A stretch of 64,000 nucleotides of DNA from the IMG/VR virus record IMGVR_UViG_3300022538_000539, positions 1 through 64,000 of that record; one strand, given 5' to 3'. Under the pieces are notes generated by a model. The model did no database searches and was not told the origin of the DNA. It worked only from the letters and a program-made list of their open reading frames with translations. A program made the position numbers and the translations under genes. Below, in pieces: positions 1-64,000 of this stretch. The DNA comes from a virus. The number at the start of each line of letters is the position of its first letter. Within the stretch, counting starts at the first letter, position 1.

Positions 1-112
1 AGGGGGTGATGGGATTCTCTACTATTTTGAACCTCTTCGAAACTACCCTAAATAACTCATAATCCCTATAAAATACCCTTGTTTTGTAAAAAAACACTTC
101 TTCTTTTTTTTA

Positions 113-142
113 TTAGACCTCTTTCTCGATTTGTTTTATAAT
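113..142 (+). promoter_or_regulatory. Candidate sigma-A-type promoter for the virion module
   Basis: A perfect -10 hexamer TATAAT (137-142) follows a TTAGAC -35-like hexamer (113-118) with an 18-base spacer. It lies 40 bases before the first gene of the plus-strand module. The rest of positions 1-175 contains no gene that I can see. In DNA this AT-rich, TATAAT alone is weak evidence, so the spacing and position carry the call. Confidence 0.4.
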
Positions 143-181
143 AGTGTCTAATGAATAACATTATAAAAAAAGTAGGTGGTG

Positions 182-2410
182 ATGGCAAAAATTAAAAATT
201 TAGAGATTCCTAAATTGCGACACTTTGTTGGCAACAAGACTTATGACAAGATTATTAAGTTTGCCAATGAAATAACTCTCCCTGCTCTTCAAAAAAAAGA
301 TGTTTTTACTCTTCCAGGAATAACTAGCAGAGCTAGATACATTACACCTGACCCACTCAAGTACATTCGTACTTATAGTCCAGACAGTATATCTTATAGT
401 ACATATGAAAAAATGACAGAAGACTACCAAATTCATGCAGGTCTTTGTATTATCAAACTTCCTATTGGTCAGATAACTTGGGACATAAAATGTAAAGACA
501 AAGAAGTTCGTTTATTTGTAAAACAAGAAATCAATAAATTATTACGTGGCTTAGTTAAAAATATGCTCACAGCAATAGAGTATGGTTTTGCACCACACGA
601 GAAAGTTTGGGAAGTAATTGCTGAATATAATCTTCAGGATGATAAGACAGATAAAATTACAACCAAAAAGAATATGGTTATTCTTAAAAAGATTAAATTA
701 GTTAAACCAGATAGTATAACTATAAACAGAGACCAACATCAAGATTACGCAGGACTTACACAAGAAGGAGTAGGTACTATCCCAACAGAGAAAACTCTAC
801 TCTTCTCGCATGATGTCCAATATGGTAATCTTTATGGAAGACCTCGTATTCGTGGAAGCTATCAGCCATGGTATTGGAGTCATCTCATAATTGCTTTTTG
901 TAATCGTTTTCATGAAAGATTTTCACAACCACTTATGTTAGGAAGAGCACCTGTAGGAACAAGTCAGACAGGTGTAGACAAAGATGGAAAACCTATAATG
1001 GAATCTAATATACAACTAATGCAGAATGTACTAGAAAGTGCTCAAGAAAGAACTAGTATAACTATACCGAGTAGTAGAAAAGAAGAAGCAGGATATGATT
1101 TAGAAATGCTTACTAGTGATACAAAGGGACAACAATTCTTGAATTATCTTCGACTTTTAGATGCTTGGAAACTCAGAGGTATGTTCATACCAGAAACAGT
1201 ACTAACTCAACCATATGAGAGTGGGGGAAGTTATGGTCTTGCACGTACACATACTAGTACTTTCATGAAAGGAGAAGAAGACTTAGTAATTAGTATAATA
1301 GATTGTATAAATAAACAACTCATACCTCAGTTAGTTGCTTATAACTATGGAAAGAAAGCACCTAAAGCTACTATGACTTTTTTAGCATTTTCAGATGAAC
1401 TAAGAAAGTTTCTTCAAAAAGTTTATAATAACATGATTCTCAAAGGAACAGCAATAGCAGGAGCTGACGAACTAGCAAGTGAACTCGGTATACCTATAAG
1501 TACAAAAAAAGCAATAGTACCACAAGAACTACCAGTTCCAGACGTTCCAAAAGGGCGAGGAGGAGGAAAACCAGAAGAGGTAGTTCCAAAAGCAAAGAAA
1601 GAAAAAGAAGAATTAAAAGGACATTATTACAATAATAAAGAATTAAAGGATTATGAATTAGTAGTTAATTTTGCAGAAATAGACAATTGGACAGATAAAG
1701 CAAAACAAAAATTTATAAATATAACCAAAAGTTTTAGAAAAAAATATGCAAATGCTATTTTGAAAGACCTTCAAAATGTTTATACAAAAAAACCTAAAAC
1801 AATAAAAAATTTCTTTAAAAAATATAAGACACCATATCTTGAAGAATATCAAGTAGCACTAGAAAAAATACTCAGAGACCTTTTCAAAAAAGGACGCAAG
1901 AGTGTTCGGCAAGAATTAGAAAAACGAATAGAACAAAAAGAATTGCAAGATGATACTCCACCTGATGAATTAATAGAAGATGAAAGAGTTGCAATGGAAG
2001 AACTTGAAGCATCAGCAGTAATAATTGCAATGTTAGATAATGATATACTTAATAGAAAATTATTCTGGGATATTTGGCAATATAGATTAAAGGGACTTGC
2101 TTTTGTTGCTATTATTACTATACTACGTCAAAGAATTTTAGATGAAATTAATAAATCTTTAATTAGAATGATAGGATATGCTGTACAACAAGCATTTATT
2201 TTTGGTAGAACTTTTCAAGCAAAGTTTGATGAAGATTTTTTAACAATAGCATACTATACAGCAATACTAGATAAAAGTACTTGTAGTTCTTGTGAAGGAT
2301 TAGATGGACAGGAATTTGTAGTAGGTTCAAGTGAATATTTTGCAAATATGCCACCCCATATGGATTGTGAAGGTGGAACAAGATGTCGTTGTATGTATAT
2401 CTATAAATAA
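182..2410 (+). CDS. Portal protein fused to minor head (Mu F / SPP1 gp7-like) protein
   Basis: Predicted dodecameric portal at the head vertex, carrying a minor head-morphogenesis domain at its C-terminus. The first ~470 residues match the DUF935/Mu gp29-like portal style, including a patch near residue 135 reading EYGFAPHEKVWEV. A Gly/Lys/Glu-rich linker follows, then a helical segment and a closing Cys/His cluster (CSSC, then HMDCEGGTRCRC) typical of Mu F-like head proteins. In Mu these are two genes; here they are one polypeptide of 742 residues. GTG codons at 176 and 179 are also in frame, but ATG 182 is preferred, with the AGGTGGTG purine tract just before it, although spacing is tight. 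The ligase-like gene follows after 14 bases. Confidence 0.85.
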   Translation: MAKIKNLEIPKLRHFVGNKTYDKIIKFANEITLPALQKKDVFTLPGITSRARYITPDPLKYIRTYSPDSISYSTYEKMTEDYQIHAGLCIIKLPIGQITWDIKCKDKEVRLFVKQEINKLLRGLVKNMLTAIEYGFAPHEKVWEVIAEYNLQDDKTDKITTKKNMVILKKIKLVKPDSITINRDQHQDYAGLTQEGVGTIPTEKTLLFSHDVQYGNLYGRPRIRGSYQPWYWSHLIIAFCNRFHERFSQPLMLGRAPVGTSQTGVDKDGKPIMESNIQLMQNVLESAQERTSITIPSSRKEEAGYDLEMLTSDTKGQQFLNYLRLLDAWKLRGMFIPETVLTQPYESGGSYGLARTHTSTFMKGEEDLVISIIDCINKQLIPQLVAYNYGKKAPKATMTFLAFSDELRKFLQKVYNNMILKGTAIAGADELASELGIPISTKKAIVPQELPVPDVPKGRGGGKPEEVVPKAKKEKEELKGHYYNNKELKDYELVVNFAEIDNWTDKAKQKFINITKSFRKKYANAILKDLQNVYTKKPKTIKNFFKKYKTPYLEEYQVALEKILRDLFKKGRKSVRQELEKRIEQKELQDDTPPDELIEDERVAMEELEASAVIIAMLDNDILNRKLFWDIWQYRLKGLAFVAIITILRQRILDEINKSLIRMIGYAVQQAFIFGRTFQAKFDEDFLTIAYYTAILDKSTCSSCEGLDGQEFVVGSSEYFANMPPHMDCEGGTRCRCMYIYK

Positions 2411-2424
2411 ATAGGAGTTTATGA

Positions 2425-4902
2425 ATGGTTGAAAATTTAAAACAGAAAACTAATTTGGAATTAAGAACTAAACATCAGCAAATACATAATTTGTATAAAC
2501 AAAAAGGGGAACAATCTTTTATAAAAACTCATACTTTAATAATAGTAGAAATGGGAAAAAGAAAAATTAAACATTATGTAGTTTCTGAATTAGATAGACA
2601 AACTAATCTATTAAGAAAAAAAGCAACAAGTACAAATATTATAGAAGAAACCTTAAAAAATAAAAAATTACAATTAGTAAAAGGTGCTTTACTTAAATTT
2701 ATTCAAGGTAAAAAAATTTTACTTGTGGATTATGAATCATCTTTATATGATACTTTACATAAATCAGGATACAATACATATGCTATTGCTTTAGAAAAAG
2801 AAGCAATTTCACCTAAAGTAATATTAGCAAGTAATTTGTATAAAATACCTTTTAATGATAATAATTTTGATACTGTAATATGTTATAAAAAAATTAAAAA
2901 TGAACTCGAAGACAAATTAATAGCAAAAGAATTAATTAGAATATCCTCAAATCAAGTAATCTTTTTACTAGATTTAGATGAAGGTTATTTTGATAGCACA
3001 GAAATATTAAAACAATGGTTAAATACAATAATTACTATACCACATAGTTTAGAATCAATAGGAGAAAATCAAATTGCTGTTCTTGCTTCAAAACAATTAA
3101 CTACTATAAAAAATGAATTAATTAATAATTTAGAAAGTTATATTGTTGTTCCAGATTTTATTCATTTAGTAGGTAGTGCTGTTGATACACCAAATCCTGA
3201 CAAGATAGATATTCTTTTTAGACAAGATTATAGAAATCCAACTTTAGAATTTCAATTTAAGAGGTTATTCCCTAAAGAGATAAGGAAAAAATTCCGTTTT
3301 ATTTATAATCCAGCAGGTGCTGATTCTGGCAATTATATTCCTTTATGTCATCTCGCAGTTATTAAAAAAAGAAATTATAAAAAAATGCATATAAAACCTG
3401 AATCACCTAAATTATTAGTAGGTAAATGGTTTAAACCTTTGAAATCAAAAGGTGGTATAAATAAACTAGAATTTTTTGAATTAGAAAATCTTTGGATAAA
3501 TTGGGCAGAAAGTTTAATTGATAAAGGAATTGCTGTAGAACCTAAATATTATGGATGTAGAATTCAATTACATAAAAAGGGGAAAAATATTGGTCTTTTT
3601 ATAGAAAATGATAAACAAAACCTTTTATATAAATTACCCAATATTCAAGAAGAAATTCTATCGTTTAAAGAAAAAGATTTTATATTAGATGGCAAATTAG
3701 TAATTTATAAATCCGAAGAATTGCCAATGAATAAAAATGAAATTATTAATTATTTATCACAACAAGCAATAGATGATACAAAAATTAAATTATTTCTTTT
3801 TGATTGTTTGAATCACAATGGTGAATATCTAAATAACAAACAATGGGCACAAAGACAAAGTTATTTAAGTAAAATTTTTATAAAAGATTTTAAATACTTA
3901 GAAAAAGTTGCATCAATAATTGTTAGAAGAAAAAGTGATTTATTTGATGCAATTAATCAAGTAAAAGAAATAATGAATAGTGAAGGTGCTATTCTTAAAT
4001 TATTAGACAGTACCTATCCAACAATTGGAAAAACAGATAATTGGGCAGAATTTTCAGAAATCCATGAAATTAATGTAAAAATTAAAGACATACATAGAAT
4101 TAAAAAAGATTTATATAATTATTCAATACAGATACTTGGAGAAAGAGGTCAATCAATAGATTGTGGTACAACTATGAATTCTTCTATTAGATGTAAAGAA
4201 GGGGATATAATTTCAATTGCTGTATTTAAAATTGAAGAAGATAAAGATAAATTTAATTTCTTATATCCTGTAATTAGAAAAAAATTATTGAGTAGAACTA
4301 TTCCTGATACTACTACTCTAGCACGAAGAATTGTTAAAAGAACAATAAATAGAACAGAAAAAGATGTAAATTATTTTTTATACAAATTAACATACAAATT
4401 AGGCACTATTACAATGGAATCAGGAATGAAAGGAAGATATGTTATTCAAACTCATCAAAAAAGAAAGTTTGTTTATTGTGATTTGAGAATGTTAGTAACA
4501 TCTCCAAAAGAAAGAACTTATTTAGAAGGACTTACTCTTGATACTCCTGGTAGTGTTGAAAAAAGAAATAAATTTACTAATCCTAAATTTGATGAAAAGA
4601 TAGTATGTCAAATTAAAGCAAAGCAATTAAAAGCGTGGATGAGAATAGAAGGTAATTACCCAGCAGGAAGTATAGGTGCAACTCGCTATAAATCAGGAAT
4701 TATTAGAATAATTAATAAGGGTAGTTTTATTTGTGGAGTACAAGATGAACATTACAAAGAATTTTGGTTTGAAACAAGTGATAAAAAAATAAAAGGTAGA
4801 TGGATACTACAATACGTACCTATTTCTGAAGGTTGGTCAAAAGTTAAAGGAAAAAGAATTTGGATATTAAGCAAGCCAAAAAAACAAAGTATGGAAACAT
4901 AA
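2425..4902 (+). CDS. Multidomain LigD-like protein beside the portal (methyltransferase-like, nucleotidyltransferase-like, ATP-ligase-like, phosphoesterase-like)
   Basis: Residues ~95-190 look like a degenerate Rossmann methyltransferase (IPFNDNNFDTVI). Residues ~245-265 carry a GSAV...DKIDIL signature resembling nucleotidyltransferases. Residues ~370-600 follow the ATP-dependent DNA ligase core: motif I EPKYYGCR with Lys374, LDGK at 421-424, the FDCLNHNGEYL segment, and EGAILK with Lys525. Residues ~670-815 align with the LigD 3'-phosphoesterase domain (QTH with His677, YCDLR with Asp686 and Arg688, GNYPAG, KIKGRW). Several catalytic residues differ from active enzymes: Asp to Tyr after motif I, Glu to Lys in LDGE, and loss of the second and third phosphoesterase histidines. 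The SD AGGAG precedes ATG. The position suggests a virion or head-assembly role; the enzymatic state is uncertain. Confidence 0.65.
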   Translation: MVENLKQKTNLELRTKHQQIHNLYKQKGEQSFIKTHTLIIVEMGKRKIKHYVVSELDRQTNLLRKKATSTNIIEETLKNKKLQLVKGALLKFIQGKKILLVDYESSLYDTLHKSGYNTYAIALEKEAISPKVILASNLYKIPFNDNNFDTVICYKKIKNELEDKLIAKELIRISSNQVIFLLDLDEGYFDSTEILKQWLNTIITIPHSLESIGENQIAVLASKQLTTIKNELINNLESYIVVPDFIHLVGSAVDTPNPDKIDILFRQDYRNPTLEFQFKRLFPKEIRKKFRFIYNPAGADSGNYIPLCHLAVIKKRNYKKMHIKPESPKLLVGKWFKPLKSKGGINKLEFFELENLWINWAESLIDKGIAVEPKYYGCRIQLHKKGKNIGLFIENDKQNLLYKLPNIQEEILSFKEKDFILDGKLVIYKSEELPMNKNEIINYLSQQAIDDTKIKLFLFDCLNHNGEYLNNKQWAQRQSYLSKIFIKDFKYLEKVASIIVRRKSDLFDAINQVKEIMNSEGAILKLLDSTYPTIGKTDNWAEFSEIHEINVKIKDIHRIKKDLYNYSIQILGERGQSIDCGTTMNSSIRCKEGDIISIAVFKIEEDKDKFNFLYPVIRKKLLSRTIPDTTTLARRIVKRTINRTEKDVNYFLYKLTYKLGTITMESGMKGRYVIQTHQKRKFVYCDLRMLVTSPKERTYLEGLTLDTPGSVEKRNKFTNPKFDEKIVCQIKAKQLKAWMRIEGNYPAGSIGATRYKSGIIRIINKGSFICGVQDEHYKEFWFETSDKKIKGRWILQYVPISEGWSKVKGKRIWILSKPKKQSMET

Positions 4903-4913
4903 TTATAAAAAAA

Positions 4914-4928
4914 GCGACGACGACGGCG
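4914..4928. other. GC-rich (GAC)n micro-island between A and T tracts
   Basis: Fifteen bases made almost only of G and C with a GAC triplet repeated three times, flanked by an A run on the left and a T run on the right. The segment is not self-complementary, so it does not look like a terminator. Function unknown. Confidence 0.4.
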
Positions 4929-4970
4929 TTTTTAAACATTTTAAAATACTAACAAAGGAGGAAAATATAA

Positions 4971-6821
4971 ATGTCATATGATTATTTACAAGAAGATTTC
5001 GAATTTGATAATTCTATGAATTCAAATGTCAATGCAATTATTGCATTTAAAGAAACTCCTTTATATCATTTTTATACTAAAAAATATGAGAAAGGACAAT
5101 ACAAACCATTTGCAATTGAACTTACTGAAGCAAATATGTATGCTCCTATAATGTTATTTCCTTATGGAACTTTTAATCATCCTATTTATGGCAAATTGAA
5201 ATTTAATGATAAATTTTTCACAGAAATAATGGAAAATTTTAGCAATAAAGTACGAAAAATTCAACCATTTATAGATGAACAACACAATGAAGGAAAAGCA
5301 TTAGGATGGATAACTTATCTCTACTTAGATGAAAAAGGTATGTGGGCAGATATAGATTGGAATGAAGATGGTGTTAATTTAATTAAGAAAGGTAGTTATA
5401 AATACATTTCTCCATGGTTCGGAGATTATGTAGATGAAGAATCAGGACAAGAGTACTCTAATGTACTCTATGGTGCTGCTCTTACTAACAGACCATTCTT
5501 GAAAGTAATGCCACCAATACAACTCTCAGAAGATGGTAAGGAACAAGAAAAATGTAAGATTTTGTATTTTGATGATTTAGAATCACAAGTAAGTGAAAAA
5601 ATAAATATGAATGAAATTAGATTATTAATAGAATCTTTTAATACTACAAAAGATAAAGAAATCAAAAATGCACTTAAAATAAAAATTTTAGATTATTTAA
5701 ACTTCGCCAAGGGAGGTGAAACACAAAAAATGAATACAAAAGAAAAGAAAACTCAAGTAGAAACAATAGGAAAAACTGACAAAATCATTACTGATGAAGA
5801 AAGAGAAGAAACTAGAAAAAGAACTACTGAAGAGGAAAGGGAAGAAACTAGAAAAAGAGTTGCTGATGGAGAAGTAATAGATGTTAAGAGAAAAGTTATA
5901 GAAGAAGAGATATACGAAATCAAAAGAAAAATTACTGAAGAAAGATTAGATGAAAAATCATATACAGAACTATATGAAAAATTGAAAGAACTAGATGAAA
6001 AGAAATTTCCAGTACCAAAAGGTGTAGATGAAGACAAGGTTAAAAAATGTATTAAAAAAATAAAAGGAACAAATCCAAGAACTAAAAAACCTTACACAGA
6101 TTCTGCAAAATGGGCAATCTGTGTGGCAGCACAACAAAAAGCAAAAGCAGAAGAAACAGAAAAGGTAGAAGAAAAGATAGAAAAACCTAAGAAAGAAGTA
6201 GTAGTAGAAGAAGTAAAAATTGAAAAAACAATTGATATTGAAAAAGTAGCTAAAGAATTAGCTAAAAATGTTAAAGAAACAAAAGAAGAAATTATTGAAG
6301 TAGAAAAAGTAGAAGTCGTAGCAGGTAAAACAGAAACTGATACTATTATAACTGAAAAAGTTGTAGAGGAAAAAGAAGTAATAGAAGAAGTAGTAGAAGA
6401 AAAATTGGAAGAAGAGGTAGACGAAAAGGATAAACTTCTACAAGCAAAAGATAGAGAAATCAGAGAATTAAAAGTTGAAAAAATACTAAATAAAAAATTA
6501 GTAGATAATAAAGTTCTTTCTGAAGTTGCTAAAAAAATAATAAAAGAAATCCTATTAGCAGAAAATACTAAAGAAATTAAATTAGAAGAAGGAGAACCTG
6601 TAGATTTACTTATTGCTTTTGATAAATTATTAGATGAAATACTAGTAATTGATGTATCAACTAAACTTGAAGAAGAAATGGATAAACCAGGAGACACACA
6701 AACACAATTCAATAGAGAAATAACAAGAATTCAAACAGAACATAAGTGTGATTATGAAAAAGCAATGGATATTCTACAAAAAGAAAAACCAGAATTAATG
6801 AAAGAAGCTCTGAGAGAGTAA
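4971..6821 (+). CDS. Mu I-like prohead protease with C-terminal scaffold domain
   Basis: Maturation protease that would cut the scaffold during procapsid maturation. Residues ~60-185 match the phage I-like protease family: FIDEQH (His105), GWITYLYLDEKGMWADI, YKYISPWF (Ser147) and ALTNRPFL. From residue ~254 the chain becomes a long, highly charged Glu/Lys coiled-coil, as expected for a scaffold. Residues ~345-392 hold a small motif common in phage head proteins (FPVPKGVDEDKVKKC ... SAKWAICVAAQQ). The SD AAAGGAGG precedes ATG 4971. An internal start at 5730 (separate entry) would make the scaffold alone, as in Mu I/Z and lambda C/Nu3. Confidence 0.85.
   Translation: MSYDYLQEDFEFDNSMNSNVNAIIAFKETPLYHFYTKKYEKGQYKPFAIELTEANMYAPIMLFPYGTFNHPIYGKLKFNDKFFTEIMENFSNKVRKIQPFIDEQHNEGKALGWITYLYLDEKGMWADIDWNEDGVNLIKKGSYKYISPWFGDYVDEESGQEYSNVLYGAALTNRPFLKVMPPIQLSEDGKEQEKCKILYFDDLESQVSEKINMNEIRLLIESFNTTKDKEIKNALKIKILDYLNFAKGGETQKMNTKEKKTQVETIGKTDKIITDEEREETRKRTTEEEREETRKRVADGEVIDVKRKVIEEEIYEIKRKITEERLDEKSYTELYEKLKELDEKKFPVPKGVDEDKVKKCIKKIKGTNPRTKKPYTDSAKWAICVAAQQKAKAEETEKVEEKIEKPKKEVVVEEVKIEKTIDIEKVAKELAKNVKETKEEIIEVEKVEVVAGKTETDTIITEKVVEEKEVIEEVVEEKLEEEVDEKDKLLQAKDREIRELKVEKILNKKLVDNKVLSEVAKKIIKEILLAENTKEIKLEEGEPVDLLIAFDKLLDEILVIDVSTKLEEEMDKPGDTQTQFNREITRIQTEHKCDYEKAMDILQKEKPELMKEALRE
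5730..6821 (+). CDS. Nested scaffold protein from an internal start
   Basis: An ATG at 5730, in frame with the protease gene (codon 254), is preceded by the near-perfect SD GGGAGGTGA at 5711-5719 with a 10-base spacer. It would yield a 363-residue, Glu/Lys-rich, largely helical protein with no protease domain. That is the classical arrangement of capsid protease and scaffold in Mu and lambda. What I see is the SD, the frame and the composition; production of a separate scaffold is inference from the family. The next genes are the decoration and major capsid proteins. Confidence 0.7.
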   Translation: MNTKEKKTQVETIGKTDKIITDEEREETRKRTTEEEREETRKRVADGEVIDVKRKVIEEEIYEIKRKITEERLDEKSYTELYEKLKELDEKKFPVPKGVDEDKVKKCIKKIKGTNPRTKKPYTDSAKWAICVAAQQKAKAEETEKVEEKIEKPKKEVVVEEVKIEKTIDIEKVAKELAKNVKETKEEIIEVEKVEVVAGKTETDTIITEKVVEEKEVIEEVVEEKLEEEVDEKDKLLQAKDREIRELKVEKILNKKLVDNKVLSEVAKKIIKEILLAENTKEIKLEEGEPVDLLIAFDKLLDEILVIDVSTKLEEEMDKPGDTQTQFNREITRIQTEHKCDYEKAMDILQKEKPELMKEALRE

Positions 6822-6896
6822 AAACAATTAATTAACTTATATAATAATATTTTAAATTTCTATAATAAAGTCTATTCCTTAAAAGACATAGGGATG

Positions 6897-6927
6897 GAGG
6901 AGGTTGGCAATACAATTGCCTATCCTC
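6897..6927 (+). promoter_or_regulatory. Leader hairpin upstream of the decoration-protein gene
   Basis: GGCAAT (6906-6911) pairs perfectly with ATTGCC (6915-6920) across a three-base loop. Outside it GAGGA (6897-6901) pairs with TCCTC (6923-6927). The lower stem buries a spare GGAGGAGG sequence, while the true SD (GGGAGGTGG) lies about 20 bases downstream. It may stabilise or tune translation of the abundant capsid mRNA. Upstream (6840-6866) there are TATAAT-like hexamers without a convincing -35. Confidence 0.5.
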
Positions 6928-6963
6928 TAATACAAAGTAGGGAAAAGGGAGGTGGACAATTAA

Positions 6964-7362
6964 ATGGCTCAAACTAGTATATATGGATTAGCAAAATCGT
7001 TTAAGGCAGCAGCAGACTATTCAACAACAGGACAATACTTATTTGTAGTAGAAAGTGCTGAAGGTGAATGTACAACTGCTGGTACTGCATCAGAATTCGT
7101 TATGGGTGTTCTACAAAATAAGCCAGAACAATATAAGTCAGCAAGAATTAGGATTGAAGGAACTACAAAACTAACTTCTGGAGACACTATTGTAATTAAT
7201 GATTTAATTGCTACAGATGCAAGTGGTAAGGGAGTTCCTATTACACCTGTAACATCTGGAGAAGTTATTAATCATATTCGTGGCGTAGCACTAACAGCAG
7301 CAAGTGTAGCAGATAAAACTTTTGAAATTCATCTAATAAATATGATTGCCTTAACTGCGTAA
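6964..7362 (+). CDS. Head decoration protein (DUF2190 family-like)
   Basis: A 132-residue protein lying between scaffold and major capsid gene, where capsid-stabilising decoration proteins sit. Small residues, Thr/Ser and beta strands dominate (SGDTIVINDLIATDASGKG, VINHIRGVALTAA), as in DUF2190 proteins. In contrast to most of the genome it is not Lys-rich, as is common for abundant virion proteins. A strong SD (GGGAGGTGG) precedes ATG. The leader contains a hairpin and the downstream gap contains a 14-bp hairpin. Confidence 0.7.
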   Translation: MAQTSIYGLAKSFKAAADYSTTGQYLFVVESAEGECTTAGTASEFVMGVLQNKPEQYKSARIRIEGTTKLTSGDTIVINDLIATDASGKGVPITPVTSGEVINHIRGVALTAASVADKTFEIHLINMIALTA

Positions 7363-7411
7363 TCTTAATATTCGATTAATAAATTATTACAAATGATTTT
7401 AGTTGTATGGA

Positions 7412-7455
7412 ATTAATTAAGTATTCTCTAAATTTTGATTAAATACTTAATTAAT
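7412..7455 (+). promoter_or_regulatory. 14-bp perfect hairpin between decoration and capsid genes
   Basis: The arm 7412-7425 (ATTAATTAAGTATT) is an exact inverted repeat of 7442-7455, with a 16-base loop. No T run follows directly, so it looks more like an RNA-processing or mRNA-stability element than a terminator. It lies 52 bases before the capsid start. Confidence 0.55.
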
Positions 7456-7507
7456 CTTTCTAAAAATATTTAACCTTTATTTTATAAAAACAGAGGTGAC
7501 AAAAAAA

Positions 7508-8419
7508 ATGCCTTTAAGTATAAGCGAAATTCACATAAACGAACCTTTAACAAACTTATCAGTAGCATATAGACCTGATGGTTTTGTAGCAAGAAGTTTA
7601 TTCCCAGTTCTTTCTGTTAAGAAAGAATCTGACATGTTCTTCACATATGGAAAAGAAAGTATGAAGATTTATGATGGTTTAAGAGCACCTGGTGCACCAT
7701 CCGTTGAAATCGATTACTCAATAGATACTGATACGTATTCTTGCGACGAAGAATCATACAAGCACGTAATTCCTGGTAGAATCAAAGATAATGCAGATAA
7801 ACCTCTTGACCCATTCAAAGATGCTACACTTTTCTTGAGTGATGTAATAATTACAAAAGAAGAGTATCATGCATATGCAGCAGCAACTCACGTAACAAGT
7901 GGTTTAGGAGAAGCAGCACACAAAACTACTCCTGGTACTCTTTGGGATGCAGCAACTGGTTCTACACCTGTTGAAGATATAGACAATGCAAAAGAAATAA
8001 TTCGTGGTAAGGTTTTCAAAGAACCTAATACTATGTTATTACCTCAAACTGTATTGGATGCTCTAAAAACTAATGCAGATATACTCAATAGAATTAAATA
8101 TACAAAACTTGGTGTTGTAACAATAGACCTATTAAGTGCTATTTTTGGGTTAAACGTTATAATAGCAAGAAGCGGATATGTAACAGATGCACTTGCTCAC
8201 ACATACATTTGGAACAAAGATGTTATAATTGCTTATGTTACTCCAAGACCTGGTTTAAGAACTGTATCCTTTGGATACACTTTCTTGGCTAGAGATAAAA
8301 GAGTACGTAAGTGGTTTGATAACGAAAGAGAAGCAGATATGATAGAAGTAAGTTCAATCTACGACCACAAGATAGTTTGCCAAGATGCTGGATACATGCT
8401 TGAAAACGTTATTGCTTAA
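7508..8419 (+). CDS. Major capsid protein
   Basis: A 303-residue protein that forms the capsid shell (HK97 fold expected). It follows protease/scaffold and decoration genes. The N-terminus (LSVAYRPDGFVARSLFPVLSV) and the segment RIKDNADKPLDPFKDAT are the style of capsid proteins found with Mu-like head genes. Sequence from residue ~150 onward contains VEDIDNAKEII and LPQTVLDALKTN, also typical of the family. A GTG at 7496 is in frame, but ATG 7508 fits better, with the SD AGAGGTGA at 7492-7499 eight bases before it. Flanking hairpins on both sides may protect this mRNA. Confidence 0.85.
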   Translation: MPLSISEIHINEPLTNLSVAYRPDGFVARSLFPVLSVKKESDMFFTYGKESMKIYDGLRAPGAPSVEIDYSIDTDTYSCDEESYKHVIPGRIKDNADKPLDPFKDATLFLSDVIITKEEYHAYAAATHVTSGLGEAAHKTTPGTLWDAATGSTPVEDIDNAKEIIRGKVFKEPNTMLLPQTVLDALKTNADILNRIKYTKLGVVTIDLLSAIFGLNVIIARSGYVTDALAHTYIWNKDVIIAYVTPRPGLRTVSFGYTFLARDKRVRKWFDNEREADMIEVSSIYDHKIVCQDAGYMLENVIA

Positions 8420-8440
8420 TTCTGAATAATTAAACTATTC

Positions 8441-8506
8441 ACAGGATATTTTATGTATACCTAGTGATATTTTAAAAAATGAATTATTAAAATATCCTGT
8501 TTTCTA
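8441..8506 (+). terminator. 12-bp hairpin with short T run after the capsid gene
   Basis: ACAGGATATTTT (8441-8452) pairs perfectly with AAAATATCCTGT (8489-8500), followed by TTTTCT. A second copy of GATATTTT inside the loop (around 8466-8473) can pair with the same 3' arm, so two alternative hairpins compete. It could act as a partial terminator or as a 3' stabiliser of capsid mRNA. Confidence 0.55.
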
Positions 8507-8591
8507 AAATTTTAAATGTAAAATAGTAATAAACAAATATAATAAAAAGAGGTTTTAAACTCTAAACTTAATAAAATTAAGAGGTAAAAAA

Positions 8592-9074
8592 TTGGCTTAT
8601 GCAACAGTAGATGATGTAAAAAAATATATAGCAAGATTTCCACTTACTGATGCTACTAAACCAACAGAAACACAAGTAGAAGGAATACTAACAGATATTG
8701 CTGCCGAAGTAGATTTTCTTATTTATAGTCTAGGATATGACTTGCCTATTCCTGAAACTGCTACTACTACTGCAGCATTTTTTAAAAAATTAGTTTCAGT
8801 AGGTACTGCTGGTTACATAATACTATCTAATCAACCTATGACAGAATATGGAACTGGTGTTGGTTCTTTAGCATTGAGATATATTGGAATTTATCACAAA
8901 TACTATGATAGATTGCAAAATGGATTTTATAAATTAGTTGATGTACCAGCAAGAGCAGGTACAAAAGCAGAAAGTTTATTTGGTAAACCTGCTTGCAACT
9001 ATTCATCTGAAGATGCACCAATATTTGAAAGAGAACCAATAGATGATTTTAAAATAGAAGATTTTGATATTTAA
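8592..9074 (+). CDS. Head-tail connector, Mu gp36/DUF1320-like
   Basis: A 160-residue adaptor expected to sit under the portal. The opening YATVDDVKKYI and the block VDFLIYSLGYDLPIP are characteristic of the DUF1320 (gp36-like) family. Translation starts at TTG 8592 behind a GAGGTAA SD; no ATG fits. A divergent paralogue of this protein is encoded at 21372-21716 in the tail/lysis region. The C-terminal ~50 residues are acidic and probably flexible. Confidence 0.75.
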   Translation: MAYATVDDVKKYIARFPLTDATKPTETQVEGILTDIAAEVDFLIYSLGYDLPIPETATTTAAFFKKLVSVGTAGYIILSNQPMTEYGTGVGSLALRYIGIYHKYYDRLQNGFYKLVDVPARAGTKAESLFGKPACNYSSEDAPIFEREPIDDFKIEDFDI

Positions 9075-9126
9075 TTACTTTAAAAGATGGTAACACTATA
9101 AAAGTGTGAGGGCAAAAGGGTAAATA

Positions 9127-9168
9127 TATTACTCAATGTTTTAGATATGGGGAATGTCTAGAGTAATA
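9127..9168 (+). promoter_or_regulatory. 8-bp hairpin in the leader of the gpG-like gene
   Basis: TATTACTC (9127-9134) pairs perfectly with GAGTAATA (9161-9168). A smaller ACACT/AGTGT hairpin lies ~30 bases upstream. The SD AAGAGG begins right after the stem, so the structure could influence translation. Confidence 0.4.
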
Positions 9169-9181
9169 AGAGGTTTAAATT

Positions 9182-9658
9182 ATGGCTAAATACGGAGTTA
9201 CTGTAAGTATAGAAAGTATGGATATTGCTCCAATAGTTTGGAAATTTGAAACTTTAAGCAGAAGACTTCCAGATTTTCAACCTATTTTTAGAGAAATATT
9301 AGCAGATTTTTGTAAGGAATTGGAAAAACAATTTGCTATGGAAGGTGGACATTTGAGTGGTAAATGGGATTCATTAAGTAAGTCTTATGGTGCTTGGAAA
9401 GAAAAATATTATCCTGGTACTACAATATTAGTAGCAACAGGTAGAATGCAATATCTTTCTACTGACCCAACTAAAAATGTGCATTTTACAAAGTCTGAAA
9501 TGATTAAGTATGTACCTACTTATTATACTATGTATCACCAAACTGGTACTTCAAAAATGGTTGCTAGACCTTTAGTTCAATTTATACCCTCTGATATACA
9601 GAAGAAATGGCGAAATATGATTAATGTTTGGATAAGAAATTTATGGGAGAAAAGTTAA
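9182..9658 (+). CDS. Virion morphogenesis / tail completion protein, Mu gpG-like
   Basis: A 158-residue protein of the Mu gpG / phage virion-morphogenesis family, which acts at the head-tail joint. Diagnostic blocks are ATGRMQYLS near residue 85 and the closing YHQTGTSKMVARPLVQFIPSD, corresponding to the family's HQ-G and A-RP-L motifs. Gene order (gp36-like, gpG-like, gp37-like, tube) agrees. The SD AAGAGG precedes ATG 9182. Confidence 0.75.
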   Translation: MAKYGVTVSIESMDIAPIVWKFETLSRRLPDFQPIFREILADFCKELEKQFAMEGGHLSGKWDSLSKSYGAWKEKYYPGTTILVATGRMQYLSTDPTKNVHFTKSEMIKYVPTYYTMYHQTGTSKMVARPLVQFIPSDIQKKWRNMINVWIRNLWEKS

Positions 9659-9715
9659 TAATAGATATAAATAAAAAATTTTGAATTAATTATTTTAAAA
9701 TAAAGGAAATTTATA

Positions 9716-10195
9716 ATGAGTAGTCGCAATATTGAAAGTATTATTGATAAATTAAAAGCTATTTTGGTTGAACATCTATCATCTAAATTAACTGATTTAG
9801 AAAATGAACATGATGATGGTATTCCATTAACTACACCTACAGTGTGTGAATACACAATTAGTCTTCCACAAGAGGATGAGTTTATAACTATTGTAGGTTC
9901 AACAACAGTAGTTAATCAACAGCAAAAACAATGGGCTTTAATGACTCATGGAATTTACTTAACAATTTGGGTAATTGATACAATAAGCACAGAACGAATT
10001 ACTAAAAGAATTTATAGATATATAAGAGGAATGTATGAAATACTTGCCGCACATCTTGATTTAGATTGTGATGGTATAATATTAAATTTTGAATCTATAA
10101 ATTATACTCCATTATATGAAACAAAAAGAGAAACTGTTTTTATGCAAGGAGCTTCAATATTGTTGCGTATAACAGTTGATGAGAATCTAATATAA
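9716..10195 (+). CDS. Tail terminator / gp37-like (DUF1834-like) neck protein
   Basis: A 159-residue protein in the position of the tail terminator, directly before the tail tube gene. It shows an alpha/beta pattern, with an N-terminal amphipathic helix (IESIIDKLKAILVEHL) followed by strands (GIYLTIWVID, GASILLRITVD). This resembles the Mu gp37/DUF1834 family; I rely on position as much as sequence. The SD AAAGGAA precedes ATG. Confidence 0.55.
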   Translation: MSSRNIESIIDKLKAILVEHLSSKLTDLENEHDDGIPLTTPTVCEYTISLPQEDEFITIVGSTTVVNQQQKQWALMTHGIYLTIWVIDTISTERITKRIYRYIRGMYEILAAHLDLDCDGIILNFESINYTPLYETKRETVFMQGASILLRITVDENLI

Positions 10196-10293
10196 AAATA
10201 ATATAATATATTATAAAAATTTAATTTAAAAAATTGTGTTATAACACACAAAACTTAACATAAGATATTTTTTAAAGGAGGTGCTAAATACAA

Positions 10294-11277
10294 ATGCCTA
10301 TAATTAGAAGTACAGAAGGATATTTAGGATTTGGTAAACAAAATGCACAAGGTACTGCCGTAACACCTACAGAACGTATATACTTATCAGGAGCAGAATC
10401 AATAGAAGCAACTCAAGAATTTGAAAACTACTGGGAACAAACAGGAGAGAGATTTCCTAGTTTTACTCTTAAAAAATTCCATAAACATGATGGTGGATTT
10501 CCTGCTTTTCTAAGACCAGATATTGGTGGTTATTTAACTGCTATGTTTGTAGGTGCAGATAATAAGTCAGGTACTACAGTTCCTTATACTCATATATTAA
10601 CAGTTGCTGATAGTGTTCCTTGGATGTCAATAGAACGTCAAGTAGGAGATACAGATAATGGTATTATAGAAAGAATAGCAGATTGTAAGTTTAATAATCT
10701 TACTATTTCAGCAGAAGCAGGAGTACCTGTAGTAATGGAAATGGAATTTCTTGGAACTCAAGCATCAATCGAAACAACTGCATCAACAGCAAGTTATGAT
10801 ACACAAAAACCATTTACTTTCAATCACGGAACTTTTACATTAGATGGTGGTACTACTACTGAAATTACTGCTTTTAGTTTATCTATGTCAAATAATCTAT
10901 CAGGAGATATTTTCTCTAGTGAAATTACAAGAGAAGATATACTTGAATTAGGATTTTCAGTTGATGTATCTTTTACTCTAAAATTTGTTGACACAGATTG
11001 GTATAAGAAAATATACTATGGTGGAACAGCAGGAACAGCTGTTCAAGATGAATTGTATTCAGGAGATTTTGATGTTGATTTAACTTATGGTAGTGGTACT
11101 GATGCAAGAGGTTATAAAATAGAACTTGAAAAAGTATACTTTACAACAGGAGCAGTCCACTTAACAAGCGAAGCAGAACCTATATACCAAGATTGCGAAG
11201 GATATATGGTTAAACCAGATTCTGGAACAGCAATTACAATAACAGTAAAAAATACTGACGACTCAGAATATCTATAA
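10294..11277 (+). CDS. Major tail tube protein
   Basis: A 327-residue, beta-rich, Gly/Thr-rich protein followed by the G/GT chaperone pair and the tape measure, which is the standard place of the tail tube gene. The block TEGYLGFGKQNAQGTAVTPTERIYLSG matches the N-terminus of long-tailed phage tube proteins. It is poor in lysine compared with its neighbours, as expected for an abundant virion protein. A strong SD AAAGGAGGTG precedes ATG. The ~100-base leader contains a TGTGTTATAACACA palindrome. Confidence 0.75.
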   Translation: MPIIRSTEGYLGFGKQNAQGTAVTPTERIYLSGAESIEATQEFENYWEQTGERFPSFTLKKFHKHDGGFPAFLRPDIGGYLTAMFVGADNKSGTTVPYTHILTVADSVPWMSIERQVGDTDNGIIERIADCKFNNLTISAEAGVPVVMEMEFLGTQASIETTASTASYDTQKPFTFNHGTFTLDGGTTTEITAFSLSMSNNLSGDIFSSEITREDILELGFSVDVSFTLKFVDTDWYKKIYYGGTAGTAVQDELYSGDFDVDLTYGSGTDARGYKIELEKVYFTTGAVHLTSEAEPIYQDCEGYMVKPDSGTAITITVKNTDDSEYL

Positions 11278-11339
11278 AAATAAATAATTAACAATTTAAG
11301 CCAGCAGTAAAATTTTATTTATAAGGAGGATTGAAAAAG

Positions 11340-11756
11340 TTGCCTATTAAATTAATAAATATAGACAGAATGTTATGTGAAGATATACCAATTCAGTTTG
11401 GTGGTAAAAAATACATTATCAAATCTGCTATTCCAGGTTTTATTACAGAAGAATTTTTGAATATAGCACAAGAATTAGCTGATAAAGACTTTATGGTGGA
11501 TTATGAGTTAGGTATGAAATATCTTCAAATAATTACAAAATTATTTCAAGCAAATGGACATGAAGTTACATTTGAAGAATTAAAACAATCAGGAGTTAGT
11601 GTAAGTCAAATTGTACTGCTGGCTGATTTAATTATAAGACTAATGTGGTTTAGACCAGATGATGTTCTTACAGTAACAGGTGAAATAAAAAAAGCAGAGA
11701 AGCTTCTGACAATCAGGAAACAGAAGATACAGCCGACCAAGAAGAAAAAGAAGTAG
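11340..11756 (+). CDS. Tail assembly chaperone G
   Basis: First part of the lambda G/GT-type chaperone pair that coats the tape measure during tail assembly. It is small, lies between tube and tape measure, and ends in a Lys-rich tail. The SD AAGGAGG (11323-11329) is only one base from the TTG at 11331, so the in-frame TTG at 11340, with a 10-base spacer, is the better start. A slippery A7 stretch at 11687-11693 should send some ribosomes into the -1 frame (next entries). Confidence 0.7.
   Translation: MPIKLINIDRMLCEDIPIQFGGKKYIIKSAIPGFITEEFLNIAQELADKDFMVDYELGMKYLQIITKLFQANGHEVTFEELKQSGVSVSQIVLLADLIIRLMWFRPDDVLTVTGEIKKAEKLLTIRKQKIQPTKKKKK
11687..11693 (+). promoter_or_regulatory. -1 ribosomal frameshift slippery site (A AAA AAA G)
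   Basis: The heptamer is read A-AAA-AAA in the frame of chaperone G. After a -1 slip the codons remain AAA AAA. The -1 frame has stops at 11651, 11660 and 11681 but is then open from 11684 through the downstream reading frame to 11986. Position near the end of G is typical for tail chaperones. Confidence 0.75.
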
Positions 11757-11761
11757 ATTTA

Positions 11762-11986
11762 ATGCAGTTTTATGCTAGTGTGTCTAAGATGTCTGGTATT
11801 GATTGGCATACTTTGCGAAAAAAATATTCTTTGCTACAAATGATTGCTATTGCAGAAGCATATACTGAATTAAATAAACAAGCAGAAGAACAAATGAATA
11901 TACCACAATACAAGAAAAACTTCAGGTCAAAATTAAATATTTTAAGAAAAGCTGAAGTAGCACATACTAAAAGAACTAAAAAATAA
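11762..11986 (+). CDS. Tail assembly chaperone T domain, expressed as G-T fusion by -1 frameshift
   Basis: This reading frame lies in the -1 frame relative to chaperone G and is continuous with it back to the slippery site at 11687-11693. Shifting there gives a G-T protein of about 215 residues, with an acidic Glu/Asp-rich linker and this T domain (FYASVSKMSGIDW, LRKKYSLLQMIAIAEAY). The ATG at 11762 has no good SD, so independent translation is unlikely. The T domain normally recruits tail-tube subunits to the tape measure. Confidence 0.75.
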   Translation: MQFYASVSKMSGIDWHTLRKKYSLLQMIAIAEAYTELNKQAEEQMNIPQYKKNFRSKLNILRKAEVAHTKRTKK

Positions 11987-12002
11987 TTTAAGGAATTAAA
12001 CT

Positions 12003-12149
12003 ATGAGTTATGTAAAATGGGGAAAGTCTTTATCTGATTGGTTTAATGATGAAATTAAAAAAATACAGATAAGATGTGAAAAGAAAAAAATTATATCTAT
12101 TTGGGATTTAAACCCTAAAAAAAGGAGAATTATAAAAAATGCCAGCTAA
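12003..12149 (+). CDS. Small basic protein before the tape measure
   Basis: A 48-residue frame (MSYVKWGKSLSDWFNDEI...) with an AAGGAA SD. It overlaps the tape-measure start by 11 bases. It is Trp- and Lys-rich with no recognised domain. Its position between the G/GT chaperones and the tape measure, and tight packing, support a real gene; it could instead be the remnant of a third chaperone frame. Confidence 0.45.
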   Translation: MSYVKWGKSLSDWFNDEIKKIQIRCEKKKIISIWDLNPKKRRIIKNAS

Positions 12150-15100
12150 ATTTGGATATACAGGTGGTGGTATGGGTGGTACAGGAACTACTGATATTCT
12201 ATTTCGTATGCGTGGTGATGCCAAACAACTAATAGGAGTAATAGGTGGTGTCGTAGGTGCATTCAAAGCAATGGATGTAAGTGCTACTATGATGGCAGCA
12301 AAAGTGACTAAAGGTTTTGATGTAATGAGTATTGCTATTGCAGGCATTGGTGCTATAACATTAGGATTTATGGCAAACTTTGCTAAATCTGCCGCAAGAA
12401 TAGAAGAGTTAGATGCTGTTTTGAAACTTGTAGCAGGTAGATTAGGATACACAGCACACGAAATTGATGGTATGATAAAGGAATTAGTAGAATATGGTAT
12501 TAGTATGGAAGTTGCTCGCCAATCACTCTTAACATTCACTCATGCTCATATGAAATTAGAAGAAGCAGTAAAATTAGCAAGAGTAGCCCAAGACCTTGCT
12601 GTTATTTCAGGACAGGACTCATCACAAACTTTCCAACATTTAACACTTGCTGTTGCAAAAGCAAATACTCGTATGCTTATGACTTTTGGTATTCTGACTA
12701 CAAATATAGCAGCATGGAGAACTCATGCTGAAGAAATAGGTAAAACTGTAGATGAACTAACTATTTTTGAAAAAAGACAAGCAGTTCTTAATGCTATATT
12801 CAAAGAATCAGAAGCAATGGCTGGAGCATATGAAATGGCTATGACTACTTCTGCTAAACAGTTAAGAACTTTCAACAGATATATCAAGGACTTGAAAGTA
12901 GAATTAGGTCAAGCACTACTTCCTGTATTTAATACTGTAATTTATAGTGCTACAAAAATGTTTGCAGCATGGAGAAATCTTTCAGATGGTACAAAAGGAC
13001 TTATAGGCAATGTTATGGTACTTGGTGGTACTTTTTTGATTGTCACAGGGAGTGTAATGAAACTTCTTTCTGCAGTAGATAAATTAGCAGATAGTTATGT
13101 TGCTTATTCTAATGCAGTACTAGCAGGAAATATAGAAATGCAAATTGCTAAAGCAAATATAATGTCTTGGGGATTAGCAGCAGGTACTATTGCTTTAATT
13201 ATAACTGGATTAGTGTATAGTTGGCAACAACAACAAAAAATAATAAGAGAAGCAAATGAAGAATTAGAAGAACATACTAAAATAGCAAAACATCTTGAAA
13301 TAGAATTAAGAAGACTAAAAGCAGAATTAGAAGCAGGAACTATAACTAATTTAGAATATACTGAAGCAGAATTAAAATTAAAAAAACAAATAGAAGAAAA
13401 TATTTATACATTTGAAGATTACATAGATAAACTTGGTATTCTTGCTAAACTTAGAATATTAGAAGCTAAAGGATTGACACATACAGTGCCATTATTTGCA
13501 GTTCAAGCAGACGCAATAAAACAAGCAGTTGTAGAATATGAAGCAATAACTGGTGAAATACTAGATTTAACAGAGTTACTTCCTCTCTTAACAAAAGTAA
13601 TGGGAGAACAAACTGTTGCAGAATTACTAGGAACACAAGCAGCAAAAAAACGTGAAGAAGCAGAAATGAAATTAAGAAGAGCATTTGAAGCAAGAAGACT
13701 AGCAGAAGAACTTGTTCAAAAACAAATAGAAGAACATGCGGAAACTATAGAACCTTTGAAAATGATGTATAAAGATTATTTAAATATTCAGTTAGATGTA
13801 GCAAAGAAAGAAGAAGATTTAGCAGATATAACAACTGACCTAATAGACCTAAGAAAAAAAGAAAATGAATTAATTCATGGTAAAACTACTGTAGTAATAT
13901 CAGCAGAAAAAGCATCAGATAAACATATTAAAGCATTAGAAAGAGAAAAATCAACATGGGTGACTCTTGATAAAGCCAAAAGAAGAGAAGCAAAAGGTGC
14001 AACAACAAGAGAACAACTGAATAAAAAAATAGAAGTATCACAAAGTAAATACAATAGAGCACTTGCAGATAGAATTGAATTAGAAGGAAAATTAGGTGGT
14101 ATTACTAAAACTACATTTGGTACAGAAGAAGAAATACTAGAAGTTCAAACAGAAATTGCTACAAAAATATTAGAAGAAAAACATGGTAGAGAAGAATTAA
14201 TAGAACTTCAAGAAAAACAAAGAACTGCTGTTTGGATGCTAAATAGCGAACTACTTGAAAATATAAAAGCAACAGAACGATTTTCAGAAGGTATTGTTAC
14301 ACTTCCAGAAGTCATAGAATTTTGGATAGAAAATAATATTTGGAAAAGTAAAGAAGAATTAGAAATCTTTGAAGAATTAGCAAAAAAATTAGAATATGTT
14401 GAAGGTAAATTCTTTATGGATGCTGAAGGTGCTTTATTTGATATCGAAGAATTAGGCAAAAGATATGGTTTATTAGAAGCACTCTTTGGAAAAGAAATGG
14501 CTATTAAATTAACTACTGTATGGGCACAAGAAGAAATAAAAACATTAAAAACTAAGACAGAAGGTTTAAAAGCAGATATTGAAGCAATTAATGACTTATT
14601 TACAGGAAAAAAACCTATAACAGTTGGTAAAGCATTCTGGCGACAAGAAATTGAAGATTTACAAAAAGAATTAGATATTGCAGAAAGTGATATTAAAACT
14701 TTATCAGCATTTCCATTTAATTTAGATACTACTGAAGCAGAAAAAAAAGTTGAAGATTTAGAAACTAGTATAGAAGAACTTCCAGGAGAACATAAAGTAA
14801 AAGTAGATATAGATAAAAGCGAATTTGATAGAGGACTTAATTATATTATTCGAAAATTAAATACAATATCTAGTGTTTCAGTTAGAGTAAATGTTTCAGC
14901 ACCAAGTTTACCTAGTATAGAAACAAGATTGAGTAAAATAGGTAAATATGGATTTCAATATGGAGGAATTTTTAGTCAACCAACTCTTGGATTAATTGGT
15001 GAAAAAGGAACAGAAGCAGTTATTCCTTTGACTAAGAAGTCTCCTTATCCAACAATACAACAAATGCAAAAAATGCTTGGAATAATACCATTCCAATATG

Positions 15101-15264
15101 GTGGAATTGTTGGCGACAAACATATAGGAACTACTAAAACTATATTTTCATCGCCAATAATAATTGAAAATCTCTCTGTGAGAGAAGAAGCAGATATTAA
15201 TAGAATAGCTGAACGATTAGAAAATATTAGAATTTCAAATTCAAGGTCAGGAGGTAATAAATAA
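12139..15264 (+). CDS. Tail tape measure protein
   Basis: The longest virion protein of the module (1041 residues); it sets tail length and fills the tail tube. It starts with a Gly-rich segment (FGYTGGGMGGTG), has hydrophobic helices around residues 75-100 and 290-360, and then a very long Glu/Lys coiled-coil. The last 100 residues carry the repeated element YGFQYGGIFSQPTLGLIGEKGTEAVIPL ending in FQYGGIVG, a hallmark of tape-measure C-termini. At roughly 0.15 nm per residue the tail would be about 150 nm, a siphovirus-type length; no sheath gene is present. The SD AAGGAG precedes ATG. Confidence 0.9.
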   Translation: MPAKFGYTGGGMGGTGTTDILFRMRGDAKQLIGVIGGVVGAFKAMDVSATMMAAKVTKGFDVMSIAIAGIGAITLGFMANFAKSAARIEELDAVLKLVAGRLGYTAHEIDGMIKELVEYGISMEVARQSLLTFTHAHMKLEEAVKLARVAQDLAVISGQDSSQTFQHLTLAVAKANTRMLMTFGILTTNIAAWRTHAEEIGKTVDELTIFEKRQAVLNAIFKESEAMAGAYEMAMTTSAKQLRTFNRYIKDLKVELGQALLPVFNTVIYSATKMFAAWRNLSDGTKGLIGNVMVLGGTFLIVTGSVMKLLSAVDKLADSYVAYSNAVLAGNIEMQIAKANIMSWGLAAGTIALIITGLVYSWQQQQKIIREANEELEEHTKIAKHLEIELRRLKAELEAGTITNLEYTEAELKLKKQIEENIYTFEDYIDKLGILAKLRILEAKGLTHTVPLFAVQADAIKQAVVEYEAITGEILDLTELLPLLTKVMGEQTVAELLGTQAAKKREEAEMKLRRAFEARRLAEELVQKQIEEHAETIEPLKMMYKDYLNIQLDVAKKEEDLADITTDLIDLRKKENELIHGKTTVVISAEKASDKHIKALEREKSTWVTLDKAKRREAKGATTREQLNKKIEVSQSKYNRALADRIELEGKLGGITKTTFGTEEEILEVQTEIATKILEEKHGREELIELQEKQRTAVWMLNSELLENIKATERFSEGIVTLPEVIEFWIENNIWKSKEELEIFEELAKKLEYVEGKFFMDAEGALFDIEELGKRYGLLEALFGKEMAIKLTTVWAQEEIKTLKTKTEGLKADIEAINDLFTGKKPITVGKAFWRQEIEDLQKELDIAESDIKTLSAFPFNLDTTEAEKKVEDLETSIEELPGEHKVKVDIDKSEFDRGLNYIIRKLNTISSVSVRVNVSAPSLPSIETRLSKIGKYGFQYGGIFSQPTLGLIGEKGTEAVIPLTKKSPYPTIQQMQKMLGIIPFQYGGIVGDKHIGTTKTIFSSPIIIENLSVREEADINRIAERLENIRISNSRSGGNK

Positions 15265-16046
15265 TGTCTTTAAGTTTTACTTACAATGAAGTTAGTTCTG
15301 CAACTTACATAGATTTAATAAGGAATGTAAAAAAATCATTAACTCCAGCAAGCATTATAAAAGAAATAAGCATACCAAGAAAAGATGGAATTCATTTTTT
15401 TGATAGAACATTTGATAAAAGAATAATTAGAATAGAAACATTGGTAAAAGGAACTTCTATAAGTAATTTACTTGATAAAATTGACAATTTGAATGAATTT
15501 TTATATAAAAGTGAACCAAAAAAATTAATATTTTCAGATGAAAATGATAAATATTTTAATGCTTTATTTGCTAATAAAACTCAAGTGATTAATAGAAGAA
15601 TTTGGCATGCTAATATTGATTTAGAATTTCATTGTTTTGACCCATTTGCTTATGCAGTATCAGGTAGTGAGGTTAATAAAACTGATATTACAACTAAAGG
15701 ATATACTTGGAATGTTAGTAATACAGGTCAATATTATGCTTACCCTATAATAACAATAACTTTTAATCAAAATCAAACTCATATTTATATTCAGAATAAC
15801 AGTGTAACAGGTTCAAGATTTGATATTTCTAAAAGTTTTAGTAATGGTAATATTTTAGTTGTAAATAATAAAACTATGGGAGTGACACTGGATGGTGTTT
15901 ATTCTCCAGCAGGATTTGGAGATGGTGGAGATAGTAAGGCAGAATTTATTTTATTAAGAGTAGGAAATAATCAATTTGAAGTTAGTACAACTGATGCAAC
16001 TTTAAATGTAGATATAAAAACAAATTTTAATAAAACTTATTTATAA
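15264..16046 (+). CDS. Distal tail protein (Dit)
   Basis: Hub protein joining tail tube and tip. It starts on the last base of the tape-measure stop codon (TAATG), implying coupled translation. Residues 1-140 match Sipho_tail/Dit N-domains (IIKEISIPRKDGIHFFDRTFDKR ... NLNEFLYKSEPKKLIFSDENDKYF ... EFHCFDPFAY). The C-terminal half is a beta-sandwich-like galectin-type domain. Confidence 0.8.
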   Translation: MSLSFTYNEVSSATYIDLIRNVKKSLTPASIIKEISIPRKDGIHFFDRTFDKRIIRIETLVKGTSISNLLDKIDNLNEFLYKSEPKKLIFSDENDKYFNALFANKTQVINRRIWHANIDLEFHCFDPFAYAVSGSEVNKTDITTKGYTWNVSNTGQYYAYPIITITFNQNQTHIYIQNNSVTGSRFDISKSFSNGNILVVNNKTMGVTLDGVYSPAGFGDGGDSKAEFILLRVGNNQFEVSTTDATLNVDIKTNFNKTYL

Positions 16047-16059
16047 AAAAGGAGGAAAA

Positions 16060-16569
16060 TTGATAAAGAAAGAAAAAATTCAAACATGTGAAATAATGAA
16101 TTTTAAAGAAGAATTCACTGTTATAAAATATAAGAATGATGAAGACTATAAAAAAAAGCAAGCATATCAAGTATTGACTGGGGTTTGTGAAGGTGGTATT
16201 AATTGTATGCTTAATGCTGGCATAACAGCGTTATGGAATTTAATGACTGGTGATAGTGCTAATCATTTAGATAACAGTAATGCCCAAATAGGAGTAGGAA
16301 ATTCAAATACAGTGGCAGAATCTACACAAACAGATTTGCAGGGAGGTAGTGTAGCTTGGAGTGTAATGGATGTAACTTTTCCACAAGTTTCTAATCAAAA
16401 AGTTACTTTTGCAGGAGATTTTGGTTCAGCAGAAGCTAATTTTCATTGGGAAGAATGTGCTGTTAGATATAGTACAGCAGGAACTGTACTTAATAGAGTA
16501 GTTGCAGATAAAGGAACTAAGTCAGTTGGAGAAACTTGGATAGCTAAATTAGAAATAACAGGTTCATAA
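16060..16569 (+). CDS. Tail-tip associated structural protein, unknown
   Basis: A 169-residue protein whose first 50 residues are Lys-rich and the rest Gly/Ser/Thr-rich (AQIGVGNSNTVAESTQTDLQGGS), a composition seen in virion proteins. It lies between Dit and a beta-helix spike. TTG 16060 is the likely start, behind GGAGG with a short four-base spacer; ATG at codon 14 has no SD. I do not recognise the family. Confidence 0.5.
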   Translation: MIKKEKIQTCEIMNFKEEFTVIKYKNDEDYKKKQAYQVLTGVCEGGINCMLNAGITALWNLMTGDSANHLDNSNAQIGVGNSNTVAESTQTDLQGGSVAWSVMDVTFPQVSNQKVTFAGDFGSAEANFHWEECAVRYSTAGTVLNRVVADKGTKSVGETWIAKLEITGS

Positions 16570-16583
16570 TAAAGGAGATTTAA

Positions 16584-18230
16584 TTGAAAATAGATTTATC
16601 AAAATATGATAAGTTATCAGACAAACAATGGAAAGATAAGGTAATTTATCGTGGATTACACATTAAATATAAGCATCAACTGAATAAACTTAAAAAACTT
16701 TATCCTAAAAAGATTGAAACATTACAAGATAGACTTAAATTTTTACAATTTGATACAGAGAAACCTGAATTTGATAAAACATTGAAATTGGTTGAAATTT
16801 TTGATTTAGAATTTTGTTTGAATAAACAATTATCAGAACTTGAAAATATAGTTAATGACAAAGTTGAATTTTTAAATAATAAAATAGAGCGAATAGTTGA
16901 TAAATATGCAGCAACTCTTAAAGAAATTGAGTTGAGAGATAAGAAATTGGTTAAACGAACCCCAAAAGGAACTGTATACTATATTGACTTGAATGCAGGC
17001 GATGATGGATTGGATGGCTTAACTACTGGAAATGCTTGGCTAACTTTAAATAAATATACAACAGTAGAAGCAAGAACTCCAGGAGATATAGCAAAAGTTA
17101 GAGCTGGAACATCTCAAATATTTGCAGGTAATTTAGCCCTTGATGAAGATGGGAATGTAGACAATCTAATAACAATTAAAGGTTGTAGTGTTGCAGATGA
17201 CCCGTGGAGTGATAGTTCTGATGTTAGACCTATTTTAGATTTTAATGATACTACTTATTTGGTTTATAGTGCTGGAGACCATCGTTGGAAATTTCAGAAT
17301 TTGGATTTTAAGGGAGGAAATAGTACCACTGACGCTTGTGTAAGTATTGATTCAAATAACACTTTTTTTGATAATTGCAGAATTTATGAAAATGGGTCAA
17401 CTGGCTTGCTTTTGAAAGGTAATAATGGAGCAGAAATTAGAGATTGTGAATTTTACAGTAATGTAGGCATAAATTTGTCCATAGGAGATATAGGAAATCT
17501 ATCTATCATAGGATGCACATTTAATGGAGGAACAGACACTACTAATTATGGAATTTATTACAATAACAGAGTTGAACCATTAGTATTAATAGATTGTAGT
17601 TTTGGACAAACTACTACTCACGATACAGTAGATATTCGTTTACTTTCAAATGGTAATTTGATTATGAGAAATTGTGTCTATAATTCTATTACATATTATG
17701 ATTATTATAATACAGATAAGGGACAAAAATTACGTAGCGAAGATGATGGACAAGTTTTTGAGGTTCATAAGACAAATACTTATGATGTAACTTTAGAAAG
17801 AGATACTGTGGTCACAAGACCAGGTGGTGCAGACAGTTCTTTAAAAATGACACCAAGTTCAAGAGTAGGACTATATAATAAGGTAAGTTCTTCTGGAGGA
17901 CAAGGAGAAATAGTAAGAGGAACTTTCAGAATTTGGTTGCAAGCAGATGTAGAAAAAACTATTAATATCTACATTAAAGGTTTTGGTTGGACGGGATTTC
18001 CAACAGTTGCACAATTATTTGTTCGAGCTTCTTATCTAAGTAATGCAGGAAATGCAAATAGAACAGAAATAGATAGTGATGAAGTAATAGCGAATAATGT
18101 TGATTGGGTTCCATTTCAAGTTACGTTGACACCTGCACGAACAGGGTTTGTTTATGTAGATGCGTTTATAGCCCATTACGAAGCAAGTAGTGGTATAAAC
18201 ATAGATATAGATACAAGTAATATAACATAA
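16584..18230 (+). CDS. Tail spike/adhesin with right-handed beta-helix
   Basis: Residues ~1-125 are helical and charged, likely for anchoring. Residues ~130-380 open with GTVYYIDLNAGDDGLDGLTTGNAW, a frequent N-terminal cap of pectate-lyase-like spikes. They continue with stacked beta-helix rungs (FQNLDFKGGN, FDNCRIYENGSTGLLLKG, IRDCEFYSN, IIGCTFNGG, LIDCSFG, MRNCVYNS). The last ~150 residues are a beta-sandwich, possibly carbohydrate-binding. It probably recognises or degrades host surface glycan. TTG 16584 is used, behind AAAGGAG at good spacing. Confidence 0.75.
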   Translation: MKIDLSKYDKLSDKQWKDKVIYRGLHIKYKHQLNKLKKLYPKKIETLQDRLKFLQFDTEKPEFDKTLKLVEIFDLEFCLNKQLSELENIVNDKVEFLNNKIERIVDKYAATLKEIELRDKKLVKRTPKGTVYYIDLNAGDDGLDGLTTGNAWLTLNKYTTVEARTPGDIAKVRAGTSQIFAGNLALDEDGNVDNLITIKGCSVADDPWSDSSDVRPILDFNDTTYLVYSAGDHRWKFQNLDFKGGNSTTDACVSIDSNNTFFDNCRIYENGSTGLLLKGNNGAEIRDCEFYSNVGINLSIGDIGNLSIIGCTFNGGTDTTNYGIYYNNRVEPLVLIDCSFGQTTTHDTVDIRLLSNGNLIMRNCVYNSITYYDYYNTDKGQKLRSEDDGQVFEVHKTNTYDVTLERDTVVTRPGGADSSLKMTPSSRVGLYNKVSSSGGQGEIVRGTFRIWLQADVEKTINIYIKGFGWTGFPTVAQLFVRASYLSNAGNANRTEIDSDEVIANNVDWVPFQVTLTPARTGFVYVDAFIAHYEASSGINIDIDTSNIT

Positions 18231-18238
18231 GGAGAAAA

Positions 18239-18736
18239 ATGTCAATACTAAGTTATGAATGGGTTGGTGGATTACCGGTTCAGACAGATGATACCAATTT
18301 TGAGTGGTCAGGCGGACTTCCTTATGTATTTTATGAAGTATCAGGAATTATAATAAAAACTTTTGAAGATACATTTACAGGAACTGATAGTTTATTAACT
18401 AATAAGGATTTAATCTTTTCAGATACATTATTAGGAACAGATGCTTGGACGCTACCTGAAGTAATACAAAGAATATTTAGTGATGTTTTTGTAGGTTCAG
18501 ATAATTTTCTAAGAGATTTAACTGCTTTATTTGAAGATGCATTTTTAGGAACTGATGTATTTAGATTAGATAAAACTGTAGTATTTTCAGATTCATTTTC
18601 AGGAGTTGATGTATTTTTAGTTGATAAAGAAGCTAAATTTGTTGATGTATTTTCAGCTATTGAGAAATTTTATGCATCTTATCCTTATCCTAAAAATTTA
18701 AAAAGAAAAATTATTATAATTAGGGATATAAAATGA
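18239..18736 (+). CDS. Tail fibre-like protein with six ~18-20-residue repeats
   Basis: After an N-terminal segment with two Trp-Gly-Gly-Leu-Pro motifs come six tandem units of the form F-x-D-x-F-x-G-x-D-x-F/L, for example FEDTFTGTDSL, FSDVFVGSDNF, FEDAFLGTDVF and FSDSFSGVDVF. Such repeats build elongated fibres or linkers. The C-terminus is basic (NLKRKIIIIRDIK). It overlaps the Tal gene by four bases (ATGA). The family is not recognised beyond the repeat. Confidence 0.55.
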   Translation: MSILSYEWVGGLPVQTDDTNFEWSGGLPYVFYEVSGIIIKTFEDTFTGTDSLLTNKDLIFSDTLLGTDAWTLPEVIQRIFSDVFVGSDNFLRDLTALFEDAFLGTDVFRLDKTVVFSDSFSGVDVFLVDKEAKFVDVFSAIEKFYASYPYPKNLKRKIIIIRDIK

Positions 18737-20151
18737 CAAAGCCAAATGTAATCAGTATAACAAAACCAATTGAACTTATAATTAATAAAGAAATTAATGG
18801 ATTATGGTTTGCTGATTTAGAAATACAGAAGGACAGCTATATTAAACCAGAGTGTTATATAGAAATAGATGATGAACTTTATATTGCTAAGAAAATAAAT
18901 AAAATAAGAGATAAGGAAAAAACAATTTACAAAGTTAAACTTGAACATTTAATGGTAGAACTTATTGACCTTACTGTTAATAAATTTGATTATGAAAATA
19001 AAACTCCTACATATATATTAACAAGTTTTCTAATTGGTACTAGTTGGAGTATTGGAACTGTTAATATAACATCTCCAATAGATTTAAAAAGTGAAAAAAG
19101 AATAACAATATTAAAAGCACTCAATTTGCTTGCCAATAAATGTAGTGGAGAACTTAATTTTTCAGTAAATAGAATTGTAGACCTTAAAACTCAAATAGGT
19201 TCTGTAACAGAATTACAACTCAGATATGATAAAAATTGCGATTATATAGAAAAACAAGAAGATGCATCACAACTTTGTACAAGATTATATTGTTATGGTA
19301 AAAATGATTTAACAATAGAAAGTGTGAATGAAGGAAAAATATATCTTGATAGTTCTTATATAAATAATTATAAATATAGAAAAGAAAAAGTAATATATAC
19401 AAATATTTCAGATGTAAATAAACTCAAAACTTATGCAGAAGCATATCTTGCTGTTTATGAAGTGCCATTTTTAAATTACAAAGTAAATTTAGCAGATTTA
19501 ACAAGATTTAGGATTTGGCAGCACGAAATTATAAATCTTGGAGATACATTAAGAGTTTATGATGATGAACTTGATTTGAATGTAAAAATTAGAGTAAAAA
19601 AAATCGTAAAAGATTATTCAAAGCAAAGTATATATATAGAACTTGCTAATAAATTTGATATAATTACAAAAACACTTGCAAATCTCTTGGAAACTCTTTC
19701 AAATATAGTTTTTGATAATGATAGTCAAGCTCTTGATATAAGAGATGTTGAATTTAAAGAGGATGCAATTTCAGTAGATGCAATAAAAGATTTACCAATT
19801 GTTCCTGTAATTTTTGTAGGAGGAAATTTAAGAGTTGGAATTTACCAAGGTGCTGTTATTTGGATGCATGAACCTTGCACTGCAATAGAGATAATGGCTT
19901 ACATAAAGTGGATACCATTAGTTGGTAATGTTACTATTACATTAAATCACAATGGAACTCCTGTAGGACAATTAACCCTGCCTCAAGGTGAGTATGTAGC
20001 ACCTGGAGAAGGAGAAGTAGGAGTAGGTACAACACTAGAAGTTGATTTTTCTTTGGTTCGTTTTGATAGATTGAATATTGATATAGATGCAATTGAAGAC
20101 TCAGATGGAGATGGTAATGGTATAATTGTAGAATTGAGGTGTGTAAGATGA
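18733..20151 (+). CDS. Tail-associated (Tal) baseplate hub protein, prophage endopeptidase tail-like
   Basis: A 472-residue protein with the T4 gp27-like fold expected for the Tal family. Residues 1-350 show the pattern of phage minor structural proteins: short beta strands (LWFADLEIQ, YIEIDDELYIAKKI), then FRIWQHEIINLGDTLRVYDDEL and IRVKKIVKDYSKQSIYIELAN. The last 120 residues form a separate beta-rich domain with Gly-rich turns. It follows a fibre gene with an ATGA overlap and is followed by another overlapping fibre-like gene. Confidence 0.7.
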   Translation: MTKPNVISITKPIELIINKEINGLWFADLEIQKDSYIKPECYIEIDDELYIAKKINKIRDKEKTIYKVKLEHLMVELIDLTVNKFDYENKTPTYILTSFLIGTSWSIGTVNITSPIDLKSEKRITILKALNLLANKCSGELNFSVNRIVDLKTQIGSVTELQLRYDKNCDYIEKQEDASQLCTRLYCYGKNDLTIESVNEGKIYLDSSYINNYKYRKEKVIYTNISDVNKLKTYAEAYLAVYEVPFLNYKVNLADLTRFRIWQHEIINLGDTLRVYDDELDLNVKIRVKKIVKDYSKQSIYIELANKFDIITKTLANLLETLSNIVFDNDSQALDIRDVEFKEDAISVDAIKDLPIVPVIFVGGNLRVGIYQGAVIWMHEPCTAIEIMAYIKWIPLVGNVTITLNHNGTPVGQLTLPQGEYVAPGEGEVGVGTTLEVDFSLVRFDRLNIDIDAIEDSDGDGNGIIVELRCVR

Positions 20152-21308
20152 GTAAACCAAGAATATATTTTGATGATTGTGAAAGATTTAATGGTTTATG
20201 TTATTTCCCTTATCATTATTTTGATTCGCAATGGACTTGGATGCCTAAAGCACCTAGTTGTCAATATTGTTATTCACCCAAATTTGATTCTGATGAAAGA
20301 CAAGGAGATACAAGTATATTAATTTCAAGCAATATTTATAGAATACATACAGGATTTTCTCCTGGAGACCCACAAAATTGTTGGATAATGGATGGTACAG
20401 ATTTAGATGTATCTGGTTTAATAGGATTAGAACCTGCTGGAACTGCAACTTTTACTTTTTTAGATGTTATACCAGGTAATAGAAATTGGAAATTAAAACC
20501 TAGTTTGGCTTGGAATAGTTGTGATGAAGATAGTGGTATGGCTGGAAATAATAATGTTTATATAATTGCTGAGAATGGAACAAAAATAGGTATACATTCT
20601 CGCAATGAAACATGGTATCAATTTCCCATAATAGTTCATAATTTGTATTCTTATATTACTATAAATGATGTAGTTCAAGATAGTTGGTATAAGCATATAG
20701 ATGGAACAGCAGAAACACAACCCAATCTATCTTGGTCTTATTTAGAGAAAATAGGAAATACTTATACATACCATATTATGTATGGTTTAGAAGATGAATA
20801 TGATGCAATATCTGCTACTGCATCTTTATCAGAAGTTGAAATATTTAAATATGTAGCACCTACTGTGAATTACCTTAATGATATGATATCTGCTGGATAT
20901 AATTGGTATTATACATCAAGTTATGGAACAAGTTATATTTATAAAAATTTATATGATGCAGGAATAGACCAACAATATCTAATGTTTTGTAATAAAATTT
21001 GGTTTGCTATAAAATCTAATAAGGTAGGCACTTATTTAAAATTTTGTTTAGGATATAATACTTGGGATGAATGGGAACATAATATTACTATTAATGAAGC
21101 TGATAAATGGGAATGGAAATCCATAGATATAACAGGTATTCCCCTTGCGATAATTGAAAATGGATTTAAATATATTGGTTTCAAATATATTCATAATGAA
21201 TTAGAAACAGAATATGATGATTTTGCATTTAGATATGATGCAATTTATGCTGACCCAGGTGATGTAAATTATTGGGTAGAAGTTGTTAGTTATGCCTTTG
21301 TAATGTAA
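20148..21308 (+). CDS. Tail fibre/tip protein, unknown
   Basis: A 386-residue beta-rich protein rich in Tyr, Trp and Cys (CERFNGLCYF, CQYCYS), with no recognised domain. Aromatic, Gly/Asn-rich jelly-roll-like segments suggest a carbohydrate-binding tail component. ATG 20148 overlaps the Tal stop (ATGA) and is preferred over the in-frame GTG at 20139. The following 60 bases hold no gene apart from an 11-codon frame. Confidence 0.5.
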   Translation: MSKPRIYFDDCERFNGLCYFPYHYFDSQWTWMPKAPSCQYCYSPKFDSDERQGDTSILISSNIYRIHTGFSPGDPQNCWIMDGTDLDVSGLIGLEPAGTATFTFLDVIPGNRNWKLKPSLAWNSCDEDSGMAGNNNVYIIAENGTKIGIHSRNETWYQFPIIVHNLYSYITINDVVQDSWYKHIDGTAETQPNLSWSYLEKIGNTYTYHIMYGLEDEYDAISATASLSEVEIFKYVAPTVNYLNDMISAGYNWYYTSSYGTSYIYKNLYDAGIDQQYLMFCNKIWFAIKSNKVGTYLKFCLGYNTWDEWEHNITINEADKWEWKSIDITGIPLAIIENGFKYIGFKYIHNELETEYDDFAFRYDAIYADPGDVNYWVEVVSYAFVM

Positions 21309-21371
21309 AAAATAAATTAAGGAATAATATGTGGATAGACAATATTTTAATTGAAATAAAATAATTAAGAA

Positions 21372-21716
21372 ATGAATTATACAACTATAAAAAATATTAA
21401 AAAATATATAACATTTGAATTAACATCAGATAGTAAAAAATATATATATAGAAAATGTAAAGATTTGTCAAATGAAGTAAATATATTACTTAAAAATTTA
21501 GGATATATTTTGCCTATTCCAAAAAGTGCTACTATTACAAAAGAATTTTTAAATAGAATTATTACATTAGGCGTTGTTGGCTATGCAATCTATGAATATG
21601 ATAAAGATAATTACAAATATATAGCAGAACAATATTTAAAAACATTCAATAAAAATTTTAAAAAAATTAAAGATAAAAAAATAATTTTCTATGAATTAAG
21701 TAAAAAAAATAATTAA
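21372..21716 (+). CDS. Divergent second copy of the gp36/DUF1320-like connector
   Basis: A 114-residue protein that aligns with the head-tail connector at 8592-9074. Both share an opening around IKKYI/VKKYI, the block LLKNLGYILPIPKSAT (versus LIYSLGYDLPIPETAT) and a downstream TLGVVGYAIYE (versus SVGTAGYIILS). It is far more Lys/Ile/Asn-rich than the first copy and lacks its C-terminal extension. It lies between tail-tip and lysis genes, where no connector is expected. It may be a duplicated gene with a new role or a decaying copy. Confidence 0.6.
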   Translation: MNYTTIKNIKKYITFELTSDSKKYIYRKCKDLSNEVNILLKNLGYILPIPKSATITKEFLNRIITLGVVGYAIYEYDKDNYKYIAEQYLKTFNKNFKKIKDKKIIFYELSKKNN

Positions 21717-21726
21717 AGGGTAGAAA

Positions 21727-21996
21727 ATGGATAACACAAAAATTAATATTAATGGAAATGAATATACCAAAGCAGAATTGAGAAAAAGACCAAATAAAGA
21801 ATTGCATCTTGAAGTTCTATTAGCTGTAAGCGATATACAAACAGATTTTAAAGTTATCAAAGAACATATAAAAACACAAGATGATGCTAACAATGAAAGA
21901 TTTAAACTTCATAGAGCATTGATTATAAGTGTTATTTTTGGTTTATTAGCATCGCTTGCTGGTGTGACAATTTCTCTTATCAAATTATTTGTATAA
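21727..21996 (+). CDS. XhlA-like membrane protein (lysis accessory / holin-like)
   Basis: An 89-residue protein with a coiled-coil first part and one C-terminal membrane span (ALIISVIFGLLASLAGVTISLI). This is the layout of hemolysin XhlA-type proteins that assist phage lysis. It precedes peptidoglycan-active genes. A conventional multi-span holin is encoded separately at 36958-37314 on the other strand. Confidence 0.6.
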   Translation: MDNTKININGNEYTKAELRKRPNKELHLEVLLAVSDIQTDFKVIKEHIKTQDDANNERFKLHRALIISVIFGLLASLAGVTISLIKLFV

Positions 21997-22017
21997 AAAA
22001 AAATAAAAGGAGGAAAA

Positions 22018-22833
22018 ATGGGTATTGCTGAAAAACATGAAAAAATGTTATATCCAATGGTAAGAATTACTGCTGAAAAAACACATGGTTCTGGAACAAT
22101 AATCTATTCAGAACCAAATCCAAAAAATAAAAATAGATATGACACATACATTCTTACTAATGAACATGTTATTGATTTTTTAATTAAAATAGAAAAAAAG
22201 TGGTCTAATATATTTAAAAGAAAAATTGAAAAAGATATTCTGGGAACACCAGAAATAGAAACTTTTAAATATGAATGGAGTTCAAGAATTTATACATCAG
22301 AAGGAAATAAAGCAAGTATTGTTGCTTATGATAAAGAAGAAGACCTTGCACTACTTAAATTACGTTCCCCAGAGAAATATCCTTATCCTGCTAAATTATA
22401 TCCTATTGATAAAGTAAAAGAACTCAAATGCTTCATGGGTACTTATACAATAGGATGTGGATTAGGAGAAAAACCTGTTATAACACAAGGATTTTTAAGT
22501 GGTTTTGGATATGAAATAGAAAATAAAGAATTCATAATGAATACAGCACCTAGTATATTTGGCAATTCAGGTGGAGCATGTTTTCTTGAAAGTACAAACA
22601 GATTTATAGGAGTACCTTCAAGATTATCTGTAATATTATTAGGTTTTTCCGCTGATGCTATAACTCATATGGGATATATAATTCCTATATGGCGTGTATG
22701 CAAATTTTTAAAAGACCAATATTTCCATTTCATCTATGATAATAATTATACATTAGAACAATGTGAACAAATGAAAAAAGAAGCAAAAGAAAGAGATGAA
22801 CTGAAAATGTTAAAACGTCTTAAATCAGAATAA
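22018..22833 (+). CDS. Trypsin-like serine protease
   Basis: A 271-residue S1-like peptidase with a readable catalytic triad: His50 in LTNEHVI, Asp109 in EEDLALLKL and Ser184 in GNSGGACF. A substrate-pocket-like segment follows. No signal peptide is visible. The last 30 residues are a charged helix. Trypsin-like proteases are unusual in phage tail/lysis modules; it could process virion proteins or act on host surface proteins. The SD AAAAGGAGG precedes ATG. Confidence 0.75.
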   Translation: MGIAEKHEKMLYPMVRITAEKTHGSGTIIYSEPNPKNKNRYDTYILTNEHVIDFLIKIEKKWSNIFKRKIEKDILGTPEIETFKYEWSSRIYTSEGNKASIVAYDKEEDLALLKLRSPEKYPYPAKLYPIDKVKELKCFMGTYTIGCGLGEKPVITQGFLSGFGYEIENKEFIMNTAPSIFGNSGGACFLESTNRFIGVPSRLSVILLGFSADAITHMGYIIPIWRVCKFLKDQYFHFIYDNNYTLEQCEQMKKEAKERDELKMLKRLKSE

Positions 22834-22846
22834 AAAAAGGTAAACA

Positions 22847-24013
22847 ATGAAGTATGTAGGTACACTGCATAATGCTGGTAAATTACTTATTCCTAATGGT
22901 CTAAATGCTGTGCATCTTCGTCAATATATAAATCAATATAATTACAATATTATAGAATATATGAATAAAAAACCTCAAAATGCTGGCAATAGACAATGGA
23001 ATATTTATCAAGTTTCTAATAGAACTTATCATCAGCAATTAAAAGAAACTAAAAATAGTGATTTAACTCTATTATGTCCTTTAAATGTAGAAGGAAATAC
23101 AAGTCATTTTTATAAATTACAAGAATTTGTAAAAGAACTTATTAACTATACATTTAATATGGGACATAAAAATATTGCAATAGTTGCTCTTAATGAACCT
23201 TTTGAATATCTTAATTTAGATGGTTATTTTGGTTGGTGTTTAGATATTAGAAATGGTATTCTACAATCAAAAAGACCTAGTACTCCAATAATAATAGGAA
23301 ATGAAAAAATTAAAACTAGTACAGAACAACATTATTACAGCAGAATGATTACAGATTATATATGGAGATTACATAAAAATATCTATATAGGATTTCAATC
23401 TCTTGGAACTAGTGCTAGTAGAATGAAAGAGTATTTTGAAAAAGCACAAGATAATAATTGGAAAATAATGGATGTAGAATTTGGTGATGAATGTAAAGAA
23501 ATTAATCATTATGATACGACAAAATGTTTAAATAATTTAAAAAACAAATTTAATTTAGAATTAACTTATGATATAGAAGGATGTTTTTTAGTTTTTCCAT
23601 ATCAAAAACAAAATGCTTATTATAATCGTATGTCTTTTAATTTTATTGACAATAATTTAAATATTGTTAAAAAAAGAAAAGCATGGAATATAAAAAATTA
23701 TATATTATCAAAATGGAAACCAATTAAGGAGGATAAATTGAAAATAGCAAAATATTATCAAAAAGAAGATTTTGGTGATTCTGTAATTGACTGGATACAA
23801 GCACAATTAATATATCAAGGATATTTATCAGAAGATTTTAAGAATTTTGGTACTTTTGATGTTGAAACAGAAGAAGCTGTTATTGAGTGGCAAGAAGCTA
23901 ATGGTGTTGCTTCTACAGGCAAAATCTCAAAATATCATATTTATAGAATGACTGAGCAATCACCTGAAGGTATGCTTTCTGCCTTCATAAATCTTATAAT
24001 ATATGCAAGTTAA
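22847..24013 (+). CDS. Glycosidase-like lysin with C-terminal peptidoglycan-binding domain
   Basis: Residues ~1-290 look like a TIM-barrel hydrolase of the GH-A clan type: IAIVALNEPFEY gives the Asn-Glu-Pro acid/base motif (Glu117), and MDVEFGDE offers a candidate nucleophile (Glu211). Residues ~305-375 match a PG_binding_1 domain (DSVIDWIQAQLIYQGYL, GTFDVETEEAVIEWQEANGV). Together they suggest a cell-wall or capsule-degrading enzyme. An internal start at 23738 may make the binding domain alone. The substrate cannot be told from sequence. Confidence 0.6.
   Translation: MKYVGTLHNAGKLLIPNGLNAVHLRQYINQYNYNIIEYMNKKPQNAGNRQWNIYQVSNRTYHQQLKETKNSDLTLLCPLNVEGNTSHFYKLQEFVKELINYTFNMGHKNIAIVALNEPFEYLNLDGYFGWCLDIRNGILQSKRPSTPIIIGNEKIKTSTEQHYYSRMITDYIWRLHKNIYIGFQSLGTSASRMKEYFEKAQDNNWKIMDVEFGDECKEINHYDTTKCLNNLKNKFNLELTYDIEGCFLVFPYQKQNAYYNRMSFNFIDNNLNIVKKRKAWNIKNYILSKWKPIKEDKLKIAKYYQKEDFGDSVIDWIQAQLIYQGYLSEDFKNFGTFDVETEEAVIEWQEANGVASTGKISKYHIYRMTEQSPEGMLSAFINLIIYAS
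23738..24013 (+). CDS. Nested cell-wall-binding domain from an internal TTG start
   Basis: Inside the preceding gene a perfect SD (AAGGAGGAT, 23726-23734) stands three bases before an in-frame TTG (codon 298). This would make a 91-residue protein consisting of only the peptidoglycan-binding domain. Secondary translation of binding domains is known for several Gram-positive phage endolysins, where free domains assemble with the full-length enzyme. Here it is an inference from the SD and frame. Confidence 0.5.
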   Translation: MKIAKYYQKEDFGDSVIDWIQAQLIYQGYLSEDFKNFGTFDVETEEAVIEWQEANGVASTGKISKYHIYRMTEQSPEGMLSAFINLIIYAS

Positions 24014-24034
24014 TTCTAATAAGGAGTAAATTAA

Positions 24035-25675
24035 ATGATAAAGAAAATTTATCTTGAAGGAGAGAATATAAATTTTGTAGATGGAGTTCAAACTACACCA
24101 AGAAAACTTGATGAGATTGTGAAAGGTTCTCATTCAGCACATAAAACAAGACACGAAAGTGGTGGTTCTGATAAAATTACTCCAATTGCTGAAGATATTG
24201 AAATAGAAGAAATAGGTGAAGCTACCTATGATGACATTCAGAATTGGATTAATAATACACAATCATCAGGATATATAGAAGGTGGATTAATTGAAGCTCG
24301 TGTTCCAGCTGATGGTAAAGTAGATATATCAGAAGTTAAAGGGTTTCTTAAAATTACTGATAGTAATATAGGAGTAACAAAATCTTTTAATTTAGCTAGG
24401 ACAACAGAATTTGTATTAGCTAGTGAAGGGACGAATTATATTTATGTATGGTATGATACAGGCACACCTAAATTTGCTGTAACAACCACACGTGCCGATA
24501 TTAAAACTACTTGGATGTTTACTTTAGGCAGAGTTTATAAAGATGGAAATGATACTCATATAATCCAATCAGGCGTACAATTACCAAATTTTTTAAGAGA
24601 AAGCCACGAAAGACTTTTAGCAGTTAGAAGATTTGAGCGTGCTTCTGGTGGAACAGTAACAGAAAATGGAAACAGATTTTTACAATCACAAGCAGGAGTA
24701 TTTTATTTAGGGAATAATAAATCAATTACCACAGGTGTTAATACCAATAATGAAGATACATTCACAAGACATTATCATTCAGGTGGAGTGTGGACTTCTG
24801 ATATTAAATCTCAAATTGCAGAAGGTGGTGCTAGTTTCTACAAATATGATGATGGTGCAACTTTACAAAATCTTAGCAACAATAAATATGGAGTCTTCTG
24901 GGTATTTATACATTTTGATGGTGATTTGCATGTTGTAGTGGGTAGAGGTGATTATAAACTTGCAGAAGCTCAAACAACAACTGTACCAACAATACCAAAT
25001 GAGATAAATGATTTTGCAACATTGGCAGCAAAAATAATACTTTTAGAAGGTGAACCTAATTTTTTTAGTATTCAAACTGCTTATGAGGTATTTTTCCCAC
25101 TTGATGGTGGATTTGACCATAATGACTTAGGCAATATTCAAGGTGGTGCAGTTAATAACTATTACCATTTGTCTTCAACAGAATTAGAAGCATTAAATAA
25201 ACAAACAATAAGATTTAAACCTGTAGATGCAGTATTACCAACAGCTAATTCACCAGAATTAGTTCAAATAAATGGAACTAATCATAGTTATCCTGTTTTA
25301 GATTTTGATAAAACAACAGATGAAAAATGTGATTGGCATTTTACTATACCAGCTAATTGGGGTAGTGAAAATATTACTGCAAGGATTAAGTATATTGCGA
25401 ATGTAACATCTGGTGATGTAATGTGGGTTATGAGTTACAAAGGAATATCTGAAACTGAAAATATAGACCAAACATTAACAGATGAAGTATTTCCTGCTGA
25501 TACAGTAGATGGGACTGCTAACAGATTATGTATAGCAAGTAAAGCATTCTCATTAACAGGAATAACTGCTGGAGAATGGGTAATATTAAAATTAACAAGA
25601 AATGCTGATGATGGTGGAGACACATTAGATGCAGATGCAAGATTATTAGAAATAGTAATTGAATGGAATATTTAA
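24035..25675 (+). CDS. Tail fibre / receptor-binding protein
   Basis: A 546-residue protein. The N-terminal HSAHKTRHESGGSDKI is the His/Gly/Ser motif found near the N-terminus of many tail fibres and baseplate proteins. FDHNDLGNIQGGAVNNYYHLSSTE near residue 365 is another common fibre motif preceding the receptor-binding domain. The C-terminal ~140 residues form a beta-rich domain (DWHFTIPANWGSENITARIKY). It is likely to determine host range. An AAGGAG SD precedes ATG. Confidence 0.7.
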   Translation: MIKKIYLEGENINFVDGVQTTPRKLDEIVKGSHSAHKTRHESGGSDKITPIAEDIEIEEIGEATYDDIQNWINNTQSSGYIEGGLIEARVPADGKVDISEVKGFLKITDSNIGVTKSFNLARTTEFVLASEGTNYIYVWYDTGTPKFAVTTTRADIKTTWMFTLGRVYKDGNDTHIIQSGVQLPNFLRESHERLLAVRRFERASGGTVTENGNRFLQSQAGVFYLGNNKSITTGVNTNNEDTFTRHYHSGGVWTSDIKSQIAEGGASFYKYDDGATLQNLSNNKYGVFWVFIHFDGDLHVVVGRGDYKLAEAQTTTVPTIPNEINDFATLAAKIILLEGEPNFFSIQTAYEVFFPLDGGFDHNDLGNIQGGAVNNYYHLSSTELEALNKQTIRFKPVDAVLPTANSPELVQINGTNHSYPVLDFDKTTDEKCDWHFTIPANWGSENITARIKYIANVTSGDVMWVMSYKGISETENIDQTLTDEVFPADTVDGTANRLCIASKAFSLTGITAGEWVILKLTRNADDGGDTLDADARLLEIVIEWNI

Positions 25676-25706
25676 TATAAATATAAATTATTTTGGAGTA
25701 TATTAA

Positions 25707-25961
25707 ATGATAGTAATCCAAGAAGAAATAAATTTTGAAGATGGACAAGGAACTTTAAAAATTGACCAAATAACATTTGAAATTGGACAAGGTGCTCTAA
25801 CTTGTGAAGAAATAATTTTTGGGGTTCTTATAATTGAAATATTAAATCTAAATTCAATTATTAGTATTTTATTAAATTTAGAAAGTAAACAAATAAAACA
25901 AGTGGATTTAGATTCGTCTGTTACACAAATTATAGATAAGGAGAGTAAAATATATGACTAA
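25707..25961 (+). CDS. Small acidic tail-module protein, unknown
   Basis: An 84-residue protein with a repeated Phe/Leu-x-x-Gly-Gln-Gly motif (NFEDGQGTLKI, TFEIGQGALTC) and a hydrophobic middle (LIIEILNLNSIISILLNL). It overlaps the next gene by eight bases. No family is recognised. Confidence 0.45.
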   Translation: MIVIQEEINFEDGQGTLKIDQITFEIGQGALTCEEIIFGVLIIEILNLNSIISILLNLESKQIKQVDLDSSVTQIIDKESKIYD

Positions 25962-26256
25962 AATATACAAAGACCAAGAAAATCTCAGAATCAGACTTAC
26001 AACAGGAGTAAATATAACTAATGCTACAGTAAAGCAAATAAAATATGAAAAACCAGATGAAACTACAGGTTTTTGGAATGCAGAAGTAGATGATGTAATA
26101 AATGGAATTATTTATTATGATGTTAAGATAACAGAGAATGGTGCAGATATAGACCAAGTAGGTATATGGAAATTCTGGGCTTGGATAACTTTCTCTGATG
26201 ATAGAAGTGCTCCAGGAGAAGTTGTTAGAGTAAGAGTATACACAGAAGGAGCTTAA
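25954..26256 (+). CDS. Small baseplate/tail accessory protein (BppU-N-like fold suspected)
   Basis: A 100-residue all-beta protein (VNITNATVKQIKYEKP, IWKFWAWITFSDDRSAPGEVVRVRV), similar in style to small immunoglobulin-like phage proteins found beside fibres and endolysins. It ends two bases before the endolysin start, whose SD (AAGGAG) lies in its last codons, implying co-translation. Confidence 0.45.
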   Translation: MTKIYKDQENLRIRLTTGVNITNATVKQIKYEKPDETTGFWNAEVDDVINGIIYYDVKITENGADIDQVGIWKFWAWITFSDDRSAPGEVVRVRVYTEGA

Positions 26257-26257
26257 A

Positions 26258-27331
26258 ATGAAAATAAAACATAATCACTCATTATTTAAAATTCCAAATT
26301 TAACATCAGAACAATTAGCAGAACCTTTTAAAATAAAAAATCCAGATAAATATAAAAAAGCATTAAGACTTGCTAAATTATATATTAAATGGTGTAAAAA
26401 ATTCTGTATAGAAGTATTACTTGCTTGGACTCAAATGATACATGAAACAGGTTGGTTAAAATATAGAGGAATTGTTCCTGAAAGTGCAAATAATTTCTGT
26501 GGTCATGGAGCAACTGGTGCTAAAGGAGTATATACTATTTTTGAAACTGAAGAATTAGGTATTCTTGGTCATCTAACTCATCTTGCTTGGTATATATTTC
26601 CTGAACATATGGCAATTAAAGATGAAAATGGAGATTTATATTGCAGTACAAAATATGATATTAGACATTTTGGTAAAAATCATGTATATAATGGAAATTA
26701 TAATTTGAATACATTAAATGGAAGATGGGCTGTTCCAGGAAAAACTTATGCTCAAGCAATTACTAATATTGCTAATTATATTCTTAATTATAAACAAGAA
26801 ATAGAAAATAAAGTAAAATTTGACCTCATAATTCAAATGGGACATGTAGGCAGAACAAGAGGAGCAACAGGAGCCAGAAATGAACAAAAATTTACAAAAG
26901 CATTAGGAGAAGCTTTATATAAAAAAATGAAAAAAACAAATCTTAAAATCCGACTTATGGGAGCAGATAACTGGCTTAAAAATAAACCCAATTTATGTAA
27001 ATGTTTCTTTTCAATTCATTATGATGGTTCTCTTAATAAAAATGCCAAAGGAAGTAGTGTAGGGTATCCAGAAAATTCTAATCCTATGTTTGCTCACAAA
27101 ATGCATAATACTTATACAAAATTATCAAAATTTCCTCAAAGAAGAGATAATTATACAAAAGGACTTAAAAATTATTATGCTTGGAGAAAAAACTATGTAA
27201 TTGCAGATTATTATTGTTTATTAGAACATGGTTTTGGTACAAATGTGTATGAATGTGGCTGGATGTTTTTGAATATAGAGGAAATTGCTGAATGTCATTA
27301 CAAATCAATTATTGAATTCTTAAATGAATAA
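26258..27331 (+). CDS. Bifunctional endolysin: glucosaminidase-like plus amidase_3
   Basis: Residues ~15-185 resemble glucosaminidase domains (LLAWTQMIHETGWLKY with catalytic-type Glu63, then NNFCGHGATGAKGVYTIF and LGILGHLTHLAWY). Residues ~188-357 are an N-acetylmuramoyl-L-alanine amidase (amidase_3) with zinc ligands His196 (QMGH), Glu209 (RNEQ) and His254 (FSIHYDG), and catalytic Glu323 (LLEHGF). It would cut both glycan strands and stem peptides of host peptidoglycan. No signal peptide is visible, so it should depend on a holin. Confidence 0.85.
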   Translation: MKIKHNHSLFKIPNLTSEQLAEPFKIKNPDKYKKALRLAKLYIKWCKKFCIEVLLAWTQMIHETGWLKYRGIVPESANNFCGHGATGAKGVYTIFETEELGILGHLTHLAWYIFPEHMAIKDENGDLYCSTKYDIRHFGKNHVYNGNYNLNTLNGRWAVPGKTYAQAITNIANYILNYKQEIENKVKFDLIIQMGHVGRTRGATGARNEQKFTKALGEALYKKMKKTNLKIRLMGADNWLKNKPNLCKCFFSIHYDGSLNKNAKGSSVGYPENSNPMFAHKMHNTYTKLSKFPQRRDNYTKGLKNYYAWRKNYVIADYYCLLEHGFGTNVYECGWMFLNIEEIAECHYKSIIEFLNE

Positions 27332-27758
27332 AATGGAAAAACAAAAATTACCAAAAAAAATAAAAAGAAAATTATCTGATTTTAAATGGAAAACTGGATA
27401 TTTTTATTCTAAAAAAAATAAAAAAAAGTATAAATTTAGAAGTTCATATGAAAAAGCAATTTTCAAAATATTAGAAAATGATAAAAATGTCATTAAATAT
27501 GAATATGAACCTATTATACTTTTCTTTCATTATAAAGGCAGAATGAAAAGATACTTTCCAGATTTATTAGTTCAATATACAAATAATTCTTATAAATTAA
27601 TAGAAATAAAACCCAAATGGAGATTTTTAAATATTTCTTTATATTTAAAATCACAGTTGTTAGTAGCAAAAGATTATGCAGAAAGACATAATATGATTTT
27701 CGAAGTATGGAATTGGAATGAAAAAGAAAATAAAATTGAAATTATTGATTGGAAGTAA
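27324..27758 (+). CDS. TnsA-N-like PD-(D/E)XK endonuclease
   Basis: A 144-residue basic protein with the TnsA N-terminal nuclease pattern: RSSYEKAIFKIL with a leading Glu, YFPDLLVQY with the catalytic Asp, and KLIEIKPKW with Glu-x-Lys. Similar small nucleases occur in phages as head-completion or homing enzymes. It overlaps the endolysin stop by eight bases; ATG 27333 is an alternative start. It precedes an HNH gene. Confidence 0.6.
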   Translation: MNKMEKQKLPKKIKRKLSDFKWKTGYFYSKKNKKKYKFRSSYEKAIFKILENDKNVIKYEYEPIILFFHYKGRMKRYFPDLLVQYTNNSYKLIEIKPKWRFLNISLYLKSQLLVAKDYAERHNMIFEVWNWNEKENKIEIIDWK

Positions 27759-27761
27759 GTA

Positions 27762-28208
27762 ATGTCATCAGGAATGTATTTAAGAACAGAAAAACATAAA
27801 GGTAAAAATGCTCCTAATTACAAAGATGGAAGAACACTGAAAAAATATTATTGTACGAACTGTGGAAAAGAATTATCATATTACACTGCTAAAAGATGTC
27901 AAAGTTGTGCTAATAGAAAAAATTTTAGTGGTAAAAATAATCCTAATTGGCAAGGAGGTAATTCATTCAAACCATATTCTCCAAAATTCAATAATAATTT
28001 AAAAGAGAAAATTAGAAACAGAGATAATAAAACTTGTCAATTATGCAATAAAACAGAAAAACAAAATGGTAGAAATTTATCAATTCATCATATAGATTAT
28101 AATAAAAAAAATAGTAATCCAAATAATCTAATAACCTTATGTATAAGTTGCAATTTTAAAGTTAATTATAATAGAAATTATTGGATTAAATATTTTAGAA
28201 AAAAATAA
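27762..28208 (+). CDS. HNH homing endonuclease
   Basis: A 148-residue protein. Residues ~30-50 hold a zinc ribbon (YYCTNCGKEL ... RCQSC). A NUMOD3-type NNPNWQGG segment follows, then the HNH nuclease: CQLC, IHHIDYNKKN and LCISC. The middle closely matches the HNH at 30965-31420 (NNPNWQGG, FKPYSPKFNN), and its N-terminus matches the HNH at 32681-33160 (DGRTLKKYYC), showing domain shuffling among the phage's own HNH genes. It is the last plus-strand gene and converges with the minus-strand block 13 bases away. Confidence 0.75.
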   Translation: MSSGMYLRTEKHKGKNAPNYKDGRTLKKYYCTNCGKELSYYTAKRCQSCANRKNFSGKNNPNWQGGNSFKPYSPKFNNNLKEKIRNRDNKTCQLCNKTEKQNGRNLSIHHIDYNKKNSNPNNLITLCISCNFKVNYNRNYWIKYFRKK

Positions 28209-28221
28209 TGAAATTATCAAG

Positions 28222-28554
28222 TTAGATTTTCCCAAGTTTTTCTAATGCCTCGCCATATTCCTCTAAAATTTCTTCAAAAAATTTATGAAATTCTATCCAT
28301 TTAATATGTAATTTATATGCCTCATCTATTGCTTCCTGCGGTGTTTTACAAACAGGAGATAGATGTCTTTCTCTTATTTTTTCAGACTTTCCTTGTAATG
28401 GCAAATAACAAATTAATCCATCATTTAATAGACTTTCTTTACCCTGACAAAAAAATCCTACTATCCAAAATCTTTCCTTTTTAGTAGGATTTTCATTTTT
28501 TCCCCACAAAGTATCAAATTCAGCTTTTATATATTTATCAAGATTTATTTTCAT
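28222..28554 (-). CDS. Conserved-looking hypothetical protein
   Basis: A 110-residue charged helical protein with no recognised domain. It carries a central CYLPLQGKSEKIRERHLSPVC segment and a Glu-rich amphipathic C-terminus. The 17-base overlap with the upstream gene (28538-28822) suggests translation coupling. Confidence 0.55.
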   Translation of the reverse strand: MKINLDKYIKAEFDTLWGKNENPTKKERFWIVGFFCQGKESLLNDGLICYLPLQGKSEKIRERHLSPVCKTPQEAIDEAYKLHIKWIEFHKFFEEILEEYGEALEKLGKI

Positions 28555-28822
28555 TTTTCACCTTCTTACATAACCAATGATTTCTCATCTTGGCTGTGCT
28601 TCCCAAAAAATTTTCACAACTTTTACAACATTTAATCCAAACTTTTTTATCCTTTTTTTTAGAGTAAGGACAATCTACATACATCTTTTTTTCACTTCCA
28701 AGTCTGTATAATCCCAAAGCATAATATTGCACTCCTTTTTCATCAAGTTCTTTATAGAGTGCATAATCCCTATGTTCTGGAGCAACATTTTGTAATTGTT
28801 CTCTTGTTCTGTGTTTAACCAT
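28538..28822 (-). CDS. Small putative zinc-binding protein
   Basis: A 94-residue basic protein with five cysteines in its second half (VDCPYS, KCCKSCENF, HWLCKK), plausibly a zinc knuckle. It is the first protein gene after the tRNA array in the direction of transcription. SD AAAGGTG. Function unknown. Confidence 0.55.
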   Translation of the reverse strand: MVKHRTREQLQNVAPEHRDYALYKELDEKGVQYYALGLYRLGSEKKMYVDCPYSKKKDKKVWIKCCKSCENFLGSTAKMRNHWLCKKVKNENKS

Positions 28823-28846
28823 TTATTTCACCTTTATATATTAATT

Positions 28847-28922
28847 TGGAGCCAGCAGTCGGGTTCGAACCGACGACCTGTTCATTACAAGTGAACTGCT
28901 CTGCCAACTGAGCTACACTGGC
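28847..28922 (-). tRNA. tRNA-Thr(TGT)
   Basis: Acceptor GCCAGTG pairs with TGCTGGC, allowing wobble. The anticodon loop CTTGTAA lies in a GTTCA/TGAAC stem, the T-loop is TTCGAAC, and CCA is encoded. It abuts the next tRNA with no spacer. Confidence 0.9.
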
Positions 28923-28997
28923 TGGAACTGGTGATGGGACTTGAACCCACAAAACTGACTTGGAAGGACAGCATTTTGCCAATTAAATTACACCAGC
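28923..28997 (-). tRNA. tRNA-Gly(TCC)
   Basis: Acceptor GCTGGTG/CACCAGT, anticodon loop CTTCCAA, T-loop TTCAAGT, CCA encoded. The anticodon stem has one T-T mismatch. Confidence 0.85.
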
Positions 28998-29072
28998 TGG
29001 GGTAAGTGGCGAGACTTGAACTCGTATCTCATTGGTTCACAGCCAACACGCATTAACTTATGCTACACTTAC
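28998..29072 (-). tRNA. tRNA-His(GTG)
   Basis: Acceptor GTAAGTG/CACTTAC, anticodon loop CTGTGAA, discriminator C73 as expected for His, CCA encoded. The base before position 1 is C, so the usual G-1 is not encoded. Confidence 0.88.
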
Positions 29073-29073
29073 G

Positions 29074-29147
29074 TGGCAAATCCACAAGGACTCGAACCTT
29101 GAACTTCTGTTTTGGAGACAGATATTTTTCCATTAAACTATGGATTT
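29074..29147 (-). tRNA. tRNA-Trp(CCA)
   Basis: Acceptor AAATCCA/TGGATTT, anticodon loop CTCCAAA, T-loop TTCGAGT, discriminator G and CCA encoded. Anticodon CCA reads only UGG, consistent with UGA being a stop in this genome. Confidence 0.9.
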
Positions 29148-29223
29148 TGGTAACAGAGGAGGGACTTGAACCCCCAACCTTCTGGATGTAAGCCAGACAA
29201 TCTACCATTGATAATACTCTGTT
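29148..29223 (-). tRNA. tRNA-Val(TAC)
   Basis: Acceptor AACAGAG/CTCTGTT, anticodon loop CTTACAT in a TCTGG/CCAGA stem, T-loop TTCAAGT, A73 and CCA encoded. Confidence 0.9.
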
Positions 29224-29297
29224 TGGCTGAGAAGAAAGGATTCGAACCTCTATCAATGGATTCAAAGTCCACTATCCTACCATTAGACGACTTCTCA
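29224..29297 (-). tRNA. tRNA-Gln(TTG)
   Basis: Acceptor TGAGAAG/CTTCTCA, anticodon loop CTTTGAA, discriminator G73, CCA encoded. Upstream on the minus strand its 5' end directly follows a CCA-ended mini-hairpin (29298-29324). Confidence 0.88.
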
Positions 29298-29324
29298 TGG
29301 ATTTAGTTATTATTTAAACTAAAT
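29298..29324 (-). ncRNA. CCA-ended mini-hairpin in the tRNA array
   Basis: On the minus strand ATTTAGTT pairs with AACTAAAT across an 8-base loop and is followed at once by CCA, which abuts the 5' base of tRNA-Gln. The spacing is that of a tRNA 3' end. It may be the relic of a lost tRNA or a deliberate mini-substrate for tRNA enzymes. Confidence 0.45.
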
Positions 29325-29357
29325 TTTTTATTAAACCATAAAATATAATTATCAAAT

Positions 29358-29434
29358 TGGTATTCAGGGTAGGACTCGAACCTACATTAAACAGATTCTA
29401 AGTCTGCTGTGTTTGCCAATTACACCACCTGAAC
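29358..29434 (-). tRNA. tRNA with Leu anticodon TAG, short variable loop
   Basis: Acceptor GTTCAGG/CCTGAAT, D stem GTGT/ACAC, anticodon loop CTTAGAA, T stem GTAGG/CCTAC, A73 and CCA encoded. The variable loop is only about five bases (class I), unlike normal bacterial tRNA-Leu, which has a long variable arm. Confidence 0.85.
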
Positions 29435-29512
29435 TGGTGCTTGAAACAGGATTCGAACCTGTATAAAATGGATTTTGAATCCACTATGTTTGCCTAATTA
29501 CATCATTCAAGC
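29435..29512 (-). tRNA. tRNA with Leu anticodon CAA, short variable loop
   Basis: Acceptor GCTTGAA/TTCAAGC, D stem ATGT/ACAT, anticodon loop TTCAAAA, T-loop TTCGAAT, A73 and CCA encoded. The variable loop is about five bases, so it lacks the class II arm expected for Leu. Confidence 0.85.
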
Positions 29513-29589
29513 TGGTGTACAAGGTCAGATTCGAACTGACAAAAGATGGATTTTAAGTCCATTATGTTTACCAATTACATCACTTGTAC
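29513..29589 (-). tRNA. tRNA with Leu anticodon TAA, short variable loop
   Basis: Acceptor GTACAAG/CTTGTAC, D stem ATGT/ACAT, anticodon loop CTTAAAA in an ATGGA/TCCAT stem, A73 and CCA encoded. The variable loop is about five bases. It is clearly related to the two preceding Leu-anticodon tRNAs. Confidence 0.85.
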
Positions 29590-29666
29590 TGGTAGCGGGA
29601 GTGGGATTCGAACCCACGACCTTCTGGTTATGAGCCAGTTTATCTACCTGACTGATATATCCCGCT
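29590..29666 (-). tRNA. tRNA-Met(CAT), elongator-like
   Basis: Acceptor AGCGGGA/TCCCGCT, anticodon loop CTCATAA, T-loop TTCGAAT, CCA encoded. There is no C1-A72 mismatch and no run of three G-C pairs in the anticodon stem, so it is not an initiator. Lysidine-modified Ile cannot be excluded. Its first base is shared with the neighbouring CCA. Confidence 0.82.
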
Positions 29667-29742
29667 GGTCAGAGTGAAAAGATTTGAACTTTTGACCTCA
29701 TGTTCCCAAAACACGCGTTCTACCAGACTGAACTACACTCTG
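29666..29742 (-). tRNA. tRNA-Pro(TGG)
   Basis: Acceptor CAGAGTG/CACTCTG, anticodon loop TTTGGGA in a CGTGT/ACATG stem, T-loop TTCAAAT, A73 and CCA encoded. Confidence 0.9.
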
Positions 29743-29819
29743 TGGTGGAACGAACAGGACTCGAACCTACATCTTCCTGATTAAAAGTCAGACGCTTTAC
29801 CATATTAAGCTATCGTTCC
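29743..29819 (-). tRNA. tRNA-Lys(TTT)
   Basis: Acceptor GGAACGA/TCGTTCC, anticodon loop CTTTTAA, T-loop TTCGAGT, A73 and CCA encoded. Confidence 0.9.
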
Positions 29820-29822
29820 TAG

Positions 29823-29895
29823 TTGTATTGATGAGATTTGAACTCATATCTTGATGATTAAGAGTCATCTGTTTTACCAATTAAACTACAATACT
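29823..29895 (-). tRNA. tRNA-Lys(CTT)
   Basis: Anticodon loop CTCTTAA in a GATGA/TCATC stem, T-loop TTCAAAT. The acceptor pairs only GTATTG/CAATAC cleanly. The 3' end reads CTA instead of CCA, so it is the only tRNA here without an encoded CCA. It may be slightly decayed. Confidence 0.8.
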
Positions 29896-29971
29896 GGCTG
29901 TGCAGGTAGGATTCGAACCTACATCTTTGGGATTAACAGTCCCACATTTTACCAATTAATACTACTACACA
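29895..29971 (-). tRNA. tRNA-Asn(GTT)
   Basis: Acceptor TGTGTAG/CTGCACA with one G-T pair, anticodon loop CTGTTAA, T-loop TTCGAAT, G73 and CCA encoded. A CCA-ended mini-hairpin lies directly upstream. Confidence 0.88.
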
Positions 29972-29998
29972 TGGATTATAAGTCCTCACGCTTATAAT
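29972..29998 (-). ncRNA. CCA-ended mini-hairpin in the tRNA array
   Basis: On the minus strand ATTATAAG pairs with CTTATAAT across the 8-base loop CGTGAGGA, followed at once by CCA next to the 5' end of tRNA-Asn. A related hairpin without CCA lies at 30007-30024. Confidence 0.45.
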
Positions 29999-30006
29999 AC
30001 TACAAT

Positions 30007-30024
30007 ATAAGTCCCTGTGCTTAT
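30007..30024 (-). ncRNA. Hairpin related to the CCA-ended mini-hairpin
   Basis: ATAAG pairs with CTTAT around the 8-base loop CACAGGGA, similar in position and purine pattern to the loop CGTGAGGA of the neighbouring hairpin. The remaining sequence to 30089 is AT-rich with no gene seen. Confidence 0.3.
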
Positions 30025-30089
30025 CAAAGGCAACCTATATAATTTTATCTCTTATCAAAATTTATGATAATTTTTTATATTAGATATTT

Positions 30090-30178
30090 TGGCGGAAGAG
30101 ACAGGATTCGAACCTGTGTGGGTTTTACCCCAATGGATTAGCAGTCCATCTCGATAAACCTGACTCTGACACTCTTCC
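30090..30178 (-). tRNA. tRNA-Ser(GCT)
   Basis: Acceptor GGAAGAG/CTCTTCC, anticodon loop CTGCTAA, a proper class II variable arm (TGGGG/CCCAC), G73 and CCA encoded. An HNH gene separates it from the next tRNA. Confidence 0.9.
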
Positions 30179-30186
30179 TGGATTAA

Positions 30187-30609
30187 TTATTTCTCCTTCA
30201 ATCCATATTTTCCATCAAACCATTTCAAATAATCATCAATTCCTTGTTTTCCATATTTATAATAAATATAATCATATGCTCTTTGATGTAATAATCCATG
30301 TTTTGAATTTGATAATAATATAATTTCATCATTATTTTCTTTTAAATAAATATGATGCTTACATAATATATTTCTTGCTTTTTCTCTAAATTCAGAATTT
30401 TGCCATTGTTTCTTTGTTGCTATCCTTAAATTTTTTTTATGTTCATCAGTTAATTTTCTACCTGTAAGTGCTTTGCTTATTTTTTTTCTAGTTTTTTCAG
30501 AATATTTTTTAGTTTTTAAATTATGTCCATTAATATACTTATTTCCTAATTTTACAATTTGTCCACATCCACACTTACAATATTTTATTTTAATTTCACA
30601 TAATTTCAT
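30187..30609 (-). CDS. NUMOD3/HNH-type homing endonuclease in the tRNA array
   Basis: A 140-residue basic protein. Residues ~10-20 hold a small Cys cluster (CKCGCG). NUMOD3 DNA-binding repeats follow (SEKTRKKISKALTGRKLTDEHKKNL), then a His-rich nuclease end (LCKHHIYLKENNDEIILLSNSKHGLLH). It sits cleanly between two tRNA genes and does not interrupt either. It ends close to the tRNA-Ser 5' side, after AATCCA. It is related to the HNH at 32681-33160 in the last 60 residues. Confidence 0.75.
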   Translation of the reverse strand: MKLCEIKIKYCKCGCGQIVKLGNKYINGHNLKTKKYSEKTRKKISKALTGRKLTDEHKKNLRIATKKQWQNSEFREKARNILCKHHIYLKENNDEIILLSNSKHGLLHQRAYDYIYYKYGKQGIDDYLKWFDGKYGLKEK

Positions 30610-30642
30610 TTTATTCTCCTAATTGATATAAATATTAAATTC

Positions 30643-30728
30643 TGGTAGACGAGGTAGGATTCGAACCTACGAAGCTCTCAGCAATGGTATATAAGACCAT
30701 CTCCTTTAACCTGCTTGGATACTCGTCC
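30643..30728 (-). tRNA. Class II tRNA with Ile anticodon TAT
   Basis: Acceptor GGACGAG/CTCGTCT, anticodon loop CTTATAT in an ATGGT/ACCAT stem, A73 and CCA encoded. It has a long variable arm of ~13 bases (GCT/AGC stem), which tRNA-Ile never normally has. The body closely resembles the tRNA-Tyr at 31682-31767, so this looks like a Tyr-type body with a changed anticodon. Confidence 0.82.
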
Positions 30729-30817
30729 TGGTAGACAGGATAGGATTTGAACCTATGAAACTTTAATAGTAATGGCATATCAGACCATTCTCTTTGACCA
30801 AACTTGAATACCTGTCC
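30729..30817 (-). tRNA. Class II tRNA with Ile anticodon GAT
   Basis: Acceptor GGACAGG/CCTGTCT, anticodon loop CTGATAT in an ATGGT/GCCAT stem, A73 and CCA encoded, and a ~15-base variable arm with an ACT/AGT stem. With its neighbour it is the only source of Ile anticodons in the set. Confidence 0.82.
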
Positions 30818-30889
30818 TGGAGACAGAGAGGGGAGTCGAACCCCTGTGGATAGTTTTGCAGACTACCTCGATTCCAAATCTACTCTGTC
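30818..30889 (-). tRNA. tRNA-Cys(GCA)
   Basis: Acceptor GACAGAG/CTCTGTC, anticodon loop CTGCAAA, T-loop TTCGACT, CCA encoded. The D arm is short (GAT/ATC around TTGGA). Confidence 0.83.
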
Positions 30890-30965
30890 TGGTGGAGAAA
30901 TTTGGAATTGAACCAAAACCTACAGGTCTTCAACCTATCGTGCAGACCTCTTACACCATTTCTCC
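30890..30965 (-). tRNA. tRNA-Phe(GAA)
   Basis: Acceptor GGAGAAA/TTTCTCC, anticodon loop TTGAAGA in an ATAGG/CCTGT stem, T-loop TTCAATT, A73 and CCA encoded. Its 5' base touches the stop codon of the neighbouring HNH gene. Confidence 0.88.
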
Positions 30966-31420
30966 TATCTTATTTGATTATGACATCTAATACATAAAGT
31001 TAATAAATTATCTAATTTATTATTTTTCTTATTATCATTAATATGATGAACATGCAATTTTTGATTATATTTTTTAATATATTCCTCCTGAGTTATTCCA
31101 CATTTTTGACAAATATGATTATCTCGTTCCCTAATAAATTCTTTTAACTTATTATTAAATTCTGGAGAATAAGGTTCAAATGATTTGCCACCTTGCCAAT
31201 TAGGATTATTTTTACCTCTCATAATTTTTTTAATTGTTTTTCTATATTTAGGATTTTTCCAAACTTGTTCCATACTTTTACTAACACTTATGCTTATATT
31301 TTTCCTATGTTCTTCAGTAAGTTTTTTACCTTTATGTGCTTTACTTATTTTCTTTTTAACTTTTTTAGAAACTATATGTCCTTTAACAAATCTTCCTTTA
31401 TTATTTCTATCTTTGTTCAT
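30965..31420 (-). CDS. NUMOD3-HNH homing endonuclease in the tRNA array
   Basis: A 151-residue protein with NUMOD3-type repeats (KKVKKKISKAHKGKKLTEEHRKN), then NNPNWQGG and a C-terminal HNH nuclease: CQKC, VHHINDNKKNN and LCIRCH. It lies between tRNA-Phe and tRNA-Asp and touches the tRNA-Phe 5' end. It shares its C-terminal half with the HNH at 27762-28208. Confidence 0.8.
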   Translation of the reverse strand: MNKDRNNKGRFVKGHIVSKKVKKKISKAHKGKKLTEEHRKNISISVSKSMEQVWKNPKYRKTIKKIMRGKNNPNWQGGKSFEPYSPEFNNKLKEFIRERDNHICQKCGITQEEYIKKYNQKLHVHHINDNKKNNKLDNLLTLCIRCHNQIR

Positions 31421-31439
31421 TTTTATCCCCCATATTTTT

Positions 31440-31516
31440 TGGCGACACTAACGGGATTTGAACCCGTATCTCTTGCGTGACAGGCAAGTGTCATAACCTG
31501 ATTAGACCATAATGTC
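31440..31516 (-). tRNA. tRNA-Asp(GTC)
   Basis: Acceptor GACATTA/TAGTGTC, anticodon loop CTGTCAC in a CTTGC/GCAAG stem, G73 and CCA encoded. Confidence 0.9.
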
Positions 31517-31591
31517 TGGTAGAACTAGTGAGAATCGAACTCACATCATATGCTTGAAAGGCATATATCCTAACCATTAGACCATAGTTCC
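31517..31591 (-). tRNA. tRNA-Glu(TTC)
   Basis: Acceptor GGAACTA/TAGTTCT, anticodon loop CTTTCAA in a TATGC/GCATA stem, T-loop TTCGATT, A73 and CCA encoded. Confidence 0.9.
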
Positions 31592-31681
31592 TGGCGGAAA
31601 GAGTAGGATTCGAACCTACGGAAGTTTTACCTTCAATAGTTTTCAAGACTATCACAATAAACCTGACTCTGACATCTTTCC
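31592..31681 (-). tRNA. tRNA-Ser(TGA)
   Basis: Acceptor GGAAAGA/TCTTTCC, anticodon loop CTTGAAA in an ATAGT/ACTAT stem, class II variable arm (GAAG/CTTC), G73 and CCA encoded. Confidence 0.9.
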
Positions 31682-31767
31682 TGGTGGAGAGAATAGGATT
31701 TGAACCTACGAACCCATACGAGAGCAGTTTTACAGACTGCCTGCTTTAACCACTTGCATATCTCTCC
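31682..31767 (-). tRNA. tRNA-Tyr(GTA)
   Basis: Acceptor GGAGAGA/TCTCTCC, anticodon loop CTGTAAA in a GCAGT/ACTGC stem, long variable region, A73 and CCA encoded. It is the likely relative of the two Ile-anticodon class II tRNAs. Confidence 0.9.
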
Positions 31768-31844
31768 TGGTACGCCTGGTAGGACTTGAACCTACATCTT
31801 GCGGATTAGAAGTCCACTGTTCTATTCCATTAAACTACAGACGT
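31768..31844 (-). tRNA. tRNA-Arg(TCT)
   Basis: Acceptor ACGTCTG/CAGGCGT with one G-T pair, anticodon loop CTTCTAA in a GTGGA/TCCGC stem, A73 and CCA encoded. Confidence 0.88.
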
Positions 31845-31920
31845 TGGTGGAGATAGAGGGACTTGAACCCACAACTTCAGGGTGCAAACCTAATGTTTTT
31901 CCAATTAAAACTATATCCCC
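31845..31920 (-). tRNA. tRNA-Ala(TGC)
   Basis: Acceptor GGGGATA/TATCTCC, anticodon loop TTTGCAC in a TTAGG/CCTGA stem, A73 and CCA encoded. The G3-U70 pair that marks tRNA-Ala is present. Confidence 0.9.
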
Positions 31921-31999
31921 TGGAGTGCCTGATGAGATTCGAACTCACAATCTATGGGTTCGTAGCCCATTGTTTTATATCCAATTAAACTACAGACAC
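31921..31999 (-). tRNA. tRNA-Arg(ACG)
   Basis: Acceptor GTGTCTG/CAGGCAC, anticodon loop CTACGAA in an ATGGG/CCCAT stem, T-loop TTCGAAT, CCA encoded. A34 would need conversion to inosine by host TadA to read CGC and CGA. It is the first tRNA of the array in transcription order. Confidence 0.9.
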
Positions 32000-32012
32000 T
32001 TAAATAAAAAAT

Positions 32013-32047
32013 ACTTATTTTTTTAAAAGAAATAAGTAGAAAACTTT
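32013..32047 (-). ncRNA. H-type pseudoknot RNA element K1
   Basis: Minus strand order: AAAG, UUUUCU, ACUUAUUU, CUUU, UAAAA, AAAUAAGU. Stem 1 is AAAG/CUUU and stem 2 is ACUUAUUU/AAAUAAGU, interleaved as in an H-type pseudoknot, with a U-rich first loop and an A-rich last loop. It matches six elements at 35349-35812 in layout but not in stem sequence. Confidence 0.55.
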
Positions 32048-32096
32048 GTGGATTTAATTAATATGTTTAAATTATAAATGAATTTATTTAAAACAT

Positions 32097-32162
32097 CTAA
32101 TTCATACCTCCACTAAACCATTCTAAATGTTCTTCTATTTGCTTACAATTTTCTTTCGGCAT
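32097..32162 (-). pseudogene. 22-codon remnant of an HNH/NUMOD3 endonuclease
   Basis: A tiny frame beginning MPKENCKQIEEHLEWF resembles the N-terminus shared by the phage's HNH proteins (MPKKGYKQTEEH at 33160 and MAKKGYKQTEEH at 36488) and stops after 21 residues. It is probably what remains of a lost copy. Translation is unproven. Confidence 0.4.
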
Positions 32163-32199
32163 CTTACCTTCTTATATTTATTTCTAATTATTTATTAAT

Positions 32200-32302
32200 G
32201 GATATTTTTTAAATCGGTTGTGTTTATTCTGTAAGATAGAGCAAACACACTTGGATAAATCTCTAACTTACATTTGCCTATTTAAGAAATATAGAAATAT
32301 CC
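32200..32302 (-). ncRNA. Structured RNA element with 8-bp closing stem
   Basis: GGATATTT and AAATATCC form a perfect 8-bp closing stem across ~100 bases. Inside, GTAAG/CTTAC and TAGAG/CTCTA form an 11-position stem with one mismatch (32231-32241 with 32261-32271). No reading frame is seen. It lies in the gene-free stretch 32163-32544. Confidence 0.45.
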
Positions 32303-32358
32303 AAAAACTATATTTCGCAAAATTTTTATAAATACTGTTTAGTAATTTAAAACCCAAA

Positions 32359-32442
32359 CAAGTATAAGAACTCCTTCTACACTTGGTAGATGAGATTATA
32401 CCTGCCTTTGCCATCAACTTTGCTAACGCAGTTGCAGGTATA
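32359..32442 (-). ncRNA. Two adjacent strong hairpins
   Basis: The first (32359-32385) pairs CAAGTGTA..GAA with TTC..TATACTTG around a GGAG loop on the minus strand. The second (32397-32442) has a perfect 9-bp stem TATACCTGC/GCAGGTATA enclosing a smaller AACT/AGTT hairpin. A further 8-bp pairing GAAGTTTT/AAAACTTC spans ~32450-32496, and a small GGG-CGT-CCC hairpin lies near 32517. No protein gene is present. Confidence 0.4.
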
Positions 32443-32544
32443 TTTTAATGAAGTTTTTTTATAACTATTCATCCCTAACAACAACTAGAAAACTTCAAAA
32501 CTAATTGGTTCTTTTGGGACGCCCATCAGCTTGACACATTTTTA

Positions 32545-32599
32545 ATGGCGAAAAGTATAATTTATCTACTAAATACATAATAGGAACTTTCTATGCCAT
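32545..32599 (-). ncRNA. Covarying stem-loop RNA family, copy R1
   Basis: Minus strand: outer stem ATGGC/GCCAT, conserved AUA, middle stem GAAAGU/ACUUUU, conserved UCCUAUU, inner hairpin AUUUA-GUAGA-UAAAU, and a conserved C before the closing strand. Compared with copies R2-R4 the middle stem changes on both sides (G-C to A-U), which supports RNA pairing. Confidence 0.65.
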
Positions 32600-32609
32600 A
32601 TTCTTTATA

Positions 32610-32676
32610 AATAGCGAGAAGTAAATCTTTAGACAGGGTCTCCCCTGTATATAAAATAGGAACTTCTTATGCTATT
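32610..32676 (-). ncRNA. Covarying stem-loop RNA family, copy R2
   Basis: Outer stem AATAGC/GCTATT, AUA, middle stem AGAAGU/ACUUCU, UCCUAUU, inner stem ACAGGG/CCCUGU capped by the GNRA tetraloop GAGA on the minus strand. It lies four bases beyond the stop of the HNH gene. Confidence 0.7.
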
Positions 32677-32680
32677 ATTT

Positions 32681-33160
32681 TTATTTAATTAAATTCAATA
32701 TAGTATCTCTAAACCATATAAGATAATCATCAATCTTACCAATTTCTACTAAATAATTATATGCTTTTACATGTAGTTTTCTATGTTCAGAATTTGTTAA
32801 AAATAAAACTCTCTTATCATCACCATCTAAATCAATATGATGCTTGTGTAATATATCTTTATGTTTTTTTCTAAATTTAGAATTTTGCCATACTTTTTTC
32901 ATAGTTTTACTTTTTTTCTTCTTAACTTCAAATCTATTTCCTACTTCTCTACTTGCACAACTTCTACATCTTTTAGCACCATAAACAATTTCCTTTCTAC
33001 AATCTATACAATAATATTTTTTTAAAGTTCTACCATCAATATAACTTGGATGTTTTATACCATCTTTAAATTCAGTTTCAAATGAATAATGTTTATTCTT
33101 GTGAGCAATTCTTAATTTTTCTTTATGTTCTTCTGTTTGTTTATATCCTTTTTTAGGCAT
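32681..33160 (-). CDS. NUMOD3/HNH-type homing endonuclease
   Basis: A 159-residue protein. The N-terminus MPKKGYKQTEEHKEKLRIAHK is a NUMOD3-like DNA-binding start. Residues ~40-70 hold DGRTLKKYYC, then CRKEI and RCRSC (zinc ribbon). The end has HKHHIDLDGDDKRVLFLTNSEHRKLH, a His-Me-finger-like nuclease region. It lies directly between the 661-residue gene and RNA copies R1/R2. The N-terminal region is shared with the HNH at 27762 and the C-terminal region with the HNH at 30187. Confidence 0.75.
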   Translation of the reverse strand: MPKKGYKQTEEHKEKLRIAHKNKHYSFETEFKDGIKHPSYIDGRTLKKYYCIDCRKEIVYGAKRCRSCASREVGNRFEVKKKKSKTMKKVWQNSKFRKKHKDILHKHHIDLDGDDKRVLFLTNSEHRKLHVKAYNYLVEIGKIDDYLIWFRDTILNLIK

Positions 33161-33164
33161 TATT

Positions 33165-35150
33165 TCACTTTAATAATCCCAGAATTGTATCTTTTTCTAA
33201 ATCTTCTGGTGCAAGAGAAATATCGTAATCTTTTTTATCACTAGTAATTTCTGCACCTGCCATTTCTAAAATATCATTTAATTTAATAGTATTTCCATAA
33301 AAGTTAAATAGATATTTTCTACTATGTTCAGTAAAATTTGCATTATAAGAAGTTATTGAACATCCTATATGTGTTTCAGCAAAATAAAATCTGTTTTCAT
33401 TAGGATTTGTAATTATAAGTCCTAATATTTTTTGTTGTTGTTTGATATTACTATGACATACTACTGCAACATTATTTGGATTTACCATATAGTTCTTTCC
33501 AAAATTAGATATCTTTTCTTCTGCTATAACTATCTTAAATGGTACTTCAATATTTTCATCAAAATTATAATAATTTACAAATAGAATTAATGCATCATCT
33601 TCTTGTTTTCTAACATAAAATAATTCAGTAGCCCCTTTTTGTGCATCTGTTAAATCTCCTGAAAACAAAATATCTCCTTCATCTGACCTATAACTAGCAT
33701 CCCATCCTATTTTTGTGCTTTTGGAAATTACAGATAAATCTAAATCAATTCTATTACCTTTAACATTTTCCCAATATACCCCAAAGACCATATCTCTGGG
33801 AATTGTTACATAAGTACCAGATGGAAAATTACCTGTAAATTGTTTCTCTGTTGCTGGTAAGGTATATGTTATATTCTCTGGAATATAAATTTTCTTACCT
33901 TTAACATTTTTGCTAATATCTTCTACTATTGAATTTAAAACAATATCTAATACTTGTTTTGCTCCTTCTTTATTATCAAAATTAAAATCAGTTGCATATC
34001 CTTTACCATTTCTAATTCTATATAATATGCTATCAACATCTTTTGTTCTATATTTCAAAGCATATGCTAATCTTATTTTTCTAAAAGTATTAACTTTGTT
34101 TAATTCATTTTCTAAAATAAAATCATATACGCCCAACCCTTTTTTCAATTTAGTAGTAATGCTATTTAAATAATCTATTGGCATTGGTTTATGATACTTT
34201 TTAGCAAGTCTTCCAATTCTATTTACTATTGTTTTTAATTGTCTATTTGTTCTCAATGCTAACCATAAAGGTTTAAATCTATAAAATATTTCTGCTAATT
34301 TTTCAAATCCATATTGTCTTTTATATTGTTCCAATAAATTAACAATATGTATATCTTTTTTTTCCTTAACTGCTGCTATAAGTCCAGGACTTTTAATTAA
34401 CAAAGTGTTTCCTGTAATTTTATAAATAATAAATCTTAAAAATTCAACTGGATTTTCAGGTATTAAGTTTAAATAACTATACATAGTCGCTTTAATTTCT
34501 TTATTTCTAATAGTAGCCAAGTCTTGTTCATCTACTCCCACAAACAATGCTATATCTATTACATCTTTAATAGTATCTTCTGCAAGAGCAATACCCATAT
34601 TAAGCAAATTCATTAATTTTTCTTTCAATTCTTTTTTAGTATAACCTTGTATTACTACCAATTTAATATTATCTATTTCAAGTCCTGGAATATTCAATTT
34701 TTCTTTTGGTATATAAATATAACCACTATCTATTGATTTATCTACATCAAAGTCTTCAAGTTCTAATATTTTCTTACCAAGATTATCTACGCCCCATTGT
34801 GCTCCTTTTTCTACTACATATTCTGCTGGATAATCACTTTCTACACCATAAGTAGTTAAATAATGAGCCAACTGTTCTACTACTAATTGCTCCATAGGAG
34901 TATCCTTAACTTTTAACCAAGACTTATGAAAAGAAGCATTTAATTTTTCAGCAGTCATTCCATATATGTCTTGCACCATTTCAATAAGTTCAACATAGTT
35001 TGTATAATTACAAGCAATCTCTGGTGCAAAAACAAAACCCATTTTAATAGTATTCGCCAAAAGGTCTAAATCACTTACTTTATAAGTTCGTGCTTTCAAT
35101 CTTTTTGATTTTACTGGTAATCCTTTAAATAATCTAATACTTGCTTTCAT
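33165..35150 (-). CDS. Large protein of unknown function with helical middle and possible TerD-like C-terminal domain
   Basis: A 661-residue protein. Residues ~170-400 are helix-rich, with basic, aromatic stretches (EFLRFIIYKITGN, LAEIFYRFKPLWLAL, RIGRLAKKYHKPMP, FRKIRLAYALKYR). They end with ILYRIRNGKGYA, a pattern compatible with RNA binding. Residues ~445-560 are beta-rich (VTIPRDMVFGVYW, NRIDLDLSVISKS, GDILFSGDLTDA, ALILFVNYYNF) and resemble TerD/stress-protein domains. It is flanked by RNA copies R3/R4 upstream and by an HNH gene and R1/R2 downstream. I cannot name its function; an RNA-binding or ribonucleoprotein role is inference from context. SD AAAGGAG. Confidence 0.6.
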   Translation of the reverse strand: MKASIRLFKGLPVKSKRLKARTYKVSDLDLLANTIKMGFVFAPEIACNYTNYVELIEMVQDIYGMTAEKLNASFHKSWLKVKDTPMEQLVVEQLAHYLTTYGVESDYPAEYVVEKGAQWGVDNLGKKILELEDFDVDKSIDSGYIYIPKEKLNIPGLEIDNIKLVVIQGYTKKELKEKLMNLLNMGIALAEDTIKDVIDIALFVGVDEQDLATIRNKEIKATMYSYLNLIPENPVEFLRFIIYKITGNTLLIKSPGLIAAVKEKKDIHIVNLLEQYKRQYGFEKLAEIFYRFKPLWLALRTNRQLKTIVNRIGRLAKKYHKPMPIDYLNSITTKLKKGLGVYDFILENELNKVNTFRKIRLAYALKYRTKDVDSILYRIRNGKGYATDFNFDNKEGAKQVLDIVLNSIVEDISKNVKGKKIYIPENITYTLPATEKQFTGNFPSGTYVTIPRDMVFGVYWENVKGNRIDLDLSVISKSTKIGWDASYRSDEGDILFSGDLTDAQKGATELFYVRKQEDDALILFVNYYNFDENIEVPFKIVIAEEKISNFGKNYMVNPNNVAVVCHSNIKQQQKILGLIITNPNENRFYFAETHIGCSITSYNANFTEHSRKYLFNFYGNTIKLNDILEMAGAEITSDKKDYDISLAPEDLEKDTILGLLK

Positions 35151-35173
35151 TTAATCTCCTTTCAAAATTTTTA

Positions 35174-35232
35174 GTGGCGAGAAGTAAATGTCAATCTGCC
35201 CGAAGGCAGGAAATAGGAACTTCTTATGCCAC
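35174..35232 (-). ncRNA. Covarying stem-loop RNA family, copy R3
   Basis: Outer stem GTGGC/GCCAC, AUA, middle stem AGAAGU/ACUUCU, UCCUAUU, inner stem CUGCC/GGCAG capped by a UUCG tetraloop on the minus strand. It lies 23 bases before the 661-residue gene, so it could also be part of that gene's leader. Confidence 0.7.
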
Positions 35233-35269
35233 ATTATACAATTTCTTTAAACTTATTTATACCTATTTT

Positions 35270-35334
35270 GATGACGAGAAGTAAAATGCAAATAGGGTTT
35301 CCCCTATATATTAATAGGAACTTCTTATGTCATC
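35270..35334 (-). ncRNA. Covarying stem-loop RNA family, copy R4
   Basis: Outer stem GATGAC/GTCATC, AUA, middle stem AGAAGU/ACUUCU, UCCUAUU, inner stem AUAGGG/CCCUAU capped by a GAAA tetraloop on the minus strand. Confidence 0.7.
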
Positions 35335-35348
35335 TTTGTTAAATTTTT

Positions 35349-35379
35349 GGAGTAGTTGTTAAGTACAACTACCAAAACT
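35349..35379 (-). ncRNA. H-type pseudoknot-like RNA element K7
   Basis: Minus strand: AGU, UUU, GGUAGUUGU, ACU, UA, ACAACUAC. Stem 2 is strong; stem 1 is only three pairs, so a simple hairpin is also possible. It shares CAGUUUU..GUAGUUGUAC with K6. Confidence 0.45.
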
Positions 35380-35445
35380 GACATGCTCACTTTCAGCTTC
35401 TAGGATATCTTAGCTGAGACAAACCTTGCGATTCATAAGCACATT

Positions 35446-35476
35446 AATAATTGTTACAGTACAACTACTAAAACTG
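35446..35476 (-). ncRNA. H-type pseudoknot RNA element K6
   Basis: Minus strand: CAGU, UUU, AGUAGUUGU, ACUG, UA, ACAAUUAUU. Stem 1 is CAGU/ACUG; stem 2 has nine pairs including two G-U wobbles. Relative to K7 the 3' arm carries C-to-U changes that keep pairing. Confidence 0.55.
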
Positions 35477-35526
35477 GGGGATTAACTCAAATGATAAAGC
35501 ATCAATTTGATATTACCCATCCACCA

Positions 35527-35562
35527 CTTTATTTTTTTCAAGAGTAATAAAGAAAACTCTTG
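35527..35562 (-). ncRNA. H-type pseudoknot RNA element K2
   Basis: Minus strand: CAAGAG, UUUU, CUUUAUU, A, CUCUUG, AAAAA, AAUAAAG. Stem 1 is six pairs and stem 2 seven pairs, with a pure U first loop and a pure A last loop. Confidence 0.6.
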
Positions 35563-35628
35563 TGGAAGAACAACATACTGCCAATATGATTTCTGACTTT
35601 CAACTAAATATAATAATCAAAATTAAAA

Positions 35629-35669
35629 CTGGATTCTTATTTATAGAAGACAACCCAGCTAAAACTTCT
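35629..35669 (-). ncRNA. H-type pseudoknot RNA element K5
   Basis: Minus strand: AGAAG, UUUUAG, CUGGGUU, GU, CUUCU, AUAAAUAAG, AAUCCAG. Stem 1 is AGAAG/CUUCU; stem 2 is CUGGGUU/AAUCCAG with one G-U pair. Between 35580 and 35628 a further AT-rich repeat-like stretch is present but not resolved. Confidence 0.55.
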
Positions 35670-35692
35670 GCCCCATGACGAAATGAGTACCA

Positions 35693-35728
35693 AGTTATTT
35701 TTTCTTAAAAGAAATAACTAAAACTTTT
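35693..35728 (-). ncRNA. H-type pseudoknot RNA element K3
   Basis: Minus strand: AAAAG, UUUU, AGUUAUUU, CUUUU, AAGAAA, AAAUAACU. The stems are AAAAG/CUUUU and AGUUAUUU/AAAUAACU, directly adjacent for coaxial stacking. UACCA/UGGUA flanks could close a larger unit. Confidence 0.6.
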
Positions 35729-35773
35729 GTTCCAGTGATGAAACTGGTATACACAATGACCTGTCAAGCTTGG

Positions 35774-35812
35774 TATTATTTTTTGATAAAGAAGAAATAA
35801 TAAAAACTTCTT
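35774..35812 (-). ncRNA. H-type pseudoknot RNA element K4
   Basis: Minus strand: AAGAAG, UUUU, UAUUAUUU, CUUCUU, UAUCAAA, AAAUAAUA. Six-pair stem 1 and eight-pair stem 2 are directly adjacent. It is the first pseudoknot of the group in transcription order, just after the HNH gene. Confidence 0.6.
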
Positions 35813-35876
35813 GTGCGTGTCGTCTAGTAGCACAAAACCACATCTCCAAAACCAAAGTTATTTTATCAAAGAACAA

Positions 35877-36488
35877 TTAAATATTTTCACTATCACTAAA
35901 TTTAAAATCATCACATATTTCCAGATTTAACTTAGATTTTGCTATATAACCCTCTTTTAATTCAAATTTATTTACTATCATTTTGCAATAGTTTATAAAT
36001 TCTTTATGTGTTCTATTAGATTTAGTTGTATTACATTTGTGACAAATAATCTGAACATTATTCATATTTAATATTTTCTCATTATCAATTCTATCAAGTG
36101 CTGGTGAATTATCTTGTATACCTTTTCCTCTATTATAATTCATTTTCACATTACAATATGTACAATATTTAATATTTTTTGCTAATATTATCAATTCATT
36201 TCTAGAAATATTTACTTGATATTTTCTTTTATGTTTACTTATTGTACTGTTAACCCATAAATAATAAGAATCAGAACTTCTTCCATCTATCCAATTAGGA
36301 TTATTTTCACCACATAATACTATACTTAAATTTCTTTTATGCTCTTCAGTTAATTTTCTACCTTTTAATGTCTTACTTATTTTCTTTTTAGTTTTCTCAG
36401 ACCGATTTTTATTTTTCCAATATTTTGCACTATTCTCACTTAATTTTTTTTTGTGCTCTTCTGTTTGTTTATACCCTTTTTTAGCCAT
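35877..36488 (-). CDS. NUMOD3-HNH homing endonuclease
   Basis: A 203-residue protein. Its N-terminal NUMOD3-type region begins MAKKGYKQTEEHKKKL and continues SEKTKKKISKTLKGRKLTEEHKRN. The nuclease part has a zinc pair (YCTYCNVKMNY), LDRIDNEKILNMNNVQIICHKCNTTK and a basic C-terminus. This is a fuller HNH than the others here. It lies immediately upstream of the pseudoknot array on the same strand. Confidence 0.8.
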   Translation of the reverse strand: MAKKGYKQTEEHKKKLSENSAKYWKNKNRSEKTKKKISKTLKGRKLTEEHKRNLSIVLCGENNPNWIDGRSSDSYYLWVNSTISKHKRKYQVNISRNELIILAKNIKYCTYCNVKMNYNRGKGIQDNSPALDRIDNEKILNMNNVQIICHKCNTTKSNRTHKEFINYCKMIVNKFELKEGYIAKSKLNLEICDDFKFSDSENI

Positions 36489-36491
36489 TTT

Positions 36492-36635
36492 TCATTTTTT
36501 TGTCACAAATTTCCTAAATAATCTTTCTGAAAATTTTAAATATTCACAATTATTTACTTTATTACATTTAACGCTTTTACACCATCTTCTATTAATCAAT
36601 ATTTTTTCTTTTTCTACCCAACATTTATTTTTCAC
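36492..36635 (-). CDS. Small Cys-containing basic protein
   Basis: A 47-residue frame starting at GTG 36635 behind GAGG with a seven-base spacer. It has four cysteines (KCW, WCKSVKC, NNCEY) that could bind zinc. It ends just before the HNH start. Weakly supported, but the SD and Cys pattern favour a gene. Confidence 0.4.
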   Translation of the reverse strand: MKNKCWVEKEKILINRRWCKSVKCNKVNNCEYLKFSERLFRKFVTKK

Positions 36636-36682
36636 AATTTATCCTCTATATATATTATACTACATTTTTATATAAAAATCCA

Positions 36683-36877
36683 CTAAATCATTTTATTTTT
36701 TTTTCTTGTATTAAAACCACATTTGAACCTATAAATAAAACCTTGACCATTATAGGTTCTTTTCATCTTTATTTTCTTACATTTAGGGCATTTATATATT
36801 TTCTTTCTTTTTCTCCCTAACATAAGAATTTCTTTTGTATATCCACACTTTAGACACTTGTATATAAATAATGGCAT
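36683..36877 (-). CDS. FmdB-like zinc ribbon protein
   Basis: A 64-residue protein opening MPLFIYKCLKCGYTKEI, with a second pair CPKCK, the layout of the FmdB/CxxC-CxxC family of small regulatory zinc ribbons. The C-terminus is basic. Function in phages is not established. SD AAGGATG. Confidence 0.7.
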   Translation of the reverse strand: MPLFIYKCLKCGYTKEILMLGRKRKKIYKCPKCKKIKMKRTYNGQGFIYRFKCGFNTRKKNKMI

Positions 36878-36892
36878 AACTCATCCTTTTTA

Positions 36893-36953
36893 TTAAGACT
36901 AGCAATAATTCAAGCCAGCAGTATTTTGCTTTATTCTATATTGCTAGTCTTAA
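36893..36953 (-). terminator. 15-bp perfect inverted repeat after the holin gene
   Basis: TTAAGACTAGCAATA (36893-36907) is an exact inverted repeat of 36939-36953, with a 31-base loop. It begins five bases after the holin stop on the minus strand and precedes the FmdB-like gene. No long T run follows, so attenuation or mRNA protection is as likely as termination. Confidence 0.5.
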
Positions 36954-36957
36954 ATTT

Positions 36958-37314
36958 TTATTCAGTTTCTACAGTAGGCATAATTACTTTAACATGCTTC
37001 CATATACTACTTACTAAATCAGCAACTATAAAAGCATATGCTACAGTAGCAAAAGTTAATAATGGAGTTGTAACTATTTCTGGAAATTTCCAATATACCA
37101 TAGCAACTGGAATACTACCAAAAGCCCCCCACACTATTATGTATGGGAAAATATTAGTACCCAAAAAATCTAAAAGGTATTTAAAATTAAATTCTTTCTT
37201 TTTAAATGCTGCTGCTACTCCTAGAATTACATCTAAAACTACTAACAAAATAATACCACCAATGCCTAACAATAAATAACTGAGTTCTTTTAATATATTA
37301 GTAGGAAACCACAT
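36958..37314 (-). CDS. Holin
   Basis: A 118-residue membrane protein with about three spans (ELSYLLLGIGGIILLVVLDVILGVA, then IFPYIIVWGAFGSIPVAMVYW, then LLTFATVAYAFIVADLV). The motif LDVILGVAAAFKKKEFNFKYLLDFLG is typical of phage holin families of Firmicutes phages. It would permeabilise the membrane for the endolysin encoded 10 kb away on the other strand. Very strong SD AAAGGAGGTG. Confidence 0.8.
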   Translation of the reverse strand: MWFPTNILKELSYLLLGIGGIILLVVLDVILGVAAAFKKKEFNFKYLLDFLGTNIFPYIIVWGAFGSIPVAMVYWKFPEIVTTPLLTFATVAYAFIVADLVSSIWKHVKVIMPTVETE

Positions 37315-37345
37315 TTTTATTTCACCTCCTTTAATTTTATTTTTT

Positions 37346-37519
37346 TTATAATTTTTCCATATTATTCATAATTTTTAATAATGCTTTTTGAACAACTTTA
37401 TTTAAAGCATTCAATTCTTCTCTCATTTCCTTAGTAATACTTTGTTGTGACATTTGTATAATTTTCTCTTTTGTTTTTATAAGAATTTCTAAAGCATATA
37501 AATATTCAATATTTTTCAT
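37346..37519 (-). CDS. Small helical protein, paralogue of 38020-38205
   Basis: A 57-residue helical protein (NIEYLYALEILIKTKEKI ... ELNALNKVVQKALLKIM) with SD AAGGAG. It aligns with the protein at 38020-38205 along its length. Unknown function. Confidence 0.6.
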   Translation of the reverse strand: MKNIEYLYALEILIKTKEKIIQMSQQSITKEMREELNALNKVVQKALLKIMNNMEKL

Positions 37520-37552
37520 TACTTTTCGTCTCCTTATTACTTTATAATTAAT

Positions 37553-37732
37553 TTATCTTTCTAATTTTCCATCTGTATATTCGCCATTTACTTTAACACC
37601 CCATATCACAATATTACCAAAAGTACTATCTTCTGTCAATACTATTTCAATGCTATCAATTTGTTTTTTAGAATGAGTTGTTTTAACCTTATCTAAAACT
37701 TGTTTTTCAAGATTTGTTAATATAACTTTCAT
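37553..37732 (-). CDS. Small hypothetical protein
   Basis: A 59-residue protein (MKVILTNLEKQVLDKV ... NIVIWGVKVNGEYTDGKL) with an SD AGAGGTGA that overlaps the end of the upstream gene. Mixed alpha/beta, no recognised domain. It fits the tight operon. Confidence 0.6.
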   Translation of the reverse strand: MKVILTNLEKQVLDKVKTTHSKKQIDSIEIVLTEDSTFGNIVIWGVKVNGEYTDGKLER

Positions 37733-37733
37733 T

Positions 37734-38006
37734 TTATTTCACCTCTCTTGTCAGAGTAAATTTTTTATCATTAATAATAAAGTTTCCCATAAAATTTTGA
37801 ACATTTTGAGCATTTAAAACAAATCCCTTAAAAGATAATTCATCACCATTATCAATTATCTTGATTATATTTGGATGCAAAAAATTATACCAAAATCCTC
37901 CTTTTTCATTTTCTTCTGTTCCTTTATAATCCAAAGTAAATGTCTTACTATTAAAAATCAACTCAACACTATCTTTTACACACAAACAGTATGTTAGTTC
38001 TTTCAC
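37734..38006 (-). CDS. Hypothetical protein
   Basis: A 90-residue beta-rich protein (CLCVKDSVELIFNSKTFTLDYKG, DELSFKGFVLNAQ) with no recognised domain. It sits in a run of small genes between holin and exonuclease. Confidence 0.55.
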   Translation of the reverse strand: MKELTYCLCVKDSVELIFNSKTFTLDYKGTEENEKGGFWYNFLHPNIIKIIDNGDELSFKGFVLNAQNVQNFMGNFIINDKKFTLTREVK

Positions 38007-38019
38007 TTATTTCATCTCC

Positions 38020-38205
38020 TTATTCTTCTAATTCCTTTTGTATTTGATGCAAAGTTTTTAATATTAACCTTTGAATATTATTATTTAGTTTTTTTAAATT
38101 TTTTAATTCATCTTTACTTGCAAATTCTCTTAATTTTAAAATTTCTTTTTTCGCTTTTATAAGCACTTGTAAAGTAAATGAATAATTATCATTATATCTT
38201 TCCAT
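38020..38205 (-). CDS. Small helical protein, paralogue of 37346-37519
   Basis: ATG 38205, behind the strong SD AAAGGAGGTG, gives a 61-residue helical protein (YSFTLQVLIKAKKEIL, LKKLNNNIQRLILKTL). A longer in-frame start at 38313 lies inside the upstream gene in another frame and is not believed. The start overlaps the upstream stop (TAATG). Confidence 0.6.
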   Translation of the reverse strand: MERYNDNYSFTLQVLIKAKKEILKLREFASKDELKNLKKLNNNIQRLILKTLHQIQKELEE

Positions 38206-38357
38206 TATTTCACCTCCTTTGTTGCATCTTTCATTTTTAACATTTCTCTCAAATTTTTTCTTATTTTCTTTAATTCCCTCATCTGTCCCTCTATCATCAT
38301 TAAAGAATGCCATAGAGTATCTTGATTAACTTGCGTAAAATTCGCTACTTTTTTCAT
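38205..38357 (-). CDS. Small basic helical protein
   Basis: A 50-residue frame (MKKVANFTQVNQDTLWHSLMMIEG ...) with SD GGAGGCGA and a TAATG overlap with the next gene. Likely a Met/Lys-rich amphipathic helix. It explains why the longer start of the following frame is spurious. Confidence 0.55.
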   Translation of the reverse strand: MKKVANFTQVNQDTLWHSLMMIEGQMRELKKIRKNLREMLKMKDATKEVK

Positions 38358-38381
38358 TTATTTCGCCTCCTTTTTATTTTA

Positions 38382-38573
38382 TTAGAAATCTAAAATATCA
38401 TCTAGAAATTTTAAATGTAGAAAATTTCTAATCTTATTTATTCTTGTTTCCAATTCATTCACTGCCCCAGTAAGTTCATTTACATTCTCAATAAGTTTAT
38501 TCACTTCTTCAACAATAACTTTTAATGCTTCATCAACAGTTATATCTTTTTTTCTTTCTCTTTTTTCGTTCAT
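38382..38573 (-). CDS. Small coiled-coil protein
   Basis: A 63-residue protein with heptad-like repeats (VEEVNKLIENVNELTGAVNELETRINKI). ATG 38573 is chosen because the SD AAAGGAG is six bases before it and directly abuts the ATG at 38579. Unknown function. Confidence 0.55.
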   Translation of the reverse strand: MNEKRERKKDITVDEALKVIVEEVNKLIENVNELTGAVNELETRINKIRNFLHLKFLDDILDF

Positions 38574-38575
38574 TT

Positions 38576-38944
38576 TCATCTCCTTTTAATTACTTCATTA
38601 AAAAGTTTCTTTTGTTCATCAGTTAATTCTTTGTACATACCAATTATACCTTCTAATGCATTCATTTTGTCAACTACTTGTTCAATAGTTTTTATATCTT
38701 TTTTCTTTTCCTCTAACATTTCATCCTCTTTGTAACCAGTGCCTATTTTATCATCTGTAAAATGAATGCCATATTCTATATAATAACCATCTTCTATTGC
38801 TTTCATTTCAAGCTTTTCTGCACCTTCTATTGCATCCTCAAGTGATTTTCCCTTATATACTACATTTCCATATCCAGTTGAAGCACACATATGCATTACT
38901 TTAAAATTCTTTTTACTAATTAATAAATAATTATCTGCACTCAT
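38576..38944 (-). CDS. Hypothetical phage protein (MSADNY type)
   Basis: A 122-residue protein beginning MSADNYLLISKKNFKVMHMCAS and continuing GKSLEDAIEGAEKLE. Proteins with this opening are common among phages but without known function. The C-terminal half is helical. SD AAAAGGAG. Confidence 0.6.
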   Translation of the reverse strand: MSADNYLLISKKNFKVMHMCASTGYGNVVYKGKSLEDAIEGAEKLEMKAIEDGYYIEYGIHFTDDKIGTGYKEDEMLEEKKKDIKTIEQVVDKMNALEGIIGMYKELTDEQKKLFNEVIKRR

Positions 38945-39090
38945 TAATTCTCCTTTTTACTATTTTTAATAATTTTTATTGTTGCATCTATTATATTAAT
39001 TACACACCTCCAAAAATACAGATATCCTCCAAAAACTAATATTTTTATTAACCAATGTGCTTTATTCAATTCTTCAAAAAAATTATTCAT
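38944..39090 (-). CDS. Small single-span membrane protein
   Basis: A 48-residue frame with one hydrophobic segment (WLIKILVFGGYLYFWRCVINII) and a basic C-terminus. SD AGAGG; its stop overlaps the next start (TAATG). Confidence 0.5.
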   Translation of the reverse strand: MNNFFEELNKAHWLIKILVFGGYLYFWRCVINIIDATIKIIKNSKKEN

Positions 39091-39094
39091 TTTT

Positions 39095-39289
39095 TTAACC
39101 TCTTATATAATAATATCCAAAAATTATCACAAAAATCCACCATAATATTAAGACAAATTTTCCTGTTTTAGATAATGTTGTATATGTTTCTACATATAAC
39201 ATACTCTTTAAAACTTTAAATACCTTTTTAAAAACATATATCACATCACTAAATAAAATGTCATATAACCATTTAAAAAATTTTATCAT
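39095..39289 (-). CDS. Small membrane protein
   Basis: A 64-residue protein with a C-terminal span (FVLILWWIFVIIFGYYYI) and an amphipathic N-terminal helix. Its start overlaps the upstream stop. Possibly lysis- or membrane-associated; unknown. Confidence 0.5.
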   Translation of the reverse strand: MIKFFKWLYDILFSDVIYVFKKVFKVLKSMLYVETYTTLSKTGKFVLILWWIFVIIFGYYYIRG

Positions 39290-39771
39290 TATTTTTCCTT
39301 TCTTAATGGTAAAAGTTCTCCTAAAATTGATTCTCTAACACTTTGAAAAGCATCAATACAACATTCTGCTCTAAATTCATTTTCTTTATTTTTAGAGTGC
39401 TTTAACTTATATCGCCAATATTTAATACATCTATCTAAATATTCTTTTAGTACTTTGCTTTCTATATAATCTTTCATTTGTTCCTCCTCTCCAAATACTT
39501 CTTCATGAGTCAAAAATCTTCCTTCTTTTGCATCTTTCATTCCTGCTTTTATATTCTTAATAAATTCATCTGAAAACACTAAATTTTTTTCATTACACAA
39601 TTTTTTGAAAAATTTACTAAAGAAAAAAATTTCCAAACCTATAAATTCATTAGTTTCTGGGTCAAGTCTCAATAAAATATCATTTGCCAATTCAATTGTA
39701 ACAGCAGGTCTATTATCTATTAAAAACATAAAAGTATCCTCATCTTTATTATATAATATTTTAACTTTCAT
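39289..39771 (-). CDS. DUF2283-like N-terminal domain protein
   Basis: A 160-residue protein. Residues 1-50 (YNKDEDTFMFLIDNRPAVTIELANDILLRLDPETNEFIGLEI) match the DUF2283 pattern of small strand-strand proteins; the rest is helical with several cysteines. Unknown function. Confidence 0.5.
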   Translation of the reverse strand: MKVKILYNKDEDTFMFLIDNRPAVTIELANDILLRLDPETNEFIGLEIFFFSKFFKKLCNEKNLVFSDEFIKNIKAGMKDAKEGRFLTHEEVFGEEEQMKDYIESKVLKEYLDRCIKYWRYKLKHSKNKENEFRAECCIDAFQSVRESILGELLPLRKEK

Positions 39772-39932
39772 ATTTCCTCTCTTTTCTCTAAAATAAGATT
39801 GATAAAAGCACTAACCTCGTTTAAGTTTTTACAATGTTTAATCATATATACAAATTCTCGAGTAGTTAATTCTAATTTTCTTTCTTTTTCGTCATCATTT
39901 ATATCCCAAATTAAAGTTGCTTTAAATATCAT
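39768..39932 (-). CDS. Small hypothetical protein
   Basis: A 54-residue frame (MIFKATLIWDINDDEKERKLEL ...) with SD AAGGAG. It ends with an ATGA overlap with the next gene, good evidence for translation. Confidence 0.55.
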   Translation of the reverse strand: MIFKATLIWDINDDEKERKLELTTREFVYMIKHCKNLNEVSAFINLILEKREEI

Positions 39933-39940
39933 ATTTCTCC

Positions 39941-40636
39941 TTATATTGAGGTCTTACTTATTCTTACATATTTAATTACTCTTCGTGTTAATAAATCTGT
40001 TGAGTCCACATCTTCTTTGCAATGCTTGTATACATGAAGCAATGATGGTATATGACCAGACTGAGCACGATTCCAAACCTCTGTATTATATCTATGACCC
40101 TTTGATTCAATACCAAAAAAATCACAAGCTGTTTCCATTCTATATCTATGTAATGATAGTTTAGTTTTACACATATCATATATATCAGTTACATATATAC
40201 TTTTATATATAGGAAAATCTAAACCATATCTTTCAGCTCTTGACCTTACAAATGGTAAATCGTGTCTTCTGTCTTTTCCATAATAAACTAAAATTCTATC
40301 AAACTTCTTAATATCCTCACATAATTTCGTTAGTAGTTTCTTGTCCTGATGTTGACTTCTAACCTCTTTTTGACTTAACAGATAACTTTCATACTTATTT
40401 TTACCATAATGTTTAATGTAATAACAAAAGCAATATCCCCAATTAGCTTTCAAGTTAGTTGTTTCAATGTCCAATATACCTATTTTTTCAGGTAAAGACA
40501 TAATATCTTTGATGCCTTCTGGATAATCATTAATAAAACAATTATAATGTTCCAAATAGGTATGATGATGCTTGCATGAGTGAGTTCCTAACCAAATAAG
40601 TTCACTCTTAAGTAAACGATGAACAGGTGCTCTCAT
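39941..40636 (-). CDS. RNase H-like 3'-5' exonuclease (DEDD type)
   Basis: A 231-residue protein. Residues ~50-60 hold GILDIETTNL (Asp-x-Glu motif I), ~115-135 hold ILVYYGKDRRHDLPFVRSRAE, and ~205-215 hold CKEDVDST, the spaced acidic residues of the DEDD nuclease fold (YprB/RNase_H_2 type). An N-terminal Cys/His stretch (THSCKHHHTYLEHYNCF) could bind zinc. Likely a DNA or RNA trimming enzyme. SD AAAGGAGG. Confidence 0.7.
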   Translation of the reverse strand: MRAPVHRLLKSELIWLGTHSCKHHHTYLEHYNCFINDYPEGIKDIMSLPEKIGILDIETTNLKANWGYCFCYYIKHYGKNKYESYLLSQKEVRSQHQDKKLLTKLCEDIKKFDRILVYYGKDRRHDLPFVRSRAERYGLDFPIYKSIYVTDIYDMCKTKLSLHRYRMETACDFFGIESKGHRYNTEVWNRAQSGHIPSLLHVYKHCKEDVDSTDLLTRRVIKYVRISKTSI

Positions 40637-40679
40637 TCTTGTCCTCCTTTAATTATTTTTATTATTTTAATTATATTCA

Positions 40680-41843
40680 TTATAAATCTTTCTCCACTTT
40701 CTTTAAAAAATTAACCCAATATTTTTCCCATATTGTTTCATATTCAAAATTTTTCGCCCATTTTAATGATTTATCCTTATAAAAATTTTTATTCTTTTTT
40801 AAATTAAGATATACCTTTTCCATTTTTTTAACTATATCCTTAGTAACTGGTTTTTTTCTAAAACTACTAAAAAGTGTTAATTCTGGTTCTCCTACTCTAA
40901 CTAATTCACCTGCTCCAACTAACTCAGGCATAGAACTAAAATTAGAAACAATAACAGGAAGTCCTACTGCTTGTGCTTCTATTATTGGCAAACCAAAACC
41001 TTCACCTGCTGAACAACACATCAAAACATCCATAGAATTATATATTTTATTCATTGCTGTTGGATTTAAACTCATTAAATATTCATATTTATTAATAATT
41101 TTAATTGCTTTATCAAGTTTTAATCTTATTATATAATCTACAAGAGGAACAGAAAAAGTCTGTACTTTTGTTGAGGAATGTATATACATTTTAGTATCAG
41201 GATATTTCTTGTGTATTTTTTGAAAAGCCCTCAATTGTCTATCAAATTGTTTCCTATCAGTTTCATCACTATTTGCTGCAACTATCCCAAAAACAAAATC
41301 CTTTTCATCAAAACCTAATATTTTTTTACATTTATTCCTTACGTCCTCTTTTAATGGATAATAACTTATTGGGTCAAAACCTAATGGTATGTATTCAGAA
41401 TATATACCAGCATTTTTTAATTGTTTAACCGCAAATTTTGAATAGTTTATACTTTTCCATGCTCCCTTTAAATGATTAAGCACTGTATTAGATGCAGGAG
41501 TATGGTCAATTGGAAAATAAGGTATCCATCTTTTGAATCTTTTTCCATATCCTTGAAGTATATAAACATCACACAAAGTTATTATTAAATCTCTTTTAAA
41601 TCTATCAAAATAATATTTCACAATATCATAACCATATCTTTCATAACCTGTAGGAAGTATTAAACAAGAATAATTTTTCCCATAATATTTCAAATTATAT
41701 TGTAAAACACCATTCTGCAAACCATAATGTGCCATAATTATAACATCATAACCTTCTTTAATTAATTTGGCAGCAAATAAATTTGTCTGGACACCATATC
41801 CAGAAGGACAAAAAGGTGCTGTGGATTCTAATAATATTTTCAT
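40680..41843 (-). CDS. Glycosyltransferase family 4-like
   Basis: A 387-residue GT-B enzyme. The N-terminal Rossmann domain opens FCPSGYGVQTNLFAAKLIKEGYDV. The C-terminal domain has FGIVAANSDETDRKQF, then the nucleotide-sugar motif SAGEGFGLPIIEAQAVGLPVI with the E-x7-E pair. It is paralogous to the GT4 at 53691-54947. It may glycosylate virion proteins, host surface or modified DNA. SD AAGGAG. Confidence 0.8.
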   Translation of the reverse strand: MKILLESTAPFCPSGYGVQTNLFAAKLIKEGYDVIIMAHYGLQNGVLQYNLKYYGKNYSCLILPTGYERYGYDIVKYYFDRFKRDLIITLCDVYILQGYGKRFKRWIPYFPIDHTPASNTVLNHLKGAWKSINYSKFAVKQLKNAGIYSEYIPLGFDPISYYPLKEDVRNKCKKILGFDEKDFVFGIVAANSDETDRKQFDRQLRAFQKIHKKYPDTKMYIHSSTKVQTFSVPLVDYIIRLKLDKAIKIINKYEYLMSLNPTAMNKIYNSMDVLMCCSAGEGFGLPIIEAQAVGLPVIVSNFSSMPELVGAGELVRVGEPELTLFSSFRKKPVTKDIVKKMEKVYLNLKKNKNFYKDKSLKWAKNFEYETIWEKYWVNFLKKVEKDL

Positions 41844-41851
41844 ACTTCTCC

Positions 41852-42181
41852 TTAAATAGTAGTATCTATATACATTAGGTTTGAATTTTTATTTTTCTTT
41901 ACTTTGGATTCAAAATTAATAACAGCAACTTGTATTGTATTAGCAACTATTTCTATTTCTCTTAACATACTTATTGTAGTTTCCAAATAACGTAACAAAT
42001 TTTGATTGTTTTTTGTTATAACTCTTGACTCATTTAAAAGTGGTAATTCTAAATGACCTAATTTTACAAACTGTATTGCATCGCCTTTCTTCAAATCAAA
42101 ATACTGTACCATAGATACTTGTATTCTATGTGTTAAAACTAACATTTTTTGTAATTGTTCGAGCATATTTCTAAAATGCAT
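41852..42181 (-). CDS. Hypothetical protein
   Basis: A 109-residue helical protein (LEQLQKMLVLTHRIQVSMVQYFDL ... LREIEIVANTIQVAVINFE) with no recognised domain. It overlaps the ParB-like gene by one base and may act with it. Confidence 0.5.
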   Translation of the reverse strand: MHFRNMLEQLQKMLVLTHRIQVSMVQYFDLKKGDAIQFVKLGHLELPLLNESRVITKNNQNLLRYLETTISMLREIEIVANTIQVAVINFESKVKKNKNSNLMYIDTTI

Positions 42182-43077
42182 TATTCCTTCTCAATCATTT
42201 TTTCTAATTTAAAAAAAAGAGATGTTAACATAAATTTTAAAGTATTCACTTGATAATCTTTTAAATTAGTATTTGATTTTATATTTTCCAATAACCATTC
42301 TAAATGAGTGATTGTATTAGACAATGTTGTACGAAGTTTATTATAATACATTCCTGTATATTTTATTTTATCTCGTTCTCGTTTGATTTCTTTTGTCCAT
42401 TCTACTGCAGTCATAAAACCATATTTTAGAATATTTTCTTGGTCTTCTTTTTTAATATATTGAAAGTAAGGAATTAAATTTGTGATAAATGATACAGGAA
42501 GTAATTTTTTCTTTTTTAAATCCTTAATTTCACTAGCAAGTTGCAATCTTTCTTCTATTGTTAAATATTCAAATCTAGAAACAATTCGTGCTGTTAGTAC
42601 TTCAAATTGTATCAATTTTCCTTCATCTACACCATACCCTAAACTTAACCAAAACTTTCGTAATTTTCTTAAATAACTTGCATCTATTCCTAATTTTTTA
42701 CCAAGTTGTGAACTATTCATTCCTGTTTTTTTAAACAAATTATAAATTGCTCTTGCTTTATCTGGAAATGTAGGCAGATTTTTACTATTTAGACAAATAG
42801 AAACTTGACGAAATAAATTATCATCATTATTGTCAAGAACTATACAATTAATAGTATTTTGTTTCAACAACTTTATTGCTCTAAATCTTCGTTCACCATC
42901 TATTAATTTGTACTTATTTCTAAAAGGTTTAACCATTATAGGATTTAATAATCCAACTTCCTTAATATTTGTGGCAAGTTTCTTTACATCAATGGTTTTA
43001 TTGACACGTGGATTAGCTTTATCTAAAACAATATCCTTTATATTAATTTCTCTTAATTTTTGTTTTAATTTTTTCAT
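42181..43077 (-). CDS. ParB/sulfiredoxin-like N-terminal domain protein
   Basis: A 298-residue protein. Residues ~10-95 form a ParB-like domain: KDIVLDKANPRV, LATNIKEVGLLNPIMVKP, KLIDGERRFRAIKLL. Residues ~115-140 look like a helix-turn-helix (MNSSQLGKKLGIDASYLRKL). The remainder is helical. Next to terminase genes this could be a DNA-binding partner in genome packaging, a partition protein or a regulator. Confidence 0.75.
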   Translation of the reverse strand: MKKLKQKLREINIKDIVLDKANPRVNKTIDVKKLATNIKEVGLLNPIMVKPFRNKYKLIDGERRFRAIKLLKQNTINCIVLDNNDDNLFRQVSICLNSKNLPTFPDKARAIYNLFKKTGMNSSQLGKKLGIDASYLRKLRKFWLSLGYGVDEGKLIQFEVLTARIVSRFEYLTIEERLQLASEIKDLKKKKLLPVSFITNLIPYFQYIKKEDQENILKYGFMTAVEWTKEIKRERDKIKYTGMYYNKLRTTLSNTITHLEWLLENIKSNTNLKDYQVNTLKFMLTSLFFKLEKMIEKE

Positions 43078-43121
43078 CTCTTTATATAATTATACTATAA
43101 AATATTTATTTATTTCTTAAC

Positions 43122-43607
43122 TTATTTACTTTCTGCACCATCTTTTGCTCTAATCATAACAGTTTTTAACATATCTTCTATCTCAGGGTGGTCTTTGAGA
43201 AATTTCTCTGCCTCTTTTTGTTCTTTTTGTTTTAATAACTTTTCCATTCCTTTTTTCATTTCATCTTTTCTTTTATCTTTAGTTATTATTAATCCTGCTT
43301 TATTTTCCCATTCAATAATTGCTTTAATTCTAACATGAGGTGGAACATCTTCATCAAGACACAATTTTAAATGTTCCTTTTGTACATCTTGTGCTTGTCT
43401 TACAAATTCACCCATTGCTTCTACTCTTCTCTCGCCATAATGTTTTTCCATTTCTTTTTTAAATAACTCAGATTTCTTCCATTGTCTAACTGTATCGGGT
43501 TGAACACCTACATTTATAGCAACTTCTTTTGTACTTTTTCCTAAAGTTAATAAGTAAGCAGCATATTTATGTTTATCTGAAAGTTTAATTAAAATTATTT
43601 TTTTCAT
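43122..43607 (-). CDS. Terminase small subunit
   Basis: A 161-residue protein with an N-terminal helix-turn-helix (AAYLLTLGKSTKEVAINVGVQPDTVRQWKKS) followed by helices and a Lys/Glu-rich C-terminus. It lies 9 bases from the large subunit gene. DNA recognition for packaging is the expected role. SD AAGAGG. Confidence 0.75.
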   Translation of the reverse strand: MKKIILIKLSDKHKYAAYLLTLGKSTKEVAINVGVQPDTVRQWKKSELFKKEMEKHYGERRVEAMGEFVRQAQDVQKEHLKLCLDEDVPPHVRIKAIIEWENKAGLIITKDKRKDEMKKGMEKLLKQKEQKEAEKFLKDHPEIEDMLKTVMIRAKDGAESK

Positions 43608-43616
43608 TTTTACCTC

Positions 43617-45218
43617 TTATTTAAAAACTCTTCTCCCCTTTGGGATATCTCTTAAAAATATACTTTTATTTTTTGATGTTTCAAATTTTTTACCTAATCT
43701 ATAACTAAATACTAATGGTTGTTTTTTCATAATATATTTTATTACCATTTCTAAAGCATCCAAAATATCATCATGTGCTATACGAGGAAAACCCAAATAT
43801 TCTTTTTTTAAATCTGTCATATCTTTTTTAATAAAAATTTTACCTGCTTCAAAAACTGGTGAAAGTGTAGTAATAATTCTGTATTCCTTGCTAACACCTG
43901 TGTGTGAAACACCAGTTATTGGCAAAATTGTATCATGTAATAATTGTTGTTTCAATGCTGCTTGATAACTATTTGTTTCCATAACTATTTGTCTTACTTG
44001 ATAAATATCTGCTTGTGTCTTAACTATTTTTAGTTGTTTAGGAAATTTTGTTTTAGTTCTATAATAACCAATTATATAAACATCATTCATTTTATTAACT
44101 GCTACAGTAATATCTACAAAATAATCTGCTCTTAATGTTTCAGATACTGCTACATCTACTCCTTGATAATATTGATAATCATCAGTAGGCAATGTATCGT
44201 AATATCTTAGCCAATCAATATCAAACTCTTGTCCTCTCATTAGAGTAGGATTATTTTGTTTTTCTCTTTCAAAATAAGGTGGTGTTGAGCCAAGTCTATC
44301 TAGTAATAATGTTTTTATATCCCATAGTAGAGGTGCTAATACCTCCCAAGTACCTGTTACTTCTACATCTACTACCAATCCCTCTTTGTCTTTTATATAA
44401 AAATCTCTTTCAGGATAAGCAGTAGGATTTCTAAAATGAGCTTCCCAATTATTTGGATATTTTATTATTGCCTTATCTATTGTTTTATGCCAGATAGCAT
44501 TATCTAATATTTTATCATAAAGGTCATCCCAGTGCTTACGAGTACCTATAACATAAGTATGAGTTGTAGGTTCTGCAAGTTGTCCAATTGTACCAAAAAA
44601 CCAGTTATTAACACTTTCTCTTCTGCTCAAAGTTTTAGTATTTTCATCATCAATTGGGTCATCTATTATCATATAATCAAAATGACTTCCTGTAATACTA
44701 CCAAGAACACCTATTGCCTCTATTGTTGGGTCACGCATACTTGCTCCTTCACTTCTCTTTACATAGATTTGAGTTTCAGTCCATGTACCCTTACGCTGTG
44801 TCCATGCATTCATATCATCAGGCATATATACATCACCATATACTGCAAGAAGTTTTTTATTATAAAGTAATTGTTCTTTTACATCTTTAAGAAACTTCAT
44901 AGATTGTTTAAGAGACTTACTTGCTATAAGTATTCTAACATCTGGAACATTACATATTGCCCAAATTGGAAAAATTTCAGTGAATATTTTACTTTTACCA
45001 TGGTCACGTGGTGATAATTGTAAGTGTTTTTTATATTTTAAATTTTCTATCCATTTTACTTGATGTGGAAATATTTTAAAATCTTTGAAAAATATTTTGC
45101 CAAAAAATATTATATCTTTTTTACAAAGTGCTTTAATAATTTTTTTATTTGTAATAAGATTGCTTGCTAATTCAGCAAAACTACTTGTTTTCTTCTGTTT
45201 TTTTATAGTATTACCCAT
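43617..45218 (-). CDS. Terminase large subunit
   Basis: A 533-residue packaging motor. The ATPase has a Walker A-like LSPRDHGKS (~68-76) and Walker B with YMIIDDPIDDE. The C-terminal RNase H-like nuclease has GVDVAVSETLRADYFV, the METNSYQAAL block, and a late Asp cluster (AHDDILDALE). Its distance from the portal gene and its opposite strand are unusual. It overlaps the RuvC-like gene by 16 bases. Confidence 0.9.
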   Translation of the reverse strand: MGNTIKKQKKTSSFAELASNLITNKKIIKALCKKDIIFFGKIFFKDFKIFPHQVKWIENLKYKKHLQLSPRDHGKSKIFTEIFPIWAICNVPDVRILIASKSLKQSMKFLKDVKEQLLYNKKLLAVYGDVYMPDDMNAWTQRKGTWTETQIYVKRSEGASMRDPTIEAIGVLGSITGSHFDYMIIDDPIDDENTKTLSRRESVNNWFFGTIGQLAEPTTHTYVIGTRKHWDDLYDKILDNAIWHKTIDKAIIKYPNNWEAHFRNPTAYPERDFYIKDKEGLVVDVEVTGTWEVLAPLLWDIKTLLLDRLGSTPPYFEREKQNNPTLMRGQEFDIDWLRYYDTLPTDDYQYYQGVDVAVSETLRADYFVDITVAVNKMNDVYIIGYYRTKTKFPKQLKIVKTQADIYQVRQIVMETNSYQAALKQQLLHDTILPITGVSHTGVSKEYRIITTLSPVFEAGKIFIKKDMTDLKKEYLGFPRIAHDDILDALEMVIKYIMKKQPLVFSYRLGKKFETSKNKSIFLRDIPKGRRVFK

Positions 45219-45703
45219 TGTTCTTTTACTCCAAATTCATAAATGCAAATAGCATCTGCTACATCTTGTGAAATTTTATACATTCTAAACTTATCTTTAA
45301 TATATTGCATAATATCTTTTTTAGTTGCATTGCCATTGCCTACTATTTCTTTTTTCCATGTCTTATTGTGAATTTCTCTAAATTTAATACCATATTTTAT
45401 TAATAAAGCCAATAACATACCTGAAACTTGATTAACCATCTTAACACTTTTATGTCTCAGAGCAATAACTGGCTCTTCTATATAAGCAACACGAACTTCA
45501 GCATTTTCTAAAAAATAATTAAATTCTTTTAATAAATATTCAAATCTCTCTTTAAAATTTTTAAGTTTTGTTTGTATATAATAATAATCAATACCAAGTT
45601 TATTTTCATTTATAGATGTAAAGGCAATAGCAATATTTTTACTGCTAAAATCAATTCCTATATATTTAGTTGCCCACATTGTTTCTCTTCGACTAGTCAC
45701 CAT
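45203..45703 (-). CDS. RuvC-like Holliday junction resolvase
   Basis: A 166-residue RNase H-fold nuclease: KYIGIDFSSKNIAIAF (first Asp), VAYIEEPVIAL (Glu), and a C-terminal DVADAICIYEF (Asp pair). It would resolve branched DNA before packaging, in keeping with its place beside terminase. ATG 45703 has the SD GGAG nine bases upstream; ATG at codon 9 is possible. Confidence 0.75.
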   Translation of the reverse strand: MVTSRRETMWATKYIGIDFSSKNIAIAFTSINENKLGIDYYYIQTKLKNFKERFEYLLKEFNYFLENAEVRVAYIEEPVIALRHKSVKMVNQVSGMLLALLIKYGIKFREIHNKTWKKEIVGNGNATKKDIMQYIKDKFRMYKISQDVADAICIYEFGVKEQWVIL

Positions 45704-46313
45704 ATTTAAATGCTCCTTTTATATTTATATTTTTAATAAAGGATAATCTGTGATAAGGAGAAATACCATAGTGTTCTAATGCCATTCTGTGTTCTGTTGT
45801 TCCATATCCTTTATTATCTCTAAAATTATATACTGGAAAATCATAATGTATCATTTTCATTTTATTATCTCTAAATACTTTTGCCAAAATAGATGCCAAA
45901 GCAACAGATTTATATTTCTCATCTGCTTTTGGTTCTATTTTTATTGCAACATTATCATCAATTAGTAATTTTATCATAGATTTGTTTTTTAATCCTGAAA
46001 CCCAATCAATATAAATTCTTTGAGGTTTATATTTCATAAAAAAAGTAATTATATCTAAAATAATTTCTTGATTAGCAACCTGTATTCCATATTCATCAAT
46101 AAAATAAGCATCTTTTAAAGACCAATAAGACAATATATCCTTATTATTTTCAATTTTAAATGCTACACTTTCTCTTTCTCGTGATGTTAATTGTTTACTA
46201 TCTTTAAAAATACCTTGTATTCTTTTGCCATCTGTTTTCATTAAAATACCACAAGCAACAATATCACCTGCCCAAGCACCACGTCCAACTTCATCAATGC
46301 CAAGTACATACAT
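45693..46313 (-). CDS. rnhB: Ribonuclease HII
   Basis: A 206-residue RNase HII. The diagnostic GIDEVGRGAWAGDIVACG starts at residue 5. Later motifs are DSKQLTSRERE, IYIDWVS, ADEKYKSVALASILAKVFRD and GYGTTEHRMAL. It removes ribonucleotides or RNA primers from DNA. It overlaps the RuvC-like gene by 11 bases. Confidence 0.9.
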   Translation of the reverse strand: MYVLGIDEVGRGAWAGDIVACGILMKTDGKRIQGIFKDSKQLTSRERESVAFKIENNKDILSYWSLKDAYFIDEYGIQVANQEIILDIITFFMKYKPQRIYIDWVSGLKNKSMIKLLIDDNVAIKIEPKADEKYKSVALASILAKVFRDNKMKMIHYDFPVYNFRDNKGYGTTEHRMALEHYGISPYHRLSFIKNINIKGAFKYGD

Positions 46314-46813
46314 TATACAATGCCTTTCTTTACCAAATTGATACGACGATACATTTCTTTTTGTATAGCATCGTAATACTTCTCGTATGAACGTAATAAT
46401 GCTTTTAACAATTTAACTTCAGCTTGGTAAATTTGTATTTTTTTAACCCATTTTACTACATCCTTATTAGTTGAAACTTTTGCTTCAATAATTGATTTCA
46501 AAAGTTTCTTTTGACTATAACTTGGTGTTTCCCTTATCCATGCCTGACTATTATAAAAATTATAAGCATTCTGTGAATAAATTAAAGTAATTTCAACCAT
46601 AGACAATTGACTATAAGCATAACTTGCATATGCTGCATAATAAGAAGAAATAATTCCTAAATCACCACTAGTTAATACAGTTAAATTAACAGGAAAAGGA
46701 ACACATTTTTTTTGCATAGGAGATTTGACTTTTGGCTTATCTATTCTTTCAAAACCTCTTTTTTCCATTCCATTTAATACAAATTCTTGTAATTCTTTTT
46801 CGTCATATATCAT
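46313..46813 (-). CDS. Hypothetical protein
   Basis: A 166-residue helical protein with a Tyr/Ala-rich middle (SSYYAAYASYAYSQLSMVEITLIYSQNAYNFY). The start overlaps the upstream stop (ATGA). It lies in a nuclease cluster and might be a structural or DNA-binding accessory; no family recognised. Confidence 0.5.
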   Translation of the reverse strand: MIYDEKELQEFVLNGMEKRGFERIDKPKVKSPMQKKCVPFPVNLTVLTSGDLGIISSYYAAYASYAYSQLSMVEITLIYSQNAYNFYNSQAWIRETPSYSQKKLLKSIIEAKVSTNKDVVKWVKKIQIYQAEVKLLKALLRSYEKYYDAIQKEMYRRINLVKKGIV

Positions 46814-47112
46814 TTCTTACCTCTTTTTTTAACTTTGTAATTAACAGGAACATAAATAATTTTTTGTTTTGATTGTAAATTTCCTGGTATAATAATTTTC
46901 TTTTTTAATTGTTCTTGTTGTAATTTTCTTTGTACATAATTTATAGTATCTAATATAAAAACTTCAAATGATACAGGTAAAATAATTCTATATATCTTAT
47001 TATTACAATCAACCATAACAAATTGATTTGCTTGAAAATCATCAGGAAATTTAATACCCTGTAGTATAATTTCTTGTGTTTCACTTTTTACTTTTTTATT
47101 AGTCTTTTTCAT
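46810..47112 (-). CDS. Hypothetical protein
   Basis: A 100-residue basic protein (IILQGIKFPDDFQANQFVMVDCNNKIYRIILPVSFE) with beta strands and a Lys-rich C-terminus. ATG 47112 follows the SD GGAG. The longer start at 47130 lies within the upstream gene and has no SD. Confidence 0.5.
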   Translation of the reverse strand: MKKTNKKVKSETQEIILQGIKFPDDFQANQFVMVDCNNKIYRIILPVSFEVFILDTINYVQRKLQQEQLKKKIIIPGNLQSKQKIIYVPVNYKVKKRGKK

Positions 47113-47920
47113 TATTTCTCCAACATTCATTTATATATGCACAATATTCTTTTTTACATTGTTTTTTATCAAAATAATGTCTATTTGGTATTTTTCTTTT
47201 TTTAATTTTTCCCATAATATTTTTGCATCTATCAATTAAATTTTTAATATATGCTTCATTTTTATAAATTGTTACTTCAAATTGTCTAGAATTATTACGA
47301 TTGTGTGCAAGAATAGTTGCTTTATCTAATTCTGTAACATACATATAAAACTGTGCTTGCATATACATTCCTATACCTGAAATATTAGTCTTAAGAAATT
47401 TTTCAGGATTTGTTTTAAACTGATTAAAATATCGTTCCAGAAGAGTTTTGACATCTATTACTCTCTTGTCACCCTTGTATTCAATAATAAAATCTGGTTT
47501 TATAAGAAGAATTATTTCATTGCCATCATCATCTTTTATGCTTTTTCTTATAAATTTCTCTTTATAATTTTCTGATACTAAACCTGCCATTGGAAATAAA
47601 TATTCTTCATACATTTTGTGTAACCAAGTACCACTATCCATATTAATTTGTTGGTCAGGTTTTATTAATTTAATATCTGGTGGAATAATAAAAGAATAAT
47701 AAATACTTCTATCACATTGTTTTCTTAAAAGACTATACGAAAAATATTTTTTTAATTTTTTCCTTTTTTTACTTTCTTGCATTTGCTTATCCATATATTT
47801 TTTCTTAATATAAGGCATTACAAAAGGTTCTATTTTAACTTTTATATCATTTAGTTGTCTGGTTTTTTTTAAAGCACTAATTAATTGTTCTATACCATTC
47901 ATTCCGATTTCTTCTGTCAT
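47099..47920 (-). CDS. Cas4/RecB-family PD-(D/E)XK exonuclease with Fe-S cysteines
   Basis: A 273-residue nuclease. The RecB core has SGTWLHKMYEEYL (His), LIKPDFIIEYKGDKRVIDVKT (Asp and D-x-K), and MYMQAQFYMYVTEL (Gln/Tyr motif). One Cys (RKQCDRS) near residue 68 and three C-terminal cysteines (KKQCKKEYCAYINECW) match the 4Fe-4S layout of Cas4 and AddB. Likely a recombination or DNA-end-processing enzyme working with RecA. SD GGAGAGG. Confidence 0.8.
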   Translation of the reverse strand: MTEEIGMNGIEQLISALKKTRQLNDIKVKIEPFVMPYIKKKYMDKQMQESKKRKKLKKYFSYSLLRKQCDRSIYYSFIIPPDIKLIKPDQQINMDSGTWLHKMYEEYLFPMAGLVSENYKEKFIRKSIKDDDGNEIILLIKPDFIIEYKGDKRVIDVKTLLERYFNQFKTNPEKFLKTNISGIGMYMQAQFYMYVTELDKATILAHNRNNSRQFEVTIYKNEAYIKNLIDRCKNIMGKIKKRKIPNRHYFDKKQCKKEYCAYINECWRNNEKD

Positions 47921-48216
47921 ACTTCCTCTCCTTCATCTTTTAATTTCCATTCTCCATAATCTTTACAGAATAATAAAAATGCCCAATTTGCCATTTTAAC
48001 CAAAGCCAACATTAATTTAGTATTTAAATACTCAAATAAATGTTTCATAACCTGAATCAAACAAAAAGTATCAGCACCAAAAACATCGCAAATAAAATCA
48101 GTTGCTTCTCTTTTTTCATTAAATGCATATCTTTTTGTTCCTTTTTGCAAACTTTTCCACATTAAAGCAGTAAATTCTTTAAATAATTTTTTCTTAATTG
48201 CAACATTAGTATCCAT
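47917..48216 (-). CDS. Hypothetical protein
   Basis: A 99-residue protein with conserved-looking aromatic and Cys residues (FICDVFGADTFCLIQVMKHLFEYL, WAFLLFCKDYGEWKL). It overlaps the nuclease gene (ATGA). No family recognised. SD GAAAGGAG. Confidence 0.5.
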   Translation of the reverse strand: MDTNVAIKKKLFKEFTALMWKSLQKGTKRYAFNEKREATDFICDVFGADTFCLIQVMKHLFEYLNTKLMLALVKMANWAFLLFCKDYGEWKLKDEGEEV

Positions 48217-48542
48217 TATACTCCTTTCTTATATATTATACCACTTCGTTGCCATTTTGTTGCTGTTCCAGCACATGGCTTAGGTATTTCAATACTAAAC
48301 TCTAAATTAGGAAATATTTTTCGTGTTTCCTTATTCAATTCTACTTCATCAAACATCATTTCTACTTCTCTAGCGGTTGAAAAAGGAATTACAATATTTT
48401 TACAAAAAATAATTTTTATATTTCCATTTTCTGTTTTTACAATATATTCTTCATTTGTTATCCAGCATTTATTTTCTAATTGTTGTTTAATAAAATCTAT
48501 ATACCTAACATATTCTATAAATTTATACTTTTTTTTATCCAT
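48216..48542 (-). CDS. Hypothetical protein
   Basis: A protein of ~108 residues (WITNEEYIVKTENGNIKIIFCKNIVIPFSTARE). ATG 48542 overlaps the upstream stop and is more likely than the in-frame TTG at 48557. Unknown function. Confidence 0.5.
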   Translation of the reverse strand: MDKKKYKFIEYVRYIDFIKQQLENKCWITNEEYIVKTENGNIKIIFCKNIVIPFSTAREVEMMFDEVELNKETRKIFPNLEFSIEIPKPCAGTATKWQRSGIIYKKGV

Positions 48543-48867
48543 CTCTAATAAATCCAAATTTATAATTTGAAAACATTTCTCCTAATTCTTCTTCTAATTC
48601 AGTTAATTTAAAATAATTTTCCCAATCATCAAGCTTCATTGTATACATTATGTGTATTTCTTTGTTTATAATTAATGAATTCTTGTTAGTTTGTACAGAT
48701 TCCCACCAAATTCCTTTTCTAGGTACAGGCATTTTTGTAACTATTTGTATGCCTTCTATCTGTATATCTTCAAAATTTTTGTCTATATACTTAATCATTT
48801 TTTTTATTACTTTAATTTCTTTTTTATTTTCTATTTTTTCAATTTTTATTTTTTTATTATAAATCAT
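48535..48867 (-). CDS. Hypothetical protein, paralogue of 48872-49192
   Basis: A ~110-residue protein. ATG 48867 is behind AAGGAAG. Its second half matches the upstream neighbour (YTMKLDDWENYFKLTELEEELGEMFSNYKF versus YTLKSTDWKPYFKLQYLKEFLEEIFPKYTF), so the two arose by tandem duplication. Unknown function. Confidence 0.5.
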   Translation of the reverse strand: MIYNKKIKIEKIENKKEIKVIKKMIKYIDKNFEDIQIEGIQIVTKMPVPRKGIWWESVQTNKNSLIINKEIHIMYTMKLDDWENYFKLTELEEELGEMFSNYKFGFIRDG

Positions 48868-48871
48868 TATT

Positions 48872-49192
48872 TTAACTTCCTTGAAATTCAAATGTATATT
48901 TTGGAAATATTTCTTCTAAGAATTCCTTTAAATATTGCAATTTAAAATATGGTTTCCAATCAGTTGATTTTAATGTATATATCACTAGTATTGTAGCAAC
49001 TTTGTGAAAAACTTTTATTCTATCGAATTGTACTTCTTTTATGTTTAGGTCAATATAATTAAGCATATTGTTCACTTCTTTGTCTTTATTTTTAGTTTCT
49101 CGTGTTTCCTGTGACTGACCATAAAGTTTCATCATTGCTTTATATACTCCTTGACTTACAATTAAACCATCTGGTTGAGGTTTATTTAACAT
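48872..49192 (-). CDS. Hypothetical protein, paralogue of 48535-48867
   Basis: A ~106-residue protein starting at ATG 49192, which overlaps the upstream gene. It shares its C-terminal ~60 residues with its downstream neighbour. The N-terminal part differs. Unknown function. Confidence 0.5.
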   Translation of the reverse strand: MLNKPQPDGLIVSQGVYKAMMKLYGQSQETRETKNKDKEVNNMLNYIDLNIKEVQFDRIKVFHKVATILVIYTLKSTDWKPYFKLQYLKEFLEEIFPKYTFEFQGS

Positions 49193-49685
49193 CTTTCTTA
49201 GCAACTCCTGCAACTCTTATTTGTACCCATTCTCCTGCTTTAGCATTATCTAGTGCTGTACCAACCCAAGAAGTTGTTTTACTAGTATCTGACACATCAT
49301 CCCAAATAATATAATCATAGTGTTGTCCACCAGCAGTAGTATCCCAATCATAAGTCCAATCAATATCAGCAGTATCTGAAGCAGTTTTATCCCATGGATA
49401 TTCAGGCATTTTATCTCCACATATAAATACATTGTCTACATGAAAAGCAATTAGTATTTGAGGATATTCTCTATGCAACCATTCCATAATCTTTTTTAAT
49501 TTCTCTTTTAAGTTTCCATTAGTTGCATTATTAATTGCAATTGTTTTATCTTTAGAAAAGAAAACTACATTATTATATGTTTTATTTTCAGTATCCAACA
49601 TCTGATAAATTGTAAATTTATCAAAAGGTAGATTATCAACAATACAACTAATAAGTTTTTCTAATAATTCTTTATTTCCCTTCAT
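49182..49685 (-). CDS. Hypothetical two-part protein
   Basis: A 167-residue protein. The first 95 residues look like its small neighbours (charged alpha/beta). The last ~70 residues are Asp/Thr/Gly-rich and low in lysine (DIDWTYDWDTTAGGQHYDY), a virion-like or lectin-like composition. The change in composition suggests a fused domain. Confidence 0.5.
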   Translation of the reverse strand: MKGNKELLEKLISCIVDNLPFDKFTIYQMLDTENKTYNNVVFFSKDKTIAINNATNGNLKEKLKKIMEWLHREYPQILIAFHVDNVFICGDKMPEYPWDKTASDTADIDWTYDWDTTAGGQHYDYIIWDDVSDTSKTTSWVGTALDNAKAGEWVQIRVAGVAKKDVK

Positions 49686-49809
49686 TGCACCAATCCTTTA
49701 AAAACTTTTTAATTGTTTTATTTAAATAAATATCAAGATACTTACACCATTTAGTGATTTTGCCTTTTACTTTTTTTCTTGAATAATACTTACAACTTGA
49801 ACATCTCAT
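49672..49809 (-). CDS. Small Cys-rich protein
   Basis: A 45-residue frame (MRCSSCKYYSRKKVKG ...) with CxxC and two further cysteines, possibly zinc-binding. It starts with an ATGA overlap with the upstream stop, and its end overlaps the next start. Packing supports translation. Confidence 0.5.
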   Translation of the reverse strand: MRCSSCKYYSRKKVKGKITKWCKYLDIYLNKTIKKFLKDWCNEGK

Positions 49810-50474
49810 AATTTTAATCCTATCTCCTTTAAAGCTTTTAGCCAAATTTCTCCATCATCCTTATCGCAACTAAATATTGTATTCATCATAGGATGAAACC
49901 AAGATGTTTTATTTGCTTGGTGAAAAATTATTCGTTCCATAAATTCATCTTTTTCAGTTGAAACTAATAAATCAAAAATACTAGAATATTTATCAAAATA
50001 TTTTCGTAAAGTATATTTAAAAAGAGCAGGAAAATCAAGTGTTTGCCTTAATACTCCAAAAAATATTCTTGTATAATTTCTAATATCCTTTTCTAATAAA
50101 TCTAAACTTATAAGAGTTGAAAAAAATAAATAATTTCTGAATTCTTCTTCTTTGTTTTCATTGGCATAGGGCAATACTAATTTTTTTTGGTGAGGATATT
50201 CTAATTCCTCATACACATCCAAACCTTTAGTTAAAAACCAATTCTCACAATAATCAACAATATTATTGGGATTATTTTTTCTATCAATAAAATAACTTAA
50301 TCTTACACCATCAGCATTGTGTATATACCACCCTGTAGTCAAATTATTAAATCTACCATCTATTAATAAATCATTTACAATATCTAATGTTTGATAATAT
50401 TGCTCTCTTTTATTATAATGTTGTTTTTTTATATAAAATCTTCCAAACAAATCTTTGGTACAAATACTTAACAT
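49806..50474 (-). CDS. Hypothetical protein
   Basis: A ~222-residue protein, aromatic-rich with helical and strand segments (FGRFYIKKQHYNKREQYYQTLDIVNDLLIDGRFNNL; FHPMMNTIFSCDKDDGEIWL). ATG 50474 is behind AGAGG and is preferred over 50492. It precedes a Cys-rich gene. No family recognised. Confidence 0.5.
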   Translation of the reverse strand: MLSICTKDLFGRFYIKKQHYNKREQYYQTLDIVNDLLIDGRFNNLTTGWYIHNADGVRLSYFIDRKNNPNNIVDYCENWFLTKGLDVYEELEYPHQKKLVLPYANENKEEEFRNYLFFSTLISLDLLEKDIRNYTRIFFGVLRQTLDFPALFKYTLRKYFDKYSSIFDLLVSTEKDEFMERIIFHQANKTSWFHPMMNTIFSCDKDDGEIWLKALKEIGLKL

Positions 50475-50713
50475 TTTTCCTCTTTTAAACATTTAGGAGT
50501 AACCATTCTTGGTTTTGCTTTTTCTATTTTTGTTATTTTAATCTCAATAGTATATTCTTTTATTGGTGGCATTGGTACATAAACATCGTATTCTATATCT
50601 TGTTCACAATAAAGTGGACAATTGAATTCATGATTTCCTGCTGTATCTAAATTACAACAAGTACACATATCAATAAACTGATATTCTTTTCCATCTGTCG
50701 TTGTAATTTTCAT
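50468..50713 (-). CDS. Small Cys-rich protein
   Basis: An 81-residue protein with cysteine clusters (MCTCCNLDTAG, NCPLYC) and later strands. Possible zinc-binding accessory. A strong SD AAAGGAGG precedes ATG. It overlaps the methyltransferase gene by four bases. Confidence 0.5.
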   Translation of the reverse strand: MKITTTDGKEYQFIDMCTCCNLDTAGNHEFNCPLYCEQDIEYDVYVPMPPIKEYTIEIKITKIEKAKPRMVTPKCLKEEKC

Positions 50714-51288
50714 TTTACCTCCTTTTCAATTATATTTTTTTTAATTATTATTTGATATTTTTTTTCTAAAATTTCATATTGATTTTTAAAACAAGCTAAA
50801 AAAGAATCAATTCCCAATTTAGGTCTTTCTATTTCACTTTCTCCACCATACCATTTATAATCATCAAAAATAATTAACCCTCCTTGTTTTAATAAAAACC
50901 AAGATAACACAGCATCTGATAAAACATCACAAGCTATATGAGAGCCATCAATATAAATAACATCAAAAAATTGTTCCCATCTATTTGTTCTTAAAATATC
51001 AATAGAACGACCAATTAATAAATGAACTCTATCTTTCCATAATTTTGTATTCTGAATAAACTTTTCTTTTAATCTAGACAAATCCATGCCTTTATGCTCT
51101 GCTCCACCCTCAAAGGTATCAATTGCAAATACTTGTGCTTTTGAAAAATTCTTTAATATCCAACAAGTAGCCATTCCTTCAAAACAACCAATTTCTAAAT
51201 AATTAAATTCTTTATTTTTATAAATAGGAATTAAAAATCTTTTAAAATTACTTTTTGCTGTAATTTTAAACCAATTTTGTGTATACAT
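50710..51288 (-). CDS. Class I SAM-dependent methyltransferase (Methyltransf_24-like)
   Basis: A 192-residue Rossmann enzyme: NYLEIGCFEGMATCWIL (motif I), VFAIDTFEGG, VIYIDGSHIACDV and LIIFDDYKWYGG. The IDGSH motif points to the macrocin/TylF-like O-methyltransferase group, often acting on sugars. It lies in a block with glycosyltransferases. Confidence 0.75.
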   Translation of the reverse strand: MYTQNWFKITAKSNFKRFLIPIYKNKEFNYLEIGCFEGMATCWILKNFSKAQVFAIDTFEGGAEHKGMDLSRLKEKFIQNTKLWKDRVHLLIGRSIDILRTNRWEQFFDVIYIDGSHIACDVLSDAVLSWFLLKQGGLIIFDDYKWYGGESEIERPKLGIDSFLACFKNQYEILEKKYQIIIKKNIIEKEVK

Positions 51289-51293
51289 AATAA

Positions 51294-51965
51294 TTATTTA
51301 CCTTTTCTAATTTTCAAAAATAAAGTAATAAATGGAATATCAGCATATGCCTGTCCTAAATCATTTGTTTTTCTTATTTCTATATTAAGACCAAAACAGA
51401 GCTTATCAATTTTTTCTCTATTATAGATTCTCATATAAGAGTTATCCGTTTCTGAATATTCCTTACTTTGTTTAGAATTATATTCGGTTGTCAGAAGCAA
51501 TAAACCATTAGGTTTCAAAACTCTCATCATTTCTGATATAGCTCCAAAATCATTATCAATATGTTCAATTGTAGAAATTGACAATACTTTATCAAAACTA
51601 TTATCACTATATTGGAGATTACAAACATCTGCTATTTCAGCACTAACTTTGCCTTGAGATTTTATTTCAACTTGTCTCATCCATTCTTCAGGAGAAGTCA
51701 ATTTAGATTGTTTATAATATGTTCTTTTTGCCCAAGCCATATTATCAGTTGTTATTACTGACTTAACTAATGGTGCTAAAAATATACTAAAATAACTTTG
51801 AAGTGCTCCTGTATCTAAAACTACATCCTTTGGTTTAAATTCTCCATATTCAAGAATTTGTTCAAAATCCCAGCCACGAAAATTAGACAAATAAACCTTA
51901 TCACCATCAAAAATCTTATCTAAATAATTAATAATTTCATTACTTTTAATTATAGTTTTACTCAT
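51294..51965 (-). CDS. Class I SAM-dependent methyltransferase (Methyltransf_11-like)
   Basis: A 223-residue protein with DVVLDTGALQSYFSIFLAP (motif I), ADVCNLQYSDNSFDKVLSISTIEHI (motifs II/III) and MMRVLKPNGLLLLTTEY, the standard Methyltransf_11 series. The substrate is unknown; a sugar or glycan is suggested by its neighbours. Its start overlaps the upstream glycosyltransferase stop. Confidence 0.75.
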   Translation of the reverse strand: MSKTIIKSNEIINYLDKIFDGDKVYLSNFRGWDFEQILEYGEFKPKDVVLDTGALQSYFSIFLAPLVKSVITTDNMAWAKRTYYKQSKLTSPEEWMRQVEIKSQGKVSAEIADVCNLQYSDNSFDKVLSISTIEHIDNDFGAISEMMRVLKPNGLLLLTTEYNSKQSKEYSETDNSYMRIYNREKIDKLCFGLNIEIRKTNDLGQAYADIPFITLFLKIRKGK

Positions 51966-52600
51966 ACTGGTTGTCTGCCTACATATTTCTTTAAATCTGG
52001 ACTAGCTAATAAATCTGGAATTGGTTGTCCTGGATAATATCTAGCATATCTTCCTTTTGCATCTAATGCCCAACCATAATGAAAAATTATAGCATTAGGA
52101 ACAAGTGTATATTCAGATATAGGACGAGGATTACCAACCTTATAAACAATTTCATGGATTACATTTTTCCAATAATAACCCAATCCTAATCTTATAGCTC
52201 TGCCTTGAGTATCTGGAAATAATTTGTATTTAAAATGTTTTGTATCTCCAAAAAATTCTATTCTTGGAAAAACTAAAAATTCATTCTTTTTATTATTCAT
52301 AAACAATTTTGCTTCTTCAATTCCCTCTTTAAACATACACTCATCAGCATCGAGCATAAAAAGCCAATCATAACCTTTCTCTTCTGCTTTTTTAACACAA
52401 TAAGTTCTTGCTTCGCCAAAATTATTATTCCATGGTCTATTAAATACTTCTGCTCCATATCCTTGTGAAATTTCAACTGTTTTATCAGTAGATTCTGCAT
52501 CAATTACTATAAAATGTTCAAAACAAGGAGCAATAATTGGTAGATGTCGTTTTAACATAAATTCCTCATTCTTTGTTATCATTCCAAGTACTATTTTCAT
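51962..52600 (-). CDS. Glycosyltransferase family 2-like
   Basis: A 212-residue GT-A enzyme: GMITKNEEFMLKRHLP, FIVIDAESTDKTVEI, ARTYCVKKAEEKGYDWLFMLDADE with a metal-binding Asp-x-Asp-like DADE. It belongs to the GT2 group that includes Kdo/heptose and glucosyl transferases. ATGA-type overlaps with both neighbours imply one translational unit. Confidence 0.8.
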   Translation of the reverse strand: MKIVLGMITKNEEFMLKRHLPIIAPCFEHFIVIDAESTDKTVEISQGYGAEVFNRPWNNNFGEARTYCVKKAEEKGYDWLFMLDADECMFKEGIEEAKLFMNNKKNEFLVFPRIEFFGDTKHFKYKLFPDTQGRAIRLGLGYYWKNVIHEIVYKVGNPRPISEYTLVPNAIIFHYGWALDAKGRYARYYPGQPIPDLLASPDLKKYVGRQPV

Positions 52601-53694
52601 TTAATTGCCTCCAATTTCTTTAAAATATCATCTCCAACTACTTTCATATTTAATTTATTTTTAACAAAATCTTGAGCTAATTTACCTTTTTGAATAGTTA
52701 ATTTTCTGTTAGAATACGCTTCCCACATACTAATTGCTAAATTACTATCATTAGGTTCTGCCCACAATTGAGAAGAATTATACCACTGAATATGTTCCAT
52801 TCCAAATACATTAATTAATTTATATTCAAGCAACCAAGAATTTTTATTATTAAGAAATTTATGAATACCACCAAAATTAGTAGATATAATAGGAGTAGCA
52901 ACTGACATAGCTTCCATTTGTGGATAACCCCAACCTTCTCCTCTGTGAGGAGCAACAAAACAATTACCTGTTTTATGTAATCTCATAATATCATAAGTAC
53001 TTAATTCTTCAAGAAATAAAAATATTTTAGGATAATGTTTTAAATTTAATTCTTCTTTCCATTTATAAATATTATCCTTAATTGTTTTTGTTCCATCTTT
53101 TAAAAAATTACTTTGATAAACTTTCAATAACAAAGCAACATCATTTTTATTCGCAAAAGTTTTCCAATAAGTTTTGAGTAGCATTTTAGGATTTTTTCTT
53201 TCTGTCCACTCAAATATAGAATAAAAAAGAAAACCTTTAAATCCCTTAATTTTAATAGGTTTATATTCATTTTTGATTTCAATAGGTTGTTTAATAACTT
53301 TAATAGGAACAATAACACCACTATCTTTAAAAGTATTAGCAGAAACATGAGAAGAAGTCCAAATCTCACTCATCTTGTTCATACAATCTACCCAATATTT
53401 ATCCACCCCTAATACTTCCCAAAATAACATTCCAATATTATATTTATTTTTTTCTCTTGCAAAAATTGCATATTCAGGTGTAAACATTATTATTTTAATA
53501 TCATAATTAAGTTTCTTATTTGCTAATTTTTTTGCTTGTTTTGCACCTTCATCTAAATTATCCATTTCTGCACGAATAAGTGCAACTTCTGTTGTTACAT
53601 TGATACCAGCTTCTAACATAGCTTGAAGTAAACTTCTTGCTGCTCGACCATAACCACTATAACTAAGAAACCAAGATGTAAATTTTATATTCAT
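52597..53694 (-). CDS. Glycosyltransferase family 4-like
   Basis: A 365-residue GT-B enzyme. The N-terminus reads FTSWFLSYSGYGRAARSLLQAMLEAG. The C-terminal donor-binding part has FVAPHRGEGWGYPQMEAMSVATPIISTNFGG, where EGWGYPQMEA is the E-x7-E motif. It has overlapping starts with neighbours on both sides. Confidence 0.8.
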   Translation of the reverse strand: MNIKFTSWFLSYSGYGRAARSLLQAMLEAGINVTTEVALIRAEMDNLDEGAKQAKKLANKKLNYDIKIIMFTPEYAIFAREKNKYNIGMLFWEVLGVDKYWVDCMNKMSEIWTSSHVSANTFKDSGVIVPIKVIKQPIEIKNEYKPIKIKGFKGFLFYSIFEWTERKNPKMLLKTYWKTFANKNDVALLLKVYQSNFLKDGTKTIKDNIYKWKEELNLKHYPKIFLFLEELSTYDIMRLHKTGNCFVAPHRGEGWGYPQMEAMSVATPIISTNFGGIHKFLNNKNSWLLEYKLINVFGMEHIQWYNSSQLWAEPNDSNLAISMWEAYSNRKLTIQKGKLAQDFVKNKLNMKVVGDDILKKLEAIK

Positions 53695-54947
53695 ACTTTT
53701 TCTACCTCTAACAAATCATTGATTGTATTGTAAGTAATCTGTTTAATATTATTGTTAGCTAAATTTATTTTTGTATGTTTAAATTCTTTTTTTATTTTTC
53801 CAAAAAATCCTTTCATATAATTTTTCCACACATATTCCATATCCCATTTTTTAGCAGTTTTTAAACACCCCTCTTTGTAATAATCAGGATTTCTTTTTAA
53901 ATTTAAATAAACAATTTCCATTTTTCTAATTATATCATCAATGTCTGGTTTTTTTCTCCAACTTCCATAATATGTCATATGTATATCTTTTGTTTTTACT
54001 AACTCACCATTTATACCCGGTTCTACAATATCAGGCATTGAACTAAAATTAGTAGCAATAACAGGAGTACCTGCTGATATACTTTCTATAAGAGGAACTC
54101 CAAATCCTTCTCCACTTGAACAATTCATTAAACAATCTATTACATTATAAATTTTATTTACTTCTACTTGGGATAAACCAATAAGACATTGCCATTTATC
54201 TATTACTGTTACATACTCATCTAATTTAAGAGTTTTTACATAATCTCTAATAGGAATACAAGGCATTCCAAGACGAATATCATTTGTGTGTATAAATAAT
54301 CTAACATTAGGATATTTTTTAACAAATTGTTTAAAAGCAAGTAACTGACTTCCAAATTCTTTTCTATCTTCATAATCTAAATTTGCTGCTACTATTCCAA
54401 ATACAAAATTTCTTTTATTAAAACCTAAAGTTGTTTTTTTATTTTCTATATTAATAGGTTTAAAAATAGTACTATCAACACCAAAAGGCAAATAAGTTGC
54501 ATTAATTCCTACTTTCTTAAGTTCTTTAATAGCAAATTTACTATAAGATACAGGTTTCCAACAACCTCGTAAATTATGATAGACAAATCTACTTACAGGT
54601 TGATGGTCTACTGGAAAAATTGCTATCCATTTATTTGGAAATCTTTCTCCATAATTTCTAAGAACAAAAACATCACAATGAGTAATAATAATATCACAAT
54701 TAAATCTTTTAAAATAATAATCAATTATATCTTGACAATGATTCTGATATCCTGTAGGCAAAACTACAATAGGATAAAATTTATTTCTATATTTAAGAGA
54801 ATAAGTAAGTGACGCTTCATTCAAACCATAATTAGAAGCCCAAATTACTTCATGATTATTTTGTAATAATTTTACTGCCAATAATGTTCCTTGAACAGAA
54901 TATCCAGTATGACAAAAAGGTGCTGTAGTTTGAAGTAATATTTTCAT
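53691..54947 (-). CDS. Glycosyltransferase family 4-like
   Basis: A 418-residue GT-B enzyme paralogous to that at 40680-41843; the two share FCHTGYSVQGTLLA/FCPSGYGVQTNLFA, FPVDHQPVS/FPIDHTPAS, FGIVAANLDYEDRKEF and EGFGVPLIESISAGTPVI. The last ~35 residues are an added basic tail. It overlaps the bL27 start by one base (TAATG-like), so bL27 and glycan genes are translated from one message. Confidence 0.8.
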   Translation of the reverse strand: MKILLQTTAPFCHTGYSVQGTLLAVKLLQNNHEVIWASNYGLNEASLTYSLKYRNKFYPIVVLPTGYQNHCQDIIDYYFKRFNCDIIITHCDVFVLRNYGERFPNKWIAIFPVDHQPVSRFVYHNLRGCWKPVSYSKFAIKELKKVGINATYLPFGVDSTIFKPINIENKKTTLGFNKRNFVFGIVAANLDYEDRKEFGSQLLAFKQFVKKYPNVRLFIHTNDIRLGMPCIPIRDYVKTLKLDEYVTVIDKWQCLIGLSQVEVNKIYNVIDCLMNCSSGEGFGVPLIESISAGTPVIATNFSSMPDIVEPGINGELVKTKDIHMTYYGSWRKKPDIDDIIRKMEIVYLNLKRNPDYYKEGCLKTAKKWDMEYVWKNYMKGFFGKIKKEFKHTKINLANNNIKQITYNTINDLLEVEKV

Positions 54948-55207
54948 TATTCCCCTTCTTTTAATACATTTATACTTTTTTTTATTTTAGATAATTGTTT
55001 AAAAAATACAGTTCCTGAAACTTTAGCAAAAAGTGTAAAATCTCTTCCTCTTCCTACATTTAATCCAGCTTTATAATGACTACCTCTTTGTCTGATAAGA
55101 ATTTCTCCACCATTTACAAATTGTCCACTAGAATGTTTTATTCCTAAACGCTTTGAACTGCTTTCTCTTCCATTGCGTGATGTACTTTTGCCTCTTGTTT
55201 TTGCCAT
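54947..55207 (-). CDS. rpmA: Ribosomal protein bL27 (phage-encoded)
   Basis: An 86-residue basic protein matching bL27 along its length: STSRNGRESSSKRLGIK near the start, then GEILIRQRGSHYKAGLNVGRGRDFTLFAK and a variable C-terminus. bL27 sits by the ribosomal peptidyl-transferase centre and its N-terminal tail reaches the tRNA acceptor ends. In Firmicutes the host protein carries an N-terminal extension removed by the protease Prp; here the chain starts directly near the mature end (MAKTRGKST). It sits in the glycosyltransferase operon, a position without ribosomal neighbours. SD AAAGGAA. Confidence 0.88.
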   Translation of the reverse strand: MAKTRGKSTSRNGRESSSKRLGIKHSSGQFVNGGEILIRQRGSHYKAGLNVGRGRDFTLFAKVSGTVFFKQLSKIKKSINVLKEGE

Positions 55208-55336
55208 TTATTTTTCCTTTATAAATTTTGCATAAAAATAATCTTCTACAAACATATATAATAATACTGAAATTGTTATTGTAAGCCATCCAAATAAAAT
55301 ACCAGCAAACATCCACCAAAATTCATTCCAATTCAT
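55208..55336 (-). CDS. Small single-span membrane protein
   Basis: A 42-residue frame, Trp-rich at the N-terminus, with one span (FAGILFGWLTITISVLLYMFV) and a basic end. It begins one base inside the upstream stop and ends directly before bL27. SD GGAAG. Unknown function. Confidence 0.5.
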   Translation of the reverse strand: MNWNEFWWMFAGILFGWLTITISVLLYMFVEDYFYAKFIKEK

Positions 55337-55893
55337 TATTTTACTTCCTTTCTTAATTTTAATATTACAAATGGTTTTCTTACACTAGTATTAAATCGTT
55401 CTGCACTTTCAAGTGCTAATTTTATTCTATCTTCAGATTTTAAAGAAGCATTCTTTGTAGAATAAAGACTACCCAAAGCAATATCTGCTCCACAACCAAC
55501 ACTAATAAAGTTATCAACCATTTCACCAACTTGATAATCACTATCAATAATAAATAATCTACCTTTAAAACCAACCAAAAATGTTCCACCTTTTTCTGCT
55601 TTATTCTTTTCTTGTGCAAAACCACCTTCTTTTAAACATTTTCTTACTTTATTTATAAATGTAGTCACCATGTAATTGTATAAATCTGTATCACCATAAA
55701 ACTTAGGTGGTGTAAAACCATATCTTAAAAGTTGTCCCATTCTAAAACTGCCAGTAAATCCCATAATATAACCTTCATTTATAAATATTTTTTCATCTGC
55801 CCTAACAAATAAACTATATCCACTAATTCCTGCACTATCACCACCCATATAAATATCACCATTCTTATCTAATAATCCCACTATACAAGTCAT
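55336..55893 (-). CDS. Proteasome-beta/HslV-like Ntn hydrolase
   Basis: A 185-residue protein starting MTCIVGLLDKNGDIYMGGDSAG; removal of Met would expose Thr2, the N-terminal nucleophile of this superfamily. GGDSAG supplies the Asp and VRADEKIF the Lys of the active site, followed by MGFTGSFRMGQLL. Such proteins occur in some large phages; they may act as proteases or structural hydrolases. SD GGAGGAG. Confidence 0.75.
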   Translation of the reverse strand: MTCIVGLLDKNGDIYMGGDSAGISGYSLFVRADEKIFINEGYIMGFTGSFRMGQLLRYGFTPPKFYGDTDLYNYMVTTFINKVRKCLKEGGFAQEKNKAEKGGTFLVGFKGRLFIIDSDYQVGEMVDNFISVGCGADIALGSLYSTKNASLKSEDRIKLALESAERFNTSVRKPFVILKLRKEVK

Positions 55894-56202
55894 TTACTCC
55901 TCCTCTATAATAATTAAAAAATTAATAGGATAATTCTTAAAGGTAATTCTCATTACAGGTATCTTTTCTGTATCAATAGCATGTTTAACTAAATTTTTAA
56001 GGTCTTCTAATTTAATACTAATACTTTTCTTACTAGTAAATTTATCCTGTATGAGTAATTTATTAGTTCTTACATCTTCTTTGTATCCAGAAAAAGCACC
56101 ACTACCTGCTTGTTTTTTGCCTTTGTATTTTTTAGCAGTTTTATTTTCTTGGTCTTTATAATCTTTAGTCATCATCCAACGAGGATATTTCATTTTTTTC
56201 AT
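55894..56202 (-). CDS. Small PD-(D/E)XK-like nuclease family protein
   Basis: A 102-residue basic protein containing GSGAFSGYKEDVRTNKLLIQDKFTSKKSISIKLEDLKN, the pattern of a small phage nuclease family in which DVR...LIExK carries the active site. Here the Glu is replaced by Gln (LIQDK), so activity is uncertain. It overlaps the upstream gene by four bases. Confidence 0.5.
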   Translation of the reverse strand: MKKMKYPRWMMTKDYKDQENKTAKKYKGKKQAGSGAFSGYKEDVRTNKLLIQDKFTSKKSISIKLEDLKNLVKHAIDTEKIPVMRITFKNYPINFLIIIEEE

Positions 56203-56549
56203 ATTATAACTCCTCTTTTTAATTCACAATGATATATCATTTTTGAATCCATACTAAAAATCATAATTTTAAATGGAACATCCCAATAATTTTTACTCAA
56301 TATTTCTAATATATATTTCATTTTATTATCCTCATTTGAACCAGAATAATAATACTTTTTTACTTCAAAATCTATATATATTATATTCCCATCATCAACC
56401 ATTCCTATTTTATTTATTAATTTCATATTTAAAGAAAGGAAAGTTAAAAAATTTGCTATTTCCTTTCTTCTTTTTTTCACTACTTTATATACCATAAATT
56501 CGCTATTAATAGTATGAGTATATACTGATTGTTTTTTCATTCTATTCAT
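56199..56549 (-). CDS. Small hypothetical protein, paralogue group A
   Basis: A 116-residue protein. Its layout (YKVVKKRRKEIANFLTFLSLNMKLI, then two strands and ILEILSKNYWDVPFKIMI) is repeated in the proteins at 56542-56802 and 56802-57140, so three tandem copies exist. Unknown function; possibly rapidly evolving host-interaction proteins. Confidence 0.5.
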   Translation of the reverse strand: MNRMKKQSVYTHTINSEFMVYKVVKKRRKEIANFLTFLSLNMKLINKIGMVDDGNIIYIDFEVKKYYYSGSNEDNKMKYILEILSKNYWDVPFKIMIFSMDSKMIYHCELKRGVII

Positions 56550-56802
56550 ATTCTCTTAAAAGCATCCAATTATTATCATAAATTTTAATATTAAGAGGAA
56601 TTTCCTTATATTTATGTTGCAATATTTGTGCTACTTTTTTTATTCTATTCCCATCATAAAGAATAAATTTATCTATCATAAAATGTATATATGTATTATT
56701 ACCACTAGTAGTCATTTTTGTTTCCATAATTAATTTATCATTAGAAACAATTAAATGTAAAAAATTTTTTATTTCGTTTCTTTTTTCTTTTATTTTTTTC
56801 AT
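56542..56802 (-). CDS. Small hypothetical protein, paralogue group A
   Basis: An 86-residue short member of the same family (EKRNEIKNFLHLIVSNDKLI ... VAQILQHKYKEIPLNIKIYD). It overlaps the neighbours on both sides. Unknown function. Confidence 0.5.
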   Translation of the reverse strand: MKKIKEKRNEIKNFLHLIVSNDKLIMETKMTTSGNNTYIHFMIDKFILYDGNRIKKVAQILQHKYKEIPLNIKIYDNNWMLLREYE

Positions 56803-57140
56803 TATCTTCTATCAAAACTGCTAAAACTTTCATATTGATTACCTTTTGTATTCTGAATGTGAATTATAAAAAAAATATTATTATACTTTTCATAAAGTAT
56901 ATTTCCTACTTGTTTTATTTTATTACTCAATATGCTATTGTAATTATTCATACTAAATACAATTAAAATATATTTCTCTCTATTGTGCATCAATATATTC
57001 TTTATTGATTTCATATTGCGAGAAATCAAAACTAAAAAATTTGCTATTTCTTCTTTGTTTTCTTTTGTTATTTTGTATATTAAAAATCCATCACTAACAC
57101 TATCATTATATACGAATTGTTTTTTCACTTTATTCATCAA
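56802..57140 (-). CDS. Small hypothetical protein, paralogue group A
   Basis: A 112-residue member of the same family (YKITKENKEEIANFLVLISRNMKSI ... VGNILYEKYNNIFFIIHIQ). It shares MNKVKKQFVYNDSVS with MNRMKKQSVYTHTIN of the 56199-56549 copy. Unknown function. Confidence 0.5.
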   Translation of the reverse strand: MMNKVKKQFVYNDSVSDGFLIYKITKENKEEIANFLVLISRNMKSIKNILMHNREKYILIVFSMNNYNSILSNKIKQVGNILYEKYNNIFFIIHIQNTKGNQYESFSSFDRR

Positions 57141-57146
57141 CTTTCA

Positions 57147-57224
57147 TTATTGAAATAGTAAAATAATTTGTACTATTAAACAAATAAAAATAAGTATTCC
57201 TATTTTAACTAAATCTATTTCCAT
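57147..57224 (-). CDS. Possible membrane microprotein
   Basis: A 25-residue frame with a single hydrophobic span (VKIGILIFICLIVQIILLF). Its ATG overlaps the recA stop (TAATG) and an AAGGA lies upstream. It is tiny, so support is limited. Confidence 0.35.
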   Translation of the reverse strand: MEIDLVKIGILIFICLIVQIILLFQ

Positions 57225-58213
57225 TATATATCCTTAATATATTTAATCCCTTTTTTAATTTCTTCATTTAATGTATTAATTAAATCTTTATTTTTCATAA
57301 TTTCTTTTCTTAATTTTTTAATACCATGATATTTTGTTCCCTTGTATTCATACCATCCAGCTGATTTGCTTTTAATATATCCTAAATCTAAAGCAACTTG
57401 TATATACTGTGGAGCATTATCTATACTACCATCATAATAAAATGGAAAACTACAAGTTTGCTGTGGAGGAGCAACTTTACTTTTAGTTATATCACAAACT
57501 ACATAATGTCCTATTCTTTTTTTCTTGTATTCTATCCATTGACCTCTTTTAACTTTTATCATTATTGTACTAATAAAATCTAATCCTCTACCTCCTGGTC
57601 TTGTATATGGACTGCCATATAATATTCCTATTTTTTCTCTTACTTGATTAATCATAAAAATAATAGTATTTTTATTAACAGCAATAAGTTTTCTAAGTGC
57701 TTTATTCATCATCCTTGCAGCAACACCCATTTGTTGGTCTTCCATTTTGCTTTCTAATTCTACAAGAGGTACTAAACTTGCTATACTATCTAATACAACT
57801 ATTGAAAACATATCTGGTACTACAAGACTTTCCATTATATCTAATGCTTCTTCTCCATAACTTGGTTCACTAATATATAATTCTTTATTATTTACTCCTA
57901 ATTTTGTAGCCCAATTTTTATCATAAGTTTTTTCAGTATCTATAAAAGCACATTTTTCTCCTCTTTTTTGAGCAGCAGCAATAGTTTTAAGAGAAAGTAG
58001 TGTTTTTCCACTATTAAAAGTTCCATATACTTGAATAAGTCTTCCTCTTGGTATTCCACCACCTAATATATAATCAAGTATAGGAATACCAGTACTAACT
58101 ACCTCATACTTCATATCACTTGCTCTCATAAGTACTTTTTTTCCAAACTTTTTATTCAGTACTGTAATTAATTCATCTATATCCATAAGCAATAATTTAC
58201 CAATATCTGACAT
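57224..58213 (-). CDS. recA: RecA-like recombinase
   Basis: A 329-residue RecA. Walker A is GTFNSGKT at residues 64-71; other motifs are IDTEKTYDKNWATKLGVN, VVLDSIASLVPLVELE and FMINQVREKIG. It is slightly shorter than bacterial RecA, missing much of the C-terminal lobe. Its start overlaps the DnaE stop, making a replication/recombination unit. Confidence 0.9.
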   Translation of the reverse strand: MSDIGKLLLMDIDELITVLNKKFGKKVLMRASDMKYEVVSTGIPILDYILGGGIPRGRLIQVYGTFNSGKTLLSLKTIAAAQKRGEKCAFIDTEKTYDKNWATKLGVNNKELYISEPSYGEEALDIMESLVVPDMFSIVVLDSIASLVPLVELESKMEDQQMGVAARMMNKALRKLIAVNKNTIIFMINQVREKIGILYGSPYTRPGGRGLDFISTIMIKVKRGQWIEYKKKRIGHYVVCDITKSKVAPPQQTCSFPFYYDGSIDNAPQYIQVALDLGYIKSKSAGWYEYKGTKYHGIKKLRKEIMKNKDLINTLNEEIKKGIKYIKDI

Positions 58214-61200
58214 TATTTTAACTCCTTTAGTTTCTTTATCTTATTCCCTGCTTTTGAATTAAAAACTAATCCACCCCTATCATTTTTCTCAAGATGCATA
58301 GCATATATTTCTCCTACTTCTAAATATTCTTTATACTTTTTAGTAGCATCAGACCAAAAAATAACATTCTTGGCTATTTCATTTTCATCTGAAAGTTTAA
58401 GAAAAGTCATTATTTTGCCTTTTTTAGTTATCCAAAAATGATAATTCTCTATAACAGTAGCAAAAGAATAACTACTTCTTATAAATACTTTTTTTCTATC
58501 TGATAAAGTTTTAAGATTATATTTTTTAATTATTGTTCTGTATTTATCAAAAAGATTTTCAAAAAGTCTACAATTTTTAATCTTTTTATCTAATACAAAC
58601 ATTTCAGAAGCATATACTCTATCTTTTTCTTTTAAAACTTTTCCTATTATACTTACAGGTTTATTCATACCTTCTTCTAACATCCAAACCTTATATTTTT
58701 CAAATACTTCTGGTTTCATATTGACAGAAATAACTCCTTGTCCATTAGATATACTTAGATTACAATACATCCTTTCTGATTCTTTTGCACTAAATAATGT
58801 ACTACCTTTTACATTTTTTACTGTTTCTTTATATTTTTTTGAATTAATACTCACAATAATACCTGATATAACAACTAAATCTCTTGCACATTCTATTACT
58901 TTTACATAATTTTTTATATAATATTGTTTATAAAAATTACTTAAATTACTAATAAAATTTTGCTCAATCTTTCTCCATTTAGAAAAATTAATTAACTTTT
59001 TGATTACATCAGTAGAATATTCTTCTTTCATTGGTTTTGTATTTGCAACTTCATCTATAATTGTTATTTTCTTTTTTAATAAATCATCTAAATTATTTAA
59101 AGTTTCTATTTCATTTGGAAACCAACATTTAAAAACACCTGCTTTAATTAAATTTTTAATTCTTGCTGAATTTACTGTTCTTCGTTCAATTTTATCTAAA
59201 AAATCTATCCAATCTTTAAAAGTTTGTTTTTCAATAATGTGATTACTTGCTCTATTGCCCATCCCCATGATTTGATTAAAACCTTGTCTAATAGCATTTT
59301 TCTCGATAGAATATTCAATTGTAGATTTATTTATATCAGGTGGTAAAATTTCTATACCATATCTATTGCACTCTTGTAACAAGTTTTGTTCATTCTTTTT
59401 ATCTACTATTAAATTGCTAATTAAAAATTCTAATGGATAATAAACTTTTAAATACATATTAATATATCCTAACAATGAATAAGCAACAGCATGTGCTTTA
59501 TTAAAAGTCCAACTTCCATAATGCATATATCCTCTGTACATATTGCTTGCAGTTATTCTTGGAATACCCTTCTTAACAGCATTTTCAATAAATTTATCTT
59601 GCTTATCCAAAAAATATTCTGCACCTAAAGTTTTACTTATTGCCTGTCTAATTTGCGATATTTCTATCCAATTAAAATTGCCTATATTAGATAAAATTTC
59701 CATTAGTTGTTCTTGAAAAATTACTTCACCATAAGTAGATTTTAAAATATGTTCTATATCAGGATGTTCATATTTAATTTTTTTTCTACCTTTTTGTACA
59801 TCTATATATCTTTTAGTAGCACCAGAACCAAGAGTTCCAGGTCTAGAAATAGCATTAGCATGTGCTAAATGTTCAAATTTAGTGATTTCCATATTATTAC
59901 ATAATTTACGAAAAGCATATGTATCAAATTGAAAAATACCAATAGTATTTGCTTTATCAAATTCTTTTATTATTTTTTTATCATCTAACTTTAAATTATA
60001 TACATCTATATCCTTATTGTGTCTTTTCTTAATTAAATCTAAAGTTTTTTGTATAATAGTAAGATTAGATAATCCTAATACATCGAGTTTAAGAAGATTT
60101 AATTCTCCTTCTTTACTATCATTCTTATCAAATGGTATTGCTGTTCCTAAATTAGTTCTTATTAAACCACAATATTCAGTTAAATCTTGTAGCGAAATTA
60201 TTAAACCAGCAGCATGTACACCATGATGTCGTACTCGTCCTTCTAATTTTTGTGCTACTTTTATTACTTGTGGATATTTATTGGCAAATATTTTTGCTTC
60301 TTTAAATGTTTTAATACTATCTTCTATTGTAAATGTCTGATGTGTTTTTGCGAAAGACCCTTGTAAAATATATTTAGTGATTTTATTTGCTTCTTTAAGC
60401 GGAACATCAAATACTCTACACACATCTTTTAATACAGCTCTACCTTTTAAAAGAGAATGCGTAATCATATGTGCTACATGATTTTTGCCATATTTTCTTT
60501 TTAAATATTCTTTAATTTCATGTCTTCGGTTATCTTGAAAATCTATGTCAATATCAGGCAAATCATCTCTACTTGGTGAAATAAATCTAAAAAACAATAA
60601 ATTATGTTTTATTGGGTCAACATTTGTTATATTTAAGCAATAAGCAAGTAATGAACTTGCAACAGAACCACGTGCTGTACCTACCATAATTATTTGTGAT
60701 TTTGCCCACTTAATTAAATCCCAGACAATTAAAAAATATTTTTCAAACTGTAAACTTGTTATTAAATCATATTCTTCTTTAAGTCGTTTTAAATATTCCT
60801 TTTTTTGATGCAAATTTTTGTTTTTTAAACCCTGAAAAGATAAATACCAAAGCCATTCTTTATAATTATTAAATTTTTTTGGTAAAAATAAACTAGGAAG
60901 CATTTTATGTATGCTAGGTATTTTAAAATCTATATTGATTTTATTGGCAATTTTTAAAGTATTATTCATTGCTTCTTTAATAATTTTATCACTTATTTTA
61001 GAATGATATTTTTTACAAGTATCAATCATTTCATCTGCTGTTTTTAAATATATTCCTTCCAAATCAAAAATTGTTCTATTTTTATCATAGTATTTTTCTT
61101 TATATCCTATACAATGCATAACATCTCTTACCCATGAATCATTTTGATTAAGATAATGTATATCATTTGTTAGCACAAGAGGAAGTTTATATCTTTTACT

Positions 61201-61821
61201 TAATTCTATTAAAGATAAATTAACCATTCTTTGTGCATCCATATTATGTGGTTGTAATTCTAAATAATAATCATCTTTAAATAATTTTTTCATAAATTTA
61301 ATATGCTTATCTATCTTAACAAAATTATTATTCTGTATATTATAACCTAAAAAACCATCTCCACAACCAGACAAAGCAATTAAATTACTAGTTTGAATTT
61401 GATTAAGATAATCCCAAGAAATTCTTGGTTTATAATAAAAATGATTTTCATCATTAGCATAACTAATTAATTTGCAAAGTTCTTTAAAACCCTCATAATT
61501 TTTTGTAAGTAATACAAGATGATATACTGTTTGTTTTATAGTCCTAAATCCTTGTTTTTTCTCTTCATCTACAACTTGAATGCCTTTTGTATTAGCATCT
61601 TGAACTACATAAAATTCACAACCAAGAATTGGTTTAATATTTTTTTCTTTACAATTTTTATAAAATCTCCATAATCCAGAAATACTAGCATGGTCTGTAA
61701 GAGCAAGTGCTTTAAAACCTAATTGATGTGCTTTTTCAACTAATTCTTTGGGTTTAGGAATAGCATCGAATAAACTAAAATGTGAGTGACAATGTAAATG
61801 TACAAAATCTTTATTTTTCAT
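58213..61821 (-). CDS. dnaE: DNA polymerase III alpha subunit (DnaE-type)
   Basis: About 1200 residues. The N-terminal PHP domain is complete (FVHLHCHSHFSLFDAIPKP, LTDHASISGLWRFY, ILGCEFYV). Catalytic palm motifs are GTARGSVASSLLAYCL and PDIDIDFQDNRR around residues 393-445. A C-terminal OB-like region contains VVISGIIVSIN. It belongs to the bacterial-type C-family, so the phage uses its own replicase. ATG 61821 is preferred over an in-frame TTG at 61857 that lacks a good SD. Confidence 0.9.
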   Translation of the reverse strand: MKNKDFVHLHCHSHFSLFDAIPKPKELVEKAHQLGFKALALTDHASISGLWRFYKNCKEKNIKPILGCEFYVVQDANTKGIQVVDEEKKQGFRTIKQTVYHLVLLTKNYEGFKELCKLISYANDENHFYYKPRISWDYLNQIQTSNLIALSGCGDGFLGYNIQNNNFVKIDKHIKFMKKLFKDDYYLELQPHNMDAQRMVNLSLIELSKRYKLPLVLTNDIHYLNQNDSWVRDVMHCIGYKEKYYDKNRTIFDLEGIYLKTADEMIDTCKKYHSKISDKIIKEAMNNTLKIANKINIDFKIPSIHKMLPSLFLPKKFNNYKEWLWYLSFQGLKNKNLHQKKEYLKRLKEEYDLITSLQFEKYFLIVWDLIKWAKSQIIMVGTARGSVASSLLAYCLNITNVDPIKHNLLFFRFISPSRDDLPDIDIDFQDNRRHEIKEYLKRKYGKNHVAHMITHSLLKGRAVLKDVCRVFDVPLKEANKITKYILQGSFAKTHQTFTIEDSIKTFKEAKIFANKYPQVIKVAQKLEGRVRHHGVHAAGLIISLQDLTEYCGLIRTNLGTAIPFDKNDSKEGELNLLKLDVLGLSNLTIIQKTLDLIKKRHNKDIDVYNLKLDDKKIIKEFDKANTIGIFQFDTYAFRKLCNNMEITKFEHLAHANAISRPGTLGSGATKRYIDVQKGRKKIKYEHPDIEHILKSTYGEVIFQEQLMEILSNIGNFNWIEISQIRQAISKTLGAEYFLDKQDKFIENAVKKGIPRITASNMYRGYMHYGSWTFNKAHAVAYSLLGYINMYLKVYYPLEFLISNLIVDKKNEQNLLQECNRYGIEILPPDINKSTIEYSIEKNAIRQGFNQIMGMGNRASNHIIEKQTFKDWIDFLDKIERRTVNSARIKNLIKAGVFKCWFPNEIETLNNLDDLLKKKITIIDEVANTKPMKEEYSTDVIKKLINFSKWRKIEQNFISNLSNFYKQYYIKNYVKVIECARDLVVISGIIVSINSKKYKETVKNVKGSTLFSAKESERMYCNLSISNGQGVISVNMKPEVFEKYKVWMLEEGMNKPVSIIGKVLKEKDRVYASEMFVLDKKIKNCRLFENLFDKYRTIIKKYNLKTLSDRKKVFIRSSYSFATVIENYHFWITKKGKIMTFLKLSDENEIAKNVIFWSDATKKYKEYLEVGEIYAMHLEKNDRGGLVFNSKAGNKIKKLKELK

Positions 61822-61844
61822 TATTTCATATTCCAATGTTTTTT

Positions 61845-62366
61845 TTACCCTGTCCAAATATATTTTTTAAAAGTTCCATTTTTTATTTCTTTTAAGTGTT
61901 GTTTTAATGCTTCAATTCCATTAGCATAACCTATACAAGCATGAGCCATCATTAAGTTTAACTTTCTATACATTACATTAGAATAAGCAAGTATAGGAGT
62001 TTTAACTTGATAAGCAATTCCCATTTCAAATGCAACACTACAATCCCAATCATCTATTATAGCCAATACAAAATCTGCATTTTTTACTTCTTTTATATTT
62101 CTATTAAATGCTTTTTGACGTTCTTTGAAAGAATCAAAATTTACAATAAGATTATCATCTTTTGGACTAAATACTTCAAATCCAAAATGTTCACATAATA
62201 ATTTAAGAGTATCTACTAACTTCTGTTGCTTGTCATTAAAAAATGGAGCAACAAGATAAATTCTTTTTTTACTTTCCTTTTTTACTTCTATATTCATACC
62301 ACTAAATAAATCTTTTGTTTTTATTTTTTTCTTTTTTTCTGTTAATACAATATTTTCTTTATTCAT
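61845..62366 (-). CDS. Nucleoside 2-deoxyribosyltransferase-like protein
   Basis: A 173-residue protein. The core reads RIYLVAPFFNDKQQKLVDTL, VFSPKD, VKNADFVLAIIDDWDCSVAFEMGIAYQVKTPILAYS, matching the nucleoside 2-deoxyribosyltransferase fold (Glu nucleophile in FEMG). It could remodel nucleotide pools or act as a signalling-nucleotide hydrolase. The N-terminal ~30 residues are an added basic extension. SD AAAGGAG. Confidence 0.75.
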   Translation of the reverse strand: MNKENIVLTEKKKKIKTKDLFSGMNIEVKKESKKRIYLVAPFFNDKQQKLVDTLKLLCEHFGFEVFSPKDDNLIVNFDSFKERQKAFNRNIKEVKNADFVLAIIDDWDCSVAFEMGIAYQVKTPILAYSNVMYRKLNLMMAHACIGYANGIEALKQHLKEIKNGTFKKYIWTG

Positions 62367-62392
62367 TTTTTCTCCTTTTTTATTATTTAATT

Positions 62393-62566
62393 TTACTTAC
62401 TAGTTGGTGATTGCATTTTATAATCGTCAATTATTCCTTTCTCTGTCTTATCTAAAAAAAATCTTAATGTAGAAAGACTTAATTTAAGTTCTTCTGCAAA
62501 TTCAGCTTCAGACATATAACCTCTATAGAAACTAATTAATAATTCAAAGAACTGTTCTATTTTCAT
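62393..62566 (-). CDS. Small helix-turn-helix-like protein
   Basis: A 57-residue protein (FYRGYMSEAEFAEELKLSLSTLRFFLDKT) with a pattern compatible with a small HTH regulator. SD AAAAGGAG precedes ATG 62566. Unknown role. Confidence 0.5.
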   Translation of the reverse strand: MKIEQFFELLISFYRGYMSEAEFAEELKLSLSTLRFFLDKTEKGIIDDYKMQSPTSK

Positions 62567-62592
62567 TTTTTCTCCTTTTCTAATAATTTTAT

Positions 62593-62805
62593 TTATCTAA
62601 TACTTCCTCTTTGTGTCACTAAAGATAATTCATTTAATTGCTTTGCTATTTTATTAATATCTGCTTTTTCATAAACCACTAATTGTTGAATAGTTATAGG
62701 TTTTGAATAATTCTTTAATATATTTTTCATTTCAATTTCTAAATCAAATGTTTTTGTTTTTAATTTAGATATATCTTTTTTTATTTTTTCTAGTTCTTTT
62801 TCCAT
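62593..62805 (-). CDS. Small coiled-coil protein
   Basis: A 70-residue protein with an N-terminal heptad segment (LEKIKKDISKLKTKTFDLEIEM) and a C-terminal winged-helix-like end (ITIQQLVVYEKADINKIAKQLNEL). Unknown function; perhaps a small regulator. Confidence 0.5.
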   Translation of the reverse strand: MEKELEKIKKDISKLKTKTFDLEIEMKNILKNYSKPITIQQLVVYEKADINKIAKQLNELSLVTQRGSIR

Positions 62806-62873
62806 TTTTCTCCCTCAAAATAGTTTAGGTTTATTATTTATGTTTCATAAAATACCAATAATTCATCTTAGTA

Positions 62874-63782
62874 TCATAATAATAATCTTCTTCCTATTTC
62901 AGTTATTACATTTGTAGTTACTGCATTACCCAACATTTTATATCTCTGTGTATCACTTACTCCCTCTGTCCAACCATCAGGGAAACCTTGCAGTCTTTCA
63001 CATTCTGTTGGAGTTAATCTTCTAATTTTAGAATCTTCAATCATTGGAATATGATGTCCACCACTTGAAGTTGGTATAGTAGGACTTATTCCTTTTTTGT
63101 TATATGTTCTATATGCTTGTCCTCCATCTCTGATTTTTTCAAGAACATAGGTTTCATTGGAAAATCCTGTGGAATAGTTTGTCCGGAGTGTATTACTAAC
63201 TTGTTCTGAAAATTTTTGCTTCTTGTCATTATTAAATTCATTTGTATTTCTGAAAGGAAATACTTTTGGTCTACTTGTTCCTCTAATATGTCCAATAATG
63301 AACACTCTTTCCCTATTCTGTGGGACTCCGAAATTCTTGCTGTTAAGCACCTGCCATTGAAGGTCATACCCCAATTCATCAAGGGTTGAGAGCATAATCT
63401 TGAAGGTTCTTCCTTTGTCGTGTGACAAAAGTCCTTTGACATTTTCAAGAAGTAAATATCTTGGTTTTTTGGCATTGAGTATCCTTGCGATATCAAAGAA
63501 GAGAGTGCCTCGTGTATCTTCAAATCCTTTTCTGTGCCCAGCAATTGAGAAAGCTTGGCAAGGAAATCCTGCTGTGAGTAAGTCGTGATTGGGGACTTCA
63601 GTAGCTTCAATTGTTCTGATGTCTCTTGTATCTGGTTTTTCTCCAAAGTTTTTTTCATAGATTTTGACTGCGTATTTATTCCATTCATTTGCCCAAACAT
63701 ATTCATATTTTCCTGTTTTTTCAAGCCCATATCTAAATCCACCTATACCTGCAAAAAGTTCTACTAATTTTATATTTTTCAT
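62874..63782 (-). CDS. dcm: DNA (cytosine-5-)-methyltransferase
   Basis: A 302-residue C5-MTase with all core motifs: LFAGIGGFRYGLEKTG (I), GFPCQAFSIAGHRKGF with catalytic Cys (IV), LLENVKGLLSHDKG (VI), NSKNFGVPQNRERVFIIG (VIII) and MLGNAVTTNVI (X). There is no restriction partner nearby, so it probably protects phage DNA against host nucleases. Its sequence is less Lys-rich and less AT-rich than its neighbours, hinting at recent transfer. Confidence 0.9.
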   Translation of the reverse strand: MKNIKLVELFAGIGGFRYGLEKTGKYEYVWANEWNKYAVKIYEKNFGEKPDTRDIRTIEATEVPNHDLLTAGFPCQAFSIAGHRKGFEDTRGTLFFDIARILNAKKPRYLLLENVKGLLSHDKGRTFKIMLSTLDELGYDLQWQVLNSKNFGVPQNRERVFIIGHIRGTSRPKVFPFRNTNEFNNDKKQKFSEQVSNTLRTNYSTGFSNETYVLEKIRDGGQAYRTYNKKGISPTIPTSSGGHHIPMIEDSKIRRLTPTECERLQGFPDGWTEGVSDTQRYKMLGNAVTTNVITEIGRRLLL

Positions 63783-63805
63783 TTTTCATTCTCTTAATAA
63801 AATTT

Positions 63806-64000
63806 TTAAAAACTAGCAATTTCAGAACTAGATGTACTATCGTTTTCCTCATCAAAAGAATTATAAGTTTTTACAATTGATTCTATATCTTGTTTGTTGT
63901 AAATACGAATAGTATCTTTCAACTCAGAAAATTGTTTCATATCTACCTTTGGTGCTTTTGTTGGACTTTCTGGAATAAAATAATATTTTGTATCTAATCC
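63806..64000 (-). CDS. 3' end of a further gene, cut by the window edge
   Basis: An open frame of 64 residues enters from the right edge and stops at 63806. It has a Ser/Asp/Glu-rich end (SFDEENDSTSSSEIASF), a tail type seen in single-strand DNA-binding proteins, but this is too little to name it. Partial. Confidence 0.55.
   Translation of the reverse strand, partial: GLDTKYYFIPESPTKAPKVDMKQFSELKDTIRIYNKQDIESIVKTYNSFDEENDSTSSSEIASF

Follow-up and report, generated by a model that had tools for sequence, protein, structure and literature searches.

Predicted H-type pseudoknot elements and a second, tRNA-associated RNA element in a phage tRNA island

A noncoding region of a phage genome contains a row of short elements that had been predicted, from the letters alone, to be H-type pseudoknots on the minus strand with a U-rich first and an A-rich last loop, similar to the RNA antitoxins of type III toxin-antitoxin systems. 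This raised the questions whether the pseudoknots are real and to which kind of RNA they belong. They were followed up in the window, i.e., the whole stretch of 64 kb of viral DNA that was analyzed, and the features are listed in Table 1. On the minus strand an HNH gene is followed by the elements K2-K7, two copies of a second element (R), the gene for a 661-aa protein, and a gene with a weak nuclease match. Two further R elements, about 500 nt with no clear gene, K1, and 26 tRNA genes come next; the tRNA genes cover all twenty amino acids, and the first of them, tRNA-Arg (31999), starts 12 bases past the end of K1. HNH-like reading frames were seen between or beside the tRNA genes (27762-28208, 30187-30609, 30965-31420, 32681-33160, and 35877-36488). 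The stretch without a clear gene before K1 (32050-32545, minus strand) folds somewhat better than shuffled sequences (z -2.2).

Table 1. Features of the island and their positions in the window. For K1-K6 stem 1, the U-rich loop and stem 2 are given in this order.
Feature	Position	Strand	Sequence parts and remarks
K1 pseudoknot (predicted)	32047-32012	minus	AAAG/CUUU, UUUUC, UACUUAUUU/AAAUAAGUA
K2 pseudoknot (predicted)	35812-35774	minus	AAGAAG/CUUCUU, loop UUUU, UAUUAUUU/AAAUAAUA
K3 pseudoknot (predicted)	35728-35693	minus	AAAAG/CUUUU, UUUU, AGUUAUUU/AAAUAACU
K4 pseudoknot (predicted)	35669-35627	minus	AGAAG/CUUCU, UUUU, AGCUGGGUU/AAUCCAGUU, two G-U pairs
K5 pseudoknot (predicted)	35562-35527	minus	CAAGAG(U)/(A)CUCUUG, UUU(U), CUUUAUU/AAUAAAG
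K6 element	35476-35446	minus	CAGU/ACUG, UUU, AGUAGUUGU/ACAAUUAUU; very short loop 3 (2 nt)
K7 element	35379-35352	minus	hairpin GUAGUUGU/ACAACUAC; stem 1 just 3 bp (AGU/ACU)
Noncoding region holding K2-K7	35349-35876	minus	longest stop-free stretches about 50 codons
HNH gene	36488-35877	minus	Pfam NUMOD3
R element 1	35270-35334	minus	P1 GAUGAC/GUCAUC, AUA/C, P2 AGAAG/CUUCU, UUCCUAUU ... UUUA; loop with GAAA-capped hairpin
R element 2	35174-35232	minus	immediately precedes the 661-aa gene; UUCG-capped hairpin in the loop
661-aa protein gene	33165-35150	minus	family unknown; R elements accompany it in most carriers
Gene with weak nuclease-domain match	33160-32681	minus	HNH-like reading frame
R element 3	32610-32676	minus	
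R element 4	32545-32599	minus	
Array of 26 tRNA genes	28847-31999	minus	downstream of the K elements, same strand

All seven predicted K sequences were found on the minus strand at the places that had been given for them. The start-to-start spacing of K2-K7 is 84, 59, 107, 86, and 97 nt, and the cores have lengths of 28-43 nt and differ in their stems. The pairs K1/K3 and K6/K7 are near copies, and therefore the seven elements are not independent of one another. No convincing open reading frame was detected in the K2-K7 region, and its G+C content is 0.318 compared with 0.276 across the window. The G-U pairs of K4 and K6 are possible only on the minus strand, and this strand was assigned to the K elements on the basis of these pairs, the neighboring genes, and the tRNAs.

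The H-type fold fits the K elements by sequence and pairing only, and its support was quantified in several ways. A blind scan of the 64-kb window, seeded on AGUUU (stem 1 with a final AG ahead of UUU, stem 2 no shorter than 5 bp, a short junction, and a loop 3 of 3-13), recovered K1-K5 and few other matches. In the 528-nt region the scan found four elements scoring at least 11.5, while 1992 of 2000 dinucleotide shuffles of this region had none, eight had one, and two were never seen. Because stem-2 hairpins alone could generate this signal, the contribution of stem 1 was assessed by shuffling of the letters, with stem 2 taken as given; single P values were 0.004-0.25, which is modest per copy, and the combined P was about 2e-4. 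Counting of pairs in the cores of K1-K5 revealed that all 55 cells are paired (100%), and that both sides had changed with retention of pairing at 6 of the 11 base pairs. One position of stem 2 is C-G in K1, A-U in K2, and G-C in K3, in copies that are otherwise aligned. The covariation score was 0.63, in comparison to 0.19 in shuffles (reached by 0 of 500) and 0.05-0.15 when the cores were slid; the value stems from five sequences only, which were cut by the analyst at paired positions, and is internal to one contig. Thus, the claim that pairing is kept with internal covariation holds for K1-K5, which are solid as predicted pseudoknots, while K6 is acceptable and K7 is marginal, being nearly a plain hairpin. 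At the level of the sequence, the pseudoknot array is real.

Relatives of the K elements were searched for in several collections. No K elements were found in the 16 related phage records scanned, and the exact K3 pattern yielded 26 stretches in viral contigs, none of which was a further copy with the K fold. Two gapped stem-1 patterns in viral contigs, among the matches listed, and one in genome contigs gave no K homologue after filtering for both stems. The leftovers of the pattern scans were scattered chance matches and an inverted-repeat family of A/T tracts in unrelated contigs, which also folds as plain hairpins. A BLAST search with the region as query produced short chance-level matches only, both in 21 records and in a phage collection. 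Relatives of the phage itself were sought through its proteins: the terminase gave two distant matches and the portal protein distant relatives only (below 30% identity), and there was no match for the major capsid protein or for the HNH protein. As these records and scans yielded no homologue, the evidence of covariation comes from the copies of a single contig, and the function had to be inferred. The K array is so far known from one phage.

Our preferred explanation, which is tentative, treats K2-K7 as domains within a single structured noncoding RNA of about 0.5 kb, which would form a nuclease-resistant scaffold or platform in the tRNA island. K2-K7 would be read on the minus strand within the transcript of the phage tRNA island, presumably as one RNA, and K1 would be a stray copy just ahead of the first tRNA. 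In the telomerase RNA pseudoknot, a U-rich loop 1 lies against the A-U pairs that start stem 2 and forms U.A-U triples, and loop 3 is A-rich. The junction-proximal part of stem 2 that faces the U-rich loop 1 is UUU/AAA in K1-K3 and UU/AA in K4 and K5, and the sequences of K1-K5 would permit the same kind of major-groove triples; the likeness is one of fold plan only and does not imply a common origin. Such compact modules could yield a rigid RNA scaffold that withstands nucleases and builds up in the course of infection, and that, by analogy with the GOLLD and ROOL RNAs, might serve as a structural or binding platform.

Several observations led to the reading of a minus-strand RNA of about 0.5 kb, namely the number of elements far above that in shuffles, compensatory changes at the same positions, the G-U pairs restricted to the minus strand, little coding potential, the raised G+C content, and the downstream array of 26 tRNA genes on the same strand. 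It was also taken into account that the phage RNAs ROOL and GOLLD lie near tRNA islands and that ROOL contains multiple pseudoknots (PMC12286853). The K region shares this setting, i.e., it is phage-encoded, noncoding, hundreds of nucleotides long, and close to a tRNA island, and like ROOL and GOLLD the K RNA would be a long structured RNA; in contrast to them it is somewhat shorter and built around repeated H-type elements. The models of GOLLD (RF02032) and ROOL (RF03087) had no match in the genome, and the controls of the ROOL search were silent. These missing matches were counted against the reading, together with the lack of homologues and the nested fold of the whole K2-K7 region, which is only mildly better than that of shuffles (z -1.75), although nested folding cannot see pseudoknots.

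Comparison with further RNA families gave no other assignment. For the K2-K7 region Rfam had no match at the gathering threshold, and extension to E values up to 5 added only chance-level scores. The pseudoknot domain of tmRNA also has several H-type pseudoknots in a row, but the K region has neither tRNA-like ends nor a recognizable tag reading frame, and neither ARAGORN nor Rfam called a tmRNA in the window. Readings as group I intron, known riboswitch, or tmRNA received no Rfam support. The K elements were also considered as degenerate R elements; this was rejected because the invariant UUCCU is absent and no P1 pairing surrounds K. The more cautious part of the original prediction, a new noncoding RNA family, is supported, in that the region appears to encode a new noncoding RNA that has no Rfam match and contains H-type pseudoknots with covariation among the copies.

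Alternatively, the K elements may not belong to a separate RNA, but act in cis as leader or stabilizing structures of the transcript of the tRNA island and the 661-aa gene, e.g., by blocking exonucleases or by controlling processing or translation. Their location fits, because they lie upstream and on the same strand of R elements, 661-aa gene, and tRNAs, and K1 immediately precedes tRNA-Arg. However, homologues of the 661-aa gene in the records scanned occur with R elements but without upstream K elements, and six diverged copies would not be needed for a role in cis. This explanation is unlikely.

It is rather unlikely that the elements are mostly hairpins, in which stem 2 is genuine but stem 1 arises incidentally from purine-rich and pyrimidine-rich tracts in A+T-rich DNA, the copies being decaying duplicates without function. 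With a simple energy model and isolated cores, the pseudoknot clearly beat the nested hairpin only for K2, K4, K5, and K6, and the gain from stem 1 was small for K1, K3, and K7. In addition, A/T tracts of unrelated viral contigs readily mimic the plan, and conservation elsewhere was not found in the records and scans made. However, the local shuffles never yielded two elements, changes on both sides occurred also in stem 1, and the stems 1 of K2 and K5 comprise 6-7 bp including G-C pairs, which all argue against mere hairpins.

The original prediction had also raised the idea of a decoy. In its extended version every K element would mimic the RNA antitoxin belonging to a separate type III toxin of the host, and the array would neutralize several abortive-infection systems. 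A phage ToxI mimic is indeed known, and differences between the copies would be expected if their targets differ. The type III antitoxins (ToxI, AntiQ, CptI, and TenpI) and the phage pseudo-ToxI are also H-type pseudoknots in an array, and this general plan with an A-rich loop 3 is the part of the proposed likeness that stood. In type III antitoxins, however, a single short unit is repeated in tandem (36 nt x 5.5, 34 x 2.9, and 35 x 2.8; PMC5086642), and the only mimic proven in a phage is nearly a copy of the antitoxin repeat, in expanded form (PMC3475682). Their unit of about 34-36 nt (longer in CptI) is conserved, whereas the K cores differ in length and stems, are spaced irregularly, and are not in tandem. 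The Rfam covariance models of type III antitoxins did not match the K region even at E values up to 5. In type III systems a ToxN-family toxin gene follows downstream of a terminator. Here no toxin gene was found nearby, as a ToxN search of the 115-kb record had no match, with equally silent controls; as a phage decoy needs no toxin, this point alone does not speak against a decoy, and the idea is therefore weakened. With repeats that are neither tandem nor alike and no Rfam match, the decoy gained no support and is improbable.

The R element, which neighbors the K array, has no Rfam family. Its plan is P1-AUA/C-P2-UUCCUAU...UUA: an outer helix P1 is followed by an internal loop AUA, ACA, or AAA opposite C, and by the helix P2, which has 5 bp and G-C as its closing pair, with UUCCU(AU) after P2 and (U)UA before P2 on the 3' side. 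The invariant parts are A.A, GUUCCU, UAC, and C. A scanner that demands pairing collected 69 distinct copies from the window and the loci L001-L029, L070-L129, and L250-L252, in phages most of which carry the 661-aa protein; P2 occurs in these copies in 31 different sequences. In a strict scan the element was present in 14 of 16 records, whereas control loci totaling 1.06 Mb gave not a single match. The 661-aa protein is encoded in 12 of the 16 scanned records, and the four others are incomplete records or fragments. Nine other viral contigs encode homologues of the protein with 37-65% identity, and those of the Synechococcus phages S-CRM01 and S-CBWM1 and the gut phage Phass-1 share about 26% identity with it. 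The other proteins of the window are mostly unrelated in records carrying homologues, indicating that the 661-aa protein moves between unrelated phages, and in several carriers its gene lies in or near tRNA arrays. Searches of Pfam, PHROG, and PDB sequences assigned it to no family, and a Ro60/TROVE reading was dropped, as confidence in the model was low (mean pLDDT 63) and no significant fold match emerged. That the K array is a functional part of this module, e.g., as a structural partner RNA, is very improbable: R elements in pairs and the 661-aa gene lie near both noncoding K regions, but in the other phages scanned R elements and the protein came without K elements.

Various R elements were associated with tRNA sequences, and two topologies were observed. 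In the first, an intron-like insert of about 40-50 nt, with the R core in permuted order, lies in or near the anticodon arm of a tRNA. The Rfam tRNA model, which is blind to R, aligned full-length tRNAs around the anticodon-arm insert at L022 7845-7958 (62 bits) and L002 8852-8962 (53 bits). Further long tRNA matches with R-like inserts were seen at L002 3733-3846, L127 10766-10879 and 4177-4289, and L112 8613-8734; L027 (about 7274-7386) is also listed among the R-interrupted phage tRNA genes. ARAGORN misses these interrupted tRNAs. In the second topology the halves of R enclose other sequences, i.e., a tetraloop hairpin in three of the four window copies, and elsewhere an anticodon arm, a tRNA body with a GNRA-capped anticodon arm, or a tRNA whose 3' half precedes the 5' half. 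At L119 18182 and 18278 (minus strand) R elements surround a circularly permuted tRNA sequence, and at 18182 ARAGORN called the tRNA only after the loop had been circularized. Of 67 R loops, 17 contained hairpins similar to anticodon arms or T arms, compared with a mean of 5.5 and a maximum of 13 in shuffles, and 11 contained tetraloop hairpins, compared with a mean of 1.5 and a maximum of 5.

R loops with anticodon arms (Lys UUU, Ile GAU, Asn GUU, Ser UGA, and Cys GCA) or with tRNA bodies bearing GNRA tetraloops were noted at L252 8344, L112 4671, 6033, and 4542, L020 1966, L013 10478 and 10899, L002 4747, and L009 5152. Such loops are possibly tRNA mimics or pieces of split tRNAs, and splicing, circularization, and a role of the 661-aa protein may be part of the system. 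Two observations concern tmRNA-like RNAs outside the window. One of 98 nt (Rfam tmRNA) occurs at 70675-70772 of the genome record (minus strand) and at L089 6675-6772, and consists only of a tRNA-like domain and a capped helix, without tag frame and without pseudoknots. In the gut phage Phass-1 (L252 8482-8920), a tmRNA match of 77.9 bits directly follows a row of R elements; it is missing from the deposited annotation and had no ARAGORN call.

Taken together, the wider find is the island itself, with the K array, the R elements, the 661-aa protein, and the tRNAs, and within it the R element beside pieces of tRNAs looks more important than the pseudoknots. A still wider reading is doubtful: the large noncoding RNA would represent a new class in phages, built from repeated, diverged pseudoknots of the triple-helix type and working inside an undescribed RNA-processing island, in which the R element and the 661-aa protein interrupt or permute tRNAs and their arms or wrap around them. 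If real, the pseudoknot-repeat RNA would be a simple model for the roles of the abundant and puzzling large RNAs of phage tRNA islands. The anticodon-arm inserts, the permuted tRNAs, and the displayed anticodon arms, together with one conserved protein across unrelated phages, would point to an undescribed system of tRNA processing or tRNA mimicry in bacterial viruses.
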